Assembly: GCA_008501705.1 (NCBI GenBank)
Contig: QQUG01000018.1
Span: 1 to 59,699, forward strand
Direction of reading: 5' to 3'
Length of the DNA: 59,699 nt
Origin: Flavobacterium sp.
GTDB taxonomy: Bacteria > Bacteroidota > Bacteroidia > Flavobacteriales > Flavobacteriaceae
Positions 1 through 59,699 of this stretch are shown here, one piece after another (within the stretch, counting starts at the first letter, position 1; each line of letters starts with the position of its first letter). Both the position numbers and the translations under genes were made by a program. The notes under the pieces were generated by a model. The model saw only the letters and a list, made by a program, of their open reading frames with translations, searched no databases and was not told the origin of the DNA.

Positions 1-1549
1 AGTTTACCTCAACGAACGACCCTTCGAACCTCGTGAAAGAGACGACGCCCTGGTAGGATCTTTCTATGTATTTGCTATGTGGATAGGGTATGGGGTCTAC
101 GCCTTGTACGAGATCCTTAAAGATTATTTAAAACCAAAACTTGCCCTGCCGGTGGTGCTTACGGTCACCATGCTGGCCGCGCCCGTGATCCTGGCAACAC
201 AGAACTGGGACGACCACGATCGCTCAAACAGGTATACAGCTCAATCTATGGGTAAAATGTACCTGGATTCCTGCGACGAAAATGCTATACTGTTCACAAT
301 AGGTGATAACGACACCTTTGCCTTGTGGTATGCACAGAATATTGAAGGTTATAGAAGGGATGTGCGAGTAGTCAATACTAGTTTGTTTCAAACAGACTGG
401 TATATAGACGATATGAAGAAGAAGGCCTGGAGCAGCGATCCCATTCCTTCGCAACTTACACACGACGACTATAAATTTGGCTCCAGGGATTTCCTCTTCT
501 ACCAGGAAACCACACAGGACACTATCGATATTAAAAAATGGATGAACTGGGTTGCCAACGACAGTCCGGCAACCACCTTTGCCCTGGAAAGCGGGCAAAT
601 AGCCAACACATTTCCTTCAAAGATTATTCGGATCCCGGTAGACAAAGAAGCCGTACTTAGAAACGGAATTGTCCCCCAAAAGGATGCCGATCTTATCGTT
701 CCCTATATTGATATTGAACTTAAAGGAGATATTATATACAAGAACCGGATGATGATGCTCGATATCATTGCCAACAATAACTGGGAACGCCCTATCTATT
801 TCAGTGGGGGAAGTTTTGGTGATGACGATTATCTGTGGATGAAGGATTACTTGCAACAGGATGGTGTTGCCTATAAACTAGTGCCCATCTACACTCCTGT
901 GGACAAACGAAATCCGTTCGATATGGGTCGCATCGACACCGAAAAGATGTACGAGGTTGTGATGAGCTGGGACTGGGGAAATAGCGGAAGCCCGGATATC
1001 TATCACGATACCGAAACCAGACGCAACGGCATCACCTACAGAAGCAATTTAGCCCGCCTGGCTGAAACACTTATCAACGAAGGAGAAAATGCAAAAGCCG
1101 AGAAAGTATTAGATCTGGCGATGGAAAAAATGCCGGTCAAGTACTTCGAGTATTATTCCCTTCTGGAACCATACATACTGGGATATTACGAATTGGATAA
1201 ACCCGAAAAAGCCCGTGCTATCTTTGAAGAAGTTTCAAAAAAATATCAGGAAAACCTGGTATTCTATAGTGGGATGAAGGTTACCCGACAATACAATATG
1301 GCCGATGAGATCATTAGCAATATGGAGCGCTATAGAAGTATTGTTGATATTGTTATCGTATATGATACCGAAGAATACGGAAAAGCGGAGGCAACGAAAT
1401 TTAATGATTATCTCAAATTGTTCCGTCATTTTTATTCCGAAAATGAAGGGATAGACCCTGAGAAATTGGAAGATCCTGAAGACAGCACATCTTTGGAACC
1501 TGATAGTACGGTTGCTTCGGAAAGCCCGGAAGAAGGAGCCGGAACATAA
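1..1549 (+). CDS. DUF2723-type membrane protein (TMEM260/O-mannosyltransferase-like), C-terminal part; 5' end outside window
   Basis: Reading frame is open from base 2 upstream of the listed ATG (VYLNERPFEPRERDDALVGSFYVFAMWIGYGVYALYEIL...), so the ORF is 5'-truncated. Family recognised from the FEPRERDDALVGSFYVFAMWIG-type motif. Confidence 0.8.
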   Translation, partial: VYLNERPFEPRERDDALVGSFYVFAMWIGYGVYALYEILKDYLKPKLALPVVLTVTMLAAPVILATQNWDDHDRSNRYTAQSMGKMYLDSCDENAILFTIGDNDTFALWYAQNIEGYRRDVRVVNTSLFQTDWYIDDMKKKAWSSDPIPSQLTHDDYKFGSRDFLFYQETTQDTIDIKKWMNWVANDSPATTFALESGQIANTFPSKIIRIPVDKEAVLRNGIVPQKDADLIVPYIDIELKGDIIYKNRMMMLDIIANNNWERPIYFSGGSFGDDDYLWMKDYLQQDGVAYKLVPIYTPVDKRNPFDMGRIDTEKMYEVVMSWDWGNSGSPDIYHDTETRRNGITYRSNLARLAETLINEGENAKAEKVLDLAMEKMPVKYFEYYSLLEPYILGYYELDKPEKARAIFEEVSKKYQENLVFYSGMKVTRQYNMADEIISNMERYRSIVDIVIVYDTEEYGKAEATKFNDYLKLFRHFYSENEGIDPEKLEDPEDSTSLEPDSTVASESPEEGAGT

Positions 1550-1552
1550 ACT

Positions 1553-2200
1553 ATGAGAACCTGGCTGGTTAAAACACCTTCATTTCTTAAATGGTTGTAT
1601 CCATCTAGAATCTGGTCTCTTCCTCCCGAAGACAGGGTTGTTTATATCACCTTTGATGATGGTCCTATTCCAGACATCACCCCGTGGGTTCTCGATACCT
1701 TAAACGAATACAAGGCTAAGGCTACCTTCTTTTGTATAGGAGACAATGTAAAGAAACACCCGGAACTTTTCAGAAGGATCTTAAGTGAAGGTCACAGTGT
1801 GGGCAACCATACCTACAACCATGTAAACGGCTGGAAAACCTCAACATCTGTTTATATAGAAAACTGTAAGAAAGCAGAGGATGTCTTTCAGGATGTTAGT
1901 AATTTAAGGTTGACTTCTACCAGAAAATTATTTCGGCCACCTTATGGAAAATTGAGTTTCAGGCAGTCTTCAAAACTCCGGAAATTGGGCTATAAGATCG
2001 TGATGTGGGATGTGCTAACTTTCGATTTTCACCCAAAATTCAGGAAAGAGCAATGTCTGCATTTCGCCTTGAAAAATACCGAAGCGGGTAGCGTGATCGT
2101 GTTTCACGATAGCTTGAAAGCAGAACCAAAACTTCGCTATACCTTACCCAAATTACTGGATTTTGCTAGGGCAAACAACTACAAATTAAAAGCACTTTAA
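1553..2200 (+). CDS. Polysaccharide deacetylase family protein (NodB-like)
   Basis: YITFDDGP, GHSVGNHTYNH and RPPYGK motifs of the NodB homology domain. Confidence 0.92.
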   Translation: MRTWLVKTPSFLKWLYPSRIWSLPPEDRVVYITFDDGPIPDITPWVLDTLNEYKAKATFFCIGDNVKKHPELFRRILSEGHSVGNHTYNHVNGWKTSTSVYIENCKKAEDVFQDVSNLRLTSTRKLFRPPYGKLSFRQSSKLRKLGYKIVMWDVLTFDFHPKFRKEQCLHFALKNTEAGSVIVFHDSLKAEPKLRYTLPKLLDFARANNYKLKAL

Positions 2201-2297
2201 CCTCTGTGTTGTTTTTTAGGTAGGCAGAACCTACGCCGGATAAATAAGCACAACCTATTTTAAAATCAATTTGGAGCCGGGGACAGGATGGGCTGTA

Positions 2298-3719
2298 CTA
2301 ATTCAAAACCATATTGAATCGTTTTACAGTTGGATCGATATTCTTATTATCGGTTGAGACATAAACTTCGATATAATCATTATTTGCCATTGAAAGTACT
2401 CCCAATAGGTTGAAGTTGCCTTTACTTACTCCGTTTTCAAAGGTCTGTTCCGAAACGATTGAAGGAATCATACTTCCATTCTTATAAATAATAAGTGAGT
2501 ATACATTTCGCGAACCATTACTGGAACGTTCCACTGTTGCTGAACACGAAACGGTAAAGTTCCTTGGCTTTAGGCCTGTATATTTAATTCTGTTATTAGT
2601 TCCACCATCGTCGTCCATTCTAAAAAATTCACCAGCTGTAGTCGTACCCTCCATCTTTACGGGAACATTATTGGTAATCACATCGGTGGTCACATTGTTT
2701 TCGGCACTAAAATAAATATAGCCTGTTGCAACCTTATCAGTTTCTTCCGGAATTCAGGGGCAATTTACGGTCCAGTTATTAGTAAAATTATATCCTGTAT
2801 ATGGCGAATTGCCAAGGATGTAAGTTCCACCTCCCGAAAAAACAACACTTTCAAGTACAGCATCATCACTAATTGTGGTTATCCCGGTAACGTCTATTGC
2901 GGCAGTAGCTCCTACCACATTTGAGAATCCACTCACTTTTTCAATGAGCGCAAAGGTTCCGGTAAAAGTTTCGTAAACACCTCCGTTGTTGGATAACCAA
3001 CCTAAATTGTTTAAGAGCAGATCGTTAATGTTGGTATAGGTGATCCCCGCAGAATTACCAGAAAATTGCAGAATATTCATAAAAACAAGGTTGTACCCTT
3101 GTATACTACCAATCGAACCGGAATTTGCAATAATCATACTCTGGATCACCAGATTCTCGGTTCCGGAGATATCATTGAGGTTAAAGATAGTCCCACCTGG
3201 CGCTGTTAGCGTTAAATTTCGAAGGCTACCTCCAGTACTACCTGTAAAAATAGTCCCTCCGGCAGACATTAGGATGTCCTCATTAGAATCAAGCCCGATC
3301 ACATATGCTCCATTAAGTTCAATAGGATTTGAAAGGGAGACAAGGCCATTAATTTCGTATAACACATTTGTATCGAGCGTGATCTTTCCAGATGCCGGAG
3401 CAGGAAAATCGGCCTCACTTTTTACAAGTACGTAATTATCCCTGGTCTTGCCAGATCCTATTTTTATCCATGATGTACTTGTAGTATCATAATAGTAAAA
3501 TGCATCTTCATCGGTATCATAAACAAATAGTCCTTCCGCAGGATTGAGGATTGCCGTCCTTTGCACAGTTGTGAGCCTGGGGGTGAGCATACCTTTGTCC
3601 GTGGAAGTGATATCAACTGCGGACGATGCATCAGGTGCTGTCGTACCGATCCCAACCTGAGCGTTCATACTGAAAAACGAAAAAAATAAAAATGAAATTA
3701 ATATAGATTTGGGGCTCAT
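2298..3719 (-). pseudogene. Secreted 'QVGIGTTAP' N-terminal protein with C-terminal jelly-roll-like domain, interrupted by one in-frame TGA at 2754-2756
   Basis: ORFs 2754..3719 and 2298..2693 are in the same minus frame. Between them the frame reads ...NNWTVNCP-TGA-IPEETDKVATGYIYFSAENNVTTDVITNN... with no other stop. Confidence 0.7.
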
Positions 3720-3895
3720 GGGTCTGGGGTATAATTTGTTAAAATATTTTTCGGCAAACTAATCGAAAAACTCCTGTAAAACGGCAAAATATTGAATTAC
3801 ACCGATATAATAGGTGTTTTATCGCACTTTTTTTACTATTAGTACGAATAAACTTACATTTTAAGTAAATAATGGGAGGCTAGTTAGGATAAAGT

Positions 3896-4192
3896 TTAAA
3901 CAAATTCTTTTACTAGTCCGATAAGGGTATTGGCGTCCTGTTCTCCACTCTGTCGCCATTTCATCTCTCCATTCTTATAGATCATAAGGGTAGGGAGTCC
4001 TTTTACACGTAAGGCTTCGGCTAGTTCGGAGTTCTTTTCAACATCGATCTTGATCACCCGTGCTTTATCACCTAGTGCCGCGGCAACATCGCGTAAGACC
4101 GCGTGCATTTCCTTGCAGGCATCATCCCATTCGGTATAGAAATCTAATAAAACAGGGACATTGGTCTCTATTAATTCTCCAAACTTAGACAT
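3896..4192 (-). CDS. Thioredoxin-fold protein
   Basis: Thioredoxin-like pattern (VPVLLDFYTEWDDACKEMH...KIDVEKNSELAEALRVKGLPTLMIYKNGE); the canonical CGPC is replaced by WDDAC. Confidence 0.85.
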   Translation of the reverse strand: MSKFGELIETNVPVLLDFYTEWDDACKEMHAVLRDVAAALGDKARVIKIDVEKNSELAEALRVKGLPTLMIYKNGEMKWRQSGEQDANTLIGLVKEFV

Positions 4193-4237
4193 AGCTCTTG
4201 AAGTATTAGTTGATACAAATATAACATTTCCCGAGAA

Positions 4238-5470
4238 TTAAGCGGTACGGGCGCGTTTTTTAAGCTCGATGACACTTACCTCCGGCCAGATTCCTACACG
4301 ACCCGGATAGCCAATAAATCCGAAGCCGCGATTCACATTGATAAACCTCCCCAGTTCCTCGTAGATCCCAGCCCAGTTTTCATAGCGGTATTTTACCGGG
4401 CTCCATTTAATTAGGCCCGGAATCTCTATCCCAAACTGCATGCCGTGGGTATGTCCGCTAAGGGTTAAATGAAAATGTCTCTCATCTGTTTTAACCTGCT
4501 CCTGCCAGTGCGAGGGATCATGACTCATAAGTATCTTGAATTCATGATCTTCAACACCCTCACAGGCTTTGTCCAGATCTCCTGCTTTTTTAAATCCTCC
4601 GGCTCCCCAGTTTTCAACTCCTACTAATTTAATACGCTCGCCATCGCGTTCCAGGGTACGGTTTTCATTGAGTAAAAGATCCCAGCCCATTTCCTTCTGA
4701 AGGTTTATCAGGTCTTCAAGATTCTTCCTTTTAGCCTCTTGTGATCTCCAGTCCACATAATCTCCGTAATCGTGATTCCCCAGCACCGAATACACCCCAT
4801 CCTTCGCCCTCAATTTGGCGAACATATCTTTCCACGCATCCATCTCCACTGCCATATTATTCACGAGGTCGCCCGTAAATAGGATCACATCACTCTCTTG
4901 CTGGTTTACCAGATCGATTCCGTAGGCAGCCTTCTTTTCATTATCGAAACTTCCACTGTGAATATCACTTATCTGTGTGATTCTATACCCATGGAAGGCA
5001 TCGGGCAGATCATCAAACTCCAGGGTATAGCGTAACACCTTATAATTATATTTTCCGCGGTACATACCGTATAGAAGAGAACTAAAAGGAATCGCTGCTA
5101 AACCTAAAGCAATGGCACTTACAAATTTCCGCCGAGAAGGGATGTGGAAGCTGTCATTAATCCCTCCTAACCGGGCAGCACTTCCTACCAGTAGTCGTAC
5201 TACATCCTCCATAAGCATAAATAGCACCAACATCAGTTTTGGGAAGAAAACCGCCACCACAAATCCGAACGTATACATCCGCATTGGGGTCATGGTCCTT
5301 GTTGAATCTCCCGAAGTAACCTGGTATATAAATAAAAATAGAAGCGTAACCGAGATAGCAATATAGACTGCCGAGAACCAATTATTCTTAGTAAATGTTC
5401 TAAATGCCTGAAACGCATATATATCGATAAGGATGTAAATAGCTATAAAGATGATCCAGCGCAGTATCAT
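4238..5470 (-). CDS. Metallophosphoesterase, membrane-anchored
   Basis: ISDIHSG, FTGDLVNN, LGNHDYGDY and LSGHTHGMQ motifs; N-terminal TM helices. Confidence 0.93.
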   Translation of the reverse strand: MILRWIIFIAIYILIDIYAFQAFRTFTKNNWFSAVYIAISVTLLFLFIYQVTSGDSTRTMTPMRMYTFGFVVAVFFPKLMLVLFMLMEDVVRLLVGSAARLGGINDSFHIPSRRKFVSAIALGLAAIPFSSLLYGMYRGKYNYKVLRYTLEFDDLPDAFHGYRITQISDIHSGSFDNEKKAAYGIDLVNQQESDVILFTGDLVNNMAVEMDAWKDMFAKLRAKDGVYSVLGNHDYGDYVDWRSQEAKRKNLEDLINLQKEMGWDLLLNENRTLERDGERIKLVGVENWGAGGFKKAGDLDKACEGVEDHEFKILMSHDPSHWQEQVKTDERHFHLTLSGHTHGMQFGIEIPGLIKWSPVKYRYENWAGIYEELGRFINVNRGFGFIGYPGRVGIWPEVSVIELKKRARTA

Positions 5471-5571
5471 AAATTTTTCTTAGGGTTTAAAGATAAAGCC
5501 ATTAGCAAAACAGGGGTAATTCTTCACTTTTTTTTAACGTGAATTCGTATCTTTTCAGCATATTAATCTGC

Positions 5572-8499
5572 ATGCGATCCATACCAACCATCCTTTCGCT
5601 TTGTTTTCTTTGCTTTAGTTGCAATACTTCCGAAAATTTTACATCTGCCCAAAAGGATGGTCCTCTTATTAATTTTGTAAATCCCTTTATCGGTACCGGA
5701 GGCCACGGACACACCTACCCGGGTGCTACCTTACCCTTTGGGATGATGCAGCTAAGTCCGGATACCCGTCTCGATGGCTGGGACGGCTGCAGTGGTTATC
5801 ATTACAGCGATAATTATATCTATGGATTTTCCCATACACATCTCAGTGGTACCGGGGTAAGTGATTATGGAGATATCTTGCTCATGCCAACCAACGAAGC
5901 GATATTCTATAACGGCGCTAACGGGACCAAAGGCTACCGGGCACACTTCTCCCACGAAAACGAAACAGCTTCACCAGGCTTCTATAGTGTGCATTTAGAT
6001 TCTACCGAAATTGATGTAGAGCTCACAGTTTCGAAGCGATCGGGCATGCATCGCTATCGATTTCCTTCGGCGGAGGATCAATTTATAATTCTCGACTTGG
6101 AACATCGCGACAAATTGCTAGATTATGATATCGAGTTCTTTTCAGACTATGAAATTAACGGATATAGATTTTCCCAGGCATGGGCGACCGATCAACGTTT
6201 GTATTTCCACATCAGATTTTCGCACCGCATCAAGAACTTCGTAATTGATTCGATTCGCGGAGGAAGTGGTTCAAAAGCAGCACTACTATTCGACAACCCA
6301 AATAACGAACCCCTTGTTGTCTCAATAGGGATCTCGGCAGTAGACGAGATGGGTGCGCGAAATAATCTTGAAACCGAAATAGGTTCAAAATCCTTCGATC
6401 TCGTAAAAAAAGAAGCACAAAATCTCTGGGAAAAGCAGCTTGAAAAAATAATTATCGAATCTCCAGATACGAATTACAAAACCGATTTCTATACGGCGCT
6501 TTACCATACCATGCTTGCACCAAACCTATACCAGGATGCAGATGGACGCTATCGCGGAATGGATATGGATATCCACCAAACAAATTCATTCGATTATTAC
6601 ACGGTCTTCTCCCTATGGGATACCTATCGCGCAGCTCATCCCTTGTATACCATTATAGAACAAGAACGTTCTAACGATTTTATAAACACCTTTCTCGCAA
6701 AATATGACGAAGGCGGAATCATGCCAATCTGGGATCTGTCTGCAAATTATACTGGTTGTATGATCGGCTACCATGCCGTGCCGGTAATAGCCGATGCCTA
6801 TCTCAAGGGAATTCGGGACTACGATTCCGATAAAGCACTTAATGCCATGATCCATAGTGCCACAAGAGACCATTTAGGGTTGGAATCGTACAAGAAATAC
6901 GGCTATATCCCGGTGGAAGAAGAAAGCGAGTCGGTGTCTAAAACGCTGGAATATGCATACGACGACTGGACCATCGCAAAAATGGCCGGGGAAATGGGGA
7001 AAAAAGATATCTATAGATCGTTCATTCAGAGAGCGCAAAACTATAAGAACAGTTTCGATCCCGGATCGAAATTTATGCGTGGACGATTTAGAAATACCTG
7101 GTTCGGACCGTTCGATCCGTATGAGGTGAATTTCAATTATACCGAAGCCAACGCCTGGCAATACAGCCTATATGCACCGCAGGATATCAATGGATTAATG
7201 GAGCTCATGGGTGGAAAAGATGCTTTTAAACAGCATCTGGATGCCCTTTTCACCGCCAGATCTGAAACCTCCGGGAGGGATCAGGCCGATATTACAGGAC
7301 TAATTGGTCAATATGCGCATGGTAATGAACCGAGTCATCATATGGCCTACTTATACAATTTTGTAAATAAACCTTATAAAACTCAATCTCTGGTTCACCA
7401 AATACTCACCCAATTGTACACCAGTTCCCCGGACGGGATCAGTGGGAACGAAGATTGCGGACAAATGAGCGCCTGGTATATTTTCAGCTCTCTTGGTTTT
7501 TATCCGGTGACGCCAGCCAGCAACCAATATATAATTGGCACTCCTCTCTTTCCAAAAGCCACCATAAACCTGGAATCAGGCAAACAATTTACGGTGATTG
7601 CAAATTTTATTTCTGAAAAGAATAAATTTATCGCTTCTGCCAAACTCAATGGAAAACCTCTGCATCGAACCTATATCCGGCATGACGAAATAATGAATGG
7701 CGGTACGCTGGTATTTGAAATGACCAGTACCCCTTCTAATTGGGGAACTACGGATGCAGCTTCACCAGTTTCCGAAATTACCGATCATCTCATAACTCCC
7801 GCACCTTTTATTGCTGAAGGGAAAGTCGCTTTTAAAGACAGTACTGTCGTAAAGCTAGGTGTAGCCAACAAAAGCGCTAAGATCTTTTATAGTATAAATG
7901 ATTCTGAATTTACTTTGTACAAAGCGCCGATCGTACTTATGGATGAAAGTGTGCTGAAAACCTATGCCGAAACTTCGGCAGGATCCAGTGTTGTTTTGAA
8001 CACCCGCTTCTACAAGATAGATCCGGAAGTGAGTATTAACCTTGAAACCAAATATGCCAACCAATATAATGCAGGTGGTAACGACGCCCTGATCGACGGT
8101 ATTTACGGAACAAAAGACTTTAGGACAGGCGCCTGGCAAGGTTATCAGGACACCGATGTAATTGCAGTGATCGATCTGGGAAAAGTAAAACCTTTCGATA
8201 CTGTTTCGGTGAATTTCCTTCAGGATCAAAAAAGTTGGATTTTCTTTCCAACCGAAGTAATATGCTATGTTTCGGATAATCCGCGTAACTTCTACAAGAA
8301 TTTACCTCCCCAAAAGATCGATACAGTGGCTCCTTCCGAAGAAAAAGAAATAAAGAACATACAATTTAATATGGGAGGTTATAGTGCCAGGTATATTAAA
8401 ATTGTAGCCAGGAATCTGGGAGATCTTCCCAGATGGCACCTGGGCTACGAACACGATGGAAAGGCATGGATCTTCGTAGATGAAATAGCAATTAAATAA
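5572..8499 (+). CDS. GH92 family alpha-mannosidase, lipoprotein, with C-terminal discoidin (F5/8 C)-like domain
   Basis: NPFIGTGGHGHTYPGATLPFGMMQLSPDTR and GNEDCGQMSAWYIFSSLGFYPV are GH92 hallmarks. Lipobox-like LCFSC. The ORF extends to 5539; start at 5572 gives a better signal peptide. Confidence 0.93.
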   Translation: MRSIPTILSLCFLCFSCNTSENFTSAQKDGPLINFVNPFIGTGGHGHTYPGATLPFGMMQLSPDTRLDGWDGCSGYHYSDNYIYGFSHTHLSGTGVSDYGDILLMPTNEAIFYNGANGTKGYRAHFSHENETASPGFYSVHLDSTEIDVELTVSKRSGMHRYRFPSAEDQFIILDLEHRDKLLDYDIEFFSDYEINGYRFSQAWATDQRLYFHIRFSHRIKNFVIDSIRGGSGSKAALLFDNPNNEPLVVSIGISAVDEMGARNNLETEIGSKSFDLVKKEAQNLWEKQLEKIIIESPDTNYKTDFYTALYHTMLAPNLYQDADGRYRGMDMDIHQTNSFDYYTVFSLWDTYRAAHPLYTIIEQERSNDFINTFLAKYDEGGIMPIWDLSANYTGCMIGYHAVPVIADAYLKGIRDYDSDKALNAMIHSATRDHLGLESYKKYGYIPVEEESESVSKTLEYAYDDWTIAKMAGEMGKKDIYRSFIQRAQNYKNSFDPGSKFMRGRFRNTWFGPFDPYEVNFNYTEANAWQYSLYAPQDINGLMELMGGKDAFKQHLDALFTARSETSGRDQADITGLIGQYAHGNEPSHHMAYLYNFVNKPYKTQSLVHQILTQLYTSSPDGISGNEDCGQMSAWYIFSSLGFYPVTPASNQYIIGTPLFPKATINLESGKQFTVIANFISEKNKFIASAKLNGKPLHRTYIRHDEIMNGGTLVFEMTSTPSNWGTTDAASPVSEITDHLITPAPFIAEGKVAFKDSTVVKLGVANKSAKIFYSINDSEFTLYKAPIVLMDESVLKTYAETSAGSSVVLNTRFYKIDPEVSINLETKYANQYNAGGNDALIDGIYGTKDFRTGAWQGYQDTDVIAVIDLGKVKPFDTVSVNFLQDQKSWIFFPTEVICYVSDNPRNFYKNLPPQKIDTVAPSEEKEIKNIQFNMGGYSARYIKIVARNLGDLPRWHLGYEHDGKAWIFVDEIAIK

Positions 8500-8505
8500 T
8501 TAAAA

Positions 8506-9510
8506 ATGAAAAGACGAAAGTTTATTCAGAGTGCCTCCCTATCCGGATTAGGTGTGGTAGCCGCAAGTGCAGTAATAAGTTGTGGGGAGACCCAAACAAA
8601 TTCAGAAGGAAAACCAGCACAAACTGAAAATAAAGGTACTTTTCCTGTAGTTGTAGCCACCTGGAATGTGAATAACGCAACTGCAAAGGCCTGGGAGGAG
8701 CTACAGCAGGGTAAAAGTTCGCTGGATGCCATTGAGGCGGGTTGTATGGTGGAAGAGGCGAATGCAGATGGACAATCGGTAGGAATAGGCGGGCTGCCGG
8801 ACCGGGATGGGAATGTGACGCTAGACGCCTGTATTATGAACAAAGATGGTGATTACGGTGCCGTGGTATATCTTCAAAATATAAAACATCCTATTTCTGT
8901 TGCCAGGAAAGTGATGGAGGATACGCCCCATGTTATACTAGCCGGGAAAGGAGCAGAAAAGTTTGCATTGGAATCCGGTTTCAAACCCGAAGATCTGCTT
9001 ACAGAAAAATCACGAGCAGATTGGGAAAAATGGAAAGAAAAATCGGAATATAAGCCCATCATCAATATCGAAAATCACGATACCATCGGGATGCTGGCCA
9101 TTGATAGTAAGGGAGATATTGCAGGCGGATGTACCACCAGTGGTTTGGCGTATAAAATGGCCGGGCGTGTGGGCGACTCGCCCATCATAGGATCCGGGTT
9201 ATTTATAGATAATGAAGTAGGTGGCGCAACAGCGACAGGATTAGGAGAAGCCGTGTTAAAAACAGTTGGCAGTTTCCTTATCGTGGAATTAATGCGACAA
9301 GGGAAATCACCTCAGGAGGCTTGCGAAGAAGCTATTGGCCGAATAGTAGCAAAGAATAAAAATATTGCAGACTTCCAGGTAGGTTTCATCGCAGTAAATA
9401 AACTAGGTGAGACCGGAGCATACGCCATCCATGACGGCTTTTGGGTAACGCGTTATCAGGAGGATAAAAACGAGAATATCCCATCCGAATTCTATAATAA
9501 GAGATCCTGA
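8506..9510 (+). CDS. N4-(beta-N-acetylglucosaminyl)-L-asparaginase (glycosylasparaginase), Tat-type signal
   Basis: HDTIGMLAIDSKGDIAGGCTTSGLAYKMAGRVGDSPIIGSGLFIDNEVGGATATGLGE is typical of the glycosylasparaginase Ntn-hydrolase (autocleavage D-T). MKRRKFIQ leader. Confidence 0.92.
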   Translation: MKRRKFIQSASLSGLGVVAASAVISCGETQTNSEGKPAQTENKGTFPVVVATWNVNNATAKAWEELQQGKSSLDAIEAGCMVEEANADGQSVGIGGLPDRDGNVTLDACIMNKDGDYGAVVYLQNIKHPISVARKVMEDTPHVILAGKGAEKFALESGFKPEDLLTEKSRADWEKWKEKSEYKPIINIENHDTIGMLAIDSKGDIAGGCTTSGLAYKMAGRVGDSPIIGSGLFIDNEVGGATATGLGEAVLKTVGSFLIVELMRQGKSPQEACEEAIGRIVAKNKNIADFQVGFIAVNKLGETGAYAIHDGFWVTRYQEDKNENIPSEFYNKRS

Positions 9511-9611
9511 TAAAGTTAAAATTCTACATTTCAATAGGTTAGCCAGACTGAACTAGCAAAGAATTGTTTCAGATAATTCCTACAAGAAATGGCGATGACA
9601 AATTTTTTTTG

Positions 9612-9705
9612 TAATTTTGCACTACATAAGTAGGTTGATACGCTTAAGCGAATCGATCAAATTTGGGGCGAAAAGCCATCACATCTGTGGTGGCTTTTCT
9701 ATTTC
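9612..9705 (+). ncRNA. Candidate small RNA with its own promoter and terminator-like hairpin
   Basis: TAATTTTG (-7 consensus TAnnTTTG) at 9612-9619; internal hairpin around CGCTTAAGCG (9641-9650) flanked by TTGAT/ATCAA; terminator-like stem AAAAGCCATCAC/GTGGTGGCTTTT at 9671-9698. No ORF. Confidence 0.45.
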
Positions 9706-9859
9706 TTCACTTTTAATTTAGGTTTTCAACCTTGATCTATAATATCTTTCCCGTACTAAAATTTCGTTATTATCTTAAATAAAGTTGCTGAATTATCCGG
9801 CAGATTACAGGACCGTATAATTTTGTAAATTACCCATTAAATCCGGCCAGATACGTTTT

Positions 9860-11746
9860 ATGATTAAGAGCTTGCTTTATTTATTCATCTTTCTTTGTTC
9901 AATTCGAAGTATTGCTCAGGACATCAATAAAAGTTACATTGACAGTATGTTGGTATCGGTCTCCCGCATTGATAAAGAGCAAGTGAGAACTGGAGTGGAG
10001 GCAATACAACTAAAGCTATCATCACTCCCACGAGATGAAGCCAACCCCCTTTATAAATACCTGATAGAAAAGTCCAATAATCCTTTTATTAAAATGATGG
10101 TACTTGGAGATCTTGGGGAATTTCTGATAGCCAATGATGTGCCGGATGAAGCTATAGACTACCTTAACAAAGGCCTAGATCTTAGTAAAAAACACGGCGA
10201 AACAGAAGACCGCTTCAGGTTTCATGTGAGTCTTGCTAATGCTTATATATTTCAGAACCGGGCCGAGGAAGCTCTTTCCCATCTCAATATCGCCGAGTCC
10301 ATGGCGGCAGAATTGAAACGTACAGATGCCATTGCCAGCGTAAATTATTCTAAAGGAATGATGTACGAATCTATTGAAGATTTCGAACAAGCCTCAACCT
10401 ATTATCTTAAAGCCTGGGATACCTTGAACCTGGTTGAAGATCATCCCGAAAGAGGGTTTTATCTTTTTGTTTTGGTAGATTATTTTAAACGCATTGGAAA
10501 CATTAAAGAACAAACTAGATTTACCGAACTCCTCACGAATTACTACAGCAAACGACAACCGGAGATACCATTTACGCATTTACCTTCAGCCCATATTTTC
10601 GATACTTCGGCTACTGCCGAAAATATAAAAAGATACAAGGATGTAATACGAGTGAGTGATAGTATGGGTGCCATAAACTCTATGATGTACAGTTCTTTAT
10701 TTCTTTCTAATATTTATCTGAAAGAAGGAGAACCTAAGGCTGCAATAGAGGTGCTCGAACCTCTTATTCGAATATTGGACAGCACCGATCGCAGACAGCA
10801 AAAAATGGTTCTCTATGAAAAATTGTCCGTCGCATATGAAGCCGGCGAAGATTTTAAAAATGCTTTGAAATTTAAAAATATGGTTTCTGAACTCAGGGAT
10901 ACATTAGTTTCAGAAAGAACAAAAAAAAACATAGCTGAACTGGAAGTAAAATACGATCTGCAAACCAAGGAACGCGAGTTAGAACAACAGTCTGCTTCAA
11001 AAAAACTATTGTACTGGATCTTGGGATCTGTTTTTGTGGTTCTTGTGATATTAAGTGTATTCTTTTTGAAGAATAGAAAGAAAAACCAAAAGCTGGCGCA
11101 GCAGAAAAAGCTTTTGGAAGCTACTGTAGATGAAAAAAATGTATTGTTAAAAGAAACCCACCATAGGGTAAAGAATAGTTTTCAGATCGTGTCATCCCTT
11201 CTTTATTTACAGTCGGAGAATATGCAGGACTCCGAAGCGCAACAGGCGATCAAAGAAGCTCAGAACAGAGTTAGGTCCATGGTGTTAATACACCAGAAAT
11301 TATACAACAAAGATCAATTGGTAGGGATAGATACACAGGAATACTTTCATGACCTTACCAGGGAAATTTTCGATAGCCATCAGGAAAATGGAAAAACTGT
11401 AAACTATGTGTTGCAGGTAGAATCTATGATGCTGGATATAGAATCCATAACACCCATTGGCCTAATTCTAAATGAGTTAATTACCAATGTACTAAAACAC
11501 GCTTATGATGTGGAAGATAAGGATCGAAAGATGGAAATTTCTTTTCAAAAAGAAGGTGACAGGCTTATTCTAAAAGTAAGCGACAACGGCAAAGGAATGC
11601 CTGAGCAAGTTCAAGAAAATTCCTTCGGAATAAAACTTATGAAAGCACTCGCAAAAAAACTAAAAGCCACCTTACAATTTAAGAAAGCTCCAGAGAATGG
11701 AACCATAGCAATACTTGAAGTAAGTAGGTTTAATTTATTAACATAA
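9860..11746 (+). CDS. TPR-containing sensor histidine kinase, HisKA_2 type
   Basis: Signal peptide, TPR-like N-terminus, one TM, KETHHRVKNSFQIVSSLLYLQS H-box, and HATPase motifs (NELITNVLKHAY, DNGKGMP). Confidence 0.9.
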   Translation: MIKSLLYLFIFLCSIRSIAQDINKSYIDSMLVSVSRIDKEQVRTGVEAIQLKLSSLPRDEANPLYKYLIEKSNNPFIKMMVLGDLGEFLIANDVPDEAIDYLNKGLDLSKKHGETEDRFRFHVSLANAYIFQNRAEEALSHLNIAESMAAELKRTDAIASVNYSKGMMYESIEDFEQASTYYLKAWDTLNLVEDHPERGFYLFVLVDYFKRIGNIKEQTRFTELLTNYYSKRQPEIPFTHLPSAHIFDTSATAENIKRYKDVIRVSDSMGAINSMMYSSLFLSNIYLKEGEPKAAIEVLEPLIRILDSTDRRQQKMVLYEKLSVAYEAGEDFKNALKFKNMVSELRDTLVSERTKKNIAELEVKYDLQTKERELEQQSASKKLLYWILGSVFVVLVILSVFFLKNRKKNQKLAQQKKLLEATVDEKNVLLKETHHRVKNSFQIVSSLLYLQSENMQDSEAQQAIKEAQNRVRSMVLIHQKLYNKDQLVGIDTQEYFHDLTREIFDSHQENGKTVNYVLQVESMMLDIESITPIGLILNELITNVLKHAYDVEDKDRKMEISFQKEGDRLILKVSDNGKGMPEQVQENSFGIKLMKALAKKLKATLQFKKAPENGTIAILEVSRFNLLT

Positions 11747-11834
11747 ATCTGATTCCCTAAAAAATTGTGATCTTTCACTAAATTTATTGCCGGTACCGGT
11801 AAAATTTAAAATAGATTCGAAACTTAATCATTAG

Positions 11835-12524
11835 ATGTATTCCTTGCGTATATTAATTGTTGAAGATGAACCTCTCATAGCGGTTACTATTGAAACCGCT
11901 TTAAAAAAGCAGGGTTTTATTGTTATAGGAGATGCCGAAAATTTCGAAGAAGCTATACACCTAATTCAGGAACAAAAGCCGGATCTGGTGTTACTGGATA
12001 TTAAACTGGCCGGTGAGAAAGATGGAGTCGATCTCGCAATAGATCTCGATGCGCGCAATATCCCGTATCTCTTTCTCACCTCCCAAACCGACCCTCATAC
12101 TATCGATCGGGTAAAACAGACCCGTCCCCTGGGTTTTATAGCAAAACCATTCACCGAGGCTGGATTGCGCTCTAACATTGAACTCGCCTGGCATAAATTG
12201 TCTACAACAAAGGATGATTATTTATTATTTAAATCGGATGGAGAAACATACAAGCTGAACCAGAACGAAATTCTTTACCTGAAGGCTTTCGACAATTATT
12301 GCTATGTTGTAACAAAGGATCACAAATACCTGGTCCCTAAAACACTGAAACACACTTCTCAGGGGCTTAATCCCACCCACTTTGTTAAACCTCATCGTTC
12401 TTATACTATAAACCTGCGGAAGGTTAGCAAAATGACTTCAGACTCGTTGCTCATAGAAGATACATTAATTCCTTTGAGTAGTGCCAACAGGGAGTCTATC
12501 AAGGAAAAATTACACACTGCCTGA
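11835..12524 (+). CDS. LytTR-family response regulator
   Basis: REC domain (VEDEPLIA...VLLDIKL...AKPF) followed by LytTR domain (NEILYLKAFDNYCYV...FVKPHRSYTINLRKV). Confidence 0.93.
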   Translation: MYSLRILIVEDEPLIAVTIETALKKQGFIVIGDAENFEEAIHLIQEQKPDLVLLDIKLAGEKDGVDLAIDLDARNIPYLFLTSQTDPHTIDRVKQTRPLGFIAKPFTEAGLRSNIELAWHKLSTTKDDYLLFKSDGETYKLNQNEILYLKAFDNYCYVVTKDHKYLVPKTLKHTSQGLNPTHFVKPHRSYTINLRKVSKMTSDSLLIEDTLIPLSSANRESIKEKLHTA

Positions 12525-12532
12525 TTTCATTC

Positions 12533-12563
12533 ACTAAAAATAATGGGGTGTTGACTAAAAATA
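12533..12563 (+). promoter_or_regulatory. Putative LytTR binding site (10-bp direct repeat, 21-bp spacing)
   Basis: ACTAAAAATA at 12533-12542 and again at 12554-12563. Confidence 0.45.
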
Positions 12564-12665
12564 TCCGGGGCACCTCTTCTTCCCGTTCTATATTTATTCC
12601 AAAGTATAAACTTTTTTAGCCCCTTTCTTAGTAACCTTCAGCTAGGTCCACAAAATATGTTAATT

Positions 12666-14810
12666 ATGAAGCGATTATTACTGGTAGTAGCCGTTGGTCT
12701 TGTTGGCTATATAAGTCAGGCACAAGTAGGAATTGGAAATACCGACCCAAAATCCAGCCTGGATATTTCGGCAAGTGATGTCACCTCACCTTCCAATACA
12801 GATGGGATACTGATTCCCCGAATAAACGATTTTCCCGTTACTGATCCGGGGGCGGATCAGGACGGGATGCTCGTTTTTGTAACAGGGGCAGGAAGTCCTG
12901 CTAAAGGGTTTTACTACTGGGACCAGGGAACAACCAGTTGGGTTGTAATAAGTGGCGCTAGTAGTGACGCCGATTGGTATATCACCGGAACAACCAATTC
13001 TTCTACCACTATAACAGACGACATCGTTACGCAAGGCAGTGTGACAGTAGGAACGGATTTAAGCGGGTTCCCGAATTCGAAATTTTTTGTAAAAAGTGAT
13101 GTAACAAGCGATATTTACCCAATCCGAATTAGTCCTGAAGGAACCCCTGCAAGCTCGGCTTCAATCTACAACTTATATAATACGGATACCGCGCTAACAC
13201 CCTCGGGCGCTTTTAACTATTATGCACTTTACAATAATTTCACCAGTACACATACCGGGAGCACATCCGGACTTTACAATAATTTCAGCGCTAGTGGTGG
13301 TGCAGAATTTGGCGTATATAATCTGTTTAATAGTATTTCCGGGACCTATGGAATGCGAAATGAATTTACAGGCACCACATCAAACAGCGCGAGTTTTTTT
13401 GGCATAGAAAACAGGTTGCTAAGTTCTTCGACTTACTCCGGCACTGTATATGGAATTTCCAACACACTACAAGCAGAAGGTAATGGTGCGCGTTACGGAC
13501 TATTTAATTCGATCTCGGGAAGCGGGACTGGAGATAAATATGGAATGTATACCAACATCGCCTCAGCCTCTGGCGGACAACATTTTGGCATCTATTCGGA
13601 TGTTCAAAGCGCTACGGGGTTTGCCGGCTTCTTTGTAGGTCGCACTTCCTTCGGAACAGACCCCGTCTCCGGGAGATACCTAATGCCCACAGCGGATGGG
13701 ACGTTCGGGCAGGTAATGACAACCAATGGGACCGGACAATTAACTTTTACGAATCCAACAACAGATACAAAAAACACACTTGATGGTGCTTATGATGAGG
13801 GAGGAGCAGGAGCTGGAAGAACCATTATTGCTGATAATGGTCCTGTTGTAATAAATGGTACCGATGGATTTTGGGTAACCGGAACACATGGTACTGGAAT
13901 TGCGTTTTCCGTGACAGCAGATCTTTCTACCAGCTTCTTCAACCCTGGTACTTCCGTGACACGATCCGGGTTTGCTTCCGGAAGTACGTGGTCTTTATCA
14001 AATCAAGGTATATATTCTGTAGCTATGGGTTACTCCCCTTTAGCTTCAGGAATAGCCTCTACAGGTTTTGGATATCTTACTGAAGCCTCGGGAGACCGTT
14101 CAACCGCCATGGGCAATGGAACGGTGGCTCCTTCGTTCGCTGAAATTGCTCTGGGAAACTTTAATACCACTTACGTGCCAAATTCAACGGGGACCTATAA
14201 TAGTGCGGATAGACTTTTTTCGATTGGAAATGGCATAAATGCATCAAACCGAAGTAATGCCTTGAGTATTTATAAGGACGGAACGATAAACATAAATGAT
14301 GCCTATAATTTGCCACTTACAGATGGCACTTCAGGACAGGTGATGGCCACAAATGGATCTGGGCAATTATCTTTCATTAATCCTGGAACCGATCTCAGTA
14401 GCTTTGCCCTGGCAAAAATGCGTATGTCTGCAAATCAGACATTGCCCGTTAGCAGCTACACCAAACTAAATTTCGATAGCACCGTTTTCGATACCGGGTC
14501 TAATTTTAATTCTGCTTCGGATCGTTTTATTGCTTCTGAATCCGGTTATTACCGTATAGACGCCAGCATGACTCACCTTGGGAGTATTACAACTTCCGGG
14601 CTATTCGCTATAGCTATTTATGTAAATGGAGTTGGAGTTAAATACACCAGATACGACCATCACGGATCCGGGTCTGTTCATCGATCTGTTAGTTCAATAG
14701 AACAACTATCAGCCGGGGATTATGTTGAAGTATACGCCTTTGGAAATTCGTCCTTAACTGTCACTTTTTCAACAGACTATACCACCTTTGAAGTTGAGCG
14801 AATTAGATGA
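12666..14810 (+). CDS. Large secreted 'AQVGIGNTDP' protein: G-x-Y-N repeat region, YadA-head-like repeats, C-terminal C1q/TNF-like domain
   Basis: Signal peptide; repeats such as SGLYNNFSASGGAEFGVYNLFNSISGTYGM; VAMGYSPLASGIASTGFGYLTEASGDRSTAMGNGTVAPS; C-terminal ESGYYRIDASM...FAIAIYVNGV...LSAGDYVEVYAFGNSSLTV. The ORF also has an ATG at 12657. Confidence 0.8.
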   Translation: MKRLLLVVAVGLVGYISQAQVGIGNTDPKSSLDISASDVTSPSNTDGILIPRINDFPVTDPGADQDGMLVFVTGAGSPAKGFYYWDQGTTSWVVISGASSDADWYITGTTNSSTTITDDIVTQGSVTVGTDLSGFPNSKFFVKSDVTSDIYPIRISPEGTPASSASIYNLYNTDTALTPSGAFNYYALYNNFTSTHTGSTSGLYNNFSASGGAEFGVYNLFNSISGTYGMRNEFTGTTSNSASFFGIENRLLSSSTYSGTVYGISNTLQAEGNGARYGLFNSISGSGTGDKYGMYTNIASASGGQHFGIYSDVQSATGFAGFFVGRTSFGTDPVSGRYLMPTADGTFGQVMTTNGTGQLTFTNPTTDTKNTLDGAYDEGGAGAGRTIIADNGPVVINGTDGFWVTGTHGTGIAFSVTADLSTSFFNPGTSVTRSGFASGSTWSLSNQGIYSVAMGYSPLASGIASTGFGYLTEASGDRSTAMGNGTVAPSFAEIALGNFNTTYVPNSTGTYNSADRLFSIGNGINASNRSNALSIYKDGTININDAYNLPLTDGTSGQVMATNGSGQLSFINPGTDLSSFALAKMRMSANQTLPVSSYTKLNFDSTVFDTGSNFNSASDRFIASESGYYRIDASMTHLGSITTSGLFAIAIYVNGVGVKYTRYDHHGSGSVHRSVSSIEQLSAGDYVEVYAFGNSSLTVTFSTDYTTFEVERIR

Positions 14811-14863
14811 CCAACGTATCGTTTTATTGATTAAATTAGATTATCTAACTAAAACAACCAGTC

Positions 14864-15463
14864 ATGAAAACCAAAATTTTTTTAGCAGTCTCCGCATCGC
14901 TGCTCCTAATGATGCCTTCCTGTAAAGAAAAACAGGAAGATTATTCCGAAAAATCTGAAGCGGAAGAAATGGCTCTTTCTAAGGAGGAAAGTATAAAAAG
15001 AGGAGAGTATCTGGTAACGGTAATTGGCTGCGACCATTGCCATTCACCAAAGAAAATGACCGATAAGGGGCCTGTCCCCGATATGGATCGATGGATGATG
15101 GGCTATCCGGCTAATGATTCCGTGCCGGAAGTGCCAGAAAATGCGGTTGGACCGGGCAGATGGGTACTCCTAAACAACGACCTTACAGTAGCCGTAGGCC
15201 CTTGGGGAACTAGTTTTGGTGCCAACCTTACCCCGGATGATACTGGAATCGGGTCGTGGTCATTCGATCAGTTTAAAAAGGCAATGACCGAAGGGAAATT
15301 TAAAGGCATGGAAAACAGCCGACCTCTAATGCCTCCCATGCCCTGGCAGTCTTTCGCTCATTTATCTGATGAGGATCTAAATGCTATTTATGATTATTTA
15401 ATGTCCATACCACCTATAGAAAATGTGGTGCCTAGTTACCGCCCTCCTTCCGGTGCCCAGTAA
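14864..15463 (+). CDS. c-type cytochrome lipoprotein (mono-haem)
   Basis: Single CxxCH (GCDHCHSPKK); lipobox LMMPSC; cytochrome c-like C-terminus (HLSDEDLNAIYDYLMSIPP). Confidence 0.88.
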   Translation: MKTKIFLAVSASLLLMMPSCKEKQEDYSEKSEAEEMALSKEESIKRGEYLVTVIGCDHCHSPKKMTDKGPVPDMDRWMMGYPANDSVPEVPENAVGPGRWVLLNNDLTVAVGPWGTSFGANLTPDDTGIGSWSFDQFKKAMTEGKFKGMENSRPLMPPMPWQSFAHLSDEDLNAIYDYLMSIPPIENVVPSYRPPSGAQ

Positions 15464-15483
15464 CAATCTAAACCAAAAAAACT

Positions 15484-15513
15484 ACTCCTCCTTTTATTGA
15501 CTAAAGGAGGAGT
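15484..15513. terminator. Bidirectional rho-independent terminator
   Basis: ACTCCTCCTTT...AAAGGAGGAGT between the convergent cytochrome and cphA genes, with T-rich flank on both strands. Confidence 0.8.
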
Positions 15514-15521
15514 TCTTTATT

Positions 15522-18158
15522 CTATTGTGCGAAGATCTTTTCACCCGTTACTTCCTGATGTTTAAATTTCTTTACCAGTTCCAACGCATCCGGTACAACG
15601 TCACTACAACATATTATCAATGAGTTTTTCTTGGCGTTATTAACAGCATGTGTAATAGCTTCTTTTTCTGAAGGAATTATGGTTGTTTTCTTATTCGGAT
15701 CTTTTTTCTTTATCCCGTCGTTCAACAAATTGATCAATTCCTCTTCGGTACGGCCTCTTAGTCGTTTATCCTGCCTGATAATGATCTCATCGAACATATC
15801 TGCCGCAATGCTTCCTATCTCGTTAGTATCTTCATCGCGACGGTCACCAACTCCGGCAATGATCCCCACCTTTACTGTCGCCTCCATCTTATCGGTGAGT
15901 TGTTTTAACGCCAGCATTCCCGCTGGGTTGTGCGCATAGTCCAGTAGTATTTTAAAATTCTGAAACTCGAACAGGTTTAATCGGCCGGGAGTTTGCGCTG
16001 CCGATGGAATAAAGGTTTCCAGTGCAGCCTTCATATCCTCGATACTAATGCCCCTAACATTCGCAGCAATAACCGCGGCCAGCACATTTTGTATCATAAA
16101 CATTGCCTTTCCACCAAACGTAAGCGGAATGTTCTCCGCCTTCATAATTCTCATCTTCCAGGTACCACGACACAGGGTCACATATCCATTCTCGTACACG
16201 GCGGTAATTCCTCCTATTCGCTGCAACGCCTGTATGCGCGGATTGTTCTCGTCCAGAGAGAATAACGCAAGATTACAATTGATCCCTCGTCTCATTTCGT
16301 ATACCAGATCATCTTCTGCATTTAGAATTGCATAACCATCGGGTAAAACTGTTTCCGGGATAACGCCTTTTACTTTTGCCAGCTGTTCTATAGTGTGTAT
16401 TCCTTTTAGCCCTAAATGATCTGCTGCCACATTGGTTACCACAGCAACATCACAGTTGTTAAACCCTAATCCGGCCCGTAACAGTCCGCCACGCGCACAT
16501 TCCAGAACTGCAAAATTAACGGTAGGATCTTTTAGGACAAATTCGGTACTGGCCGGTCCGGTACAATCGCCGGACATGAGTAATCTGTTCTGTATATAAA
16601 CACCATCACTGGTAGTATAACCTACCCTGTAGCCACTCATTTTAGCCATATGCGCGATAAGTCGGCTAGTCGTGGTTTTACCATTGGTACCTGTAATAGC
16701 CACAATGGGAATCCTCCCGGTTTCACCTTTAGTAGGGAACAATTTATCTACAACCGGTGCCGCGACATTTCGTGGTAAACCGGTAGTGGGAGCCAGATGC
16801 ATTCTAAAGCCGGGGCCGGCATTAACCTCCAGTACAGCTCCGCCTGTTTCAGACAGGGGTTTGCTAATATCACTGGTCATAACATCGATTCCACAAATAT
16901 CCAAGTCGATGATCTTCGAAATACGCTCCGCCATGGCAACATTTGCAGGGTGGACTATGTCCGTTACATCCTCTGCTGTTCCCCCGGTACTAAGGTTGGC
17001 TGTGTCCTTCAATATTAATCGTTCTCCATCCGGTAGCACCGAATCTTCAGTATAGCCGGCATCCTTGATAATTGTACGCGTAAGATCGTTAATGGTGATC
17101 ATTGTTAGCACATTCTCATGCCCATAACCTCTCCTGGGGTCTTCATTTACTTTATCTACCAGTTCACGTACCGTAGATTTTCCATCTCCAATAACATGGG
17201 CAGGTGTTCTTTTGGCTGCTGCAACCAAAACATGATTGATCACCAGCAAACGATAATCTTCTCCGGTTATAAATTTCTCAACGATGACACGTCGCGAAAC
17301 TTCCTTGGCAGCATGAAAAGCTACCACTGCATCATTATAATTTTGAACATCTACCGTTATGCCTCTTCCGTGATTACCATCTATTGGTTTTATAACCAAC
17401 GGGTAACCCACATAGTTGCAGGCATCTTTTAAACTGCTTTCACGGCTAATTATATCACCTCTTGGCACCTCCACTTCGGCCTGCTCCAATAGGTATTTTG
17501 TATCTTCCTTATCACAGGCCAGTTCCACACCAATGCTACTGGTTTCGGATGTTACGGTAGCCTGAATTCTTTTCTGATTGGCTCCATATCCAAGTTGGCA
17601 AAGCGAATATTTGTTCAGCCTTATCCATGGGATTCCTCTGCTTGCCGCTTCTTCAACAATAGAACCCGTACTCGGTCCCAATCGCGAAGCTTCCCTTAAT
17701 TCCCGCATCTCCTGGATATCTGGCTCGAGGTCGTAATCTTCTCCACTGATCAAGGCTTCACAAATGCGAACCGCAGCTTTGGCGGCAAAACGCCCCACAT
17801 TCTCTTCGATATACGAAAAGACCACATTATAAACGCCTTTTTCGCCATAGCCCCTGGTACGGCCGAAGCCTGTATCCATTCCCGCAAGGGTTTGTATCTC
17901 AAGGGCAATATGTTCTATTATATGTCCCATCCAGGTTCCATCTTCAACGCGCTGAAAGAAGCCCCCGGGAGTTCCCACAGAACAACGATGTTCGTACATA
18001 GTGGGAAACATAGCTTCCAGGCGTTCACTAAATCCATCGATCTTATTGGACGGCATCTCCTCCATTTCTTCCAGATCAAGGACCATTACAATTAATTTAT
18101 GTCTTCTAACCGACCAGTAGTTCGGTCCTCTCATAGCATTTATTTCACGTATTTTCAT
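15522..18158 (-). CDS. cphA: Cyanophycin synthetase
   Basis: Full-length 878 aa: ATP-grasp region (YPLVIKPIDGNHGRGITVDV) and Mur-ligase-like region (IVAITGTNGKTTTSRLIAHM), with the CphA-type N-terminal domain. Confidence 0.95.
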   Translation of the reverse strand: MKIREINAMRGPNYWSVRRHKLIVMVLDLEEMEEMPSNKIDGFSERLEAMFPTMYEHRCSVGTPGGFFQRVEDGTWMGHIIEHIALEIQTLAGMDTGFGRTRGYGEKGVYNVVFSYIEENVGRFAAKAAVRICEALISGEDYDLEPDIQEMRELREASRLGPSTGSIVEEAASRGIPWIRLNKYSLCQLGYGANQKRIQATVTSETSSIGVELACDKEDTKYLLEQAEVEVPRGDIISRESSLKDACNYVGYPLVIKPIDGNHGRGITVDVQNYNDAVVAFHAAKEVSRRVIVEKFITGEDYRLLVINHVLVAAAKRTPAHVIGDGKSTVRELVDKVNEDPRRGYGHENVLTMITINDLTRTIIKDAGYTEDSVLPDGERLILKDTANLSTGGTAEDVTDIVHPANVAMAERISKIIDLDICGIDVMTSDISKPLSETGGAVLEVNAGPGFRMHLAPTTGLPRNVAAPVVDKLFPTKGETGRIPIVAITGTNGKTTTSRLIAHMAKMSGYRVGYTTSDGVYIQNRLLMSGDCTGPASTEFVLKDPTVNFAVLECARGGLLRAGLGFNNCDVAVVTNVAADHLGLKGIHTIEQLAKVKGVIPETVLPDGYAILNAEDDLVYEMRRGINCNLALFSLDENNPRIQALQRIGGITAVYENGYVTLCRGTWKMRIMKAENIPLTFGGKAMFMIQNVLAAVIAANVRGISIEDMKAALETFIPSAAQTPGRLNLFEFQNFKILLDYAHNPAGMLALKQLTDKMEATVKVGIIAGVGDRRDEDTNEIGSIAADMFDEIIIRQDKRLRGRTEEELINLLNDGIKKKDPNKKTTIIPSEKEAITHAVNNAKKNSLIICCSDVVPDALELVKKFKHQEVTGEKIFAQ

Positions 18159-18226
18159 GTGGATTGGCTGTTATTTATTTAATAGGAAAGAAGATAAATA
18201 TATAATTTTTATTACAACAAAACCCG

Positions 18227-18234
18227 TATTTTTG
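18227..18234 (+). promoter_or_regulatory. Putative -7 box of cphB
   Basis: TATTTTTG matches TAnnTTTG, 18 nt before the cphB ATG. Confidence 0.5.
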
Positions 18235-18252
18235 CCGCAATAAATTGAATGT

Positions 18253-19110
18253 ATGAAGGCTAAAGGAATATTGATACCTATTGGAGGAAATGAAGATAAG
18301 GGTATTGAAACATCAGATTTTCACAAACTCGAATATATAGAGGAAGGAATACTTGCCAGGGTTGTAAAAGAGAGTGGTGGCAGGAGCTCTAATATCGTAG
18401 TAATTCCAACAGCTTCCAGCTATCCGGTGGAGGTTGGTGAGAATTATCTTAAAGCCTTCCGGAAACTGGGCTGCGAAAAGGTTTCCGTCCTCGATATTAG
18501 AAAACAGAAGGAGGCTGAAGATCAACATAATCTCGAGCTCATACGCAATGCAGACTGCGTCATGTTCTCCGGCGGGGATCAGTCTAAGATCATCAAGATC
18601 ATTGGTGGTACCACCATGCACGATCTACTCCTGGACAAATACATCAATCAGCCTTTTGTAATTGCGGGCACCAGTGCAGGAGCTATGTGTATGGCCGAAG
18701 AAATGATCGCCGGGGGCAGTAGTACAGAAGCTTTTTTTAAAGGTGCTGTAATTATGCGTAAAGGGATGGGGTTTGTTCCTAATCTTATAATCGATTCACA
18801 TTTTATACGTCGTGGCAGATTTGGCAGATTGGCCGAGGCTGTTGCCAAATACCCCAGCCTAATAGGGGTTGGTCTGGCTGAAGACACAGGCCTGGTGATC
18901 AAAAATCGCAATACCTTCGAAGTAATCGGGTCCGGGATGGTGATCCTCTTCGACCCTAAGAAATTAAAACACAATAATGAGAAGATCCTGGAAACCGGAA
19001 CACCTATGTCTCTTATCAACCTAAAAACCCACGTGCTGGCCAATGGAGATCGTTTCAACCTGAATAAAAAGAAGGTGAAGGTTCTTCCGATGGAAGCCCC
19101 GTTCGTCTAA
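18253..19110 (+). CDS. cphB: Cyanophycinase
   Basis: S51-like serine nucleophile motif GTSAGAMCMAEEMI; IIDSHFIRRGRFGRLAEAV; divergent from cphA. Confidence 0.95.
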   Translation: MKAKGILIPIGGNEDKGIETSDFHKLEYIEEGILARVVKESGGRSSNIVVIPTASSYPVEVGENYLKAFRKLGCEKVSVLDIRKQKEAEDQHNLELIRNADCVMFSGGDQSKIIKIIGGTTMHDLLLDKYINQPFVIAGTSAGAMCMAEEMIAGGSSTEAFFKGAVIMRKGMGFVPNLIIDSHFIRRGRFGRLAEAVAKYPSLIGVGLAEDTGLVIKNRNTFEVIGSGMVILFDPKKLKHNNEKILETGTPMSLINLKTHVLANGDRFNLNKKKVKVLPMEAPFV

Positions 19111-20036
19111 GAGTAGATTCCAATTTCCTTATCACCCCTCGAAGTTTTATAAGCGCGATACATTCCTTCTGTGTTAAATGGCATAGCGATATTTGCCCGG
19201 GCATCGACTGCTATGAGTCCGCCGTCTCCATTGATCTTTGTGATCCTTTTATGGATTACTTCGGAAGCGGCCTCCGCTATTGTCATGTTCTTAAATTCCA
19301 TGAGGCAGGATACATCGTAAGCAACAACACCCCTGATAAAATATTCACCACTACCGGTACAACTTACAGCACAGGTTTGGTTATTGGCATAGTTCCCCGC
19401 ACCGATCATCGGACTATCACCCACACGCCCCCATTTCTTATTGGTCATGCCTCCTGTTGAGGTCGCGGCAGCCACATTTCCAAAACCATCGCAGGCCACC
19501 GCGCCCACGGTGCCGAATTTTCCGTCCTTCTTTACACTATGGTCCAGCTGGAAAGAATCGCTGTCTTTTATCCCCTGCCATTGGCGATAACGAACCTCAT
19601 CGTAAAAGTATTCGGGTTCCAGCAACTCGTATCCCAATTCGGTCGCAAAACGCATGGCGCCATCCCCTGCCAGAAATACGTGATAACTTTTTTCCATCAC
19701 ATCCCGGGCTAATGTAACCGGATTTCTAATTCCCGTAATAAGACTAACGGCTCCCGCATTTAGATTTGAGCCATCCATGATGGCCGCATCCATCTCGTGG
19801 GTCCCCTCTGCTGTAAAAACACTGCCCTTTCCTGCATTAAAAAGTGGCGAGTCTTCCAGAACACAAACCGCTTTTTCAACGGCATCCAAAGCACTGCCTC
19901 CCTGCTCGAGCATAAAATACCCTTGCTCCAACGCTGTGTCCAGTGCCGCTTTATAAGCAGCTTCCAACTGAGGCGTCATCAATCCCTTTATCAGGGTTCC
20001 GGCACCTCCGTGAATTGCGATGGAATACGGTTTCAT
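19107..20036 (-). CDS. iaaA: Isoaspartyl peptidase/L-asparaginase (type 2, Ntn-hydrolase)
   Basis: IHGGAGT N-terminus; KFGTVGAVACDGFGNVAAATSTGGMTNKKWGRVGDSPMIGAGNYANN autoprocessing region. Confidence 0.93.
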   Translation of the reverse strand: MKPYSIAIHGGAGTLIKGLMTPQLEAAYKAALDTALEQGYFMLEQGGSALDAVEKAVCVLEDSPLFNAGKGSVFTAEGTHEMDAAIMDGSNLNAGAVSLITGIRNPVTLARDVMEKSYHVFLAGDGAMRFATELGYELLEPEYFYDEVRYRQWQGIKDSDSFQLDHSVKKDGKFGTVGAVACDGFGNVAAATSTGGMTNKKWGRVGDSPMIGAGNYANNQTCAVSCTGSGEYFIRGVVAYDVSCLMEFKNMTIAEAASEVIHKRITKINGDGGLIAVDARANIAMPFNTEGMYRAYKTSRGDKEIGIYS

Positions 20037-20137
20037 CCTTATTGGTTTTTATGCCCGAAAAATACGAATTGCCATCCAATAAATTATTATTCGCCGAAGA
20101 AGTTTTGTAGTTTTATACACTACTATAAATTATCGCA

Positions 20138-22981
20138 ATGTCCGACCAAAAACGCCTTTTCCTCGTAGATGCATACGCTCTTATATTTAGGGGATACTAC
20201 GCTTTTATAAAGAATCCCAGAATCAATTCGAAAGGAATGGACACCTCGGCCATACTGGGATTCACCAATTCTTTACTGGATGTAATTAAACGGGAACGCC
20301 CGGATCATCTCGCCGTGTGTTTCGACAAAGGGGGTAGTGAAGCGCGTAACGAAATGTTCACAGAGTACAAGGCCAACAGGGATGAGACCCCGGATGCCAT
20401 CAGGATTGCTGTTCCTTATATAGAGGAAATCCTGAAAGCCATGCATATCCCCATCATGGTAAAGGAAGGGTACGAAGCCGACGACGTTATAGGAACTTTG
20501 GCCAAAAAAGCCGAAAAAGAAGGATACAAGACCTATATGGTCACCCCGGATAAGGATTTCGCACAACTGGTCTCAGAGAACATTTTTATGTACAAACCGG
20601 TGTTTGGTGGAGGCTATGAGACCTGGGGAATCCCTGAAGTAAAGGAAAAATTTGAAGTGGACGACCCTAGTCAGGTAATTGATTATTTAGGCATGATGGG
20701 AGACAGTGCCGATAATATTCCCGGGCTTCCTGGGGTGGGTGATAAAACCGCCAAAAAATTCATCGCTGCCTATGGCTCCATGGAAGGGCTACTAGCCAAT
20801 ACCGACCAACTTAAAGGAAAGATGAAAGAAAAGGTAGAAGGAGCGAAAGACCTGGGGCTACTTTCCAAGAAGCTGGCCACCATTATGCTGGATGTTCCTG
20901 TTGAATTTGATGCCAAGGATTTTGAAATGTCCGAGCCGGACATTCATGGCGTGACCAAGATATTCGAGGAATTAGAATTTAGGAGGTTAACCGATAATTT
21001 TATAAAAACTTTTGCTTCGGAATCTTCTAATACTGAATCTGTTTCGGTTCCTTCGGAAGAAAAACCAAGCCGAAAAAAAGCCAACCCGACAGCAGCAGGC
21101 GCCGGTCAGTTCTCCTTATTTGGAGGGGACGGTGAACCTTCAGAAGCAACAAAAAAATACAATTCCCGAAATACGATCAACGATATAGAGCATTTCTATC
21201 AGACCGTACAACCGGGGATGGGAACAAAACTATTTCTTCAGAATTTAAACAATCAGAAAAGTGTGTGTTTCGATACCGAAACTACTGGCCTTAATCCACT
21301 AACTGCCGAATTGGTAGGAATTGCTTTTAGCTGGGAAACAGGAAAAGGGTTCTACCTGCCGTTTCCCGAGAGTTTCGAGGAAGCCTGTGAACTAATGGAA
21401 AGCTTGCGACCCTTCTTTGAGAATGAAGCCATTGAGAAGATCGGACAGAATTTAAAATACGACATCAAGGTGCTGGCCAAATATAAGATTGATGTAAAGG
21501 GAAAATTATTCGATACCATGTTGGCTCACTATCTTATAAACCCCGATATGCGTCATAATATGGACGTACTGGCCGAAACCTATCTCAATTATACCCCCGT
21601 TTCTATTACAGAATTGATCGGCAAAAAGGGCAAGAATCAATTATCCATGCGGGAGGTCCCGCTGGAGCAGCAAACCGAATATGCTGTGGAGGATGCCGAT
21701 ATCACATTACAACTGAAAGAACATTTTGAAAAAGAACTGGGAGAAGCCAATACGCAGAAATTATTCGATGAGATCGAGATCCCATTGCTAAGGGTGCTTG
21801 CCGACATGGAATTAGAAGGAATAAACCTGGACGAAAATTTTCTAAAAGGGCTTTCTATAGAACTGGATAAAGATATCAAGCGACTCGAAACCGAAATCTA
21901 CAAGGAAGCCGGGGAAGAATTTAATATTGGATCCCCCAGGCAATTGGGAGATATCTTATTTGATAAGATGAAACTGGTGGAAAAGCCAAAAAAGACCAAG
22001 ACCGGACAATATTCTACAGCCGAAGATGTGCTCTCATACCTGGCGAAAGATCATAAGATCATTCGTGATGTCCTGGAATATCGCGGACTTTCAAAGCTAA
22101 AAAGCACCTATGTTGATGCCTTACCCGGACAGGTAGAACCCTCCACCGGCAGAGTTCATACCGATTATATGCAAACGGTGGCAGCTACTGGCAGGCTTAG
22201 CAGCAATAACCCAAATTTGCAAAATATTCCTATCCGGACCGAAAGAGGTAGGCAAGTGAGAAAAGCATTCATTCCCAGGGATAAAGACCATATATTACTG
22301 GCAGCCGATTATTCACAGATAGAGTTGCGTATCATAGCCGCCCTGAGTAAAGAAGAAAATATGATCCAGGCGTTTAAAGACGGAGAGGATATTCACGCTT
22401 CTACAGCCGCTAAAGTTTTTAACATCCCAATAAAGGAGGTAACCCGGGAGCAGCGTGGTAATGCAAAGACTGTTAACTTCGGAATCATTTACGGAGTTTC
22501 GGCCTTTGGACTGAGCAATCAAACCGATCTATCAAGAACGGAAGCCAAAGAACTTATAGAAACCTATTACAAAACCTATCCGAAGCTACGTGATTATATA
22601 AGTGAACAGATCGAGTTTGCCAGGGAGCATGGGTATGTGCAAACCGTATTAGGCCGACGGAGGTATTTAAACGCGATCAATGGTAGTAATGCTGTGGTTC
22701 GTGCCGCAGCAGAAAGAAATGCCGTAAACGCACCTATACAAGGAAGTGCAGCCGATATTATAAAGATCGCCATGATCAATATTCACAAGAAGCTGAAGGA
22801 AAAGAACTTTAAAAGTAAAATGCTTTTACAGGTTCATGACGAACTGGTTTTCGATGCATATAAACCCGAACTGGATGAGCTGCGCCATATGATAAAAGCA
22901 GAGATGGAAGGAGCCTATAAGCTAGCCGTTCCCCTAGTAGTTGAGATCGGTCTGGGAGAGGATTGGCTGGAGGCTCATTAA
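20138..22981 (+). CDS. polA: DNA polymerase I
   Basis: 5'-3' exonuclease N-terminus; 3'-5' exonuclease motif FDTETTGL; polymerase motifs (DYSQIELRIIAAL, RGNAKTVNFGIIYG, LQVHDELVFD). Confidence 0.98.
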   Translation: MSDQKRLFLVDAYALIFRGYYAFIKNPRINSKGMDTSAILGFTNSLLDVIKRERPDHLAVCFDKGGSEARNEMFTEYKANRDETPDAIRIAVPYIEEILKAMHIPIMVKEGYEADDVIGTLAKKAEKEGYKTYMVTPDKDFAQLVSENIFMYKPVFGGGYETWGIPEVKEKFEVDDPSQVIDYLGMMGDSADNIPGLPGVGDKTAKKFIAAYGSMEGLLANTDQLKGKMKEKVEGAKDLGLLSKKLATIMLDVPVEFDAKDFEMSEPDIHGVTKIFEELEFRRLTDNFIKTFASESSNTESVSVPSEEKPSRKKANPTAAGAGQFSLFGGDGEPSEATKKYNSRNTINDIEHFYQTVQPGMGTKLFLQNLNNQKSVCFDTETTGLNPLTAELVGIAFSWETGKGFYLPFPESFEEACELMESLRPFFENEAIEKIGQNLKYDIKVLAKYKIDVKGKLFDTMLAHYLINPDMRHNMDVLAETYLNYTPVSITELIGKKGKNQLSMREVPLEQQTEYAVEDADITLQLKEHFEKELGEANTQKLFDEIEIPLLRVLADMELEGINLDENFLKGLSIELDKDIKRLETEIYKEAGEEFNIGSPRQLGDILFDKMKLVEKPKKTKTGQYSTAEDVLSYLAKDHKIIRDVLEYRGLSKLKSTYVDALPGQVEPSTGRVHTDYMQTVAATGRLSSNNPNLQNIPIRTERGRQVRKAFIPRDKDHILLAADYSQIELRIIAALSKEENMIQAFKDGEDIHASTAAKVFNIPIKEVTREQRGNAKTVNFGIIYGVSAFGLSNQTDLSRTEAKELIETYYKTYPKLRDYISEQIEFAREHGYVQTVLGRRRYLNAINGSNAVVRAAAERNAVNAPIQGSAADIIKIAMINIHKKLKEKNFKSKMLLQVHDELVFDAYKPELDELRHMIKAEMEGAYKLAVPLVVEIGLGEDWLEAH

Positions 22982-23044
22982 AAAATGCTCCCGTTTCCGA
23001 GAGCATTTAACCTAACAAAAATTCTAATTATAAAAAAAGAAATT

Positions 23045-23779
23045 TTACTTATACGCTTCAAACAATATCACCACATTGTCCGCATAAGAATCCACATTTA
23101 AGGTGAATCCATCCGAGTTGAACGACGAGAGCGCTGCACTGGTTATTCCCAGGGAATCTCCATTTTGATTAGAATATCTCAATCCAACACAATGACTGGG
23201 TGAGGCAAAACGTGAAATATCATTGATCGAATTTCCGGATCCTCCACCGTAAATTACCTGCTGATCTATACTTCCGGACCTATCTTGAGCAAAGCCCTTC
23301 ATATATCCGTAAGCATTTGCTATTCCCGAATTATTATTTCCAACCCCGTTGTCGCTATTCAAGGTGTAGGATTCCACATTAGAAAAGGCGGTTATCGATA
23401 CACTTGAGGGTTTAAATGGAAGGCCACTAATTACCAGGTTACCCGTACCTGTTATAATAGCCTTTCCTACGTAAACTTTTGGCGAATTATCGGCCAGTTG
23501 TGTCCATTCACTGCCGGTCCAGTAGTAAAAACCAGCTTCGGTCAATCCGGCTGCTCCGGTATTGTAAACCAGGGTGCTTTCGGCTAGTCCGGCGCCTCTG
23601 GGGTTAACCACAGTAGCATTATCTGTTACCGAGGTTAACGCCACTCTGGGCAGGAGAACACCTTGTGATCCAGATTGGATATCCAACGCAGCCTGAGGCT
23701 CTGTATTTCCAATTCCAACCTGGGCAAGTAGGTTAAATGATGTAATCATCAAAAGGGCAAAAAAAGTATTTTTCATCAA
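23045..23779 (-). CDS. Secreted 'AQVGIGNTEP' N-terminal family protein
   Basis: Signal peptide then LAQVGIGNTEPQAALDIQSGSQGVLLPRVALTS; YYWTGSEWTQL motif shared with this family. Confidence 0.75.
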   Translation of the reverse strand: MMKNTFFALLMITSFNLLAQVGIGNTEPQAALDIQSGSQGVLLPRVALTSVTDNATVVNPRGAGLAESTLVYNTGAAGLTEAGFYYWTGSEWTQLADNSPKVYVGKAIITGTGNLVISGLPFKPSSVSITAFSNVESYTLNSDNGVGNNNSGIANAYGYMKGFAQDRSGSIDQQVIYGGGSGNSINDISRFASPSHCVGLRYSNQNGDSLGITSAALSSFNSDGFTLNVDSYADNVVILFEAYK

Positions 23780-23834
23780 CTTTATTTTTCGTTGTGAGGC
23801 AAATGTATATTGTAGGAAACAGACTTCAAAAAAA

Positions 23835-23869
23835 TGTGGCTGATCGAAAATTGGTTTTCGACAGCCACA
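23835..23869 (-). terminator. Rho-independent terminator of the DUF5916-like gene
   Basis: TGTGGCTG-a-TCGAAAA/TTTTCGA-CAGCCACA stem followed by a T-run on the minus strand. Confidence 0.75.
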
Positions 23870-23927
23870 CTGTTTTATCGTTGAAATACACTAATTATAG
23901 ATGAAGCGTTTTCACCTGTAATCCAGC

Positions 23928-26618
23928 TTATAGCACAAATCTGTATGTTGCTTTAATAAGGAAGGTGTTTTGTGGTCTTTCACTTAGCAATTGATTATCG
24001 ATGATGGTTCCAAAACTATTGTTCACATCACCCAGGCCGGTGATTCCCTGCGACCAAACCAGGAAAATTTCTGAGCCCGGGATGTATTCCCATCGTAAGA
24101 CCAGGTTAGACCGGAACTGCACGAAGGCAAAATCGGGATTTCCAAAAGAATAGTCAACCGCAGCGTCACCGTCTTCATCAACATTGTACACATCATCTGC
24201 AAAACTTATCTGGTTGCCATTGTACCAGGCAACACGATCGTTAAGGTCTTTAGCCATAGGATCGGTTACGTAATTAAAATTGGAATATTTAGCTTTGAAG
24301 ATAAATGGCTGGCCATAATATTGAATGGTAAGATTAGGATTGATATTATAGTTTACACGTAAGGTAGAACTAAGGGACTCGTTATCGATCTCGCCAAGTA
24401 TGTATCGCGGCGTGCCATTAAAACTACTTTCGGTTACGTATTGTGTTCGGTTTGGGCTTTGCTGATATTCGTTTACCAAACTGAGGTTAAGTGAATTAAG
24501 GGGTTGATAGAAAAGTCTCAACACATATCTTTTGAACGAGAAATTATCCTGTTTTGCTTCCGAATGCACATAACCAACATGCATATTAAATTTCTTCCTG
24601 CTATCGGTTCCGGAGAAAAAATAGAAGAAATTCTCTTCATTCCAGCGCCATCTCGGGCCACCTCGCAACACAGTATTGGAATAGATCCTTGGTTTATGAG
24701 CCGCTCCAAATTCGGACCACCAGTTATTCTTCCAGTTAACATAACTGAATATTTCATACTGAATACGATTATAGTTGCCCTCAAAATCATATTGGCTAGA
24801 CTGGTTGAAACCAATATTTGCCTGCCTGAACCAACTTGTTGGTTTGTTCCAAATGCGCCTGATATTTGCATACTGACTTATCTGATCGGCCTGTCTTAAA
24901 AATCCGATATCATTTAATTCTAGTTCGGGTGAACGAAAATTTCCACCCGTATTATAGCGCCAGTTTCCGTTATCACTTCGGCCGCCTATCTCAAAACTTC
25001 CACCTGTACCACTTAAGGAAGTTCTTGTAGGATCCACACTCACATGATCTGCATCTACACGCTGGAACAAATGAGTTAAAGAAGTTTGGGTATTCTCTAT
25101 TGCCTCAGGGCTACCCTTTACGGTACTAAAGGTAAATTTACCTGTCACATAATATTTCCGTTCCTTCCAGTTATGCAACGCATCGATCCCGCCGGAATAC
25201 GCACTTTCTCTTAAAAAATCCAGGTTATCCTCAAGTTTGCGGTTGGTAGCGGTTATAATTCCTCCTATATACGAGTTATTATCGTTGAAATCTTTCTGCG
25301 CCCTGGCAACGAGGTAATTTGTTAATGGCTCCACTAACTCCTCACGAGGAATCCCTCTTTGTTCCAGGTTTTCGAGCACCTCGGGATCTGTATCGAGCTT
25401 TATCTCTGCGTATTCCTTTGAAGTAACGCTTTCCAGGAGTCCGAGTGCCCAACCATTCTTGGTCTTACCACTAAATTTGGCTGCCCCTAAGATGGTTGTA
25501 TTGTTTGGGAAATCTTCAAACTCTCCCATATCGGCATCGGCGGTTGTGTATCCCTGCGGAGTTCGGCCAATTCTTCTTGAAAAGAACAAATTATCTGCCC
25601 CACCTCCAACAGTGAAATCGAATACATTTTTATTTTCAACAAAGAAGGGTCTCCGTTCCTGGAAGAAGATCTCGAACCCGTCCAGTGCGATGGCTCCTGG
25701 ATCGGCATCTACCTGTCCGAAATCGGGATTGATAGTGAGGTCCAGGGTAAGGTCGTTTGTAACACCGATCTTTGCGTCCAGGCCAGCTGTGAGTTTGGTA
25801 TCACTTCCATCCCTAAACGGGTTTCCCGGCATTTCTTCATAAGTATCTAACTGTGCGACGGTATAGGGTTGAATTTCCAGCTGTTTTTGTGGCTTTATAC
25901 CTTTTATCCCTTTTAAAATACCAAATTCACTTACCCATCCCGGCGGACTTGGTGGTATGGGTTGCCACAACGATCGTTCCTCGTTGTTAAAGTAGCGTCT
26001 TGTGGACTGTATCCCCCATACTTGTTCATCGTCGTTACCAAATCGCAACTGACTTAAAGGGATACGTATTTCGGCGGTCCAGCCTTCCTCGTCTATGTTG
26101 GTGTCTGTATACCAGATAGGGTTCCAGCTAGAATCCCAATTATTTCCGTTATTTGAGATAAATTCGTCTCCTTTCACCCCTGAAGCTGAGATCGTAAAGG
26201 AGAACCCTGTACGGTCGTCGTTATAGCTATCGATGTTGACTTCTACCCAATCGCCGGGAAAATCGTCCCGTCTCCCCATACGTTTCTCAATGGTGGACGG
26301 ATCTTTTTGATAACACCTAAAAGCAAAATATATGTTCTTATCGTCGTAAACGATCTTCATTTTGGTTTGTTCGGTGGGAGCGGTCCCAATATCGGGTTGG
26401 TTCTCCACATAGTCTGTGGTCCATTGGACGGCATCCCAGGCAGCATCGTCCAGAATACCGTCTATTTTAATGGGATCCCGGTCTGTGACCGAGGTGGTGG
26501 TGTAGACTCTTTTCTCGTAATTTACCTGAATACTGTCTGTAGTTGTTTGGTCTTGTGCGAATAATGGCTGAAAACAAATTATACCCATGAACAGGTATAA
26601 CGATCGGAGGATTGACAT
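23928..26618 (-). CDS. DUF5916 / CBM9-like outer-membrane-associated protein
   Basis: Signal peptide; DRDPIKIDGILDDAAWDAVQW...KMKIVYDDKNIYFAFRCYQKDP (CBM9/DOMON-like); beta-rich C-terminus ending in KATYRFVL. Confidence 0.85.
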   Translation of the reverse strand: MSILRSLYLFMGIICFQPLFAQDQTTTDSIQVNYEKRVYTTTSVTDRDPIKIDGILDDAAWDAVQWTTDYVENQPDIGTAPTEQTKMKIVYDDKNIYFAFRCYQKDPSTIEKRMGRRDDFPGDWVEVNIDSYNDDRTGFSFTISASGVKGDEFISNNGNNWDSSWNPIWYTDTNIDEEGWTAEIRIPLSQLRFGNDDEQVWGIQSTRRYFNNEERSLWQPIPPSPPGWVSEFGILKGIKGIKPQKQLEIQPYTVAQLDTYEEMPGNPFRDGSDTKLTAGLDAKIGVTNDLTLDLTINPDFGQVDADPGAIALDGFEIFFQERRPFFVENKNVFDFTVGGGADNLFFSRRIGRTPQGYTTADADMGEFEDFPNNTTILGAAKFSGKTKNGWALGLLESVTSKEYAEIKLDTDPEVLENLEQRGIPREELVEPLTNYLVARAQKDFNDNNSYIGGIITATNRKLEDNLDFLRESAYSGGIDALHNWKERKYYVTGKFTFSTVKGSPEAIENTQTSLTHLFQRVDADHVSVDPTRTSLSGTGGSFEIGGRSDNGNWRYNTGGNFRSPELELNDIGFLRQADQISQYANIRRIWNKPTSWFRQANIGFNQSSQYDFEGNYNRIQYEIFSYVNWKNNWWSEFGAAHKPRIYSNTVLRGGPRWRWNEENFFYFFSGTDSRKKFNMHVGYVHSEAKQDNFSFKRYVLRLFYQPLNSLNLSLVNEYQQSPNRTQYVTESSFNGTPRYILGEIDNESLSSTLRVNYNINPNLTIQYYGQPFIFKAKYSNFNYVTDPMAKDLNDRVAWYNGNQISFADDVYNVDEDGDAAVDYSFGNPDFAFVQFRSNLVLRWEYIPGSEIFLVWSQGITGLGDVNNSFGTIIDNQLLSERPQNTFLIKATYRFVL

Positions 26619-26748
26619 ACTGATTAGTTGTTGATTGATGAATGAATGACATAAGTTAAACAGAGAAGTGACACCTTTAATTGTTAATTAATAAATTTTT
26701 AACTTTTTAAGGTGCCTGTTCTGCAGGGCTAAATTATCCATCGACCTC

Positions 26749-26778
26749 TTGTTTTTCAAATAAATAGTAGTACATTTG
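26749..26778 (+). promoter_or_regulatory. Putative rplM-rpsI promoter (TTG-N19-TACATTTG)
   Basis: TTG at 26749-26751 and TACATTTG at 26771-26778, a canonical Bacteroidetes spacing. Confidence 0.7.
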
Positions 26779-26830
26779 CAGCCCTTTTTGAAGGGAAACA
26801 ATGTTTATTAACTATTTGACAAAAAACTAA

Positions 26831-27286
26831 ATGGACACATTAAGTTACAAAACAGTATCTGCTAACAAGAACACTGTAAATAAGGAGTGGTTGTTGGTTG
26901 ATGCGGACGGGCAAGCATTGGGTCGTCTTGCGAGCGAAGTCGCTAAATTACTTCGCGGAAAACACAAGCCAAATTTCACACCTCATGTGGATTGCGGTGA
27001 CAATGTTATTATTATCAATGCTGAAAAGATTAATCTTAGTGGTAACAAGTGGGAACAGAAAACGTATATCCGTCACACCGGATATCCAGGAGGACAGCGC
27101 AGTTTAACTGCCAGTGAGCTCTTCCGAAAAGATCCTACCCGTGTTGTAGAAAAAGCTGTAAAAGGAATGCTTCCGAAGAATAAATTGGGAGCCGAACTTT
27201 TCAGAAACCTGAAAGTGTATGCCGGAACAGAGCATGGCCAGGAAGCACAGAAACCTAAAACCATTAACCTTAACGACAAGAAGTAA
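26831..27286 (+). CDS. rplM: 50S ribosomal protein L13
   Basis: [46 protein letters not shown]. Confidence 0.98.
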
Positions 27287-27288
27287 GC

Positions 27289-27675
27289 ATGGAGACTATT
27301 CATAAAATAGGAAGAAGAAAAACCGCAGTTGCACGTGTATACCTGACAGAAGGAAAGGGTAATATTACCGTGAACAAACGCGACATGGATAAATACTTCA
27401 CTACTGCTACTTTACAGTACAAAGTGAAGCAACCACTTGCCTTAACTAATAATGTGGATAATTTCGACATTAATGTTAATGTATTTGGTGGTGGAATCAC
27501 AGGGCAGGCAGAAGCTGTTAGACTAGCTTTATCCAGAGCCATGTGTGAACTAGATGAGGAAAACAGAAGTATCTTAAAGCCAGAAGGTCTATTAACAAGA
27601 GACCCGAGAATGGTGGAGCGTAAGAAATTCGGACAGAAGAAAGCGCGTAAGAAATTCCAGTTCTCTAAACGTTAA
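27289..27675 (+). CDS. rpsI: 30S ribosomal protein S9
   Basis: GRRKTAVARVYL...GLLTRDPRMVERKKFGQKKARKKFQFSKR. Confidence 0.98.
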   Translation: METIHKIGRRKTAVARVYLTEGKGNITVNKRDMDKYFTTATLQYKVKQPLALTNNVDNFDINVNVFGGGITGQAEAVRLALSRAMCELDEENRSILKPEGLLTRDPRMVERKKFGQKKARKKFQFSKR

Positions 27676-27681
27676 AATTTT

Positions 27682-27816
27682 CAACCTGTTCGGGTATTTC
27701 TTATGGAGTGCCCGAACAAGGTTATAAGTTCATATTTTATTATTAAGCTGTTATTCCCGCCTGCCGGTGGGATGTTAGTTTAGCATCTAAACCTAAGTCG
27801 AAAATCGAACAGGTTG
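27682..27816 (+). promoter_or_regulatory. Structured leader of rpsB-tsf with alternative pairings
   Basis: Three hairpins (27683-27723, 27755-27772, 27775-27796) plus CAACCTGTTCG (27682-27692), the exact reverse complement of CGAACAGGTTG (27806-27816). Confidence 0.6.
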
Positions 27817-27847
27817 CTATCTAAACAGGAACGTAAACTAAAACAAA

Positions 27848-28630
27848 ATGGCAAACAACAAAGAAGTCAAAGAATTACTTGACGCTGGTGTACACTTTGG
27901 ACACCTAACCCGAAAATGGAATCCTAACATGGCCCCGTATATCTATATGGAGCGTAACGGGATCCACATCCTAAACCTTTACAAAACAGCTGCTAAGCTT
28001 GAAGAAGCTAGTGAAGCTATGAAAAAGATCGCTGCCAGCGGCCGTAAGATCCTTTTCGTTGCTACAAAAAAGCAAGCAAAAGACATCGTGGCAGAAAAAG
28101 CGAGTAACGCTAACATGCCTTATATCACAGAAAGATGGCCTGGTGGAATGCTTACAAACTTTGTAACCATTAGAAAGGCTGTGAAGAAAATGGCGATGAT
28201 CGATCGCATGAAGCAGGATGGAACGTTCAATACGCTATCTAAGAAAGAGCGATTAGCAGTAGACCGTACTCGTGCGAAGCTGGAAAAGAACTTAGGTTCT
28301 ATCAGTGACATGAGCCGTTTACCAGGTGCATTATTCATCGTGGACACTACACGCGAACACATTGCTGTAAAAGAGGCTCAGAAACTAAACATTCCTATTT
28401 TCGCCATGGTAGATACAAACAGTGATCCTCGTGAGATCGATTTTGTGATTCCTTCCAATGACGATGCTTCTAAGTCGATAGATAAAATAGTTTCCAGAGT
28501 ATCGGAAGCGATTATTGATGGCCTTGCAGAACGCAAGAACGGAAAAGCCGCTGAAGGTGATGAGCCAAAAGCTGCCGCTCCTGCCAAGGCTAAAGCAAAA
28601 GCTGTCGCTGCCGGCGAAGAAGAAGAATAA
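27848..28630 (+). CDS. rpsB: 30S ribosomal protein S2
   Basis: LLDAGVHFGHLTRKWNPNMAPYIYMERNGIHILNL; PGALFIVDTTREHIAVKEAQKLNIPIFAMVDTNSDP. Confidence 0.98.
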   Translation: MANNKEVKELLDAGVHFGHLTRKWNPNMAPYIYMERNGIHILNLYKTAAKLEEASEAMKKIAASGRKILFVATKKQAKDIVAEKASNANMPYITERWPGGMLTNFVTIRKAVKKMAMIDRMKQDGTFNTLSKKERLAVDRTRAKLEKNLGSISDMSRLPGALFIVDTTREHIAVKEAQKLNIPIFAMVDTNSDPREIDFVIPSNDDASKSIDKIVSRVSEAIIDGLAERKNGKAAEGDEPKAAAPAKAKAKAVAAGEEEE

Positions 28631-28713
28631 CAATAAGATAAAGTATTCAGGTTGTTTGATTTTATTCTTTATTATTAATTGAACGACTTTTTAATTTCAT
28701 AACACAAAACACT

Positions 28714-29685
28714 ATGGAAATGGTTAAGATTACCGCCGCAATGGTAAACGAATTGAGACAAAAAACCGGAGCCGGAATGATGGACTGTAAAAAGGCATTG
28801 GTCGAGGCAGAAGGTGATTTTGATAAAGCAATTGAGATCCTTAGAAAAAAAGGACAGAAAATCGCAGAAAAAAGAGCCGATCGTGATTCTAGTGAAGGTG
28901 CTGTTATTGCGAAGGTAAACGACAGTAACACTAAAGGTGCTATTGTATCTCTGAACTGTGAGACCGACTTCGTTGCCAAGAATGATGATTATGTGGCAAT
29001 GGCACATAAAATGGCAGAGATCGCACTGGGAACTTCTTCTAAAGAAGAGTTCATGGCTGCAGACTTCGACGGGATGACTGTGGAAGAAAAACTTACCGAG
29101 CAAACCGGTGTCATTGGAGAAAAAATTGAGATCGGGGCGTATAAAACCCTTGAAGCTCCTTATGTTGGATCGTACATTCACGGTAATAAGATCGCCGCTA
29201 TGGTAGGACTTTCTGCCAAGGTTGACAATGTGGATGTTTTAGCGAAGGACCTTGCTATGCAAATTGCATCTATGGGTGCCACTACATTATCTTACAAAGA
29301 TTTCGATGCAGCCTATATCGCTTCAGAAACAGAAGCTCGCATAGCAGTGATCGAAAAGGATAATATCGAATTAGGTCGTTTAGGTAAAACTTTAAAAAAT
29401 GTTCCTAAATATATCTCCAGAGCACAACTTACCGATGAGGTACTTGCACAGGCCGAGGCAGATATCAAGGCAGAATTGATTGCTGAAGGAAAACCCGAAC
29501 AGATCCTGGACAGGATCGTACCTGGAAAACTGGAGCGATTCATCGCCGATAATACTACTCTGGATCAGGAGCAATGTCTGCTTGACCAGAATTTTATCAA
29601 AGATGAAAAGCAATCTGTTGCCGAGTATGTGAAAACCTATGGGGACGTTGAAGTAGTTAACTTCGAACGTGTTTCTCTGTCTTAA
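28714..29685 (+). CDS. tsf: Elongation factor Ts
   Basis: LRQKTGAGMMDCKKALVEAEGDFDKAIEILRKKGQ. Confidence 0.98.
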   Translation: MEMVKITAAMVNELRQKTGAGMMDCKKALVEAEGDFDKAIEILRKKGQKIAEKRADRDSSEGAVIAKVNDSNTKGAIVSLNCETDFVAKNDDYVAMAHKMAEIALGTSSKEEFMAADFDGMTVEEKLTEQTGVIGEKIEIGAYKTLEAPYVGSYIHGNKIAAMVGLSAKVDNVDVLAKDLAMQIASMGATTLSYKDFDAAYIASETEARIAVIEKDNIELGRLGKTLKNVPKYISRAQLTDEVLAQAEADIKAELIAEGKPEQILDRIVPGKLERFIADNTTLDQEQCLLDQNFIKDEKQSVAEYVKTYGDVEVVNFERVSLS

Positions 29686-29701
29686 GACACACCGAAGAAT
29701 G

Positions 29702-29737
29702 AAAAAAAGCCGTGATCTTGAAATCACGGCTTTTTTT
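29702..29737. terminator. Bidirectional rho-independent terminator
   Basis: AAAAAAAGCCGTGAT-CTTGAA-ATCACGGCTTTTTTT between convergent tsf and the protease gene. Confidence 0.95.
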
Positions 29738-29743
29738 ATTCCC

Positions 29744-31129
29744 TTAATTAAAATAGGATAACGTAAGGTAAGCTGTATTAATGTATTTCAGCTCCTTAGA
29801 ATATGCTCTTACCCGAAACTTTCCACGATCATAGAAATGAACGTCGAAGTACTTGATATCATGAGCAGGATTAACAGTCACGGCGAAATCCCTGAACTTA
29901 GTAAAAACTCCGGGACTGGTCTCTTTGTCTATCAATACCGATATTTTCGAGGTGTTTAATTTGTTTGGATAATTGTCTACATAAAACCAAATGGTCCCCC
30001 CTGCTGTTTTATCGATATTGAAAGATTTATATCGCTTGGTTTTGTTGGGTATCAGGTTTTCATTTTTAGCTGGAGACAAATGTGAAAAGAATATCTGCGA
30101 TTTCACGTAAAAATCACCAGTTGAGGTTGAAGGTGGAGAAATAGGTTTTTTGTTCCGAGCAGCAATAAGGTCGTTGATCTCTTTTACCGTTTTAATGGGT
30201 TGTTGCACTCCTCTTACCGTGTTAATTGATGAAGATCTACTTGGAAGTGATAGTCCATTTGCTATTAGTTCACTATGAGCTTTACTATCGATAGCCGAAA
30301 TATAGTACATCCCGTTAATCCCGCCAACCAAACCAATTCCGGTAGATTTACCTTTGGCAGTGGCGATCCCAATAACCTTATTTTCTTCATTAAATACCGG
30401 GCCACCACTATTCCCCGGATGAATTTCGGCATCTGTTTTTATATAGCCGTAATCCGAATTGAGGACATAGTCATTTCCACTCATAATACCAACACTAATG
30501 GTACTGAGGTCTTTCATCATGAGATCGGCATTTCCTTTAAACTGTGCAGGATAACCATATACACAAAGACGTTCCCCCTGGCTAACATTATCCGAATTGC
30601 CAATAGGAACTGTGGTGAATTTCCGGCGAATTGGATTTCCTTCCATATCGCTTACAATTTTGAGTAGTGCTCCGTCGTAAGTTCCGGTACCTATGGAAAC
30701 TACTTCTGCAATGTACAGATCGTAATCGTTCTCCCCTTTCCCATGAAATACCTGGATTACTGGCACTGTGTAGCCGGCATTATAGACCTTAAGCAGATCT
30801 TTGCTCTGCACTATTTCGTCTGAATAAACCGAAATAGTTGATTTTTTTACGTTGTTTTCGGTGAAATCGTAATCGAGGTAACCCTTTACACTGGTTTCTA
30901 CCACATGCTTGTTGGTAAAGAGATACCCGTCTTCAGTAACAATAAATCCAGACCCCCTGCTAAGGTAGCCTTTGCCAGCCTCTATTTTCTCCAGTTCAGG
31001 ATCGAAGAGCACCACCTTAACGACTCCTTGATAATATTTAGCGGCTATTAATTTTGTGTCAAGTCCTTTCTCTTTACAGGAAATAAGGACCAATAACACT
31101 AACAAGCAGGACAATTTATTCATAGTCAT
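29744..31129 (-). CDS. Trypsin-like (S1C) serine protease, lipoprotein
   Basis: GSGFIVTEDGYLFTNKHVV, DAEIHPGNSGGPVFNEENKVIGI. The ORF is open to 31246, but the start near 31129 (MTMNKLSCLLVLLVLISC) gives a lipoprotein signal. Confidence 0.85.
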   Translation of the reverse strand: MTMNKLSCLLVLLVLISCKEKGLDTKLIAAKYYQGVVKVVLFDPELEKIEAGKGYLSRGSGFIVTEDGYLFTNKHVVETSVKGYLDYDFTENNVKKSTISVYSDEIVQSKDLLKVYNAGYTVPVIQVFHGKGENDYDLYIAEVVSIGTGTYDGALLKIVSDMEGNPIRRKFTTVPIGNSDNVSQGERLCVYGYPAQFKGNADLMMKDLSTISVGIMSGNDYVLNSDYGYIKTDAEIHPGNSGGPVFNEENKVIGIATAKGKSTGIGLVGGINGMYYISAIDSKAHSELIANGLSLPSRSSSINTVRGVQQPIKTVKEINDLIAARNKKPISPPSTSTGDFYVKSQIFFSHLSPAKNENLIPNKTKRYKSFNIDKTAGGTIWFYVDNYPNKLNTSKISVLIDKETSPGVFTKFRDFAVTVNPAHDIKYFDVHFYDRGKFRVRAYSKELKYINTAYLTLSYFN

Positions 31130-31333
31130 GATTTTATATTTCACTTCAGGGGAATCAAGTATAAAAATAGGAATAGTATTTAAAACATCAAGAGTGAAAC
31201 AAATCATTTGAATAAATCTAAGTAGCGATTGCAAGAAGTATAACAAAGTTTGATATGTTCCGAAATCCGGTTATTGTTTCAGGATCTATTGGATTTGTGA
31301 AATTATAATTCAGAAATCATGCATAATTTTCGC

Positions 31334-31341
31334 TATTTTTG
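31334..31341 (+). promoter_or_regulatory. Putative pyrH -7 box
   Basis: TATTTTTG (TAnnTTTG), 17 nt before the pyrH ATG. Confidence 0.5.
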
Positions 31342-31358
31342 CTGCAACAAAATCCGCT

Positions 31359-32066
31359 ATGCAGTATAAAAGAATTCTATTAAAACTCTCGGGTGAAGCC
31401 CTAATGGGAAACAGACAATACGGTATAGATCCCGATCGATTACAGGAATATGCTAAAGAGATCAAAGAAATAACCGATAAAGGTGTGGAAGTTGCCGTAG
31501 TAATTGGCGGCGGAAACATTTTTAGAGGATTAGCCGGGGCCAGTCGTGGTATGGACAGGGTGCAGGGAGATCATATGGGGATGCTGGCCACAGTTATAAA
31601 TGGCCTCGCTTTACAGAGTGCCCTGGAAGACGAAGATATTCCCACCCGTTTACAAAGTGCCATTAAAATAAATGAAGTAGCCGAACCTTTTATAAGGCGT
31701 AAAGCAATAAGGCATCTCGAAAAAGGCAGGGTTGTGATCTTTGGAGGTGGAACAGGAAATCCGTATTTTACTACAGATTCGGCAGCCGTTCTTCGTGCGA
31801 TTGAGATTGGAGCAGAAGTTATTCTGAAAGGCACTCGAGTGGATGGTATCTACACTAGCGACCCGGAAAAGAATATGGATGCTACCAAGTTCGACAATAT
31901 TAGTTTCGAAGACGTGCTTCAAAAAGGACTGAAGGTTATGGACACGACAGCCTTCACCTTGAGTCAGGAAAACGAATTACCAATTATTGTCTTCGACATG
32001 AACACCAGGGGAAATTTGTACAAGGTGGTATCGGGAGAAAAAATTGGCACAAAAGTAAATTTGTAA
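31359..32066 (+). CDS. pyrH: UMP kinase
   Basis: [52 protein letters not shown]. Confidence 0.98.
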
Positions 32067-32109
32067 CTTTGGTTTGATTTTTGAAAAAGGATCTTTAAAA
32101 TTTTAAATC

Positions 32110-32664
32110 ATGGAAGAAGAAATTAAATTCATAGTAGACAGCACCAGGGAGAATATGGGAAATGCCCTTAAGCACCTGGAGAAGAAGTTAGTCAACATTA
32201 GGGCTGGTAAGGCCTCTCCATCGATGGTTTCTTCGGTAATGGTAGATTATTATGGCACCCCTACCCCATTAAACCAGGTCGCGAACGTGAATACTCCGGA
32301 CGGAATGACAATATCCATTCAGCCATGGGAAAAATCTTTGATTCCCGAAATCGAAAAGGGGATCATGGTAGCAAACCTTGGATTTAATCCAATGAATAAT
32401 GGCGAAAGTGTTATTATAAACGTACCTCCGTTAACCGAGGAGCGTAGAAAAGAACTTGCCAAGCAAGCCAAGCACGAGGCAGAAGAGTCGAAGATCGGGG
32501 TACGAAATGACCGAAAGAACGCTATGAATGAAATTAAGGAACTCGATATTTCTGAAGACATGAAATCTAATCTGGAAATTGATATTCAGGCAATGACCGA
32601 TAACCACATAAAGAAGATCGACGAGATCTTCAGTGTGAAAGAAAAAGAGATCATGACCGTCTAA
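32110..32664 (+). CDS. frr: Ribosome recycling factor
   Basis: NIRAGKASPSMVSSVMVDYYGTPTPLNQVANV; pyrH-frr synteny. Confidence 0.98.
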   Translation: MEEEIKFIVDSTRENMGNALKHLEKKLVNIRAGKASPSMVSSVMVDYYGTPTPLNQVANVNTPDGMTISIQPWEKSLIPEIEKGIMVANLGFNPMNNGESVIINVPPLTEERRKELAKQAKHEAEESKIGVRNDRKNAMNEIKELDISEDMKSNLEIDIQAMTDNHIKKIDEIFSVKEKEIMTV

Positions 32665-32693
32665 ATAATATAAGTACATTGTACATAATTGGA

Positions 32694-32715
32694 AAAGCGG
32701 CTAATATGCCGCTTT
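32694..32715 (+). terminator. Terminator after frr
   Basis: AAAGCGGC-TAATAT-GCCGCTTT. Confidence 0.7.
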
Positions 32716-32753
32716 CTTCATAATTTAACCTGTTATCTATCGTTTGTAAGTCC

Positions 32754-34019
32754 ATGCGTCCGTATCTCTTAGTATTAGTAATGCTAATGCCTTTTATAAT
32801 GAAGGCACAACAGCCGGCCATCCAGACACAGCAGGATACAACCGCAACCAAACCCGAACAGAAAATCAGTCCTTTCAAGACGGGATTCTATCCCCTGGGA
32901 TTCTTCGACATCGATCTGCGCTACTTTATAAAATATAATAATTATGAAGGGTTTCGCCTCGGTATTGGCGGAATTACAAATGAGAGATTATTCGAAGACT
33001 TTAAAATTGGCGGATACCTTGCCCGTGGATTTAAGGACGAAGATTTTAAATTCAGTTTAGGAGGAAGTGTTCGTGTGAATAAGGAGCATAACACCTGGAT
33101 CAATTCCTACTATTTCGATGATATCAGGGAAATAGGTACTATGAAATTTCTCACCGATGACCGGGTGTATTCTGTATTCGAGCCCCGTTTACTCAATGTG
33201 ACACAGTTTTATAAATACCGCACCATCATGGCTAATATTCAGCATGAATTCTCTCCAAAGATGTTGGGTGAATTAAGGGTAGCACACACTAAGATAGACC
33301 AGATAGAGGATTACCAGTTCGTGGATGACGGGATGGCGTATAGTGCTTACGAAACTTCCGAAGTAACTGCTTCTGTGCGTGTTAGTCCGAAAACCAATTT
33401 TATAACCATAGATGATGGCCGTGTTGAGTATTTTGATGGTTTTCCTAAGATAAGTGCTCAGGTAACTCAAAGTTTTCCCGGTATTGGCGGGAGTGACTTC
33501 ACCTACACTAAATTTGGTCTTAAGCTCGATTATTATATTAAACGCACCAACCTTTCTTCTACCAATATTCTGCTTGAGGGCGATTATGCTACCGGGGATA
33601 TTCCGCTCACTCATCTTTTTCACGCTTATCCCAATAGCCCTACCAAAGACGAGATCCTTCAGCGTTTTTCGGTGGCAGGAAGACGTAGTTTTGAGACCAT
33701 GTATTTTGGAGAGTTCTTTTCCGATCAATTATTAACTCTGCAAGTGAAGCACAGTTTAAGAAGGTTTTATTTTTCCGAATTCTTCCAGCCGGAACTGGTA
33801 TTGATAAGCCGTCATGCACTTGGAGATATGTCTAATCCGGACCGTCATATTGGTATCCCATTTAATACCCTGGAAAATTTCTATTCGGAATCAGGCCTGG
33901 AATTAAACAGGTTATTGTTCGGTTTTGGACTTAGCTTCGCGTATCGTTACGGTTTTTATCATCTTCCCGATTTCGAAGATAATATCTCTTTTAAGTTCAC
34001 TTTCTACCTTAAATTATAA
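32754..34019 (+). CDS. Outer-membrane protein resembling the C-terminal part of DUF5686 proteins
   Basis: Signal peptide (LVMLMPFIMKAQQ); beta-barrel-like pattern (YNNYEGFRLGIGGITNERLFEDFKIGGYLARGFKDEDFKFSLGG). Confidence 0.65.
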   Translation: MRPYLLVLVMLMPFIMKAQQPAIQTQQDTTATKPEQKISPFKTGFYPLGFFDIDLRYFIKYNNYEGFRLGIGGITNERLFEDFKIGGYLARGFKDEDFKFSLGGSVRVNKEHNTWINSYYFDDIREIGTMKFLTDDRVYSVFEPRLLNVTQFYKYRTIMANIQHEFSPKMLGELRVAHTKIDQIEDYQFVDDGMAYSAYETSEVTASVRVSPKTNFITIDDGRVEYFDGFPKISAQVTQSFPGIGGSDFTYTKFGLKLDYYIKRTNLSSTNILLEGDYATGDIPLTHLFHAYPNSPTKDEILQRFSVAGRRSFETMYFGEFFSDQLLTLQVKHSLRRFYFSEFFQPELVLISRHALGDMSNPDRHIGIPFNTLENFYSESGLELNRLLFGFGLSFAYRYGFYHLPDFEDNISFKFTFYLKL

Positions 34020-34083
34020 ACTCCTTAACAACGTATGTACAAGGGTTTTTAATACCTTTGCGCGACCGTAAATTAAGCCGGGT

Positions 34084-36483
34084 TTGGACAAAGCTTTCAG
34101 TATTGGATTCTGGAGTGCAGTTGCAAGATTTATTCTGCGTAACCGCACCCTACTCCTTATTGTAATTGGTCTAATTACGGTATTACTCGCTTCTCAGTGG
34201 AAACATATGCGGTTCACTTATACCGAAGCGAATCTACTTCCGGATGATCATGAGGTTAATGTTCAGTATAATAAATTTCTGGACGAATTTGGAGAGGAAG
34301 GTAACCTCATTGTTCTTGGGGTGAAAGACACCACTTTATTCACTCCGGAAAATTTTACCGAATGGAATCTGTTATCTGAAGACCTGCGAAAAGCTCCGGA
34401 AGTCGATCTTACCCTGTCGATCGGTGATCTTAAAAAGCTTCAGAAACAAAAAGACTCCGAAGGTTTCGAACTGGTTCCATTTATTCAGGATACGGTATTC
34501 ACCAAAGAGAACCTGGCTCGCTATACCTATGAACTTTTCAATAAATTGCCATTCTACAACGGATTGATCTACAGTCCGGACAAGAGCTCGGTTCGAACCG
34601 CCATCTACCTTAACAAGGATATCGTAAATACTTCGGTGCGAAAGGATTTTATAGACAAAGTTCTGGTTCCTCGTATTAATGAGTTTGAAACCAAAACCGG
34701 AATAAATGTATACACCTCCGGTATGCCGTACATTAGGACCCTAAACTCACAAAATATCATAGATGAGATCGGGATGTTTATCGGTGCTGCCTTATTAGTG
34801 ACTTCGTTGATCTTCTTCTTCTTTTTCAGATCCTTCAGGGCTACTTTAATTTCTATGGTTACAGTGATCATTGGGGTTATGTGGGCCTTCGGAATTCTGG
34901 GTCTGTTACATTACGAGATCACGGTGCTTACGGCACTAATTCCACCCCTTATCATCGTAATTGGAATCCCCAACTGTATCTTTCTCATAAATAAATATCA
35001 GCAAGAGATAAAAAATCACGGAAACCAGGCCAAATCGCTTCAGCGAGTTATTAGTAAGGTTGGAAATGCCACGTTGATGACCAATGTGACCACCGCATCC
35101 GGTTTTGCCACTTTCATGCTTACCAATAGCAAACTTCTGAAAGAATTTGGTGCAGTAGCATCTATCAATATCATTGCTATTTTTCTGCTTAGTTTATTCA
35201 TCATTCCAATTGTGTACAGCTATATGGCAGTGCCGAAATACAAGCATCTTAAACACCTCAATAAGCAATGGATCGGGAAGTTTGTGAAATGGATGGAACG
35301 TATGGTAAAGGAGCATCGTATTGCGATCTATGTTTCGGCGATCGCGTTGCTATGTGCCAGTATCATCGGAATTTACAATATTCATATTTCCGGGAGTCTT
35401 ATAGAAGATATGCCTAAAACGAAAGAATTTTACAGTGATATAAAATTCTACGAAGCCGAATACGAAGGCATCATGCCACTCGAAATAATGGTGGACACCA
35501 AACGAAAAAAAGGTGTGATGAAGCTGGCTACACTTAGACGAATTGATGAACTCCAGGAATATATCAACGACATACCCGAATTTGCCAGGCCTATTTCTAT
35601 AGCCGAATTAGTGAAATACTCCAAACAGGCTTTTTACAACAACAATCCCGAATATTACCAGCTACCTAATAGCCAGGAGCGCACCTTTATTTTGTCAAGT
35701 GCGAAAAGCAGCGCCGAGAGTGCTAATTTACTCTCGTCCTATGTGGATTCCACGGGACAATTTGCCCGAATAACTACTTTTATGAAGGACACCGAAACAG
35801 AACGTTTCGACCGCATAGAAGAAGACCTGCTTGCCGAAATTGCCAAGATCTTCCCCGAAGACCGGTACGAAGTTTCTGTTACAGGAAAAGCTCTCGTCTT
35901 TCAGAAAGGCACCAAATACCTTGTGCGCAATCTCATTATTTCATTATCCCTGGCCGTATTGTTGATCGCTATATTTATGGCCTGGATGTTCCGTAGCTTC
36001 CGTATGATATTGGTTTCTCTTATTCCCAACCTGCTCCCTCTTCTCATCACGGCAGGACTTATGGGATTCCTGGGCGTACCGATCAAGCCATCAACTATCC
36101 TGGTATTCAGTATTGCATTTGGGATATCTGTAGACGACACCATACATTTTTTGGCGAAGTACCGGCAGGAACTCATTGCCAGTAACTGGAAGATAAAGAG
36201 GTCTGTGTACGCAGCATTAAAAGAAACCGGAGTAAGTATGTTTTACACCTCCATTGTCCTATTCTTCGGATTTTCGGTATTTACCATTTCCAGTTTTGGA
36301 GGAACTGTAGCCCTGGGAGCTCTGGTTTCGGCTACTTTATTGTTTGCGATGCTCGCGAATTTACTTCTGCTGCCTTCACTTCTGTTATCTTTGGAAAGAA
36401 ATATTGCCAATAAGGAAACCTTGAAAAAACCTGCGTTAAAGATCATTCCGGACCAGGAAGATGAACTTGAAGAGGACTCCTGA
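34084..36483 (+). CDS. MMPL/patched-type RND family transporter (TTG start)
   Basis: About 12 TM helices with two repeats (FRSFRATLISMVTVIIGVMWAFG; FRSFRMILVSLIPNLLPLLITAGLMG; GISVDDTIHFLAKYR). Confidence 0.9.
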   Translation: MDKAFSIGFWSAVARFILRNRTLLLIVIGLITVLLASQWKHMRFTYTEANLLPDDHEVNVQYNKFLDEFGEEGNLIVLGVKDTTLFTPENFTEWNLLSEDLRKAPEVDLTLSIGDLKKLQKQKDSEGFELVPFIQDTVFTKENLARYTYELFNKLPFYNGLIYSPDKSSVRTAIYLNKDIVNTSVRKDFIDKVLVPRINEFETKTGINVYTSGMPYIRTLNSQNIIDEIGMFIGAALLVTSLIFFFFFRSFRATLISMVTVIIGVMWAFGILGLLHYEITVLTALIPPLIIVIGIPNCIFLINKYQQEIKNHGNQAKSLQRVISKVGNATLMTNVTTASGFATFMLTNSKLLKEFGAVASINIIAIFLLSLFIIPIVYSYMAVPKYKHLKHLNKQWIGKFVKWMERMVKEHRIAIYVSAIALLCASIIGIYNIHISGSLIEDMPKTKEFYSDIKFYEAEYEGIMPLEIMVDTKRKKGVMKLATLRRIDELQEYINDIPEFARPISIAELVKYSKQAFYNNNPEYYQLPNSQERTFILSSAKSSAESANLLSSYVDSTGQFARITTFMKDTETERFDRIEEDLLAEIAKIFPEDRYEVSVTGKALVFQKGTKYLVRNLIISLSLAVLLIAIFMAWMFRSFRMILVSLIPNLLPLLITAGLMGFLGVPIKPSTILVFSIAFGISVDDTIHFLAKYRQELIASNWKIKRSVYAALKETGVSMFYTSIVLFFGFSVFTISSFGGTVALGALVSATLLFAMLANLLLLPSLLLSLERNIANKETLKKPALKIIPDQEDELEEDS

Positions 36484-36537
36484 TTTGTTGTTGGTTTTCT
36501 AACTAAAAAGTATCTTTACGCCTTCAAAACTATATAC

Positions 36538-37980
36538 ATGCAGCATATTGAAATTAGTAAGATATTGACAAGTAAGCCTGCCGCTATCGAAATAACGGTT
36601 AAGGGATGGGTTCGTTCGTTTAGAAGCAATCGTTTTATTGCCCTGAACGATGGTTCAACGATCAAGAACCTCCAATGTGTAGTCGATTTCGAAAACTTCG
36701 ATGAAAAGTTACTCGACAAAATAACAGTTGGTGCTGCAATAGCGGTATCCGGAGAACTGGTAGCAAGTCTGGGACAGGGACAAGATGTTGAGATCCAGGT
36801 TGAAAAGATAGAGATCCTGGGAGAGGCCGATCCGGAGGAAGTAAAACTAACGATTTTAAGTCCGAAGCGTCATACCCTCGAAACTCTAAGAGAACAGGCG
36901 CACCTGAGAATTCGCACCAACACCTTTGGGGCTATTATGAGGGTTCGGTCGAAATTGGCCTTTGCGGTTCATGAGTATTTTCAGAAGAACAATTTCCATT
37001 ATTTCCATTCTCCAATTATAACGGGAAGTGATGCTGAAGGCGCCGGTGAAATGTTCAGAGTATCCGTTCTGGATCCTAAATCCCCACCACTAAACGATGC
37101 GGGTGAAGTGGATTATAAGCAGGATTTTTTCGAAAAAGAATCCAACCTAACCGTTAGCGGCCAATTAGAAGCCGAAACCTATGCGATGGGGCTGGGAAAA
37201 GTGTACACATTTGGGCCCACTTTCAGGGCAGAGAACAGTAACACTTCCCGTCATCTGGCTGAGTTCTGGATGATAGAACCCGAAATGGCCTTCTTCGATC
37301 TTGATGCCAATATGGATCTCGCTGAGGATTTTATAAAATATGTGGTAAAATACGCCCTGGACCATTGTGCAGACGACCTGGAGTTTCTTGAAAACAGGCT
37401 ATTACAGGAAGAGAAGAATAAGCCACAGGCAGAGCGAAGCGAGATGACCCTTAGGGATAAACTAAAGTTCATTATCGAAAATAACTTCAAACGCGTAACG
37501 TATACCGAGGCTATTGAGATCCTGAAGCGCAGTAAACCTAACCAGAAGAAGAAATTCAAGTTCCTTATAGACGAATGGGGAGCCGATCTGCAGAGTGAAC
37601 ATGAGCGCTTTCTTGTTGAAAAGCATTTTAAATGTCCGGTGATACTTTTTGATTACCCTGCTAAGATCAAAGCATTCTATATGCGATTGAACGACGATGG
37701 GAAGACGGTTAGAGCCATGGACATACTGTTTCCGGGCATAGGTGAGATAGTAGGAGGCTCGCAGCGGGAAGAGCGGTATGATGTATTGTTAGATAAGATG
37801 AAAGCGATGGACATTTCTGAAGAAGAGCTTTACTGGTACCTGGACCTGCGGAAATTTGGAACCTGTGTTCACAGTGGATTTGGCCTGGGTTTTGAGAGAT
37901 TGGTACAGTTTGTTACCGGGATGGGAAATATACGGGATGTGATCCCTTACCCAAGAACTCCGGGTAATGCGGAATTCTAG
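36538..37980 (+). CDS. asnS: Asparaginyl-tRNA synthetase
   Basis: Class II aaRS motifs (TFGPTFRAENSNTSRHLAEFWMIEPEMAF; GFGLGFERLVQFVTGMGNIRDVIPYPRTPG). Confidence 0.97.
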   Translation: MQHIEISKILTSKPAAIEITVKGWVRSFRSNRFIALNDGSTIKNLQCVVDFENFDEKLLDKITVGAAIAVSGELVASLGQGQDVEIQVEKIEILGEADPEEVKLTILSPKRHTLETLREQAHLRIRTNTFGAIMRVRSKLAFAVHEYFQKNNFHYFHSPIITGSDAEGAGEMFRVSVLDPKSPPLNDAGEVDYKQDFFEKESNLTVSGQLEAETYAMGLGKVYTFGPTFRAENSNTSRHLAEFWMIEPEMAFFDLDANMDLAEDFIKYVVKYALDHCADDLEFLENRLLQEEKNKPQAERSEMTLRDKLKFIIENNFKRVTYTEAIEILKRSKPNQKKKFKFLIDEWGADLQSEHERFLVEKHFKCPVILFDYPAKIKAFYMRLNDDGKTVRAMDILFPGIGEIVGGSQREERYDVLLDKMKAMDISEEELYWYLDLRKFGTCVHSGFGLGFERLVQFVTGMGNIRDVIPYPRTPGNAEF

Positions 37981-38048
37981 ATGTAAGTGAATTTCAGGCC
38001 TTTCCTGAATCGTTTGCATAAGCCTCAAAAAAATCACAAGCTTTTATT

Positions 38049-38089
38049 AAAAACGGTACACTTTCCCTGTAAAGTAGACCGTTTTTTTT
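38049..38089 (+). terminator. Terminator after asnS
   Basis: AAAACGGTACACTTT/AAAGTAGACCGTTTT imperfect stem followed by a T-run. Confidence 0.75.
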
Positions 38090-38116
38090 AAATTTATATA
38101 TCACTATATTCAACCT

Positions 38117-39580
38117 ATGTTAAAGCAACAATTAAACTTCAAATTATCTCAAAAGCTGTCTCCACAACAGATTCAGCTAATGAAGCTTATACAGTTGCCA
38201 ACTCAGGCTTTCGAGCAGCGAATTTCCCAGGAATTGGAGGAAAATCCGGCTCTGGAAGGTGGGAAGGATGAAGGAGATACTTTTGAAGACGGTTTTGACG
38301 ATGAGGCTTACGACGATAATTACGACGAAGGCACCGAGATAATTGAAACCGATATCAATGTGGATGACTATCTAAGTGATGACGAAACTCCCAGCTATAA
38401 GTTATCGGCGAATAATTATTCGGCGGACGACGAAGACAAGCAAACCCCATATGCTTCTGGAACTTCTTTTAATCAATATTTACTTACGCAGTTAAATACC
38501 TATCGTCTGGATGAAGAAGCTGAAGAAATCGCCAGATTCCTTGTGGGTAGCGTGGACGAAAGCGGATATATAAGACGGGATGTAAGCGATATCGTTGACG
38601 ACCTGGCGTTCACTCAAAATGTATACACTTCAGAAGAAAAAATTGAAGAAGTGCTCAATATCGTACAAGATCTCGATCCGGCAGGAGTTGGTGCCAGAAA
38701 CCTACAGGAATGTTTACTCATTCAGTTAAAGCGTAAAGAAAGTACGGCCGATGTGGATCTGGCCACACGGATCATCGAAGAAACCTTCGATCATTTCACC
38801 AAAAAGCATTATAAGAAATTGCTTCATAAATTTGATATTTCAGAGGAGCAACTCAGGGATGCTATCCAGGAGATAGAGGGTTTAAATCCGAAACCGGGAG
38901 GAACGTATTCTGGAAATACCCGTATGGTGGAACATGTGGTCCCGGATTTCACCATAAAGATAGTGGATGGCGAACTGGAGTTAACACTTAACGGAAGAAA
39001 TGCACCCGAACTTCACGTATCCAGAGAATATACAAATATGCTGAAGGGCTATAAAGAATCGAAGGACAAATCGAAATCTCAAAAAGATGCTGTTATGTTC
39101 ATCAAGCAAAAGCTGGATGCAGCAAAATGGTTCATAGATGCGATCAAGCAGCGACAGCAAACCTTATACGTGACCATGAACGCCATCATGCATCATCAAC
39201 AGGAGTATTTTCTTAGTGGCGATGAACGTAAGTTAAAGCCTATGATCTTAAAGGATATTGCAGATAAGATCGACATGGATGTGTCTACGGTATCCAGGGT
39301 TGCGAACAGTAAATATGTAGATACCCCTTACGGCACCAAACTCATAAAAGAATTTTTCAGCGAGAGCATGAAGAACGACCAGGGGGAGGATGTATCCACT
39401 CGTGAGATTAAAAAGATCCTGGAGATCACCATTTCGGAAGAAAATAAGCGCAAACCGCTTACCGATGATAAACTCGCCAAGATACTAAAGGATAAGGGCT
39501 ACCCAATTGCGAGACGAACGGTGGCAAAATACCGGGAGCAACTGGATCTGCCAGTTGCTCGACTTAGAAAAGAAATTTAA
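38117..39580 (+). CDS. rpoN: RNA polymerase sigma-54 factor
   Basis: N-terminal LSQKLSPQQIQLMKLIQLPTQAFEQRISQELEENPAL; C-terminal RpoN box ARRTVAKYREQL. Confidence 0.97.
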   Translation: MLKQQLNFKLSQKLSPQQIQLMKLIQLPTQAFEQRISQELEENPALEGGKDEGDTFEDGFDDEAYDDNYDEGTEIIETDINVDDYLSDDETPSYKLSANNYSADDEDKQTPYASGTSFNQYLLTQLNTYRLDEEAEEIARFLVGSVDESGYIRRDVSDIVDDLAFTQNVYTSEEKIEEVLNIVQDLDPAGVGARNLQECLLIQLKRKESTADVDLATRIIEETFDHFTKKHYKKLLHKFDISEEQLRDAIQEIEGLNPKPGGTYSGNTRMVEHVVPDFTIKIVDGELELTLNGRNAPELHVSREYTNMLKGYKESKDKSKSQKDAVMFIKQKLDAAKWFIDAIKQRQQTLYVTMNAIMHHQQEYFLSGDERKLKPMILKDIADKIDMDVSTVSRVANSKYVDTPYGTKLIKEFFSESMKNDQGEDVSTREIKKILEITISEENKRKPLTDDKLAKILKDKGYPIARRTVAKYREQLDLPVARLRKEI

Positions 39581-40185
39581 TGAATATCTTCTTACGAATT
39601 GGCGCATATCTCTTTCATCCCTTATTGATGCCACTTCTTGGAACGTTATTATATTTTATAATTACCCCTCGTTATGTAGAGCCCGACCTGCTTTTTGCCA
39701 AAATAATGGCCGTTTGCATTATCACGCTGCTAATACCACTAGTGACCTATTTTCTTTTAAAGAACCTACATGTGGTATCCAGTATTCAGCTTGAAGATGT
39801 AAAAGAGCGCAAGGTACCGCTCATGCTGCAATGTGTATTGTTATTGCTTATTATTAAAATGGTTTTCGACCCATATGAGAATCCAGAATTGTATTACTTT
39901 TTTGTGGCTGTATTATTTTCGGCCATAACCGCTTTACTACTGGTGTTCTTTAAAGTTAAAATAAGCCTGCACCAAATGGGAATTGGAGGAGTTACCATGT
40001 TCCTCATCGCCCTGAGCGCTCATTTCAAGGTAAATTTACTGGTCTGGATCATTATTATTTTTGTAGCCAATGGTTGGGTTGCTTCGTCCAGGTTACATAC
40101 TGAATCCCACAGCCCGGCCGAATTGGTAGTTGGATTTTTCGTGGGGGTAATCCCTCAGTTGATCTTGCTGAATTTCTGGTTATAG
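39580..40185 (+). CDS. Integral membrane protein (PAP2-like fold possible)
   Basis: Multiple TM segments; SSRLHTESHSPAELVVGFFVGV resembles the C-terminal PAP2 motif; start overlaps the rpoN stop. Confidence 0.65.
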   Translation: MNIFLRIGAYLFHPLLMPLLGTLLYFIITPRYVEPDLLFAKIMAVCIITLLIPLVTYFLLKNLHVVSSIQLEDVKERKVPLMLQCVLLLLIIKMVFDPYENPELYYFFVAVLFSAITALLLVFFKVKISLHQMGIGGVTMFLIALSAHFKVNLLVWIIIIFVANGWVASSRLHTESHSPAELVVGFFVGVIPQLILLNFWL

Positions 40186-40884
40186 GATATAGAACATCAA
40201 TCCCACCTTCACAGTTCTGAAATCGACATTCTGGCCGGAAACGGTTGTTGCATCTTTAAAGAAAGGATTTATGCTGTAATACACGTAGAAGTTGAACGTA
40301 TTATATCCAAAACTAAGGCTGGCCCCTAAACGGAGTCGGTCGAATTCGGGGATATCGGTTTGTTCTACATTATTACCTGTTTGTTTAAAGATCGCTTTGT
40401 AATAATAGGTATAACCAATTCTGAATCCCGTATAGATTCTCCAGAATTTATAGGATTCGGCAGTAGAGGTTCGCCATCGAAACTGGATGGGTGCTTCTAC
40501 AGTATAGGTAGAAAAACGATTGGAATTATAATCAACATCCCCATCCAGAATACTGAATATGGATTCATTATTTGTGGATTCACCAATAAACAGTGTTTGT
40601 CCAAACCTGTCGATCACCATCCCCGCACCCACAGCAATGGCCACATTCCGCCTTTCATTGATGGGCATATCACGCATATAACCAAATTGCAATCCTCCTG
40701 ATAACCCTCTTGTAGAAACTCCGCCAGGAACATCGGTAATTACATTATAGGTAATACCAACATAAAATTGATCTTCCCGGTATACGGAGTCTATAATCGT
40801 AGAAGGGATACTATCCTGCGCCATACTATTCAAGCAGAATAATCCAAAGATGGTAAGCACTAAATTCTTGATCGACAGCTGCAT
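40180..40884 (-). CDS. Outer-membrane beta-barrel protein, PorT-like
   Basis: Signal peptide (LFCLNSMAQ); GLSGGLQFGYMRD; aromatic-rich beta-strand pattern ending in FRTVKVGLMFYIL. Confidence 0.65.
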   Translation of the reverse strand: MQLSIKNLVLTIFGLFCLNSMAQDSIPSTIIDSVYREDQFYVGITYNVITDVPGGVSTRGLSGGLQFGYMRDMPINERRNVAIAVGAGMVIDRFGQTLFIGESTNNESIFSILDGDVDYNSNRFSTYTVEAPIQFRWRTSTAESYKFWRIYTGFRIGYTYYYKAIFKQTGNNVEQTDIPEFDRLRLGASLSFGYNTFNFYVYYSINPFFKDATTVSGQNVDFRTVKVGLMFYIL

Positions 40885-40920
40885 TGGTTAAAGATAAAGG
40901 TATTTCAAAATATATAAAAC

Positions 40921-40954
40921 AAAAACGCCCCGGCTTTATTGCCGGGGCGTTTTA
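40921..40954 (-). terminator. Terminator of the ExbB/ExbD operon
   Basis: AAAAACGCCCCGGC/GCCGGGGCGTTTT just downstream of the ExbD stop. Confidence 0.9.
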
Positions 40955-40971
40955 AATATTAGTACCGGGTG

Positions 40972-41445
40972 TTAATTACCCAGATCACTTCCGGGAGTAG
41001 TGATATAGATGATCTTAAGTAGATTACGTTCTCTTAAGACCTGTTTTATATCGCTTACCAAACCGGAGTTAGTTTCCTTATCAACTTTTAGAGCCACATA
41101 AACCTTGTCCTGTAATTCGGGCAATAGTTTACGACGCGCTTCTTCAAGTGCTAAACCAATATTCTCTATGCTGGTGTATTTATCACCTATCTGAATTCTA
41201 CCTTCTGTTCCGAAGACTTCCTGATAACGTGAACTTGGTTTCCCGGCATAAATATATACGGCTCTATCCTTTTTCAGCTTTTCAACCTGATCTGCTTTAG
41301 GAAGCTCGTTCTTTACAAGGAGGTTATTGTCTCTTAGTACCGTTACCACCATGAAAAAGAACAATAGCATAAATACAATATCCGGCAAAGATGCTGTTGA
41401 AATTGCGGGCAATTCGCCGCCTTTTTTCTTTTTAAATTTTGACAT
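40972..41445 (-). CDS. ExbD/TolR family biopolymer transporter
   Basis: One N-terminal TM segment, LPDIVFMLLFFFMVVTVLRDNNL. Confidence 0.92.
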   Translation of the reverse strand: MSKFKKKKGGELPAISTASLPDIVFMLLFFFMVVTVLRDNNLLVKNELPKADQVEKLKKDRAVYIYAGKPSSRYQEVFGTEGRIQIGDKYTSIENIGLALEEARRKLLPELQDKVYVALKVDKETNSGLVSDIKQVLRERNLLKIIYITTPGSDLGN

Positions 41446-41457
41446 AATCTTCTTCGT

Positions 41458-42087
41458 TTATTGTCCTTTGGTTTTTGGCTCTGCTTCCGAAAGCTTTAAA
41501 GGATACATTTTCTGAATGGTCTCGAGTTTTTCTTTCGCGGCCTCTTCATTTCCTTTGTAGCTTCCTTCGTTGATCTGCTTACTTATTTCGGTAAATACGA
41601 AATTTTCACCATAGAGTCTTTTAGATTCCCGGTCCCGCAGAAAGTTATACGCGGCAACGAGTTCATTCTGAACCCTGATGTACATATCGTAAGACGTTAG
41701 CCTGTCATTCTGCACAGAGATCACCGCCTTTTCAGGATTATCTGAAGAAGACGAACTTCTGGCTCCTTTACAGTAGCTACAGTGTTCCGGACTTCCGGCC
41801 GGAGCACCACCATTATCCAGAAAGTCGATAGCAGCTTTTCTTAGATCTTTTAGCTCCATTAGGTTATCTTCCACTAAGAGTTGATCGTCCTTGTTCACAT
41901 TTACTATGAAAAGGTTTTTCTCTTTAATTAGAGGAGGAGCTTCTGTGGGAGGTTCAATGGGTGGCAGTTGTCGCGCAATCCCTTTGTCTTTCTCAATGGT
42001 AGTAGTTACCAGGAAAAAGATCAATAATAGGAAGGCGATGTCCGCCATGGACCCTGCATTAACCTCGGGTGTTGCTCTTCTGCCCAT
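41458..42087 (-). CDS. ExbD/TolR family protein with CxxC insertion
   Basis: SMADIAFLLLIFFLVTTTIEKDKGI; insertion SPEHCSYCKGARSSSSSDNPEKAVIS. Confidence 0.92.
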   Translation of the reverse strand: MGRRATPEVNAGSMADIAFLLLIFFLVTTTIEKDKGIARQLPPIEPPTEAPPLIKEKNLFIVNVNKDDQLLVEDNLMELKDLRKAAIDFLDNGGAPAGSPEHCSYCKGARSSSSSDNPEKAVISVQNDRLTSYDMYIRVQNELVAAYNFLRDRESKRLYGENFVFTEISKQINEGSYKGNEEAAKEKLETIQKMYPLKLSEAEPKTKGQ

Positions 42088-42491
42088 TATCTAGTTGTTG
42101 CTTTTTTAATTCCGCTATAAATCATCGATCCTATTGCCACTATGGCTAAAATATAGAACGTATTCAACCCTGTGCCTACCCATTTAGAGCCGTTTGCAGA
42201 CAGCATTTCACCATCTCGCATTTCGGTCTCAACGCCTTCAGACATGAAGTATGCAATAATTACAACCAGCAAAAAGGCTCCAATAGACATCAGTGTTTTC
42301 TTCAAATTTCCGGAGAAGGTCTCCTTCAATACATACACAAGAACAATGAACAAAGTTAATGCCAATGTGATGTAAGCTATATAAAGTTGAGCATCAAGCC
42401 CACCGCCGTTTAAAAGTACCATGACCAGAGACACAATACCTGCAACCGCGAGGAGGAGCGCAACTATTTTTAATATTTTATGTAAACCCAT
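42087..42491 (-). CDS. Small integral membrane protein of the ExbB/ExbD cluster
   Basis: Four predicted TM helices; stop/start overlap with the adjacent exbD. Confidence 0.8.
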   Translation of the reverse strand: MGLHKILKIVALLLAVAGIVSLVMVLLNGGGLDAQLYIAYITLALTLFIVLVYVLKETFSGNLKKTLMSIGAFLLVVIIAYFMSEGVETEMRDGEMLSANGSKWVGTGLNTFYILAIVAIGSMIYSGIKKATTR

Positions 42492-42512
42492 TCTATTTTG
42501 GTTTAGGATTAA

Positions 42513-43316
42513 TTACTTCTTGTTTTTGTAGTCTACCAACATGTCGATCAAGGTAATTGATGCGTCTTCCATGCTGTTAACGATACTATCGATCTTCGCA
42601 ATAATATAGTTGTAGAAAATCTGAAGGATGATCGCAACGATCAAACCAAATACAGTTGTAAGAAGGGCTACTTTAATACCCCCGGCAACAAGAGATGGGT
42701 TCATATCCCCGGCAGCTTCAATTTTGTCGAATGCCAGGATCATACCAATTACAGTTCCCATGAAACCAAGCATTGGTGCAAGTGCGATAAACAATGATAT
42801 CCAGGAAACGTTCTTCTCAAGCTGTCCCATCTGAACTCCACCGTAACCAATAACAGCTTTTTCTGCTGCCTCGATACTTTCATCGGCTCTGTCCAGTCCC
42901 TGGTAATAGATAGACGCAACAGGACCTTTTGTATTTCTACATACTTCCTTCGCTGCTTCTACTCCACCACTATTAAGGGCATCCTCTACACTTTGAGCCA
43001 GTTTATTGGTATTGGTAGTTGAAAGATTTAAAAATATAATTCTCTCGATAGCAATTGCTAGACCAAGAATTAAACACAACAATACAATTCCCATGAATCC
43101 GGGACCTCCTTCAATAAAGCGTTGTTTCAGGGCTTGATGCCATCCCTGAGGTTCCTCAGTACTTGCTGCTTCATCATCTTGTACAAATGTTACTGTAGCT
43201 GAAGTCACCAATGTCTGAACGTTAGTTGGCATCGTTTGAACAGCTGTTGCGTTTGCGTTGAATGTACCCGCGAAAAATAACGCGGCAATCGCCATAATAG
43301 AAAATAATTTTTTCAT
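42513..43316 (-). CDS. exbB: MotA/TolQ/ExbB proton channel family protein
   Basis: GGVQMGQLEKNVSWISLFIALAPMLGFMGTVIGMILAFDKIEAAGDMNPSLVAGGIKVALLTTVFGLIVAI. Confidence 0.93.
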   Translation of the reverse strand: MKKLFSIMAIAALFFAGTFNANATAVQTMPTNVQTLVTSATVTFVQDDEAASTEEPQGWHQALKQRFIEGGPGFMGIVLLCLILGLAIAIERIIFLNLSTTNTNKLAQSVEDALNSGGVEAAKEVCRNTKGPVASIYYQGLDRADESIEAAEKAVIGYGGVQMGQLEKNVSWISLFIALAPMLGFMGTVIGMILAFDKIEAAGDMNPSLVAGGIKVALLTTVFGLIVAIILQIFYNYIIAKIDSIVNSMEDASITLIDMLVDYKNKK

Positions 43317-43624
43317 TGCTATCGACTTAAAGTTTGTTTTTAGTTAAAGGTTAAAGATATAAAAATAATTAGTTAATGTGCAATAATTCTATGAATGTGC
43401 CGGGCATTATCAAAATTCTTTGTTGAAATAACAAATTCTTCGGATAAAATACAGTTGAAATCCCTGAAATCAATGTTTTTCATAAGATTTCGACATTTTA
43501 TGTTTTCCTTAAAATGTCCGTTTATCGAACGAAAGTGTACTAAATTTCAGCAGCTTAAATCCATCAACTGCGTCTTGGTTGAACTCGTCCTATTTATGCC
43601 TGCCAGATCATTAATTTTTAGCAA

Positions 43625-43962
43625 TCCTTGATCCCAATAAAAAATGCTGGCAATGAACATAGATGCTGCGCATCTTTAAGTTACTCGCTCAATTTCAGGA
43701 TTAACTCGCTTCGCTCCTTGATCCCACAAGACAATGCTGGCAATGAACATAGATGCTGCGCATCTTTAAGTTACTCGCTCAATTTCAGGATTAACTCGCT
43801 TCGCTCCTTGATCCCACAAGACAATGCTGGCAATGAACATAGATGCTGCGCATCTTTAAGTTACTCGCTCAATTTCAGGATTAACTCGCTTCGCTCCTTG
43901 ATCCCACAAGACAATGCTGGCAATGAACATAGATGCTGCGCATCTTTAAGTTACTCGCTCAA
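43625..43962. repeat. Direct tandem repeat, 90-bp unit, four copies (first slightly divergent at its left edge, last truncated)
   Basis: CAATGAACATAGATGCTGCGCATCTTTAAGTTACTCGCTCAA starts at 43651, 43741, 43831 and 43921; the first three continue ATTTCAGGATTAACTCGCTTCGCTCCTTGATCCCA. Confidence 0.97.
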
Positions 43963-43990
43963 AATTTGCTCAAGCAAGCTTGGACAAATT
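43963..43990 (-). terminator. Hairpin downstream of tRNA-Ser
   Basis: AATTTGCTCAAGC-AA-GCTTGGACAAATT imperfect inverted repeat, downstream of the tRNA on the minus strand. Confidence 0.55.
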
Positions 43991-44013
43991 CTTTCGCTCG
44001 TAACTTCCATTCG

Positions 44014-44101
44014 CAGAGAGGAAGGGATTCGAACCCTCGATACGCTTTTGGCGTATACACACTTTCCAGGCGTGCGCCTTCGACCACTCGGCCACCTCTC
44101 T
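44014..44101 (-). tRNA. tRNA-Ser (anticodon GGA)
   Basis: Minus strand: AGAGAGGTGGCCGAGTGGTCGAAGGCGCACGCCTGGAAAGTGTGTATACGCCAAAAGCGTATCGAGGGTTCGAATCCCTTCCTCTCTG. Acceptor AGAGAGG/CCTCTCT; loop CTGGAAA; class II variable arm TACGC-CAAAA-GCGTA; CCA not encoded. Confidence 0.97.
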
Positions 44102-44185
44102 TTTTCCCTTAACTTTATTAATGCATTAAAGGGCTGCCAAATAACAAAAAAAATAGCTGCTATTAAAATATTTTGGGTGGAAATT

Positions 44186-45214
44186 TTAGCTCATTTCCCC
44201 GCGAAGTGATGTCTCGAAAATAGTTCGGAAGCTCTTGGCCGATATACCCTGGCCTAGCAGATACATCAACTTTGCCAATGCGGCTTCGGTTGTTATATCC
44301 TTGCCGGAAATTACCCCTAGGTTCTTTAGTTTAACACTTGTTTCATACAAGCCCATACTCACACTACCTCCCGAACATTGCGTAACATTAATAACCGGAA
44401 TTCCCCTTGCAATCACTTTCTTCAAACCTGAGATAAACCAGGATTGAGTGGTTACATTACCACTACCGTAAGTCTCGAGGATGAGTCCCTGTATCTGTGG
44501 AAAAGAGATCATATGCCGGAATGTTTCTTTATCCATACCCGGAAACATCTTGAGTAGTACGACGCCTGTTGCAAGATCTTTAGATACCCTAAATTTCTTT
44601 CGCCGGTTCGGAACCAATAGCGCCTTATAATTAATAGACAGGTCTACGCCACTCTCTGCCAGGGCCGGATAATTTAATGATGCGAATGCCTGAAAGTGTT
44701 GTGCATTGATCTTTGTAGTTCGGTTGGCCCGGTATAATTTATACTCAAAATAAAGGCAAACCTCTGCGATTTTCGCATTTCCTTTCTCTTGTAAAGCCGC
44801 TAATTGAATAGAGGTGATCAGGTTCTCCTTGGCATCTGTTCTAAGGTCTCCAATGGGTAATTGGGACCCGGTAAAGATGATCGGTTTGGCTAGGTTCTCC
44901 GTCATAAAACTGATAGCCGATGCCGTATAAGACATGGTGTCGCTACCATGTAAGACTACAAAACCATCATACTTTTCGTAATTATCCTCAATAATAGTAG
45001 CCAACTTTACCCAGTAACCTGGGTTCATGTTCGAGCTGTCAATAGGCTTTCTGAAACTTTTAGTGGAGATGGAACAATCGAGTAGCTTTAGTTCGGGAAT
45101 ATATTTTAACAGGTCTTTGAAATTAAAATTTCGAAGGGCAGCTGTTTCAAAATCCATGATCATACCAATGGTACCACCCGTATAAATAAGTAAAATGTGA
45201 GGTTTTGTCTTCAT
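44186..45214 (-). CDS. ansA: Type I L-asparaginase
   Basis: ILLIYTGGTIGM; GFVVLHGSDTMSYTASAISFM; IFTGSQLPIGDLRTDAKENL. Confidence 0.95.
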   Translation of the reverse strand: MKTKPHILLIYTGGTIGMIMDFETAALRNFNFKDLLKYIPELKLLDCSISTKSFRKPIDSSNMNPGYWVKLATIIEDNYEKYDGFVVLHGSDTMSYTASAISFMTENLAKPIIFTGSQLPIGDLRTDAKENLITSIQLAALQEKGNAKIAEVCLYFEYKLYRANRTTKINAQHFQAFASLNYPALAESGVDLSINYKALLVPNRRKKFRVSKDLATGVVLLKMFPGMDKETFRHMISFPQIQGLILETYGSGNVTTQSWFISGLKKVIARGIPVINVTQCSGGSVSMGLYETSVKLKNLGVISGKDITTEAALAKLMYLLGQGISAKSFRTIFETSLRGEMS

Positions 45215-45216
45215 TT

Positions 45217-45984
45217 TTATACGCCGAATATATGCTTCGAATTTTCGGTTGTTATACGTGCGACTTCCTCTTCTGAAATCCCATAAATCCCAGCCACCTT
45301 TTCAGAAATTAATTTCAGATAAGAACTCTCATTTCGTTTTCCACGATAGGGCACCGGTGCAAGGTAAGGGGAATCTGTTTCCAAAACAATATGCCTGATG
45401 TCGATCTCGTGCAGAAAGGTGTCGATCTTTCCATTCTTAAAAGTAACAACTCCGCCAATGCCTAATTTCATATTAAACCCAATAGCTCTCTCTGCCTGTT
45501 CCTTCGTTCCTGTAAAACAGTGGAAAATTCCGAAGAGATCATCGTCCCGCTCAGTTTCCAACACTTCGAAGATCTCATCAAAGGCCTCTCGACAATGAAT
45601 CACAATAGGTAATTTGTGTTTTTTTGCAAGTTGTATTTGCGTTCGAAAAGCTTCTTTCTGAATTTTTAAAGTGGAGGTATCCCAGTACAGATCGATCCCA
45701 ATTTCTCCTACTGCAATAAATTTGCGTTGCTGAAAAGCTTCCTTTATATACTTTAATTCCTCTTGGTAAGACTCACCTTTCACAGAGGTTGGATGCAGGC
45801 CCATCATCAGGAAAACTTTGTTCGGATAATTTCTCTCAAGCGCATACATCGCTTCTGCATAGCTGGAATCTATAGCAGGGATAAAAAATCGATCGATACC
45901 TGCTTTCGCCGCCCTCTGCATCATGGCATCCCTGTCCTCTTCAAAAGCTTCACTGTAAAGATGTGTATGAGTATCGGTTAACAT
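45217..45984 (-). CDS. TatD family hydrolase
   Basis: MLTDTHTHLYSEAF; GEIGIDLYWD; PIVIHCREAFDE; ETDSPYLAPVPYRGKRNES. The ORF extends to 46023 but the conserved start is at 45984. Confidence 0.95.
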   Translation of the reverse strand: MLTDTHTHLYSEAFEEDRDAMMQRAAKAGIDRFFIPAIDSSYAEAMYALERNYPNKVFLMMGLHPTSVKGESYQEELKYIKEAFQQRKFIAVGEIGIDLYWDTSTLKIQKEAFRTQIQLAKKHKLPIVIHCREAFDEIFEVLETERDDDLFGIFHCFTGTKEQAERAIGFNMKLGIGGVVTFKNGKIDTFLHEIDIRHIVLETDSPYLAPVPYRGKRNESSYLKLISEKVAGIYGISEEEVARITTENSKHIFGV

Positions 45985-46029
45985 GGCTACAAAGCTAACT
46001 AATTTGTTGCCTATCTTTATCAAAAAAAA

Positions 46030-46467
46030 GTGACGACATTACGAGAACTCCTGGAGGCAAAAGGATTTTACCGAATCCCTCTGAAGAAACTTAAAACCGG
46101 CCATTATAAACTAAGAGCCAGGGTTAATGGCAAAATGGGCGATTTCATCCTGGATACCGGTGCTTCCAATAGTTGTATTGGTTTTTCCAGCGTGGAACGT
46201 TTTATCATGCTTACTGAAGAAAGCCAGGTAAAAGCGGCCGGCGCTGGTGCGATCAACATGCGAACTCATGTGGCCAACGACAATAATTTTACTGTAGGGA
46301 AGAAGGTTACACGCAAGATGTCATTCGTTATTTTCGACCTGAGCCATGTAAATGAAGCGCTTTTACAAGTGGAAGAAGAACCCGTTCAAGGAATTCTAGG
46401 TGCGGATTACCTCAAAGTGAACGCTGCGATTATTGACTATGGTAGGAATGTTCTTTACCTGAAATAG
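46030..46467 (+). CDS. Single-domain retropepsin-like aspartic protease (GTG start)
   Basis: FILDTGASNSCIGFSSVERF (DTGA active site) and VQGILGADYLKVNAAIIDYGRNVLYLK. Confidence 0.82.
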   Translation: MTTLRELLEAKGFYRIPLKKLKTGHYKLRARVNGKMGDFILDTGASNSCIGFSSVERFIMLTEESQVKAAGAGAINMRTHVANDNNFTVGKKVTRKMSFVIFDLSHVNEALLQVEEEPVQGILGADYLKVNAAIIDYGRNVLYLK

Positions 46468-46518
46468 AATATAATACTCTATATTTGTCTATATAAAAGT
46501 CCCCCAATATACTTATAT

Positions 46519-48540
46519 ATGAAGGCGTTGCCGAAATTCTTATTCATACTTTTACTGCTGATCACTTCTAGTTCGTGGTCGCAGGATATTGAGTATTATA
46601 TAAATCTTTCTGAAACGACCTCCGACCGCCAGGAGAAACTTACTGCTCTCGATTCGGTGATTAGTAAGGCCAGAGTGTCCGATCTGGATGCCTTTATTCA
46701 ATACAGCCTTAAATATATAGAACTCGCCAAGGAAATGGACAGTGTCGAGGCCGCTGCCCGAAAAATGATCAATGTACACTACAGTCTCTCTTCGGTTAAA
46801 AATGAACCGCGACAAGCACTTACTATTATTGATGGTATCCTCGCCAGGAAATATAAAATAACAGACAGTTTTCTGCTGGGTGGACTATATCTAAAAAGAG
46901 GTGGTTCTAATTACAAACTCAATCTCAACGATGCGGTTGAGGATTATAAAATGGCTATCGCCAGTTTTTCTGAAAAAGACTCTGTTTTTATCGCCGATGC
47001 CTACTTGTTCAGTGGACAAGCCTATTCAAACATGGGTAAATTTGTGCCTGCAGGTGAAAGCTATCGGAAAGCATACAATTATTTCGAAGCCTTAAAGGAT
47101 TATGAATATATGTTCTATGCCCAACAGGGTATCACTACCATGTTCAGCATGAATGGATTTCATGAAAAGGCAATGAAAGAGCGCGAAAAGAACATAAAAA
47201 AGATAGAATCCCTGGAGCTCACTCATCATCTCCCTACCGAATATTATAACCAGGCCCTGGACTACGAAAAAATAGGGAATAAGATAAAATATCTCGAATA
47301 CCTGTTTAAAGCAAAGGACGCAATAGATAATTCCCGCAAAAACAATCTGGAGATCTCCAATGAAATGTATATCTATGCCGAGCTGGTTGATTACTACTGT
47401 GAAAGTGGTCAGCTTTCGGCCGCCGAAGATTACCTCGCACTTATCAATCAGTTTCATGAAAATTCCCAGGACGATCTTATCACTTCTTCCCAATACCTGG
47501 GCGCAAACGCAAAATATCATTTTACCCGGGGTGAGTATGATATAGCTCTCGATTTCGCCAAACAGAAATTGATAAAGGCCGAAACTCTTAAATACGAAGA
47601 AAACATATTGTCTTCACACAAGTTGCTTTCAGATATCTATTATGCACAGGGAGCCTTTAAAAGTGCACTGGAACATGAAAAGGCATATTCAGAATTGAAA
47701 GATTATATATACAATAAAGGAGTTGCAAATTCGCTTGCCTATTACCAGACCTTATATGAAACCGAAAAGAACGAAAAGGAACTGGTAGAAAAAAGTTCGA
47801 ATATTCAATTACTGGAGAAGGACAACCAGACATTTAAGAAATTGATGATCTTTGGTGGGGTGGCGTTATTGTTACTATTTGGAGTTATATTGTTATACCG
47901 GAATCAGCTCTATTTCAAGAATAAAAAAGTATTGCAGGAGAAGTTTAGCCAGGAATTGATCGTTTCACAGGAGGAAGAGCGTATGCGCATTTCTAAAGAC
48001 CTTCATGACGGCCTGGGACAGCGATTGCTGGTAATAAAAAATAAAATGATCGCTACCGGAGATGCGGAAACCAAGAATATGATAGACGAAACCATCGAGG
48101 AGGTTAGATCCATTTCGAGGGACCTTCACCCATTCCAGTTGCAGGAAATGGGAATTACCAAGGCTCTGGAACATACGGTGACTCAGATCGATGAAAATAC
48201 TACTCTTTTCATTTCGTCCGAGATCGATAATATCGATAATATCTTTAATCAGGATGGGGAGGTTAATATTTACAGAATTGTTCAGGAAAGTCTGAGTAAT
48301 GTTTTAAAACACGCAAAAGCGGAAGCAAGTAAGATTTCGGTTAAAAAAATGGCTAACTTTGTTGTTATATCCATTAAGGATAATGGAGTGGGTTTTGATT
48401 TCTCTGAAAAGCTTCAGAATGTAAAGTCTTTAGGACTAAAAACGCTCATGGAACGCACCCGTTTCTTAAATGGACAGATGAAAGTAGAGTCTAAGGTCAA
48501 TAATGGCACCACCCTTCAATTTCAATTCCCAATCGTGTGA
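46519..48540 (+). CDS. TPR-containing sensor histidine kinase, HisKA_3 (NarX/DesK-like)
   Basis: EEERMRISKDLHDGLGQRLLVIKNKM H-box; HATPase IVQESLSNVLKHAKA, IKDNGVGFD. Confidence 0.92.
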   Translation: MKALPKFLFILLLLITSSSWSQDIEYYINLSETTSDRQEKLTALDSVISKARVSDLDAFIQYSLKYIELAKEMDSVEAAARKMINVHYSLSSVKNEPRQALTIIDGILARKYKITDSFLLGGLYLKRGGSNYKLNLNDAVEDYKMAIASFSEKDSVFIADAYLFSGQAYSNMGKFVPAGESYRKAYNYFEALKDYEYMFYAQQGITTMFSMNGFHEKAMKEREKNIKKIESLELTHHLPTEYYNQALDYEKIGNKIKYLEYLFKAKDAIDNSRKNNLEISNEMYIYAELVDYYCESGQLSAAEDYLALINQFHENSQDDLITSSQYLGANAKYHFTRGEYDIALDFAKQKLIKAETLKYEENILSSHKLLSDIYYAQGAFKSALEHEKAYSELKDYIYNKGVANSLAYYQTLYETEKNEKELVEKSSNIQLLEKDNQTFKKLMIFGGVALLLLFGVILLYRNQLYFKNKKVLQEKFSQELIVSQEEERMRISKDLHDGLGQRLLVIKNKMIATGDAETKNMIDETIEEVRSISRDLHPFQLQEMGITKALEHTVTQIDENTTLFISSEIDNIDNIFNQDGEVNIYRIVQESLSNVLKHAKAEASKISVKKMANFVVISIKDNGVGFDFSEKLQNVKSLGLKTLMERTRFLNGQMKVESKVNNGTTLQFQFPIV

Positions 48541-49172
48541 ATAAAAACAAATCCATCATAACTGCAGACGACCATCCTCTGCTTCTTAAGGGACTTAACG
48601 ATTTTCTTTTAGAAAAAGGCTATAATATTGTGGGTTGCGGCGCAAACGGCAGGGAGGCTTATAATCTCATTACCAAATTGAAACCGGATATTGCCATTTT
48701 GGATATTCAGATGCCTTTTATGTCCGGGCTGGAGATTGCCAAGAAATGTAAGACCAACGGTATTGATACCAAAATAGTATTAATCACTATTCACAAGGAA
48801 AAGGAGCTTTATAACAAGGCCCAGGAGTTAAATATCTTTGGTTATATCCTAAAGGAATTTGCCATAGAGGAAATAGAGAATTGTATCGGGATGGTTTCTG
48901 AAGGCGAGCCATATTTCAGCCAGAAGATCAAAGACATGCTTAATTCGAACAGTGCTGAAGATGAAGCTCTTAATGTTTTAACTCCTTCCGAAAAGAAGAT
49001 CCTCAAATTGATCGCTCGCGACAAGACCAATAAAGAGATCGCTTCTTTACTCTTTATCTCATACCGAACTGTAGAGAAACATCGGTCCAATATCATCAAT
49101 AAACTAAAGCTGGAACCTAAGACGAACAGCCTTCTCAGCTGGGCTAAAGAACACCACAATAAGCTTCAATAA
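48537..49172 (+). CDS. LuxR/NarL-family response regulator (GTG start overlapping kinase stop)
   Basis: REC domain (ITADDHPLLLKGL...DIAILDIQMPFMSGLE); LuxR HTH (LTPSEKKILKLIARDKTNKEIASLLFISYRTVEKHRSNIINKL). Confidence 0.94.
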   Translation: MNKNKSIITADDHPLLLKGLNDFLLEKGYNIVGCGANGREAYNLITKLKPDIAILDIQMPFMSGLEIAKKCKTNGIDTKIVLITIHKEKELYNKAQELNIFGYILKEFAIEEIENCIGMVSEGEPYFSQKIKDMLNSNSAEDEALNVLTPSEKKILKLIARDKTNKEIASLLFISYRTVEKHRSNIINKLKLEPKTNSLLSWAKEHHNKLQ

Positions 49173-49255
49173 ACAGGTGATGCCTAATTAATTACGTGTT
49201 AACACGTATTTCAGTTTCAGCAAAACTTTCTCACATTTACAGTGTGAAAGATCTT

Positions 49256-49381
49256 ATGGTTTCTAAGGAGAATAATCAGAGTAAAGCTCGAACACGAAAA
49301 ATAGTGTTCATTGTATTAGCGATATTCATTATTTCAATCGTTTTACTTAATTTATTGAACTATTTTGTTTCGTATAAATAA
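49256..49381 (+). CDS. Small single-TM protein, 41 aa
   Basis: MVSKENNQSKARTRKIVFIVLAIFIISIVLLNLLNYFVSYK from an internal ATG of ORF 49196..49381: basic N-terminus, one hydrophobic helix, terminator downstream. Confidence 0.45.
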   Translation: MVSKENNQSKARTRKIVFIVLAIFIISIVLLNLLNYFVSYK

Positions 49382-49410
49382 GTCCGTTAAGATTTAACTA
49401 ACTAACCAAT

Positions 49411-49433
49411 AAAGCCCGGAATTTCCGGGCTTT
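49411..49433. terminator. Rho-independent terminator
   Basis: AAAGCCCGG-AATTT-CCGGGCTTT followed by a T-run, between convergent units. Confidence 0.9.
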
Positions 49434-49458
49434 TTTACTACGTTATGGAGTTGTTCTC

Positions 49459-50721
49459 TTAGAGTTCCAATGCCTTTTTCACATCGTTGTTCATTAACAA
49501 TTCTTCGGGGTTTTCCAATGCTTCCTTTACGGCTACCAGGAATCCTACAGATTCCCGCCCGTCTATAATGCGGTGATCGTAGCTAAGGGCTACAAACATT
49601 ACAGGTGCAATTACGATCTCCCCATCTTTTACCACAGGTCGTTCCACAATATTGTGCATTCCCAGGATGCCGGATTGTGGCGGATTGATAATCGGGGTTG
49701 ATAACATACTTCCAAAAACACCACCGTTAGATATAGTAAACGTACCTCCGGTCATTTCATCGACAGTAATTTCGCCATCCCTGGCTCTTAAGGCCAGTCT
49801 TTTTACTTCGGCTTCCACACCACGGAAAGTAAGGTTCTCTGCATTCCGTATTACCGGAACCATAAGGCCTTTTGGCCCCGAAACGGCAATGGATATATCC
49901 TTATAATCGTAAGTTATCTTATAATCGCCATCGATCATGGAATTCACGTCCGGATACAGATCCAGTGCCCTAACCACAGCCAGGGTAAAGAATGACATAA
50001 ATCCGAGACTTACCCCGTGTTTTTCTTTAAAAGTTTCCTTGTACTGTTTGCGCAATTCGAATATAGGTCCCATATCCACCTCATTGAAAGTGGTGAGCAT
50101 CGCCGTCTCATTTTTCGCAGCGACAAGACGTTCGGCGACTTTTCGCCTTAGCATCGATAATTTCTTGCGTTCAGAACCGCGTTTTCCATGTCCGGGTGTT
50201 CCCATGGATGGAACTGCATTCATAGCGTCTTCCTTGGTAATTCTGCCATCACGGCCACTTCCTGTTACCGATCCGGTATCGATACCTTTCTCATCCAGGA
50301 TCTTCTTTGCGGCAGGAGAAGCGGTCCCCGTCGCATATGTTTTCTTTGCAGCTGGTTCAGCCTTCTCATTTGTACTTTTACTTGTAACTCGCTCCTTATC
50401 CAGGTCGGGGCCGGCATTGCCTTCTCCTTTTTCATCACCCGGATTTTCGTAGGTCTCAGGTTTTGCATCACCTTCAGGCTTTGGAGCATCGGTGTCGATC
50501 AAACACACAACGTCACCAACAGCTACAGCATCTCCTTCTTCCGCCTTGAGCGTAATGATACCACTCGCTTCGGCCGGAAGTTCTAAGGTTGCTTTATCGC
50601 TATCCACTTCGGCAATCGCCTGATCTTTTTCCACGTAGTCTCCGTCTTCAACCAACCATTGTGCTATTTCTACTTCGGTTATGGACTCTCCCGGAGAGGG
50701 GACTTTCATTTCTAATGGCAT
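49459..50721 (-). CDS. sucB: Dihydrolipoyllysine-residue succinyltransferase (2-oxoglutarate dehydrogenase E2)
   Basis: Lipoyl motif DSDKATLELPAE; catalytic SYDHRIIDGRESVGFLVAVKEALENPEELL. ORF extends to 50787; the start MPLEMKVPSPGESITEV fits at 50721. Confidence 0.96.
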   Translation of the reverse strand: MPLEMKVPSPGESITEVEIAQWLVEDGDYVEKDQAIAEVDSDKATLELPAEASGIITLKAEEGDAVAVGDVVCLIDTDAPKPEGDAKPETYENPGDEKGEGNAGPDLDKERVTSKSTNEKAEPAAKKTYATGTASPAAKKILDEKGIDTGSVTGSGRDGRITKEDAMNAVPSMGTPGHGKRGSERKKLSMLRRKVAERLVAAKNETAMLTTFNEVDMGPIFELRKQYKETFKEKHGVSLGFMSFFTLAVVRALDLYPDVNSMIDGDYKITYDYKDISIAVSGPKGLMVPVIRNAENLTFRGVEAEVKRLALRARDGEITVDEMTGGTFTISNGGVFGSMLSTPIINPPQSGILGMHNIVERPVVKDGEIVIAPVMFVALSYDHRIIDGRESVGFLVAVKEALENPEELLMNNDVKKALEL

Positions 50722-50749
50722 ACTATACTTATTTTCCTGTTCAGAATTA

Positions 50750-53506
50750 TTAGTTGTTTTCTTCAGTTGGGTTAAATACGCTATCAATCACGCGCTGGTG
50801 TCTCTGTAAGCTACGTACCGAGCTTCCTGAAGCCGGAGCAGCATACATTTTACGACTACAAACCCGCCAATCCCTGGATTGTTCATAGTGCATCAACATG
50901 TGAGAATAAGCCCCCATATTCTTAGGTTCTTCCTGCGCCCATACAATGTCGGTCGCATTTTTATATTTCTTTATAGTGGCAGTTATTTCATCTTTGGGCA
51001 GTGGAAATAATTGCTCTATTCGAACCAGGGCAACATCGTCCCTTTTCAGTTCTTCCTTTTTTTCCAGCAGATCGTAATAGAACTTTCCGGTAAGGAATAC
51101 CAGGGTTTTTATTTTAGATACTTTGGCATCAGGATCATCGATCAGCATTTTAAAGCTGCCATTGGCTAATTCTTCCCGAGTAGATACTACTTTCGGATGA
51201 CGCAGCAGACTCTTAGGTGTGAAAACTATCAATGGCTTTCTGAAATCCACTATCATCTGTCTTCGCAAAAGATGGTAGAAGTTAGCCGGCGTGGTACAAT
51301 CTGCTACAAACATATTGTCCACAGCGCACAATTGTAAATATCGTTCCATACGGGCCGAGGAATGTTCGGCACCCTGACCTTCGTATCCATGTGGCAGCAA
51401 CATCACAAGTCCATTTTGCAACTTCCACTTATCTTCAGAAGCAGATATATACTGGTCTATCATGATCTGTGCCCCGTTACTAAAATCACCAAACTGTGCT
51501 TCCCAGATGGTAAGGGTTCTCGGGCTCGCCATCGCATAGCCATAGTCAAAACCAACTACACCATATTCAGATAACAAAGAATTATAAATATAAAAATCGC
51601 CCTGTTCTCCTTTTAAATCGTTTAATAATACAATTTCTTCCTCACTATCTTCAACTTTAACCACCGCATGTCTGTGGGAGAAGGTTCCCCGCTCCACATC
51701 CTGACCAGACATCCTAACATCGTAACCCTCGTCGAGTAAGGTGCCATATGCGAGTAATTCGCCCATAGCCCAGTCCAGTTTATTGTCCTCAAAGTACATT
51801 TTATGCCGCGCTTCGATTAGCCTGGATATCTTCCTTAGAAATTTCTTGTCCTCTGGTAATTTGGTAATTACCTCAGCAACCTCATTTAGTTTTTTTATAT
51901 CGACGGTGGTATCGAATGTCTTTACCATACTATCGCCTTCGGCGTAATGAAAACCATCCCATTCGTCTTTCATGATGGCAGTGATCTCTGTCTTCTCTTC
52001 TTTACGTGAATCCTCCAGTTTCTCTTCCAGCTTATCCTTGTACTCTTGTTCCAATTGGGCAGTGAACTCTTTATTTATTACTCCTTCCTGTATCAGTTTT
52101 TCGGCATAGATATCCCTGGGGTTCTTATGCTTCGAAATAGCCTTGTATAATTTTGGCTGTGTAAAACGCGGCTCGTCACCTTCGTTATGACCGTACTTTC
52201 TGTAACCTAAAAGGTCTATAAACACATCCCGCCCAAATTCCATACGGAAGTCCAGTGCAAATAACATGGCGTGTACAACCGCCTCAACATCATCGGCATT
52301 TACATGAAGAATTGGAGAGAGTGTGACTTTCCCTACATCGGTACAATAGGTGGAGGAGCGTCCGTCCAGATAATTGGTTGTAAACCCTACCTGGTTATTT
52401 ACTACAATATGTATGGTACCTCCCGTTTTGTAGGCATCGAGCTGGGCCATTTGTACCACCTCGTAAACCAGCCCCTGCCCGGCAATGGCTGCATCGCCGT
52501 GAACCACTATGGGTAATACTTTACTTATATTTTCCTTATAGCGTCTGTCCTGCTTAGCCCTGGCTATTCCCTGTACCACGGCTCCAACGGTTTCTAAGTG
52601 GGAAGGATTGGGCGCTATATTGAGATTTATTTTTTTACCGCTATCTGTCTGCCTGTTTGATGTCCAGCCGAGGTGATATTTTACATCCCCATCGAAGATA
52701 GCCTGCTCGTAATCCTTACCGTCGAACTCACTAAAAATATCCTTCGCACTCTTCCCAAAAATATTGGTTAGCGTACTAAGGCGACCGCGATGCGCCATCC
52801 CCATTACAAATTCTTCCACGCCTTTTTCAGCGGCATTTTCGATAAGCGTATCCAAAGCCGGGATCAGGCTCTCTCCTCCTTCGAGGGAAAATCGTTTCTG
52901 GCCCACATATTTTGTGTGAAGAAAATTTTCGAAGGCTACGGCTTCATTTAGTTTTTTCAGAATATGTTTTTTCCGCTCCGGGCTGTATTTTGGCTGATTA
53001 TCATTAACATTAAGCTTGTTCTGGATCCATTCTATCTCTTCCGGTTTTCGAATATACATATACTCAATACCGATACTGCTACAGTAAATACTTTCTAGAT
53101 GGCGAATGATCTCTTCCAGGGTAGCTTCTCCAATACCAATAACCTCTCCGGCCTGAAATTTTGTGTTAAGATCGTCTTGCGATAGCCCGAAGTTTTCGAT
53201 GTCGAGGGTTGGACTATACTTTCGCCTCTCTCTAACTGGGTTGGTTCTGGTAAACAGATGCCCCCTGCTGCGATATCCATCGATGAGGCGGATTACCTGA
53301 AATTCCTTTTGTAGCGCTTCAGGTATCTCTGCGACGCCGCCTTCAATACCCAGGGCTTCCAGAGAACCATTCTCGATTCCGAAGTCAAATCCTTGAAAAA
53401 ATGCCCTCCAACTGGGTTCAACCGTATCGGGGAATTGTAAATATTTATCGTAGAGTTCGGCGATATAAGCAGGATGTACCGCGTTGAGAAAAGAATATCG
53501 ATCCAT
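50750..53506 (-). CDS. sucA: 2-oxoglutarate dehydrogenase E1 component
   Basis: SFLNAVHPAYIAELYDKY; GMAHRGRLSTLTNIFGK; HGDAAIAGQGLVYE; LLPHGYEGQGAEHSSARMERYLQL. Confidence 0.97.
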   Translation of the reverse strand: MDRYSFLNAVHPAYIAELYDKYLQFPDTVEPSWRAFFQGFDFGIENGSLEALGIEGGVAEIPEALQKEFQVIRLIDGYRSRGHLFTRTNPVRERRKYSPTLDIENFGLSQDDLNTKFQAGEVIGIGEATLEEIIRHLESIYCSSIGIEYMYIRKPEEIEWIQNKLNVNDNQPKYSPERKKHILKKLNEAVAFENFLHTKYVGQKRFSLEGGESLIPALDTLIENAAEKGVEEFVMGMAHRGRLSTLTNIFGKSAKDIFSEFDGKDYEQAIFDGDVKYHLGWTSNRQTDSGKKINLNIAPNPSHLETVGAVVQGIARAKQDRRYKENISKVLPIVVHGDAAIAGQGLVYEVVQMAQLDAYKTGGTIHIVVNNQVGFTTNYLDGRSSTYCTDVGKVTLSPILHVNADDVEAVVHAMLFALDFRMEFGRDVFIDLLGYRKYGHNEGDEPRFTQPKLYKAISKHKNPRDIYAEKLIQEGVINKEFTAQLEQEYKDKLEEKLEDSRKEEKTEITAIMKDEWDGFHYAEGDSMVKTFDTTVDIKKLNEVAEVITKLPEDKKFLRKISRLIEARHKMYFEDNKLDWAMGELLAYGTLLDEGYDVRMSGQDVERGTFSHRHAVVKVEDSEEEIVLLNDLKGEQGDFYIYNSLLSEYGVVGFDYGYAMASPRTLTIWEAQFGDFSNGAQIMIDQYISASEDKWKLQNGLVMLLPHGYEGQGAEHSSARMERYLQLCAVDNMFVADCTTPANFYHLLRRQMIVDFRKPLIVFTPKSLLRHPKVVSTREELANGSFKMLIDDPDAKVSKIKTLVFLTGKFYYDLLEKKEELKRDDVALVRIEQLFPLPKDEITATIKKYKNATDIVWAQEEPKNMGAYSHMLMHYEQSRDWRVCSRKMYAAPASGSSVRSLQRHQRVIDSVFNPTEENN

Positions 53507-53620
53507 TGTAGAGATAAACGAGGCTATTAGTTTGATAAACGTTACAAAAATACAACAAATCCAATAACTTGCTCTTTTAAAATTATATATTTATCGGGAG
53601 AAACCATTAAAGTTTTCCCA

Positions 53621-54151
53621 ATGAAATTTTGTCGTAATATATCTAATTATCTGCTTCTTAGCTTACTTCTAAGCTGTTCGTATCAATCTGTGGCCCAGGA
53701 ACAAAAGTCTCCTTCACAGTTTTGGCAGCATGTTCGGTTTGGGGGTGGAATAGGTCTTAGTTTTGGAAATGGCTTCTTTAGTGGGACGCTTGCACCCAGT
53801 GCAATCTATCAATTCGATGAGCGTTTAGCCATGGGGCTTGGATTGAACGGGACTTACAACAAACAGAAGGACACCTATTCTTCTACTATTTTGGGAGGAA
53901 GTGTAATTACACTGTATAATGTCATCCCCGAAATACAGTTGTCTGCCGAATTTGAAGAATTGAACGTGAACAGAACCTACGATTCCCGCCTGGGCCTGGA
54001 GGATGAAAATTACTGGTATCCGGCCTTATTTCTGGGAGCAGGATTTAGGACTAACAATGTTACCGTGGGGATTCGTTATGATGTACTTTACGACGAGGCA
54101 GATAGTATTTACGCAAATGCGTGGATGCCCTTCTTCAGGGTGTATTTCTAA
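53621..54151 (+). CDS. Outer-membrane beta-barrel protein of unknown function
   Basis: Signal peptide (LLLSCSYQSVAQ); HVRFGGGIGLSFGNGFFSGTLAPSAIYQF strand pattern; C-terminal aromatic FRVYF. Confidence 0.7.
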   Translation: MKFCRNISNYLLLSLLLSCSYQSVAQEQKSPSQFWQHVRFGGGIGLSFGNGFFSGTLAPSAIYQFDERLAMGLGLNGTYNKQKDTYSSTILGGSVITLYNVIPEIQLSAEFEELNVNRTYDSRLGLEDENYWYPALFLGAGFRTNNVTVGIRYDVLYDEADSIYANAWMPFFRVYF

Positions 54152-55122
54152 ACTTTCCTTAGCATTAGCCAGGCACCGAAATTGCGCAACTGCTCTTTTC
54201 TTTCTTCAGAGATCTGAATATTATTTAATACCTCATTGGCCGTCTGGGTATAATTTGCGATTTCTTTTTCTGTTGCTGAAACGGCTCCCGAATTCTCAAA
54301 GATTCGTTTTACAATACTAATTTTATCTGAAGGGTCCTTCGGACTAATACTGAACAGATGTCTTAGTTCGGCTGCTTCGGATGCTGATGATCTTTCCAGG
54401 GCAGTGAGGTAGAGGAAAGTTTTTTTGTTGGCAATGATATCACCGCCTACCTGTTTGCCAAACGTATCCGGATTTCCGAAGGCATCGAGGAAATCGTCCT
54501 GTAACTGGAAGGCGATTCCCAGGTTCCTTCCAAATTCAAATAAACTGGACTTACACGCTTCGGAAGCACCTGCCACAATAGCTCCCATCTTCATCGCCGC
54601 ACCAATAAGAACTGCTGTTTTACATTCGATCATTTTTATGTATTCTTGCAGGCGGACATCGTCACGACGTTCGAAATCCACATCGTATTGCTGGCCTTCA
54701 CAAACTTGGATGGCCGTCTTACTGAAGAGGCGGGCTAATTCTCTGAACAAAGCGGGTTCGTAATCCTCGAACAGCCGATACGCTAAAATTAGCATGGCAT
54801 CCCCCGAAAGAATCCCCGTATTGAGATCCCATTTTTCGTGAACGGTCTCCTTCTTACGCCTTAGAGGTGCATTATCCATAATATCATCGTGAATAAGCGA
54901 AAAATTATGAAAAAGCTCTACTGCCAGGGCAGCATTCATCGCCTTGTGATAATCGACTTCAAAAAAATCGCAACACATTAAAGTTAGTACAGGCCTTAGT
55001 CGTTTACCTCCCAGGCCAACGATATACTTAATGGGCTCATATAGCTGGGTTGGTTCCTGAACCGTAACAGCTTTTTCTAAATGTTCTTCAAGAGAATTAC
55101 CGTATTTCTTCAATAAATCCAT
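54148..55122 (-). CDS. Polyprenyl (trans-isoprenyl) diphosphate synthase
   Basis: FARM/SARM motifs LIHDDIMDNAPLRR and QLQDDFLDAFG. Confidence 0.94.
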   Translation of the reverse strand: MDLLKKYGNSLEEHLEKAVTVQEPTQLYEPIKYIVGLGGKRLRPVLTLMCCDFFEVDYHKAMNAALAVELFHNFSLIHDDIMDNAPLRRKKETVHEKWDLNTGILSGDAMLILAYRLFEDYEPALFRELARLFSKTAIQVCEGQQYDVDFERRDDVRLQEYIKMIECKTAVLIGAAMKMGAIVAGASEACKSSLFEFGRNLGIAFQLQDDFLDAFGNPDTFGKQVGGDIIANKKTFLYLTALERSSASEAAELRHLFSISPKDPSDKISIVKRIFENSGAVSATEKEIANYTQTANEVLNNIQISEERKEQLRNFGAWLMLRKV

Positions 55123-55233
55123 TCACGAAAAATTTCCTGCTAAAATACGGCTTGTCGTGATATTTGGTTGCATAGAATAGATAAAATAGGAACAGAGGTT
55201 TTCAGCCACTATGTTAAATAATTCTAAAACTTA

Positions 55234-55275
55234 GGAAACTTATTTTGTTTTATAAGTTTCCAAGATGTAGTTTTG
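55234..55275 (+). promoter_or_regulatory. Putative tetR/RND operon promoter with palindromic operator
   Basis: GGAAACTTAT-N8-ATAAGTTTCC perfect inverted repeat (55234-55261) spanning TTG at 55245-55247; TAGTTTTG -7 box at 55268-55275 (TTG-N20-TAnnTTTG). Confidence 0.7.
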
Positions 55276-55283
55276 CGCCTTCT

Positions 55284-55895
55284 ATGAAAGATAAGATTAT
55301 ACATAAGGCAGGAGAGATGTTCATTACACTTGGATTTAAGAGTGTAACTATGGATGATATCGCAAATGAACTGGGGATCTCCAAGAAAACGATCTATACT
55401 CACTTTAAAAATAAATCTCAATTGGTTCATGAGGTAACGATGAGTGTTTTCGAAACTATTTCTCACGGGATAGATTGTATTTGTGAATTTCATAAGAATC
55501 CTATCGAAGAATTGTATGAAATAAAACGGTTGGTGATGATGCACCTCAAAAATGAGCGTACCTCTCCCCAATATCAACTTCAGAAATACTATCCAGAGAT
55601 CTACGAAACTTTAAAGGCAAACCACTATCAGAAAATGAGTGAGTGTACTTTGCGAAATCTGAAACGAGGTGTGGAAATGGGCCTTTACCGTGAAAACCTG
55701 GATATAGATTTTGTCTCACGAATTTACTTTATTGGGGTAAATGGCATAAAAGACGAAGTATTATTTCCCCCGTCTAAATTTCAAAAAGACAAGATATTCA
55801 ACGATTACTTAGAGTATCATTTACGAGGTATCGTAACCAAAGAAGGATTAAAAACTCTCAACCAATTTATTAATTCAACAGTGCATAATGCGTAA
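55284..55895 (+). CDS. TetR/AcrR family transcriptional regulator
   Basis: HTH TMDDIANELGISKKTIYTHFKNKSQLVHEV. The ORF call begins at TTG 55245, but ATG 55284 (MKDKIIHKAGEMF) is the probable start. Confidence 0.92.
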   Translation: MKDKIIHKAGEMFITLGFKSVTMDDIANELGISKKTIYTHFKNKSQLVHEVTMSVFETISHGIDCICEFHKNPIEELYEIKRLVMMHLKNERTSPQYQLQKYYPEIYETLKANHYQKMSECTLRNLKRGVEMGLYRENLDIDFVSRIYFIGVNGIKDEVLFPPSKFQKDKIFNDYLEYHLRGIVTKEGLKTLNQFINSTVHNA

Positions 55896-57240
55896 CTTTT
55901 TTGCTATTCTTATTCTGTGTACGGGTGTATTGACATCCAACGCACAAACTAACAGGGATTATAATTTTTCACTTGAAGAAGCCATTTCCTTTGCGCTTGA
56001 CAGTAATTATACTGCGATCAATTCGAGGAGAGATATCGCCAAGGCGATTAAACAAAAGTGGGAAACAACAGCTACCGGGTTGCCTCAGCTTAGTGCCGGG
56101 CTTAATTATCAAAACAACCTTAAACAGCCCGTATCCTTAATTCCAGCTGAATTTGTTGGTGGAGATCCCGGATCTTTCGTTCCCGTAATTTTTGGCACTA
56201 AACAACTTGCCACAGCTACAGCCACGTTGGAGCAACTCATTTTCGATGGCAGTTACCTGGTAGGACTTCAGGCAGCTAAAGCGTTCCTGGATTATTCGGA
56301 AAATGCCGATGAAAAAATACGACTTGAAATTAGAAAAGGAGTGATAAACGCATATGCCAGTGTTTTACTTTCTGAAGAGCTCATCACTATTTTTCAGAAA
56401 AATAAAAACACCCTGGAGCGAAATCTGTTCGAAATTAGGCAAACCTTCGAAAACGGCCTGGCCGAAGAAGAAGATGTAGAACAGCTGGAGATCACTCTGC
56501 TGGATGTGGAAACACAACTCAGTAATGCCACCAGGACCAATATTATATCTCGGCAGATGTTTAATGTTGCCCTGGGGATCGATATAGACAAAGAAGTTGT
56601 TCTCACAGAGAACCTGGACCAACTTACTCAACAGAATATTAGTCTTGATATACTGAATTCGAGTTTGAGTGTGGAAGAAAATATTGATTATAAGATCGCT
56701 TTCAACCTCACCGAACAACGATCCCTCGAGTTAAAGCTGGAAAAAAGCAGGGCACTTCCCAGCCTGAATGCCTATGTAAATTATGGCACCCAGGCCTATA
56801 GCAATGACTTTAGTTTCTTAGACACTAATCAGCAATGGTTTCAATCCTCCATACTTGGGGTATCTATGAATATTCCCATTATGAGCAGCGGCATGCGTGG
56901 CGCAAGAACACAGCAGGCACGTATCGCTTTAGACCAGGCCGAAACCCAGTTGGAAGAGACCAAACAGAATATTCAGCTGGAATATGCCTCGGCCCTGAAC
57001 ACCTATCAATTCCAGTTGGAAAATTATCAGAATTCGAAGAAAAATCTACAACTAGCGGAGCGAATTGAGCAGAAAAACCAAATAAAATTCTCTGAAGGGA
57101 TCGCTTCCAGTTTCGAATTGCGGCAGGCGCAAACTCAATTGTACACGGCTCAACAACAGTATATCCAATCTATGCTGGATATAATCAATGCAAAAACCGA
57201 ATTGGAAACAGTTCTTAACATACCTCAACTTAAAAACTAA
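55888..57240 (+). CDS. TolC family outer-membrane efflux protein
   Basis: Signal peptide; FSLEEAISFALDSNY; coiled-coil TolC repeats; overlaps the tetR stop. Confidence 0.93.
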   Translation: MRNFFAILILCTGVLTSNAQTNRDYNFSLEEAISFALDSNYTAINSRRDIAKAIKQKWETTATGLPQLSAGLNYQNNLKQPVSLIPAEFVGGDPGSFVPVIFGTKQLATATATLEQLIFDGSYLVGLQAAKAFLDYSENADEKIRLEIRKGVINAYASVLLSEELITIFQKNKNTLERNLFEIRQTFENGLAEEEDVEQLEITLLDVETQLSNATRTNIISRQMFNVALGIDIDKEVVLTENLDQLTQQNISLDILNSSLSVEENIDYKIAFNLTEQRSLELKLEKSRALPSLNAYVNYGTQAYSNDFSFLDTNQQWFQSSILGVSMNIPIMSSGMRGARTQQARIALDQAETQLEETKQNIQLEYASALNTYQFQLENYQNSKKNLQLAERIEQKNQIKFSEGIASSFELRQAQTQLYTAQQQYIQSMLDIINAKTELETVLNIPQLKN

Positions 57241-57261
57241 TAACACCACACAACAATCCAA

Positions 57262-58440
57262 ATGAAAAAACTAACTATTTCTCTGTTACTTCTCATCTTT
57301 ATTACCTCTTGCGGAGGTGATGGTAAATCTGTGGAAGCCATTATCGAATCCGGTTCGCTGGAAGACATACGAGCCAAACGTGCAGAACTTGTTACCCAAC
57401 AACAGGAGATCAATTCCCAACTGGAAGAGATCGACGCGGCAATCGCTAAACAGGATACCGTAAAGAAATTACCGCTGGTTACCACCTTTAAAGCTCAATC
57501 CAAGGTTTTCAACCATTTTCTGGAGATCCAGGGTGATGTAGACACCAAACTAAATATTGTCCTCTACCCCGAATACAATGGGGTCTTAACCAGGATTTAT
57601 GTAAAGGATGGACAACAAGTAGTAAAAGGACAACTATTGGCTTCTATAGACGACGGTGGATTGTCTCAACAACTTGCACAAATGGAAGTGCAAGCTAATC
57701 TGGCCAAAACTACCTTCGAACGTCAGGAACGCCTGTGGAACCAAAAGATTGGTAGTGAGATCCAGTATTTACAGGCCAAAACGAACTATGAAGCCCAGCA
57801 GAACGCTGTAAATCAAATGAAGGCACAGCTTGCAAAAACAACTATTAGAGCACCATTTTCGGGCATAGTAGATGATATCATTACCGAACAGGGTACCGTG
57901 GTAAGTGCTGGCCAGACACCGGTGATCAGACTGGTAAACTTAAACGATATGTACATCAGTGCAGAAATTCCGGAAGTATATATTGGCAATGTTTCTGAAG
58001 GCAAAGATGTTGAGATATTTTTTCCGGTACTTGGTGACACAGTAAGTGCCCGAGTGAGGCAGGTAGGAAATTATATAAACCCAACCAATCGAACTTTTAA
58101 GATCGAAGTGAATGTCCCCAATAAGAATAAGAAGATAAAGCCAAACCTAACGGCAAAGTTAAAGATCAACGATTACAGCAATCCGGAAGCCATCCTTATC
58201 CCTCAGAGTGTACTTTCTGAAAATGCCAACGGGGATCAATACGTCTATGTTGCAAGCAATATGAATGGAAATAATGAAGCGGTAGCTAAACGAACTTTTG
58301 TAAATACCGGTAAGACGCAGGGCGATTATGTTGAAATACTCGAAGGGATCTCAAACGGGGATACCGTAGTACAGGAAGGTGCGCGCAGTGTTAAAGACGG
58401 ACAATCCATAAAAATCTTAAAGGTAGAAGTCGATGAGTAA
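57262..58440 (+). CDS. RND efflux periplasmic adaptor (MFP), lipoprotein
   Basis: Lipobox (FITSCGG); GVLTRIYVKDGQQVVKGQLLASID; TTIRAPFSGIVDDIITEQGTVVSAGQTPVIRLVN. Confidence 0.94.
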   Translation: MKKLTISLLLLIFITSCGGDGKSVEAIIESGSLEDIRAKRAELVTQQQEINSQLEEIDAAIAKQDTVKKLPLVTTFKAQSKVFNHFLEIQGDVDTKLNIVLYPEYNGVLTRIYVKDGQQVVKGQLLASIDDGGLSQQLAQMEVQANLAKTTFERQERLWNQKIGSEIQYLQAKTNYEAQQNAVNQMKAQLAKTTIRAPFSGIVDDIITEQGTVVSAGQTPVIRLVNLNDMYISAEIPEVYIGNVSEGKDVEIFFPVLGDTVSARVRQVGNYINPTNRTFKIEVNVPNKNKKIKPNLTAKLKINDYSNPEAILIPQSVLSENANGDQYVYVASNMNGNNEAVAKRTFVNTGKTQGDYVEILEGISNGDTVVQEGARSVKDGQSIKILKVEVDE

Positions 58441-59699
58441 GAAGAAATTACAAGTAAACAAGGAATTCCGTTTGTCATCGTGGGCTATCGAGAATAAAAC
58501 GACCATCTACGTGATGATCGCTATTATACTTTTCCTTGGGGGATCTGCCTATTTCGATATGCCAAGGGAAAGCTTCCCCGAAATAAAGGAAACCAAGATC
58601 TATATTAGTACTCCATATCCTGGAAATACCGCCGAGGATATAGAGCGACTCATCATCGATCCCCTCGAGGACCGATTGAAAAACGTGAGTAATGTAGTAG
58701 AGATCGTATCTACTTCCCAGGAGGATTATGGGATAATTACCGTTGAATTTGATGAGGATATTAACGTTGAAGAAGCTAAGTCGAAAGTTAAGGATGAAGT
58801 TGATAGTGAAAAGGCGGGTGAAGATTGGCCTACCTTTAATAATGCAAAGGTAGAGCCCGATGTATTCGACCTGAATTTTTCGGAAGAAGCACCCATTAGC
58901 AATATTAACATCAAAGGAAATTATCCAACCACCAAGTTAAAAGAATACGCCGAATACCTGGAAGACAAGATTGAAGATCTTCCCGAGATCAAGCAGGCAG
59001 ATATACGTGGCGCCCAGGAAAAAGAAGTGGAAGTAGCCGTTGATGTTTATAAAATGATGTCGGCAAAGGTTAGTTTCGACGATGTAATTAACAGCATTCG
59101 AAACGGCAACGTAACCATGTCTGCCGGGAATCTGGTAACCAGCGGACAAAGACGTACTATTCGCTTACTTGGTGAGGTAGAAAACCCGAACGAACTTGAC
59201 AATTTTGTTGTAAAATCGGAAAATGGCGCTGTCTATTTAAAGGATATAGCAACGGTTAGATTTAAGGAAGAAGAGAAAACAACCTATGCTCGCGAATTTG
59301 GAACCGGAGTGGTGATGCTGGATGTTAAGAAACGAGCCGGTAAAAATATGGTGGAGGCTGCGAGAAAGATAGAAACCATTGTTGAAGAGGCTCGTGATAA
59401 CGAATTCCCTCAAGATGTCGAGGTCACTATCGCCAACGATCAGTCTGCAAAAACCATTAATCAGGTGGACGACCTGGTGAACAATATAATCTTTGGGATC
59501 ATCCTGGTTGTAACCGTTCTGATGTTCTTCATTGGTTTTCGTAATGCCCTTTTTGTTGGTTTCGCAATTCCCATGTCGATGTTCATGTCCTTCATGATAC
59601 TGTCGGGTCTGGGTTATACCATGAACACTATGATAATTTTTGCGTTGATCATGGGGCTGGGGATGCTGGTAGATAATGGTATTGTGGTAGTAGAGCACG
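58433..59699 (+). CDS. RND efflux permease (AcrB/HAE1 family), 3' end outside window
   Basis: Frame open from ATG 58433 to the window end, so absent from the ORF list: MSKKKLQVNKEFRLSSWAIENKTTIYVMIAIILFLGG...MGLGMLVDNGIVVVEH. Overlaps the adaptor stop by 8 nt. Confidence 0.93.
   Translation, partial: MSKKKLQVNKEFRLSSWAIENKTTIYVMIAIILFLGGSAYFDMPRESFPEIKETKIYISTPYPGNTAEDIERLIIDPLEDRLKNVSNVVEIVSTSQEDYGIITVEFDEDINVEEAKSKVKDEVDSEKAGEDWPTFNNAKVEPDVFDLNFSEEAPISNINIKGNYPTTKLKEYAEYLEDKIEDLPEIKQADIRGAQEKEVEVAVDVYKMMSAKVSFDDVINSIRNGNVTMSAGNLVTSGQRRTIRLLGEVENPNELDNFVVKSENGAVYLKDIATVRFKEEEKTTYAREFGTGVVMLDVKKRAGKNMVEAARKIETIVEEARDNEFPQDVEVTIANDQSAKTINQVDDLVNNIIFGIILVVTVLMFFIGFRNALFVGFAIPMSMFMSFMILSGLGYTMNTMIIFALIMGLGMLVDNGIVVVEH

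Follow-up and report, generated by a model that had tools for sequence, protein, structure and literature searches.

A conserved pseudoknotted RNA leader upstream of rpsB in two orders of Bacteroidia, a probable site of uS2 autoregulation

Introduction

In gammaproteobacteria, ribosomal protein uS2 represses its own rpsB-tsf mRNA via a conserved structure in the 5′ UTR, an autoregulation whose mechanistic details, as studied in E. coli, are still described as unclear (PMC10931766). The rpsB motif of Meyer et al. (2009), of which Rfam family RF00127 (t44) is the E. coli example, is reported from Alpha- and Gammaproteobacteria, Cyanobacteria and some Firmicutes, and Bacteroidetes are not listed in the text of that paper (PMC2704228). 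In this motif, helix P1 is capped by a junction with variable P2 and P3, and the segment linking P2 to P3 pairs with the 3′ extension that follows P1, forming a pseudoknot of about five pairs.

Translation initiation in Bacteroidia relies on adenines at −3, −6, −12 and −13 together with low structure, and not on Shine-Dalgarno (SD) pairing (PMC9976891). Lineage-specific ribosomal-protein leaders have been described in these bacteria, including the S4, S15 and S16 leaders of Flavobacteria; these precede other genes, and the table of that paper holds no S2 leader (PMC7247131). The L13-Bacteroidia leader (RF03127) belongs to the same Bacteroidia operon as the RNA studied here, that of rplM and rpsI, for which rpsB is listed as downstream (PMC7247131). 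Autoregulation of Flavobacterium rpsU is likewise a ribosomal-protein feedback in bacteria that ignore SD sequences, but it depends on a strong SD and on ribosomes lacking bS21 and involves no leader structure (PMC9976891). Full-text literature searches, with subscription papers and supplements outside their reach, retrieved no prior description of a Bacteroidia S2 leader; a listing in a supplementary table is possible.

Results and discussion

The rpsI-rpsB gap encodes a structured ribosomal-protein leader

The window, that is, the whole stretch of 59,699 nt of Flavobacterium sp. DNA that was analysed, contains the following genes of an apparent operon:

26831..27286, + strand, rplM (uL13), the first gene of the apparent operon (ORF of 151 aa, named from its sequence)
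27289..27675, + strand, rpsI (uS9) (ORF of 128 aa)
27848..28630, + strand, rpsB (uS2), the gene preceded by the leader (ORF)
28714..29685, + strand, tsf (EF-Ts), the next gene after rpsB (ORF of 323 aa)

According to these ORFs, the rpsI-rpsB gap spans 27676-27847, with rplM upstream and tsf downstream. A 201-nt stretch here has a better fold than any of 200 dinucleotide shuffles (z = −4.5). The original prediction that the gap holds a structured ribosomal-protein leader is borne out, in that a conserved and covarying structure lies in the 5′ UTR of a ribosomal-protein gene; the gap thus encodes a real RNA structure, although its fold differs from the one drawn at first. In the Rfam scan that had been recommended, no family of Rfam 15 matches 27600-27900, even at E ≤ 5, and the rpsB leader apparently represents an RNA family missing from Rfam.

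Among the matches listed in a pattern scan of a genome collection, rpsI lies directly upstream of the leader in 116 loci. The spacing from rpsI to the leader junction is only about 9 nt in some relatives, indicating that the leader is transcribed there from rpsI or from further upstream. A scan for sigma-70-like sites, which does not cover Bacteroidetes promoters, found none between rpsI and rpsB.

The leader folds into a two-hairpin junction with a two-segment pseudoknot

The rpsB leader, 27748-27847, is a cis-acting RNA with a conserved fold, consisting of P1, a variable P2, a junction, P3 and a pseudoknot. Its elements are:

27748..27752, + strand, P1 5′ strand CUGUU, pairing with 27824-27828 (native pairing exceeds swapped pairing; 0/300 permutations)
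27755..27772, + strand, P2, a hairpin of variable length, UCCCGCC-UGCC-GGUGGGA (a hairpin of different sequence in aligned relatives)
27775-27788, + strand, junction J2/3 between P2 and P3
27775..27782, + strand, P0a pseudoknot 5′ strand UUAGUUUA in J2/3, pairing with 27834-27841 (outer pair covaries)
27786..27788, + strand, P0b pseudoknot 5′ strand UCU (UCY in relatives), pairing with 27828-27830 (top covarying column pair between junction and tail)
27790..27815, + strand, P3 hairpin, AACCU...AGGUU plus inner pairs (eight successive compensated pairs; also in alignment A1)
27824..27828, + strand, P1 3′ strand AACAG (permutation test)
27828..27830, + strand, P0b 3′ strand GGA (covariation; 27828 is common to P1, as an alternative or competing pair)
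27834..27841, + strand, P0a 3′ strand UAAACUAA, rpsB positions −14 to −7 (covariation)

Because P1 and P0a cross, the structure is a pseudoknot. The UCY/RGA and GUUUA/UAAAC pairings together form one two-segment helix with a 3×3 internal loop, comprising 8 + 3 bp in the window, where G27828 is available to P1 or to P0b and not to both. rpsB was located in 98 of 100 relatives and its upstream DNA was read for 70 loci (L001-L070), which have a common core order: a variable hairpin, UUAGUUUAGCAUCUAAAY, a second hairpin, UUGCUA, AACAG, GAACGUAAACUA and the start codon.

Covariation supports P3, P1 and both pseudoknot segments

Covariation was assessed in 178 non-redundant sequences (175 for the P3 counts) and in A1, a MAFFT alignment of 35 sequences made without any use of structure. 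P3 shows compensatory changes at eight successive pairs among the 175 relatives; its first pair occurs as G-C, A-U, C-G, U-G, G-U and U-A and is paired in 166 of 175. The outer pair of P0a is A-U in 116, U-A in 18, C-G in 6 and G-U in 5 of the 178 sequences and is canonical in 147 of them, compared with 109 on average and 124 at most in shuffles; this test, like the other shuffle and permutation tests used here, corrects only partly for relatedness. By parsimony on a rough tree built from 93 nt of rpsB, the U-A variant was gained about 13 times. The P0a core, GUUUA/UAAAC, hardly varies and is silent on pairing.

When all junction and tail columns were compared pairwise, the best column pair was the Y of UCYAAA with the R before GAACG, which belongs to P0b. 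It is U-A in 109, U-G in 32, C-G in 27 and C-A in 5 sequences, and canonical in 168 of 178 against a shuffle maximum of 160. The pattern scan had fixed parts of both pseudoknot cores and neither of these variable P0a and P0b pairs. In A1, 93.6% of the P0a, P0b and P3 cells are paired, versus 31-50% when the strands are slid, and the covariation score for pseudoknot plus P3 reaches 0.303 versus 0.111 in shuffled alignments, a value attained by 0 of 500 shuffles.

As for P1, the bases immediately preceding the tail pair with a segment that lies about 20-40 nt upstream of the junction, reading CUGUU/AACAG in the window and UUGUUG/CAACAG, UCGUUG/CAACGG, CUGUC/GACAG or CUGUUUU/AAAACAG elsewhere. 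Native P1 partners score 10.3 versus 9.0 (sd 0.26) for swapped ones, a difference reached in 0/300 permutations; P1 is not recognisable in most Bacteroidales loci. That the near-invariant GAACGUAAAC reflects only a sequence constraint on an unstructured, A-rich initiation enhancer, with no RNA structure at all, is hardly tenable given the compensatory changes found in P3, P1, P0a and P0b.

At P3 pairs 7-8, we also observed a conserved AAG/CUU pairing, after which comes a G.A mismatch (65 of 175) or an A.A mismatch (61 of 175); this is a possible protein contact site.

Two proposed switches compared with the covarying fold

The original prediction placed three local hairpins in the gap (27683-27723, 27755-27772 and 27775-27796) and let the 5′ arm of the first alternate with an 11-bp stem closing a multibranch junction around the other two. 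Its sequences and coordinates all agree with the DNA, and each of the three hairpins is able to form; it was right to propose a leader, but the switch as drawn is not supported. The first hairpin lies upstream of the leader core:

27683..27723, + strand, hairpin 1, after the rpsI stop and outside the rpsB leader core (fold of −26 kcal/mol)

CAACCTGTTCG (27682-27692) and CGAACAGGTTG (27806-27816) are indeed exact reverse complements, and 31 nt separate the end of the latter from the rpsB ATG at 27848. Of 1000 Markov simulations of the gap, 0.3% contain an exact inverted repeat of at least 11 nt, so the match is unlikely to be due to chance in this one sequence, though it is not kept in relatives. 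The closing stem is confined to the window and the relatives nearest to it (L001-L004); in three other members of the same genus (L005-L007), at best 8-9 of the 11 pairs form, at unrelated places, and the stem is likewise missing from the other relatives checked. Moreover, the 3′ arm of this stem coincides with the 3′ strand of P3, a strand that covaries strongly. In L002-L004, a C-to-U change in the 5′ arm is compensated inside hairpin 1 and not in the closing-stem partner, indicating that hairpin 1 is the real local helix there. Taken together, despite the exact repeat, an alternation of 27682-27692 between hairpin 1 and a closing stem with 27806-27816 is highly improbable, and it already fails by the standard that the original prediction set for itself.

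The third local hairpin (27775-27796) does not hold up as a conserved element, since an A.C mismatch disrupts its pairing in 36 of 178 relatives (20%), and its two arms are parts of the pseudoknot and of P3. A related possibility is that the GUUUAG arm switches between a local hairpin, UUUAG/CUAAA, in which translation would be on, and the pseudoknot, in which it would be off. The arm is common to both pairings, and at its variable pair the local hairpin could form in 142 of 178 sequences; set against the A.C mismatch in the remainder, and with P3 accounting for the outer-pair variation (a U-A or C-G pair with the base preceding UUG in 156 of 175), such a switch appears distinctly unlikely.

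The leader occurs in Flavobacteriales and Bacteroidales, always before rpsB

Covariance model R1 was built from A1 with P2 and P3 as its only structural input; as R1 carries no long-range helices, P1 and the pseudoknot can be tested without bias. All 37 Flavobacteriales sampled contain an R1 match, as do 4 of 37 class members from outside that order; elsewhere in the phylum, R1 picks up a single weak site. On 25 loci outside the training set, mostly Bacteroidales, it gives one match each, at the leader, in 25 of 25 cases, with E-values nearly all from 1e-13 to 4e-5 and the weakest at 5e-3. The pattern scan yields at least 120 loci, in Flavobacteriales and Bacteroidales, and the named records among the matches listed include Bacteroides, Prevotella, Paraprevotella, Muribaculaceae and many Flavobacteriaceae. 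Six further families of the class, where sampled (L102-L106, L109-L113, L116, L117, L120, L121), show no recognisable rpsB leader, implying that it was lost or replaced there.

The position of the element is exclusive. In 119 of the 120 loci listed, rpsB starts between 2 nt before and 24 nt after the end of GUAAAC; one of the 120 lies at a contig end, and the rule holds in 119 of 119 assessable loci. Among the same matches, the median distance from the 3′ strand of the element to the rpsB start is 10 nt. The window genome has one leader copy. A second model match in the window genome (C27) lies beside a parA-like start, and one in another genome (G186, L118) runs antisense to a coding frame; both were judged to be chance hits.

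The leader shares the architecture and not the sequence of known rpsB leaders

Like the rpsB motif (PMC2704228), the Bacteroidia leader precedes rpsB (in all assessable loci), and J2-3 nucleotides form pseudoknots with the 3′ extension after P1. A P1-closed junction with P2 and P3 is present in Flavobacteriales, whereas P1 went undetected in most Bacteroidales loci. Distinct from the rpsB motif and t44, the Bacteroidia leader has a short or absent P1, and its pseudoknot combines a near-invariant GUUUA/UAAAC core with a second UCY/RGA segment. It also lacks the conserved CACACAUAC...GUAGAGG flanks that characterize the leaders of other classes of the phylum.

The RF00127 covariance model finds no match in the window leader at E ≤ 5; it scores 83.5 bits in E. 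coli and 24-32 bits in five Bacteroidota of other classes, against a cut-off of 44. In the Flavobacteriales tested, model R2, built from canonical rpsB leaders, detects no leader, and the canonical leaders in turn all escape R1. Since the models do not find each other, the leader matches the known family in architecture and not in sequence, and homology to t44 by sequence was rejected for want of cross matches in either direction. Descent from a canonical rpsB leader is plausible. As to the L13-Bacteroidia leader, its model (RF03127) has no match in the window; it is a separate RNA, lying about 1 kb upstream of the rpsB leader in two loci (L160 and L189), and an Rfam search of the Bacteroidales loci returned nothing besides L13-Bacteroidia at rplM.

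Sampled loci from other classes of the phylum (L122-L137) carry canonical-looking, t44-like leaders, CACACAUAC ... GUAGAGGC-AUAACUC, in which the pseudoknot arms change together by eye (L122, CCCU/AGGG; L126, CCUGU/ACAGG; L134, GGGU/ACCC).

The pseudoknot overlaps the rpsB initiation region and may occlude it

The pseudoknot overlaps the initiation region of rpsB, whose positions −13 and −12 correspond to 27835 and 27836, both within P0a. Because P0a covers −14 to −7, occlusion of initiation by an S2-stabilised pseudoknot would be the likeliest mechanism. Specifically, uS2 in excess over free 30S particles would bind the leader RNA, and the bound protein would stabilise the pseudoknot, which in turn would hide the A-rich, SD-less initiation region at −14 to −7; translation of rpsB would then fall, as would that of tsf through coupling. 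Excess S2 thus probably switches off its own production via the leader, where uS2 as ligand, repression as outcome and occlusion as the step between them are inferred. All in all, we consider a uS2-bound leader pseudoknot that occludes rpsB initiation and lowers rpsB and tsf expression to be the best explanation, and a likely one.

The uS2 operator of E. coli excludes the ribosome binding site (PMC10931766), so that occlusion need not be how the Bacteroidia leader acts. F. johnsoniae reporters containing only −25 to +12 of rpsB serve as ordinary SD-less reporters (PMC9976891), which means that the initiation region works without the leader and says nothing about control by it. It is also conceivable, though unlikely, that the ligand is not uS2, being instead EF-Ts, bS1 or an assembly factor, or that the element governs stability or processing of the rplM-rpsI-rpsB-tsf mRNA. 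E. coli uS2 requires bS1 for good repression (PMC10931766), and hairpin 1, which separates rpsI from rpsB, resembles an end or processing element; against this, the leader tracks the rpsB start in every assessable locus, with its 3′ strand typically so close to the start codon, which points to control of initiation of rpsB itself.

Returning to occlusion by a uS2-bound pseudoknot, we tentatively entertain the further possibility that Bacteroidia possess a separate uS2 leader class, re-invented or diverged past recognition, whose two-segment pseudoknot would directly hide the SD-less initiation region. If true, this would amount to a translational off-switch suited to ribosomes that initiate without SD pairing. 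The leader appears to be an uncatalogued RNA family in an essential operon of two large orders, which include Bacteroides and Prevotella, and in it one topology has persisted for the same protein through a rewriting of the sequence. With it, the question of how a leader can shut off translation in bacteria that ignore SD sequences becomes testable, and the overlap of its pseudoknot with the initiation region allows a clean mechanism to be tested in Bacteroidia.

Elements flanking the leader

Within the genus, hairpin 1 keeps its shape and not its sequence, with folds of −14 to −27 kcal/mol in relatives, and the first 60 nt of the gap have z < −2 in about half of 61 loci (L001-L061). Hairpin 1 is perhaps an mRNA end or a processing element; it mostly lacks a T run. 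Between hairpin 1 and P1, the conserved motif AGUUCAU (27727-27733 in the window) recurs in 21 of 61 related gaps versus 1.2 expected. At the other end of the operon, 3′ of tsf at about 29707-29737, GCCGTGATCTTGAAATCACGGC followed by a T run resembles the terminator of the operon by eye and is absent from the list produced by the scan that had looked for sigma-70-like sites.
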